Part shown: positions 1 to 10,274 of the stretch, piece after piece
Layout: each line of letters starts with the position of its first letter
Numbering within the stretch: position 1 is the first letter of the stretch
Source of the DNA: Dysgonamonadaceae bacterium
GTDB taxonomy: Bacteria; Bacteroidota; Bacteroidia; Bacteroidales; Azobacteroidaceae
DNA: 10,274 bases
Assembly: GCA_031261015.1 (NCBI GenBank)
Contig: JAISKG010000104.1
Location: 1-10,274 of the forward strand
Direction: 5' to 3'
The notes under the pieces: generated by a model
What the model saw: the letters and a program-made list of their open reading frames with translations, nothing else
What the model was told of the DNA's origin: nothing
Databases searched by the model: none
Program-made: the position numbers and the translations under genes

Positions 1-566
1 AAGAAATTTATCTCAAATGATATTGTTGTTTATACAATAAATTATGGACTTTGTCAGAAAGAAAATATTATTTTTGAAGATGTTTCTAATCGTAAATATA
101 GAATAGAGAGAGTTTTTGATTATAATAAACTTGTTGAAGAATGGGCAAATAGTTCAGCATATGTTAAATGTAGAAATTGTGGAACAGAGTACGATATAAC
201 GGATTGGGAAAAATAAAGGAATTTAATTGTTTGTGTAAGAACTGTAATACTTTTAATTGTGAATTAGTAAGTCAAATTAACACGAAACAACGAAATGATT
301 ATTTAGGGTGTGACGTAGATGAAATACGCAATGTTAATCTCAAAAACGAACAATTGAGAATAATTCATTGCTTACATATTGAAGATAAATTAAGCGAATC
401 TTTAATAGCAAGTGAATTAGATTGTTCTCCGGAAACAGCAAGAGCATATCTAAGAAGTGATAGAAAATTAAGAATAGATGGGTATATTATCAAAAATGAA
501 AATAGTAACACATATTCTGTAACTCAAAAAGCAGAACAAGAACTTTATAACAATGGCACTAACTAA
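1..566 (+). pseudogene. Zinc-ribbon / winged-helix protein, 5' partial, frameshifted
   Basis: This is the C-terminal part of a gene that begins before the window. Frame 1 is open from base 1 and ends at TAA 214-216, after a CRNCGTEYD half zinc-ribbon. The matching half (NCLCKNCNTFNCEL) continues in another frame to the stop at 564-566. Restoring one A in the A-run at 209-213 would join them as ...DWEKIKEFNC..., giving a CxxC...CxCxxC metal site followed by a winged-helix-like domain (around SLIASELDCSPETARAYL). The most likely reading is a one-base deletion or an assembly error. The layout, zinc ribbon then wHTH at the C-terminus, recalls the tails of defence-associated ORC/CDC6-like AAA ATPases, but the ATPase part would lie outside the window, so this is only a suggestion. 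The 3' end overlaps the restriction gene by 14 bp, so the two are probably co-transcribed and translationally coupled. The base composition is AT-rich, like the next gene. Confidence 0.6.
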
Positions 567-1608
567 CGAACAAAAAGAAAAAATCTCAATTGAAGTCATT
601 AAAACTTTGGTAACAAGATTTGACAGTTTCCCAGAGGATGCTTCAAACAATCGTAATGCACCATTCCACGAAGCTTTTCTAAATGCATTTGCCGATAAAT
701 TAGCAGGAAAAGTCTCTGACACTCCGTTTTTTATCAGTTTAAGCAGTTGGCTGCAAGGCTTAAATACTACATTAGGGCAAACTTTTTTTGAGAACGTGGC
801 ACACATTCTTTGTAACGGCGAAAAACGGGAATACACTTCAAAGAAGAAAGGGAATCTTCAAATCACTCAATTGCAACAAGATTCTCTGACAAATATTATT
901 ATAAACCTCAGTAATTCGACTGCTGTTCCTAATCTATTTGAAGAAAATAGAAACTTGTTGCAAGACGATAATACTGCATTGGTAACAGCCATGGATTTTT
1001 CTGCTGATGTATTTTATGAGACAGACGACTCTGTTGTTGCAATAGAATTAAAATCGGTTAAACCAAATTCAGGCGAAATGAGAGGTGAGAAACAAAAAAT
1101 ACTATCAGGTAAATCTGCATTATTCCACCTTTTCCCTAATAAGCAAATCAAATTTTACATTGGTTTTCCCTTTGACCCAACCGTCAATCCGGAACAAGAA
1201 TCTGTAACAAGCTATGACAAAAATCGTTTTCTTGGTTCTATCATAAATATGAATAAATATTTTGCCCATGACGAAACACTTGTAGCAAGTGAATTATGGG
1301 ATTTCTTATCTGGACAAGAACATACGATGGAAGACATTCTTGCAATAATCAACACCATTTCTACAACAGCATTTTTAGATAAATTTCGATTACTCACTGA
1401 CAATTCAAAAAGATTGACTCCAGAATATCTTGCTCAATTACAAGAATGGAATTTGTTTTCCGAAAAAGAACTCATTGTTAATAATGCCATACTAATTAGA
1501 AAAATTGCAGGAAATGCTACTTTATCAAGGATTTATAACAAAACGGCTTTTGATAATGACGGAAAATATGTTTGGGAACGATATAATACATTGAAAAATT
1601 TATTGTAG
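553..1608 (+). CDS. TdeIII-family type II restriction endonuclease
   Basis: This 351-residue protein resembles the TdeIII family of type II restriction endonucleases, whose namesake is recorded as recognising GGNCC. The catalytic region is visible: D152 in the FSADVFY strand, then E165-L-K167 in VVAIELKSVKPNSGE, a PD-(D/E)xK arrangement followed by the conserved-looking GEMRGEKQKIL stretch at about 174-184. The N-terminal 150 residues are helical and probably contribute to DNA recognition or dimerisation. The ATG at 553 lies inside the end of the preceding gene and has no strong Shine-Dalgarno sequence, which suits translational coupling. The reading frame is complete and ends with TAG directly followed by TGA. 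A type II enzyme needs a partner methyltransferase to protect host DNA. None is seen downstream, so it would have to lie upstream of the window or be lost. The family call rests on recalled similarity around the active site; the exact recognition sequence cannot be read from the protein. Confidence 0.85.
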   Translation: MALTNEQKEKISIEVIKTLVTRFDSFPEDASNNRNAPFHEAFLNAFADKLAGKVSDTPFFISLSSWLQGLNTTLGQTFFENVAHILCNGEKREYTSKKKGNLQITQLQQDSLTNIIINLSNSTAVPNLFEENRNLLQDDNTALVTAMDFSADVFYETDDSVVAIELKSVKPNSGEMRGEKQKILSGKSALFHLFPNKQIKFYIGFPFDPTVNPEQESVTSYDKNRFLGSIINMNKYFAHDETLVASELWDFLSGQEHTMEDILAIINTISTTAFLDKFRLLTDNSKRLTPEYLAQLQEWNLFSEKELIVNNAILIRKIAGNATLSRIYNKTAFDNDGKYVWERYNTLKNLL

Positions 1609-1649
1609 TGATATAAATGGATTTGCCGTAACTAACAGTTTAAAACAAT

Positions 1650-1803
1650 TTGACAGAAGAACTGTTGATAAAACTTAGTCTCAACGAGCGACAAATAAAA
1701 ATAGTTGAGTATGTTATAGAGAAAGGAAAGATTACTAATAAAGAGTAGCAAGCAAATACCAAACAGAACAGAGACCAGTGAGTTGAAAGAGTTGGTAGAG
1801 TTT
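1650..1803 (+). pseudogene. Decayed helix-turn-helix C-terminal relic
   Basis: One frame reads LTEELLIKLSLNERQIKIVEYVIEKGKITNKE and stops at TAG 1746-1748. The next frame, from about 1747, continues with NRTETSELKELVE. Together they match the usual pattern of a C-terminal winged helix seen in AlbA_2 / RecG-like ATP-binding proteins (LNERQ..a..Y...G.ITN.EYq.....R.TA.RDL.eLVe). The frame break sits in the recognition-helix loop. No start codon or upstream domain is present, so this looks like the tail of a gene whose body was deleted when the neighbouring restriction genes moved in. The sequence after about 1803 no longer resembles the family. It is unlikely to be expressed as a functional protein. 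Confidence 0.5.
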
Positions 1804-2055
1804 TGCACCCCTGCCCGCAAGCAATCTCCAGACGTCAGTGTTCAGTTTCGTAACGTGCGAACTTGCAAGTGCTCGAAAAAATATGCGAATAATCCCTTGT
1901 GTATTCCAAAAACAAAGTGTATTTTTGTTCCCGTAAGATGGAAAGAAAACAGGTGACAACAGCCGGATATGACAAGCAAACAAGCGTTACTAATTCGTTA
2001 CCTGTTTCTTGACAAACAAATGAGAAGCATTGTAAAACAAAGGGATAACGATGAT
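1804..2055. other. Gene-less intergenic stretch
   Basis: I find no convincing gene on either strand. The minus-strand open frame over 1735-1983 has no family resemblance, no ribosome binding site, and overlaps the relic at 1650-1803. Visible details are a 10-bp perfect palindrome ACTTGCAAGT at about 1860-1869, a direct repeat of CGTTAC at 1985-1990 and 1996-2001, and a TTGACA at 2009-2014 with no good matching -10. The stretch may hold a small RNA ending at one of the two hairpins just downstream, but nothing here identifies one. Confidence 0.5.
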
Positions 2056-2074
2056 GGGGGTTGCTCCCGTTTTT
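2056..2074 (+). terminator. Possible short intrinsic terminator
   Basis: GGGGG (2056-2060) can pair with CTCCC (2064-2068) around a three-base TTG loop, with one G-T pair, and is followed by G then five Ts (2070-2074). The stem is short and the loop tight, so this is a weak call. Together with the stronger hairpin at 2100-2125 it would form a tandem pair ahead of the regulator gene. Confidence 0.3.
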
Positions 2075-2097
2075 CGCTCCATAATATTTTCGTTTTT

Positions 2098-2125
2098 AGA
2101 AAGCCTTGATTAAAAGGCTTTTTTG
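2098..2125 (+). terminator. Rho-independent terminator upstream of the XRE gene
   Basis: AAAGCCTT (2100-2107) and AAGGCTTT (2114-2121) form an 8-bp perfect stem with a six-base loop, and the T-run extends to 2124. It ends transcripts arriving from the left. It lies only about 20 bp before the first possible ATG of the XRE-cupin regulator, leaving almost no room for a separate promoter and leader. It may therefore also act as an attenuator for that operon. Confidence 0.7.
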
Positions 2126-2144
2126 TTAGCATGATATTCAATAA

Positions 2145-2699
2145 ATGGTTATGAATGAACAAATAAAACAAATTGCCGAACGATTGAAGGGATTAAGAGA
2201 ATCACTGGATTTGTCGGTAGAGGAAATGGCGCAGACGATTCACAAGTCCGAAGAAGAAATTCTCCGTTACGAATCAGGCGAAACCGATATTCCGATGAGT
2301 TTTCTTTTCGATATGTCTCAACATTTTAATGTGAATACTTCGACGTTGATTTCGGGCGAAGAGCCGCGCATGAAAGCTTATTTCCTGACTCGCAAAGGCA
2401 AAGGCGTTTCCGTAGAGCGCAACAAAGCATATAAGTATCAAGCCTTGGCCAGTGGTTACCAAGGTCCTAAAGCCGAACCGTTTGAAGTGACTGTCGAACC
2501 CAGCGATACGGCAATTCATCTCAATTCCCATGAAGGAGAAGAATTTAATTATGTGTTGGAAGGCCGTATGTTGCTGCAAATCCATGGAAAGGATTTGATT
2601 CTCAATCCGGGCGACAGTATTTATTTCGATTCGTCCAAGCCTCACGGGATGAAAGCTTTGGATAATCAATCCGTAAAATTTTTGGCAATTATAGTGTAA
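2145..2699 (+). CDS. XRE-family regulator with C-terminal cupin sensor
   Basis: This 184-residue transcription factor has an N-terminal helix-turn-helix (about residues 8-65, [19 protein letters not shown]...[15 protein letters not shown]) and a C-terminal cupin_2 barrel (about 110-182). Cupin motif 1 is around H129[11 protein letters not shown] and motif 2 is [12 protein letters not shown] (residues 156-167). Proteins of this XRE-cupin type bind DNA through the HTH and are thought to sense a small molecule or metal with the cupin. The gene ends 5 bp before the acyl-CoA synthetase, so it most likely controls that enzyme in response to its acid substrate, its product, or a related metabolite; this is inference. 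Two ATGs are possible, at 2145 and 2151. Both keep the HTH whole and neither has a clear Shine-Dalgarno sequence. An intrinsic terminator sits just upstream. Confidence 0.9.
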
Positions 2700-2704
2700 T
2701 AACC

Positions 2705-4354
2705 ATGGTAGAAAAATATATTTCTCAGACTAATTTCAAAGATCAGGAAGATTTTAAGGCGAATTTTAAAATCAACGTCCCGGAAAATTTTAATTTCGCT
2801 TACGATGTGGTGGACGAATGGGCGCGGATCGAACCGAATAAGAAAGCATTATGCTGGGTCAACGATCAAGGCGAACATCACGAATTTACATTCAAAGATA
2901 TTCAGGAACAAAGCGATGCGGCAGCTTCTTATTTTCAATCGCTCGGCATCGGCAAAGGCGATAAAGTGATGTTAATTTTGAAACGTCGTTATTGGTACTG
3001 GTTTGCCGTCACCGGTTTGCATAAAATCGGCGCCGTGGCGATTCCGGCTACGCATTTGTTGACGAAAAAAGATATTATTTACCGTTGCCAATCGGCGGAT
3101 ATAAAAGCGATTGTGAGTGTTGGGGAATCGCCTGTCACTCAACAAATTGATGCGGCTTTACCCGAATCGCCAACCTTGAAATACCGCATTTCCATCGGTC
3201 CGGATATTCCCGAAGGCTGGCTGGATTTCCGCAAAGGCTTGGCGGATGCGCAACCGTTTGTAAAACCGGAAAATCCCAGCAGCAACGACGATATTATGTT
3301 ACTGTATTTCACTTCAGGAACAACCGGTAATCCGAAAATGGTGATCCATAATTTTGTTTATCCCTTAGGACATATTGTCACGGCCGGTTATTGGCAAAAC
3401 TTGAACGCCGACAGTTTACACCTCACAGTGGCCGATACCGGATGGGCGAAAGCGGCTTGGGGAAAATTGTACGGACAATGGATCATGGGCGCTTGTATTT
3501 TCGTTTATGATCATGAAAAATTTGCGGCGGCCGATTTATTGAAAGTGATTCAGGATTATAAAGTTACGTCGTTTTGTGCGCCGCCGACCGTATATCGTTT
3601 TATGATTTTGGAAGATTTACGCAAATATGATTTGTCATCGTTACAATATTGCGAAGTGGCCGGCGAACCGTTAAATCCTTCCGTATTTGATACTTTCTAC
3701 CAAGCCACCGGATTGAAATTGATGGAAGGCTTCGGGCAAACGGAAACGACGGTGACAATCGCTAATTTCCCATGGATGAATCCGAAACCGGGTTCGATGG
3801 GCTTGCCGAATCCGGCTTATGATATGGATTTGATTACGTTGGACGGACGAAGCGCGGAAGACGGCGAACAGGGCGAAATTATTTTCCGCACCGATCGCCT
3901 TATGCCGGTCGGCTTGTTTATGGGTTATTACCGCGATAAAGAATTAACCGATAGCGTTTATGCCGACAATATTTATCACACGGGCGATATTGCGTGGCGC
4001 GATGAGGACGGTTATTACTGGTTTGTCGGACGAAACGACGACGTGATCAAAAGTTCCGGTTACCGTATTGGCCCGTTTGAAGTAGAAAGCGCGTTAATGA
4101 CACATCCGGCGGTCGTAGAATGTGCCATTACGGGCGTTCCTGATGAAGTGCGCGGGCAAGTGGTGAAAGCGACGATCATTTTGGCGGCTTCTTACAAGGA
4201 AAAAGCCGGTTCCGAATTGATCAAGGAAATCCAAAATCATGTGAAGCAAATTACGGCTCCTTATAAATATCCGCGGATTATTGAGTTTGTGGAAGAATTA
4301 CCGAAAACGATTAGCGGAAAGATACGGAGAGTGCAGATTCGGGAAGAGAAGTGA
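2705..4354 (+). CDS. AMP-forming acyl-CoA synthetase (medium-chain / ACSM-like)
   Basis: This complete 549-residue adenylate-forming enzyme activates a carboxylic acid with ATP to acyl-AMP, then to acyl-CoA, in the cytoplasm. The hallmark motifs are present in order: the phosphate-binding loop [11 protein letters not shown] (201-211), the A5 motif GFGQTETT (342-349), YHTGD (424-428), [16 protein letters not shown] (442-457), and the catalytic lysine K539 in SGKIRR near the C-terminus. That lysine is the one acetylated to switch off many family members. Overall spacing and the phrases VAGEPLNP and PGSMGLPNP fit the medium-chain (ACSM-like) branch better than classical acetyl-CoA synthetase, which is about 100 residues longer. 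The substrate cannot be read from sequence; short or medium-chain, branched or aromatic acids are all possible. It is the second gene of a two-gene operon with the XRE-cupin regulator. Its stop is 2 bp from the stop of the convergent lipoprotein gene. Confidence 0.9.
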
Positions 4355-4356
4355 AT

Positions 4357-5046
4357 TTATTGTAAATGAACAGATACGGGAAGCGTGTAATACACATCCA
4401 CATTCTTGCCGTTCTGTTTGCCGGGAATCCATCGCGGCATGATTTTGATGACCCGCACCGCTTCTTTATCAAGCGCAGGATGCGCACTCCGAACAATCTC
4501 CGGATTAATAATCTCGCCTTCCGACGTGACGATGAAACGGACAACAACTCGTCCTCCGGAAACTCCTGTTTCGTAACAGGTTACGGCAGGGAAATTTATA
4601 TTATCGGACAAAAATTTCATCAATTCTCTATCTCCACCGGGGAATTGAGGCATCTGCTCTACATGATTATATATCCGGATCGTATCCGGTTTCGGTTCGG
4701 GAATAGGCTCATAACACGAGATAACAGATTCTATGACAGGCATTGAGTCAATGGCAACTTCTCTCATTTCTATTGTCGTATTGATAACCGCCGGCCGGAC
4801 AATTTCCTGCGTATCTTGTGGCACTGCAGGCTCATAACACATGATAGGTTCAATCGTGTCTTGCGGGAGCGCCGGCTCGTAACAAACGGCTTGCATCGTT
4901 TTTTTGTTAGTACAAGACGTGGCCGACAAACCGAGAATCAACGTTCCTAAAAGCAGTTTGTACTTGGCAAACAGCGGAAATCCATTCGTTTTATCGGATA
5001 AAAACGAAAATACACGGAATAAAAGGCGGTAAGATTTTGTTTTCAT
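4357..5046 (-). CDS. TonB-domain lipoprotein with repeated CYEP motifs
   Basis: This 229-residue protein begins with an unusually long basic and polar N-terminal stretch (1-29), then a hydrophobic segment KLLLGTLILGLSATSC ending in a plausible lipobox with Cys45. The linker (46-125) carries three near-identical motifs: CYEPALPQDT (55-64), CYEPAVPQDT (70-79) and CYEPIPEPKPDT (111-122). The C-terminal TonB domain (about 128-229) has the classic PQFPGG, LDKEAVRVIK, W-IPGKQNGK and YTLPV signatures, and holds a fourth Cys-Tyr-Glu at 157-159 where relatives usually read roughly AQEKG. TonB C-terminal domains contact outer-membrane receptors; with a lipid anchor this one may not be a standard ExbBD-coupled transducer. 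I chose the ATG at 5044-5046, because an upstream ATG at 5196 would add 50 residues lying over the radical SAM gene. The start is 11 bp after the stop of that gene, so the two are co-transcribed. Hypothesis: its Cys-Tyr motifs are substrates of that enzyme. Confidence 0.85.
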   Translation of the reverse strand: MKTKSYRLLFRVFSFLSDKTNGFPLFAKYKLLLGTLILGLSATSCTNKKTMQAVCYEPALPQDTIEPIMCYEPAVPQDTQEIVRPAVINTTIEMREVAIDSMPVIESVISCYEPIPEPKPDTIRIYNHVEQMPQFPGGDRELMKFLSDNINFPAVTCYETGVSGGRVVVRFIVTSEGEIINPEIVRSAHPALDKEAVRVIKIMPRWIPGKQNGKNVDVYYTLPVSVHLQ

Positions 5047-5057
5047 ACTATATAATG

Positions 5058-6062
5058 TTAATTGATTTTCGTTGTTAATATCGGATCCACCTGGCTCAAT
5101 CCCAAGCCGCACTGCTCGGAAGCTGCACGACAACCACCTTTGCATTTTTCCCAAAGATCGCAGACAGCGCAATAGGCGGGCACAATTTCTTTCCACGACA
5201 GGGAATAAGGCGAATAAAGGATTTCGCTCAATTCCTGCTCAAAAATATTTCCTGCTTTCACCGGTGAATGATTACAAAGGCGAATATCGCCGTTGACGTC
5301 CACCGTAATCGGTTTTCTTAGAGGATTATCCGAACAGTTGCCAAACATCAGACGGGGATAATCGGAAGGCTTCAGCAAACATTGCGGTGTGCAGACATTG
5401 GACGAAATCGTCAGACTTAAAGTTTCCGATTTTTGATTGGCAACGTGATAAGCAGCAATCAGTTGCTCGTGCGTAGCCGAAACCGAAGCCGGATCGGCCG
5501 TCCCGTTGCCGCCGATGTTGTAACGGTTCAACATAATTCGTTGAATTCCAATGCTGTGAATATAATCCAACGTTTCGTTCAATTCCGCAACATTGAATTT
5601 TGTCAATACGATCACTGCCACCGGATAACCGCCTAATCGTTTGATTTCCAACAAAGAATGAACAGATTTTTGCCAACTGCCTTTCATTTGCGTGATACTG
5701 TCGTGAATGGCAGGATCGGCCGAATGAATCGGCATTTCAAACAAACGTACGCCCATGTTTATAAGCTGTTTATAATCTGCCGGCGTACCCAGTGAACCAT
5801 TGCTGATGATGGCGACCGATTTTCCTTCCATTCGGCAAAAGAGGACGATTTCGAGCAAGCGTTCCGCCATAAACGGTTCGCCTCCTGTCAGTGTCACTTG
5901 TTCGATCGGAGCTTGTTTGAATATCTGTTTCAGTACTTTAATCGCTTTCTTGTAGGAATTGAATGTTTGGCGTTCCGCTCCCGGAATTTTCCAGATATTG
6001 TAACAATATTTACACGACAGGTTGCATTTGTCGGTTAATTCAACGGTGATATGGGTGAGCAT
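5058..6062 (-). CDS. Radical SAM / SPASM-domain peptide-modifying-type enzyme
   Basis: This 334-residue radical SAM enzyme has the cluster motif CNLSCKYC (Cys13, 17, 20), which holds the 4Fe-4S cluster that cleaves S-adenosylmethionine. TLTGGEPF (57-64) is the SAM-binding GGE motif, and IISNGS and further strands complete the partial barrel. The C-terminal third has a SPASM-type cysteine set: C243, then C263 in VNGDIRLCNH, then C298-xx-C301, C307-xxx-C311 and C318, suited to carry auxiliary 4Fe-4S clusters. SPASM enzymes such as AlbA, PqqE, MftC and anaerobic sulfatase maturases act on peptides or proteins. No small RiPP precursor or sulfatase is seen nearby. The closest candidate substrate is the CYEP-repeat lipoprotein 11 bp downstream. 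The start at 6062 places the cluster motif at the usual N-terminal position; the Shine-Dalgarno sequence is weak. The gene follows the AspRS stop by 41 bp and is probably read from the same transcript. Confidence 0.9.
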   Translation of the reverse strand: MLTHITVELTDKCNLSCKYCYNIWKIPGAERQTFNSYKKAIKVLKQIFKQAPIEQVTLTGGEPFMAERLLEIVLFCRMEGKSVAIISNGSLGTPADYKQLINMGVRLFEMPIHSADPAIHDSITQMKGSWQKSVHSLLEIKRLGGYPVAVIVLTKFNVAELNETLDYIHSIGIQRIMLNRYNIGGNGTADPASVSATHEQLIAAYHVANQKSETLSLTISSNVCTPQCLLKPSDYPRLMFGNCSDNPLRKPITVDVNGDIRLCNHSPVKAGNIFEQELSEILYSPYSLSWKEIVPAYCAVCDLWEKCKGGCRAASEQCGLGLSQVDPILTTKIN

Positions 6063-6103
6063 TGATTCTGTATAGGGTACGGAGAATGTTTGGGATTTGC
6101 AAA

Positions 6104-7852
6104 TTAAACGTTCCGTATGCTTAAATGCAATTCATCCAATTGCTCCTGTGCAATCGTCGAAGGTGCATCAATCATCATATCTTTTCCGGAATTGTTTTTC
6201 GGAAAAGCAATGCAGTCGCGAATGGAATCCAAGCCAGCCATAATCGAAACGAAACGATCCAGGCCGAAGGCGATGCCTCCGTGCGGCGGCGCGCCATACT
6301 GAAAAGCATTCATCAAAAAGCCGAATTGCGCTTGCGCCTGCTCTTCGCTGAATCCCAATACCTGAAACATTTTCTTTTGCAGTCCGCTGTCGTGAATACG
6401 GATTGAACCTCCGCCGACTTCCGAACCATTGATTACCAAGTCGTAAGCATTGGCGCGAACAGCTCCCGGATCGGTATCCAGCAAGGGAATATCTTCGGGC
6501 TTCGGACTTGTAAACGGGTGATGCTTTGCAAAATAACGCTTCAATTCTTCATCGTATTCCAGTAAGGGAAAATCGACGACCCAAAGGCATTGAAACTGAT
6601 TTTTATCGCGCAATCCCAAACGGGCGCCCATTTCCAATCGCAGTTCGGATAATTGTTTCTGCGTTTTTTCCGTTTCACCGCACAAAACCAACAGCAAATC
6701 GCCGGGCTTCGCTCCTGCCCGATCCATCCATCGTTGCAAATCTTCGGGTGAATAAAATTTATCGACCGAAGATTTCAAGCTACCGTCGGCCTCGTAGCGA
6801 ACGTAAACCAATCCTTTAGCTCCAATTTGCGGACGTTTCACAAAATCGGTCAATTCGTCCAATTGCTTGCGTGTATAAGCGGCGCAGCCCGGAGCACAAA
6901 TCGCGCCGACATACTCTGCACTATCGAATACGCCGAAATTTTTTCCTTCGGTCAAATCCTTGATTTCGACGAAAGTCATGCCGAAGCGCGTATCGGGCTT
7001 GTCGGAGCCGTACAAACGCATGGCGTCGGCGTAGGATAAACGCGGGAAATCGGGAAGTTCGATGCCTTTAACGATTTGGAACAAATGCTTGGTTAAGCCT
7101 TCAAAGATCGAAAGAATATCTTCCTGTTGAACAAACGACATTTCGCAGTCGATTTGGGTAAATTCCGGCTGGCGGTCGGCGCGCAAATCTTCGTCCCGAA
7201 AGCATTTCACGATTTGGAAATAACGGTCGAATCCCGAAACCATCAATAATTGCTTGAACAATTGCGGCGATTGCGGCAAAGCGTAAAACTCGCCCGGATG
7301 AACCCTTGAGGGCACGACAAAATCGCGTGCTCCTTCAGGCGTAGAACTGATCAATACGGGTGTTTCGATTTCCATAAACCGGCGGTCATTCAGGTAACTG
7401 CGTGTAGCAAATGCCATTCGGTGCCGTAATTCCAGATTGGCGCGCACATTGGCGCGACGCAAATCCAAATAACGATACTTCATCCGGAGATCGTCTCCGC
7501 CGTCAGTTTCTTCTTCGATTGTGAAAGGCGGCGTTTCGGAAGCGTTCAAGACATTCAACTGCGAAACAATGATTTCAATGTCGCCGGTCGGAAGATTCGG
7601 ATTTTTATTGGAACGTTCTTCAACAACGCCCGTCACTTGAATCACCCATTCCCTGCCCAATTTGGCGGCTCGATCACACAATTCGGCATTAATCTCCTGA
7701 TTAAAAACCAATTGTGTTATTCCATAGCGATCGCGTAAATCGACAAAAATCATTCCGCCGAATTTGCGGGCTTTTTGCACCCAGCCGGCTAAAGTTACTG
7801 TTTGGCCTTTCGCAGCCGCACGCAATTCTCCACACGTATTTGTTCTATACAT
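6104..7852 (-). CDS. aspS: Aspartyl-tRNA synthetase
   Basis: This complete 582-residue class II aminoacyl-tRNA synthetase charges tRNA-Asp with aspartate in the cytoplasm. The N-terminal OB-fold (about 1-105, [21 protein letters not shown]) binds the anticodon. Motif 1 lies near FMEIETPVL (159-167), motif 2 is [16 protein letters not shown] (218-233), and motif 3 is GIAFGLDR (526-533), followed by [10 protein letters not shown]. The middle insertion (about 290-420) is the GAD-like domain typical of the bacterial enzyme, and the length fits the bacterial form. The start [10 protein letters not shown] is well supported: a TAAATTTG -7 promoter box lies 20 bp upstream, and GAAAAG just before the ATG can serve as a ribosome binding site. 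It is the first gene of the probable minus-strand transcript that continues into the radical SAM and TonB-lipoprotein genes. Confidence 0.97.
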
Positions 7853-7871
7853 ATCTTTTCAATTAATCGCA

Positions 7872-7879
7872 CAAATTTA
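7872..7879 (-). promoter_or_regulatory. Bacteroidetes-type -7 box for aspS
   Basis: On the minus strand this reads TAAATTTG, a full match to the Bacteroidetes -7 consensus TAnnTTTG. A TTG at 7902-7904 lies 22 bp upstream, close to the usual 19-21 bp spacing for the -33 element. Transcription would start roughly 10-15 bases before the aspS ATG, giving a very short leader. The 14-bp palindrome at 7893-7906 covers the -33 side of this promoter. Confidence 0.55.
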
Positions 7880-7892
7880 CATGAAATTTTTT

Positions 7893-7906
7893 AATTGCAT
7901 GCAATT
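7893..7906. promoter_or_regulatory. Perfect palindrome in the aspS promoter region
   Basis: AATTGCATGCAATT is a 14-bp perfect palindrome 13 bp upstream of the aspS -7 box, overlapping the place of the -33 element. Its position would suit an operator for a dimeric regulator. An AT-rich palindrome of this size can also occur by chance, so the function is uncertain. Confidence 0.3.
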
Positions 7907-7910
7907 TTAT

Positions 7911-7986
7911 GGATTGCTTCGGGCTTTGCCCTCGCAATGACGTGCTATATTTCCGTCATTGCAAGCCGTTTACGGCGAAGCAATCT
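7911..7986. repeat. Head-to-head pair of interspersed palindromic repeat units
   Basis: Two related units face each other. Unit A is 7911-7941 read on the minus strand (31 bp) and unit B is 7955-7986 on the plus strand (32 bp). Both begin GTCATTGC, continue (G/A)AG, and end CGAAGCAATC(C/T). Their centres differ but both fold: GGGC-AAA-GCCC in A and GCCGT-TT-ACGGC in B. As a pair they form a large imperfect inverted repeat around a 13-base spacer. Units beginning GTCATTGCgAG and ending GAAGCAATC are dispersed in multiple copies in many bacterial genomes. This pair sits 6 bp past the stop of the fimbrillin gene and about 30 bp behind the aspS -7 box. It could stop or stabilise the fimbrial transcript. 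Confidence 0.75.
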
Positions 7987-7992
7987 ATTTAT

Positions 7993-9870
7993 TTATGGCT
8001 GATAAATGTGCCAAACTATCATGCTTTTTTCTTCCGAATTGATTCCATTCGATACGGAGAAGACCATTTTCATGGCTTTGAGATAGCCGTTTAGATCTTC
8101 TTGTGGAACAGCCGGCGAAGTCAAGAGGTAGCTCAACGGAGCGCCACCGGGTTGTCCGGGAATTACTCCGAATAAACCTTCCGATCCTTCAAATTTGGCG
8201 TAGGAAACGCCGGATACCATAGTTCGATAAGCAATAAGGTTAGCGCTGGCCGGTGTCCACTTGACATAAAACGGAACGACTGCGGGAGTTAAGGGCTGAC
8301 TGAATGTAGAAATAATTTCCAAGTCCGACATCGGATCGCCTACATCATAGCCACCTCCTGCTTTCGGTAGTGCATGAAGAATTGTAATACTAACTCCTTC
8401 TAAAGTATTTTGTTCCACGAGCACCGTATAGCGCAAGCGGCCGGCGGCAAAAATAATTTTAGCGGTTCGCGTACTTCCGCTTGGATTATTTTGATCGAGG
8501 TACAAAACGACTTTAGCCGTGTCTTTGGCGGCTCCGCTGGTGCAGGAAGTCGTCAACCAGGTAGCTGTAGTTCCGGTATCGGTATCTGTGATTCCGTCGA
8601 TATACCAACCGGAAGTTCCCGATTGGGAAATGTAATCAGTCAACACATACAGCACGTTATGTGGCCGTTCGACCGTCAATGCTTCGCGAGGAAAATTAAA
8701 TTCGCTTTTGCTGACTTTCAAGAAATATTGTCCGTCGAGAACGATATTTCCCCAGCCGGCGGCATCCCATTCCAAAATTTCGGTTTGCAGGTTCACAGCT
8801 TTGCCGTTAAAGGCCAATTCTGCAGTTTCGTGTCCCGAACCGCCGACGTTGGTGATATTGACCGTATATTCGTGGTTGCGCAGAATGGACTTGTGCGTCG
8901 TACCGTTATCGTTCATGAAATCGACTCGGTAATAAGTTGTTTGTGAATCGGTTCCGTAAACGCCACCGATAACCAGGCAAGTTGTTTGACTGGGATCTTC
9001 CACAGCCGTCGCTTCAAACGTATAAATCGAGCCACGGATGGCTACGTCGGTTTTTCCCGGAGCGGTAAAATCTTCATAGACAAGCGGTCCGAAAAAACGT
9101 TTGCTGTAATCGGTGATGCTTGCAGGAATAGTTGGCTCCACGCCGATATTTCCTTCAGGAACGATGCGGCCTTTGGTATTGGTATTGTAAAGACGAACGC
9201 TTTTGAGTTTGAATTTGCCTGTCAATCCGGAAACACTCTCGTCCACCTGCACATTGATGCGGGCAACCATCCGAAGCAAGGAAACCGTGCCGATCGAAGA
9301 AGATTGAAAGGTAATCGTGGCCGGCTCGCTCTCGCCCCACATTGGGAAAGTCGTGTAATTGGAAGCGCTCACGGTATTCCATGGATTGCCTTCGCCGAGC
9401 GAAAATTCAAGGGAAGCGAGCATCGTATTTTTTTCTACGTTTTTCCAATCGGAAGAAGTTAATAATTGTGTCACAGCCTCGCGTGCATTGGTGATCAGCA
9501 CAAAACGCTGGCGGTAAGATCTTGTCCAGACCGTGGCTTTGTAATTTTGCCGAGCGGCGCCGTTGGTGTTGCCTGCAGCTTCTCTGGCGGTGGCGGAATA
9601 ATCGAAATATTCCTTGCCGTCGTCGCCTACGCGAAAAGCCAGAATATCCAAGGTTTGAATCGTATTTTCTTCGGGAACGCCGATTGACCGCAGCGAAGAA
9701 GATTGATCCTGTTCGAAAGGTAAGGAAACGGGAATAGTGAAATCGGCAATGGCTTCACCTTTTTCATTACCCGAAATTCCGTCTAAATCCTCTTTACTAC
9801 ATGAATTAAGTCCTGTTAATGCTACAAATAAAATGCCCAAAATCCATCCGTTTTTTGCAATCTTTTTCAT
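7993..9870 (-). CDS. FimA/Mfa1-like fimbrillin lipoprotein with BACON-like domain
   Basis: This 625-residue exported lipoprotein has a signal peptide (1-23) with lipobox LNSC, giving lipidated Cys24. Residues about 40-180 and 185-375 look like the two beta-rich lobes of Bacteroidetes fimbrillins. Typical phrases are NTIQTLDILAFR (69-80), RQRFVLITNA (120-129), the LLRMVARINVQV strand (198-209), and LRNHEYTVNITNVGGSG near 330-346 followed by ...ILEWD. Residues about 386-487 resemble a BACON domain, a carbohydrate- or mucin-associated Ig-like fold: GWYIDG...WLTTS, then SGSTRTAKIIF...YTVLVEQ. The last ~135 residues are not recognised and may be a tip or adhesive module. Fimbrillin lipoproteins of this kind cross as lipoproteins to the surface, are trimmed by a protease, and polymerise. 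The combination and its place at the end of the gene cluster suggest a tip or accessory subunit, not the main shaft. It starts 51 bp after the neighbouring partial subunit gene. Confidence 0.75.
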   Translation of the reverse strand: MKKIAKNGWILGILFVALTGLNSCSKEDLDGISGNEKGEAIADFTIPVSLPFEQDQSSSLRSIGVPEENTIQTLDILAFRVGDDGKEYFDYSATAREAAGNTNGAARQNYKATVWTRSYRQRFVLITNAREAVTQLLTSSDWKNVEKNTMLASLEFSLGEGNPWNTVSASNYTTFPMWGESEPATITFQSSSIGTVSLLRMVARINVQVDESVSGLTGKFKLKSVRLYNTNTKGRIVPEGNIGVEPTIPASITDYSKRFFGPLVYEDFTAPGKTDVAIRGSIYTFEATAVEDPSQTTCLVIGGVYGTDSQTTYYRVDFMNDNGTTHKSILRNHEYTVNITNVGGSGHETAELAFNGKAVNLQTEILEWDAAGWGNIVLDGQYFLKVSKSEFNFPREALTVERPHNVLYVLTDYISQSGTSGWYIDGITDTDTGTTATWLTTSCTSGAAKDTAKVVLYLDQNNPSGSTRTAKIIFAAGRLRYTVLVEQNTLEGVSITILHALPKAGGGYDVGDPMSDLEIISTFSQPLTPAVVPFYVKWTPASANLIAYRTMVSGVSYAKFEGSEGLFGVIPGQPGGAPLSYLLTSPAVPQEDLNGYLKAMKMVFSVSNGINSEEKSMIVWHIYQP

Positions 9871-9921
9871 TGGTTTACTGTTTCTTTAAATTGATTAGTG
9901 CTTAGGTTCTTTCTTTTATAA

Positions 9922-10274
9922 TTAAGGTTCTAACTGATGATTCGATCCATTGGAAACCCAATTGTCCACGCTTACGCCGACATCTGCGTCAGTTAAATCG
10001 TTACCGTTGAAGCGGATCGTAATATAATATTCGTGATTTTTATCGAAATCATTGTCGGGATAATCGGCTAAAATCTTTTCAATCAGATTGCAGGAATACA
10101 ACTTGAATTTGAAAGTGTGATTCGCTATCGTTACCACGGGATGCTGCCGGTCTTTCGCTAACTTCAACACTGTTAATGTCGTTTGTACGGTATCGGAACT
10201 TGCCGAGCCGTTTACGTCGGAAATGTATGACAATGTATCGCAAGCGGCAAAATGGTTTTCAAAAGTATAATTTC
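9922..10274 (-). CDS. Fimbrillin-like subunit (possibly FimB/Mfa2), C-terminal part
   Basis: The frame is open from the stop at 9922-9924 to the end of the window, giving about 117 residues of C-terminus; the true start lies outside. A TTG at 10231-10233 lies within this continuous frame and is not the real start. The readable part contains ...FKFKLYSCNLIEKILADYP...DKNHEYYITIRFNG...VGVSVDNWVSNGSNHQLEP. A final Y-x-I-x-I/V strand and a closing xVxVxxW strand are typical ends of the FimB/Mfa2 and related fimbrillin families, which anchor or cap fimbriae at the outer membrane. The match is by pattern, so another fimbrillin-like lipoprotein is possible. It is the upstream neighbour, 51 bp away and on the same strand, of the larger fimbrillin lipoprotein, so both probably belong to one fimbrial operon. 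Confidence 0.6.
   Translation of the reverse strand, partial: NYTFENHFAACDTLSYISDVNGSASSDTVQTTLTVLKLAKDRQHPVVTIANHTFKFKLYSCNLIEKILADYPDNDFDKNHEYYITIRFNGNDLTDADVGVSVDNWVSNGSNHQLEP

Follow-up and report, generated by a model that had tools for sequence, protein, structure and literature searches.

The radical SAM/SPASM enzyme described here probably modifies Cys-Tyr (CY) pairs in envelope proteins that share an extended signal peptide, a reading drawn from comparative sequence analysis and given a probability of roughly 0.78. It is carried by the regular pairing of the enzyme gene with such a partner gene, by partner genes far from the enzyme whose products have both this signal peptide and CY, and by the fixity of CY itself, all of which are seen in the genomes compared. 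No description of this enzyme/CY-partner pair was recognised in the accessible portions of the open-licence literature. If the reading is true, radical SAM peptide chemistry would reach beyond small secreted peptides to anchored envelope proteins, and a signal peptide would serve as an address label for modification.

Gene order and partner protein

The window, a stretch of 10,274 nucleotides from a Dysgonamonadaceae bacterium (contig JAISKG010000104.1), carries on its minus strand, in 5' to 3' order, an aspS-like gene (7852-6104), the radical SAM/SPASM gene, and the partner gene (Table 1). Only 11 bp (5057-5047) separate the enzyme open reading frame from the partner ATG at 5046 (-). An earlier note on this DNA had described a SPASM-type radical SAM gene 11 bp ahead of a partner with three CYEP motifs, and open reading frames and Pfam confirm this arrangement; its list of motifs was correct for the three sites, two of them near-identical, and incomplete in that a fourth Cys-Tyr (CYET) had been overlooked. 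Elsewhere in the window are a TdeIII-type restriction endonuclease gene (553-1608 (+), Pfam 3.3e-60) and a gene for a fimbrial tip adhesin FimD/Mfa-like protein (7993-9870 (-), NCBIfam 67 bits, below the cut-off of 170), and an Rfam scan of the window gave 0 matches at gathering scores.

Table 1. Features of the enzyme and partner genes in the window
Feature	Position	Strand	Basis
Radical SAM/SPASM enzyme, 334 aa	5058..6062	-	ORF and Pfam
CX3CX2C radical SAM cluster motif, C13/C17/C20	6003..6026	-	Kept in 25/25 family enzymes
Proposed auxiliary-cluster cysteines C224, C228, C243, C263, C298, C301, C307, C311	5130..5393	-	Family conservation
Partner protein, 229 aa; stop codon ends at 4357	4357..5046	-	ORF and Pfam
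Extended signal peptide, residues 1-44, proposed leader, K-x3-G (K30, G34)	4915..5046	-	Comparison of partner types
CY site 1, C55-Y56, CYEPALPQDT	4879..4884	-	Sequence
CY site 2, C70-Y71, CYEPAVPQDT	4834..4839	-	Sequence
CY site 3, C111-Y112, CYEPIPEP	4711..4716	-	Sequence
CY site 4, C157-Y158, TCYETG, start of TonB_C region, loop before GRV	4573..4578	-	Sequence
TonB_C domain, residues 165-224, Pfam 1.4e-12	4375..4554	-	Pfam

The partner opens with 44 residues of signal-peptide region and a loosely fitting lipobox (ATSC, C45), followed by a proline-rich linker that bears CY and by a TonB_C domain. Tyr comes after four of its five cysteines, and shuffling the protein 200,000 times gave four or more CY only twice. 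The TonB_C loop ahead of GRV, where the fourth site lies, holds 8 of the 50 CY sites found in 20 leader-type TonB_C proteins. The partner is likely a lipoprotein, as the earlier note had it, judging from its lipobox; that label does not extend to a family-wide rule, because a lipobox candidate (a Cys without following Tyr, at most 16 residues from the leader end) is present in 47 of 58 leader-bearing relatives and AQ ends the signal peptide in some others. A second CY partner, with CYD, is present in the same genome (G000:C132, L086, about 3350-3852), where the leader and body lie in different frames, so that either the gene is broken or the assembly is wrong.

The enzyme family

The enzyme matches Radical_SAM (8.2e-22; 78.6 bits, cut-off 29.5) and SPASM (4.7e-06; 27.2 bits, cut-off 21.5) in Pfam. 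SPASM domains have the cysteine pattern CX9-15GX4C ... CX2CX5CX3C, and the enzyme fits it with C243-X14-G258-X4-C263 and C298-X2-C301-X5-C307-X3-C311, the cysteines of which are kept in 25 of 25 family enzymes. The seventh and last SPASM cysteine is not kept, with Cys at window-enzyme position 318 in 5 of 25, and a conserved pair, C224/C228, lies upstream of the SPASM cysteines. Among the proposed auxiliary-cluster cysteines, C224 is kept in 24 of 25 enzymes and the other seven in all 25.

The solved structures nearest by sequence are SkfB (5.9e-15, over the radical core) and PqqE (6c8v, 2.6e-13, near full length), both distant. None of the best 25 of 103 NCBIfam matches reached its cut-off, the top match scoring 81.6 bits against 400, and an existing NCBIfam equivalog was rejected on this ground. 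The family thus appears, from these comparisons, to fit no known family tested. A Pfam scan of the enzyme found no RRE, PqqD-like, or N-terminal recognition domain, the radical SAM match beginning at residue 7; guidance by a leader would therefore proceed without a visible receptor.

Partners beside the enzyme

Enzyme relatives at 40% identity or more were gathered by the enzyme alone, giving 28 distinct loci, of which 24 are assessable; outside the count are L011 and L035 (contig ends), L045 (a fragment that has no partner close by), and L113 (a remnant). A same-strand neighbour with Cys-Tyr is present in 23 of the 24 and with Cys-His in one (L106), and each of the 24 has at least one such C[Y/H] neighbour that matches a hidden Markov model (HMM) of the leader. 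This survey of neighbours had been set beforehand as a refutation test, and its outcome strongly supports both the pairing and the choice of CY as target that the earlier note had proposed. No partner was seen in L011 and G129/L035, where the enzyme stands at a contig end, or near the truncated enzyme of G070 on C277.

Partners often occur in tandem: L010 has seven CY proteins, L106 five CH proteins, L032 four partners, and L029, L036, and L039 three each. In L030 the CY protein adjoining the enzyme is a poor leader match (E 2), and the preceding protein has both CY and leader; in L010 the leader HMM passes over the two CY proteins closest to the enzyme and matches five others. L106 was considered as an enzyme without a partner and rejected as such after its frames were read (G696:C210, 3839-4998), which show five tandem tiny leader lipoproteins with TCH or SCH, Thr/Ser-Cys-His replacing Cys-Tyr. 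The enzyme of this locus departs from its family at two otherwise invariant positions (N182S and A313G).

The C-terminal parts of the partners differ, comprising TonB_C, an unnamed domain, short proteins free of domains, and two matches below Pfam cut-offs. The unnamed domain spans about 110 residues, is beta-rich by eye, and gave no Pfam match in the one protein tested; the short partners of L010 and L106 showed no domain in one of each tested; the L030 partner has an Ig-like match and the L109 partner a possible outer-membrane barrel, each under the Pfam cut-off. Along the enzyme tree the partner type switches and C[Y/H] stays constant. The idea that a TonB function lies at the heart of the system was rejected, as C[Y/H] neighbours of other kinds occur in 18 of the 24 loci, the TonB-type loci being the window, L029, L036, L037, L041, and L085 (the last judged by eye). 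The TonB-domain product proposed earlier is accordingly not general, the extended signal peptide being what the unlike partners have in common, and neither is CYEP a unit, since Cys-Tyr (Cys-His in one locus) is conserved and the third and fourth residues vary. As far as comparison of the loci indicates, neither the TonB domain nor CYEP is more than a local detail of the window pair.

Specificity of the Cys-Tyr pair

A search with the window partner gave 513 TonB_C homologues. Of the best 120, 21 carry the leader, and CY is present in 20 of these and in 0 of the 99 leaderless ones; leader calls by regular expression gave 19 of 20 and 1 of 100, and one protein (P0124) with a plain leader was reassigned by eye. 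The sole leader-type exception without CY is P0173. YY or SY stands at the expected CY position in P0139, P0167, and a protein of G906:C88. Homologues of the unnamed-domain partners carry CY in 87 of 88, a figure partly due to selection as the search used an alignment (A3) of CY partners in which C62/Y63 was fixed; the one without CY (P0326) is a short entry with a tail unlike the family.

A set of 58 leader proteins from 32 loci, some sharing a genome, was assembled with a leader HMM trained on 38 partners, most of them chosen by a CY filter, and CY is present in 53 and CH in five, all five from L106. The residue following a non-lipobox Cys in this set is Tyr 71 times, His 5 times, and any other residue 27 times; the five His comprise four in L106 and one in L108 (GCHTTCY), a fifth L106 site having been scored as a lipobox by the script. 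Of the 71 CY sites, 58 have T, M, or S immediately ahead of the pair and 36 have D or E immediately after it. A second, C-terminal CY (TCYF or TCYY) was observed in three lipobox-less partners (L033, 7572-8117; L030, 5464-5979; L149, 2212-2814).

The extended signal peptide and unlinked partners

In the proposed leader, two hydrophobic segments flank a short basic loop that contains K-x3-G, and the second segment runs up to a lipobox or to a site resembling that of signal peptidase I. In an alignment of 31 leader segments, only the K and G columns are invariant. This leader is common to partners with unlike C-terminal parts, such that the leader is constant and the cores vary, as in RiPP precursors.

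A leader profile that stops ahead of CY (A4) was run on 295 genomes of the window's order. It matches the window leader with an E value of 2.3e-11, the window segment being one of its own rows. At E<=5e-5, a threshold set after the list had been inspected, 14 of 295 genomes match. Thirteen of these have the enzyme; the fourteenth is G070, with its truncated enzyme on one contig and a CY partner on a different one (C816). The 281 genomes without an intact enzyme gave no match at this threshold other than G070. The matches in the 13 enzyme genomes arise by construction, because A4 holds rows from those 13, and a Fisher p value for co-occurrence of enzyme and leader (1e-20) was discarded as evidence, the profile having been built on those very genomes. 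Relaxing the threshold to E<=0.01 gives 22 matching genomes, 8 of them without the enzyme and with E values from 9e-5 to 0.0094; in seven of these eight weak matches (G182, G077, G275, G162, G263, G107, and G022) the stretches read after the leader hold no CY. The enzyme genome G129, with its enzyme at a contig end, gave no A4 match. A search of the window's genus with the leader profile found 2 of 38 genomes, the window's own and G906, in which an enzyme remnant is joined to a leader remnant and a surviving partner has one CY and YYEP in place of the CYEP of its relatives.

Several A4 matches lie far from the enzyme (G026:C102, G026:C326, G033:C169, two on G147:C13, G147:C26, one in G195 at 2.07 Mb, identical copies on C1 and C7 of G219, and G070:C816). 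All were read, and CY follows the leader in every one; the leader of the G033:C169 partner is broken by a stop. Eight same-strand CY proteins, including both A4 matches, stand in a row on G147:C13 (L149, G147:C13:116500-121500, positions 401-2814), so that G147 has ten CY partners at three places (eight on C13, one on C26, and one beside the enzyme) and one detected enzyme. Since the distant partners were found by a profile that ends before CY and all have CY, CY is likely the target and the signal peptide likely the leader. On this evidence one enzyme seems to serve many proteins.

Comparison with known systems

The closest parallel is TIGR04133 (rSAM_w_lipo). Like the window pair, it comprises a radical SAM enzyme beside lipoproteins with a Tyr motif at or just after the lipobox, and it occurs in the same genome, where two true members are found on other contigs (556 and 468 bits); unlike the window pair, it has a separate enzyme family, another motif, and another leader. 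Membership of the window enzyme was rejected, as it reaches 45.1 bits where 425 are required and its partner has no Y-G-x-P. That motif is carried by four lipoproteins beside three TIGR04133 matches in two genomes (EYGSP, LYGCP, MYGTP, and CYGTP), and its standing as a feature of TIGR04133 partners is inferred here from these four only. In the window's genome, two tandem lipoproteins on G000:C20 (L174) carry EYGSP and LYGCP, and one lipoprotein on G000:C123 (L175) has CYGTP at the lipobox. In L175 the lipobox Cys directly precedes YGTP, and CY is thus also possible in the TIGR04133 system. We know of no report on the chemistry of TIGR04133. Given the separate enzyme family and the different motif and leader, the system described here is new within a known kind of radical SAM/lipoprotein system, and if its proposed function is true it would hint at how the parallel TIGR04133 system works.

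The radical SAM enzyme QhpD introduces three Cys thioethers into periplasm-bound QhpC and requires a 28-residue leader, according to the accessible part of PMC7876137, and so resembles the proposed system in that a radical SAM enzyme crosslinks a periplasm-bound protein with a leader. It differs in joining Cys to Asp/Glu, in leader cleavage by the protease QhpE, and in export by the ABC transporter QhpF in place of a signal peptide. The QhpD family is absent among the best 25 of 103 NCBIfam matches to the enzyme, and the feature that would recall the Cys-to-Asp/Glu thioethers of QhpD, an acidic residue after CY, is too loose a preference (36 of 71 sites) to point either way.

PqqE and SkfB, the structural relatives named above, act on small peptides. 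The available part of PMC8326336 states that PqqE requires PqqD. In bufferins, as far as the accessible text of PMC12452194 goes, a Sec signal peptide replaces the leader, Cys is modified before export, and about 16% of Buf2 have lipoprotein signal peptides. Bufferins differ in having an MNIO superfamily enzyme, a separate partner protein, and copper-binding thiooxazoles, and MNIO/bufferin identity was rejected on the Radical_SAM and SPASM matches of the enzyme. The sequence data fit a maturase with leader-bearing precursors, the predicted leader being the signal peptide.

Proposed mechanism and alternatives

In the proposed mechanism, a cytoplasmic radical SAM/SPASM maturase would modify Cys-Tyr pairs of envelope proteins ahead of export, a timing that we infer from the fact that no signal peptide is seen in the enzyme. 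It would recognise its substrates by the shared extended signal peptide, in which K-x3-G closes the basic loop between two hydrophobic stretches; this peptide would double as leader and be removed by signal peptidase, mostly at the lipid-carrying cysteine. One enzyme would act on the products of neighbouring and distant partner genes, at between one and four CY pairs in each. CY would be its reaction site, and the leader would guide it. The fixed Cys and Tyr (His in one lineage) suggest that both residues matter, and the likeliest product would be a crosslink of the Cys sulphur to the adjacent Tyr or His or to a nearby residue; if the enzyme does act at CY, the odds of such a crosslink are about even. 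The thioether or tyrosine-derived crosslink put forward in the earlier note stands as a hypothesis. Some copper enzymes hold thioethers between Cys and Tyr or His; a Cys-Tyr/His thioether is conceivable from this precedent, which is no evidence for it. In its fullest form the proposal has a single enzyme forming Cys-Tyr crosslinks, or Cys-His crosslinks in one lineage, across a set of envelope proteins that are otherwise unrelated, with ten such proteins in one genome; the products of near and distant genes would be served alike, picked out by an extended Sec/lipoprotein signal peptide as common leader. This form is tentative, and we would lean somewhat against its holding in every part. If the main reading is right, a single enzyme with a short substrate would suffice to test the two-residue target, and nature supplies a Cys-His variant for comparison.

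Within the main reading, the enzyme might act at CY with no crosslink formed, either converting Cys to formylglycine or altering Tyr alone, the neighbouring residue then serving for recognition. Anaerobic sulfatase-maturating enzymes are SPASM enzymes that act on exported proteins and oxidise Cys to formylglycine; the structural match to 4k36/4k37 spans only profile positions 273-317. No fixed third partner residue is seen, given the variable residue after Tyr, and this too suits an outcome free of a crosslink. We nevertheless consider it unlikely, as Cys and Tyr/His are both fixed and a reaction at Cys only has no obvious need of Tyr at every site, and the formylglycine motif C/S-x-P/A-x-R is absent at the four CY sites of the window.

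The CY proteins might instead be carriers, or binders of a metal or cofactor, with a small molecule or cofactor made by the enzyme loaded on CY. PqqE, the nearest near-full-length structural match, serves a cofactor pathway, and bufferins bind copper through modified Cys (PMC12452194, accessible part); this account is improbable all the same, as reading of the locus frames, done non-systematically, brought no further shared biosynthetic gene to notice and the proteins that accompany the one enzyme are unlike each other. Chance pairing, or CY repeats left by a recent linker duplication, to which the two near-identical CYEPAxPQDT units among the four window sites might point, is very hard to credit against the 24 of 24 loci, the unlinked CY partners, and the shuffles.

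Distribution of the enzyme and related observations

A protein search found 630 enzyme homologues at E<=1e-30, and among the 120 listed are named Dysgonomonas, Parabacteroides, and Prevotellaceae records, which point to Bacteroidales as the probable order of the window. One homologue (P0035) belongs to Dysgonomonas hofstadii, a host that can be cultured. Occurrence is patchy, with 17 of 295 genomes of the window's order matching at E<=1e-40 (14 of those at E<=1e-80) and 19 of 393 at E<=1e-60 in a second, overlapping draw. The enzyme was found in 3 of 395 genomes in a draw of the phylum, where the three include that of the window itself and one with a distant enzyme, in 2 of 123 genomes of the order of G454, and in 2 of 38 genomes of the window's genus, one of these being a remnant. 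A plasmid search with the enzyme gave no match at E<=1e-30. One family enzyme (L011) lies on a contig labelled Spirochaetales, which is perhaps misassigned. The remnant in G906 (C44, L113, 1438-2166) has the partner leader fused directly to mid-enzyme sequence, as if by deletion of the remainder of both genes.

The counts exclude L002-L005, which are weaker matches at 25-38% identity within the genome of the window, and the distant enzymes L042-L044 and L048 (26-29% identity), which form a separate tree branch. At two of the latter loci (L043, 6955-8547; L044, 6951-7889) the radical SAM enzymes adjoin two-helix lipoproteins that share the motif YNYGF, the L044 lipoprotein having one CY only, in CYNYGF, and these loci possibly represent a third pairing of enzyme and motif.
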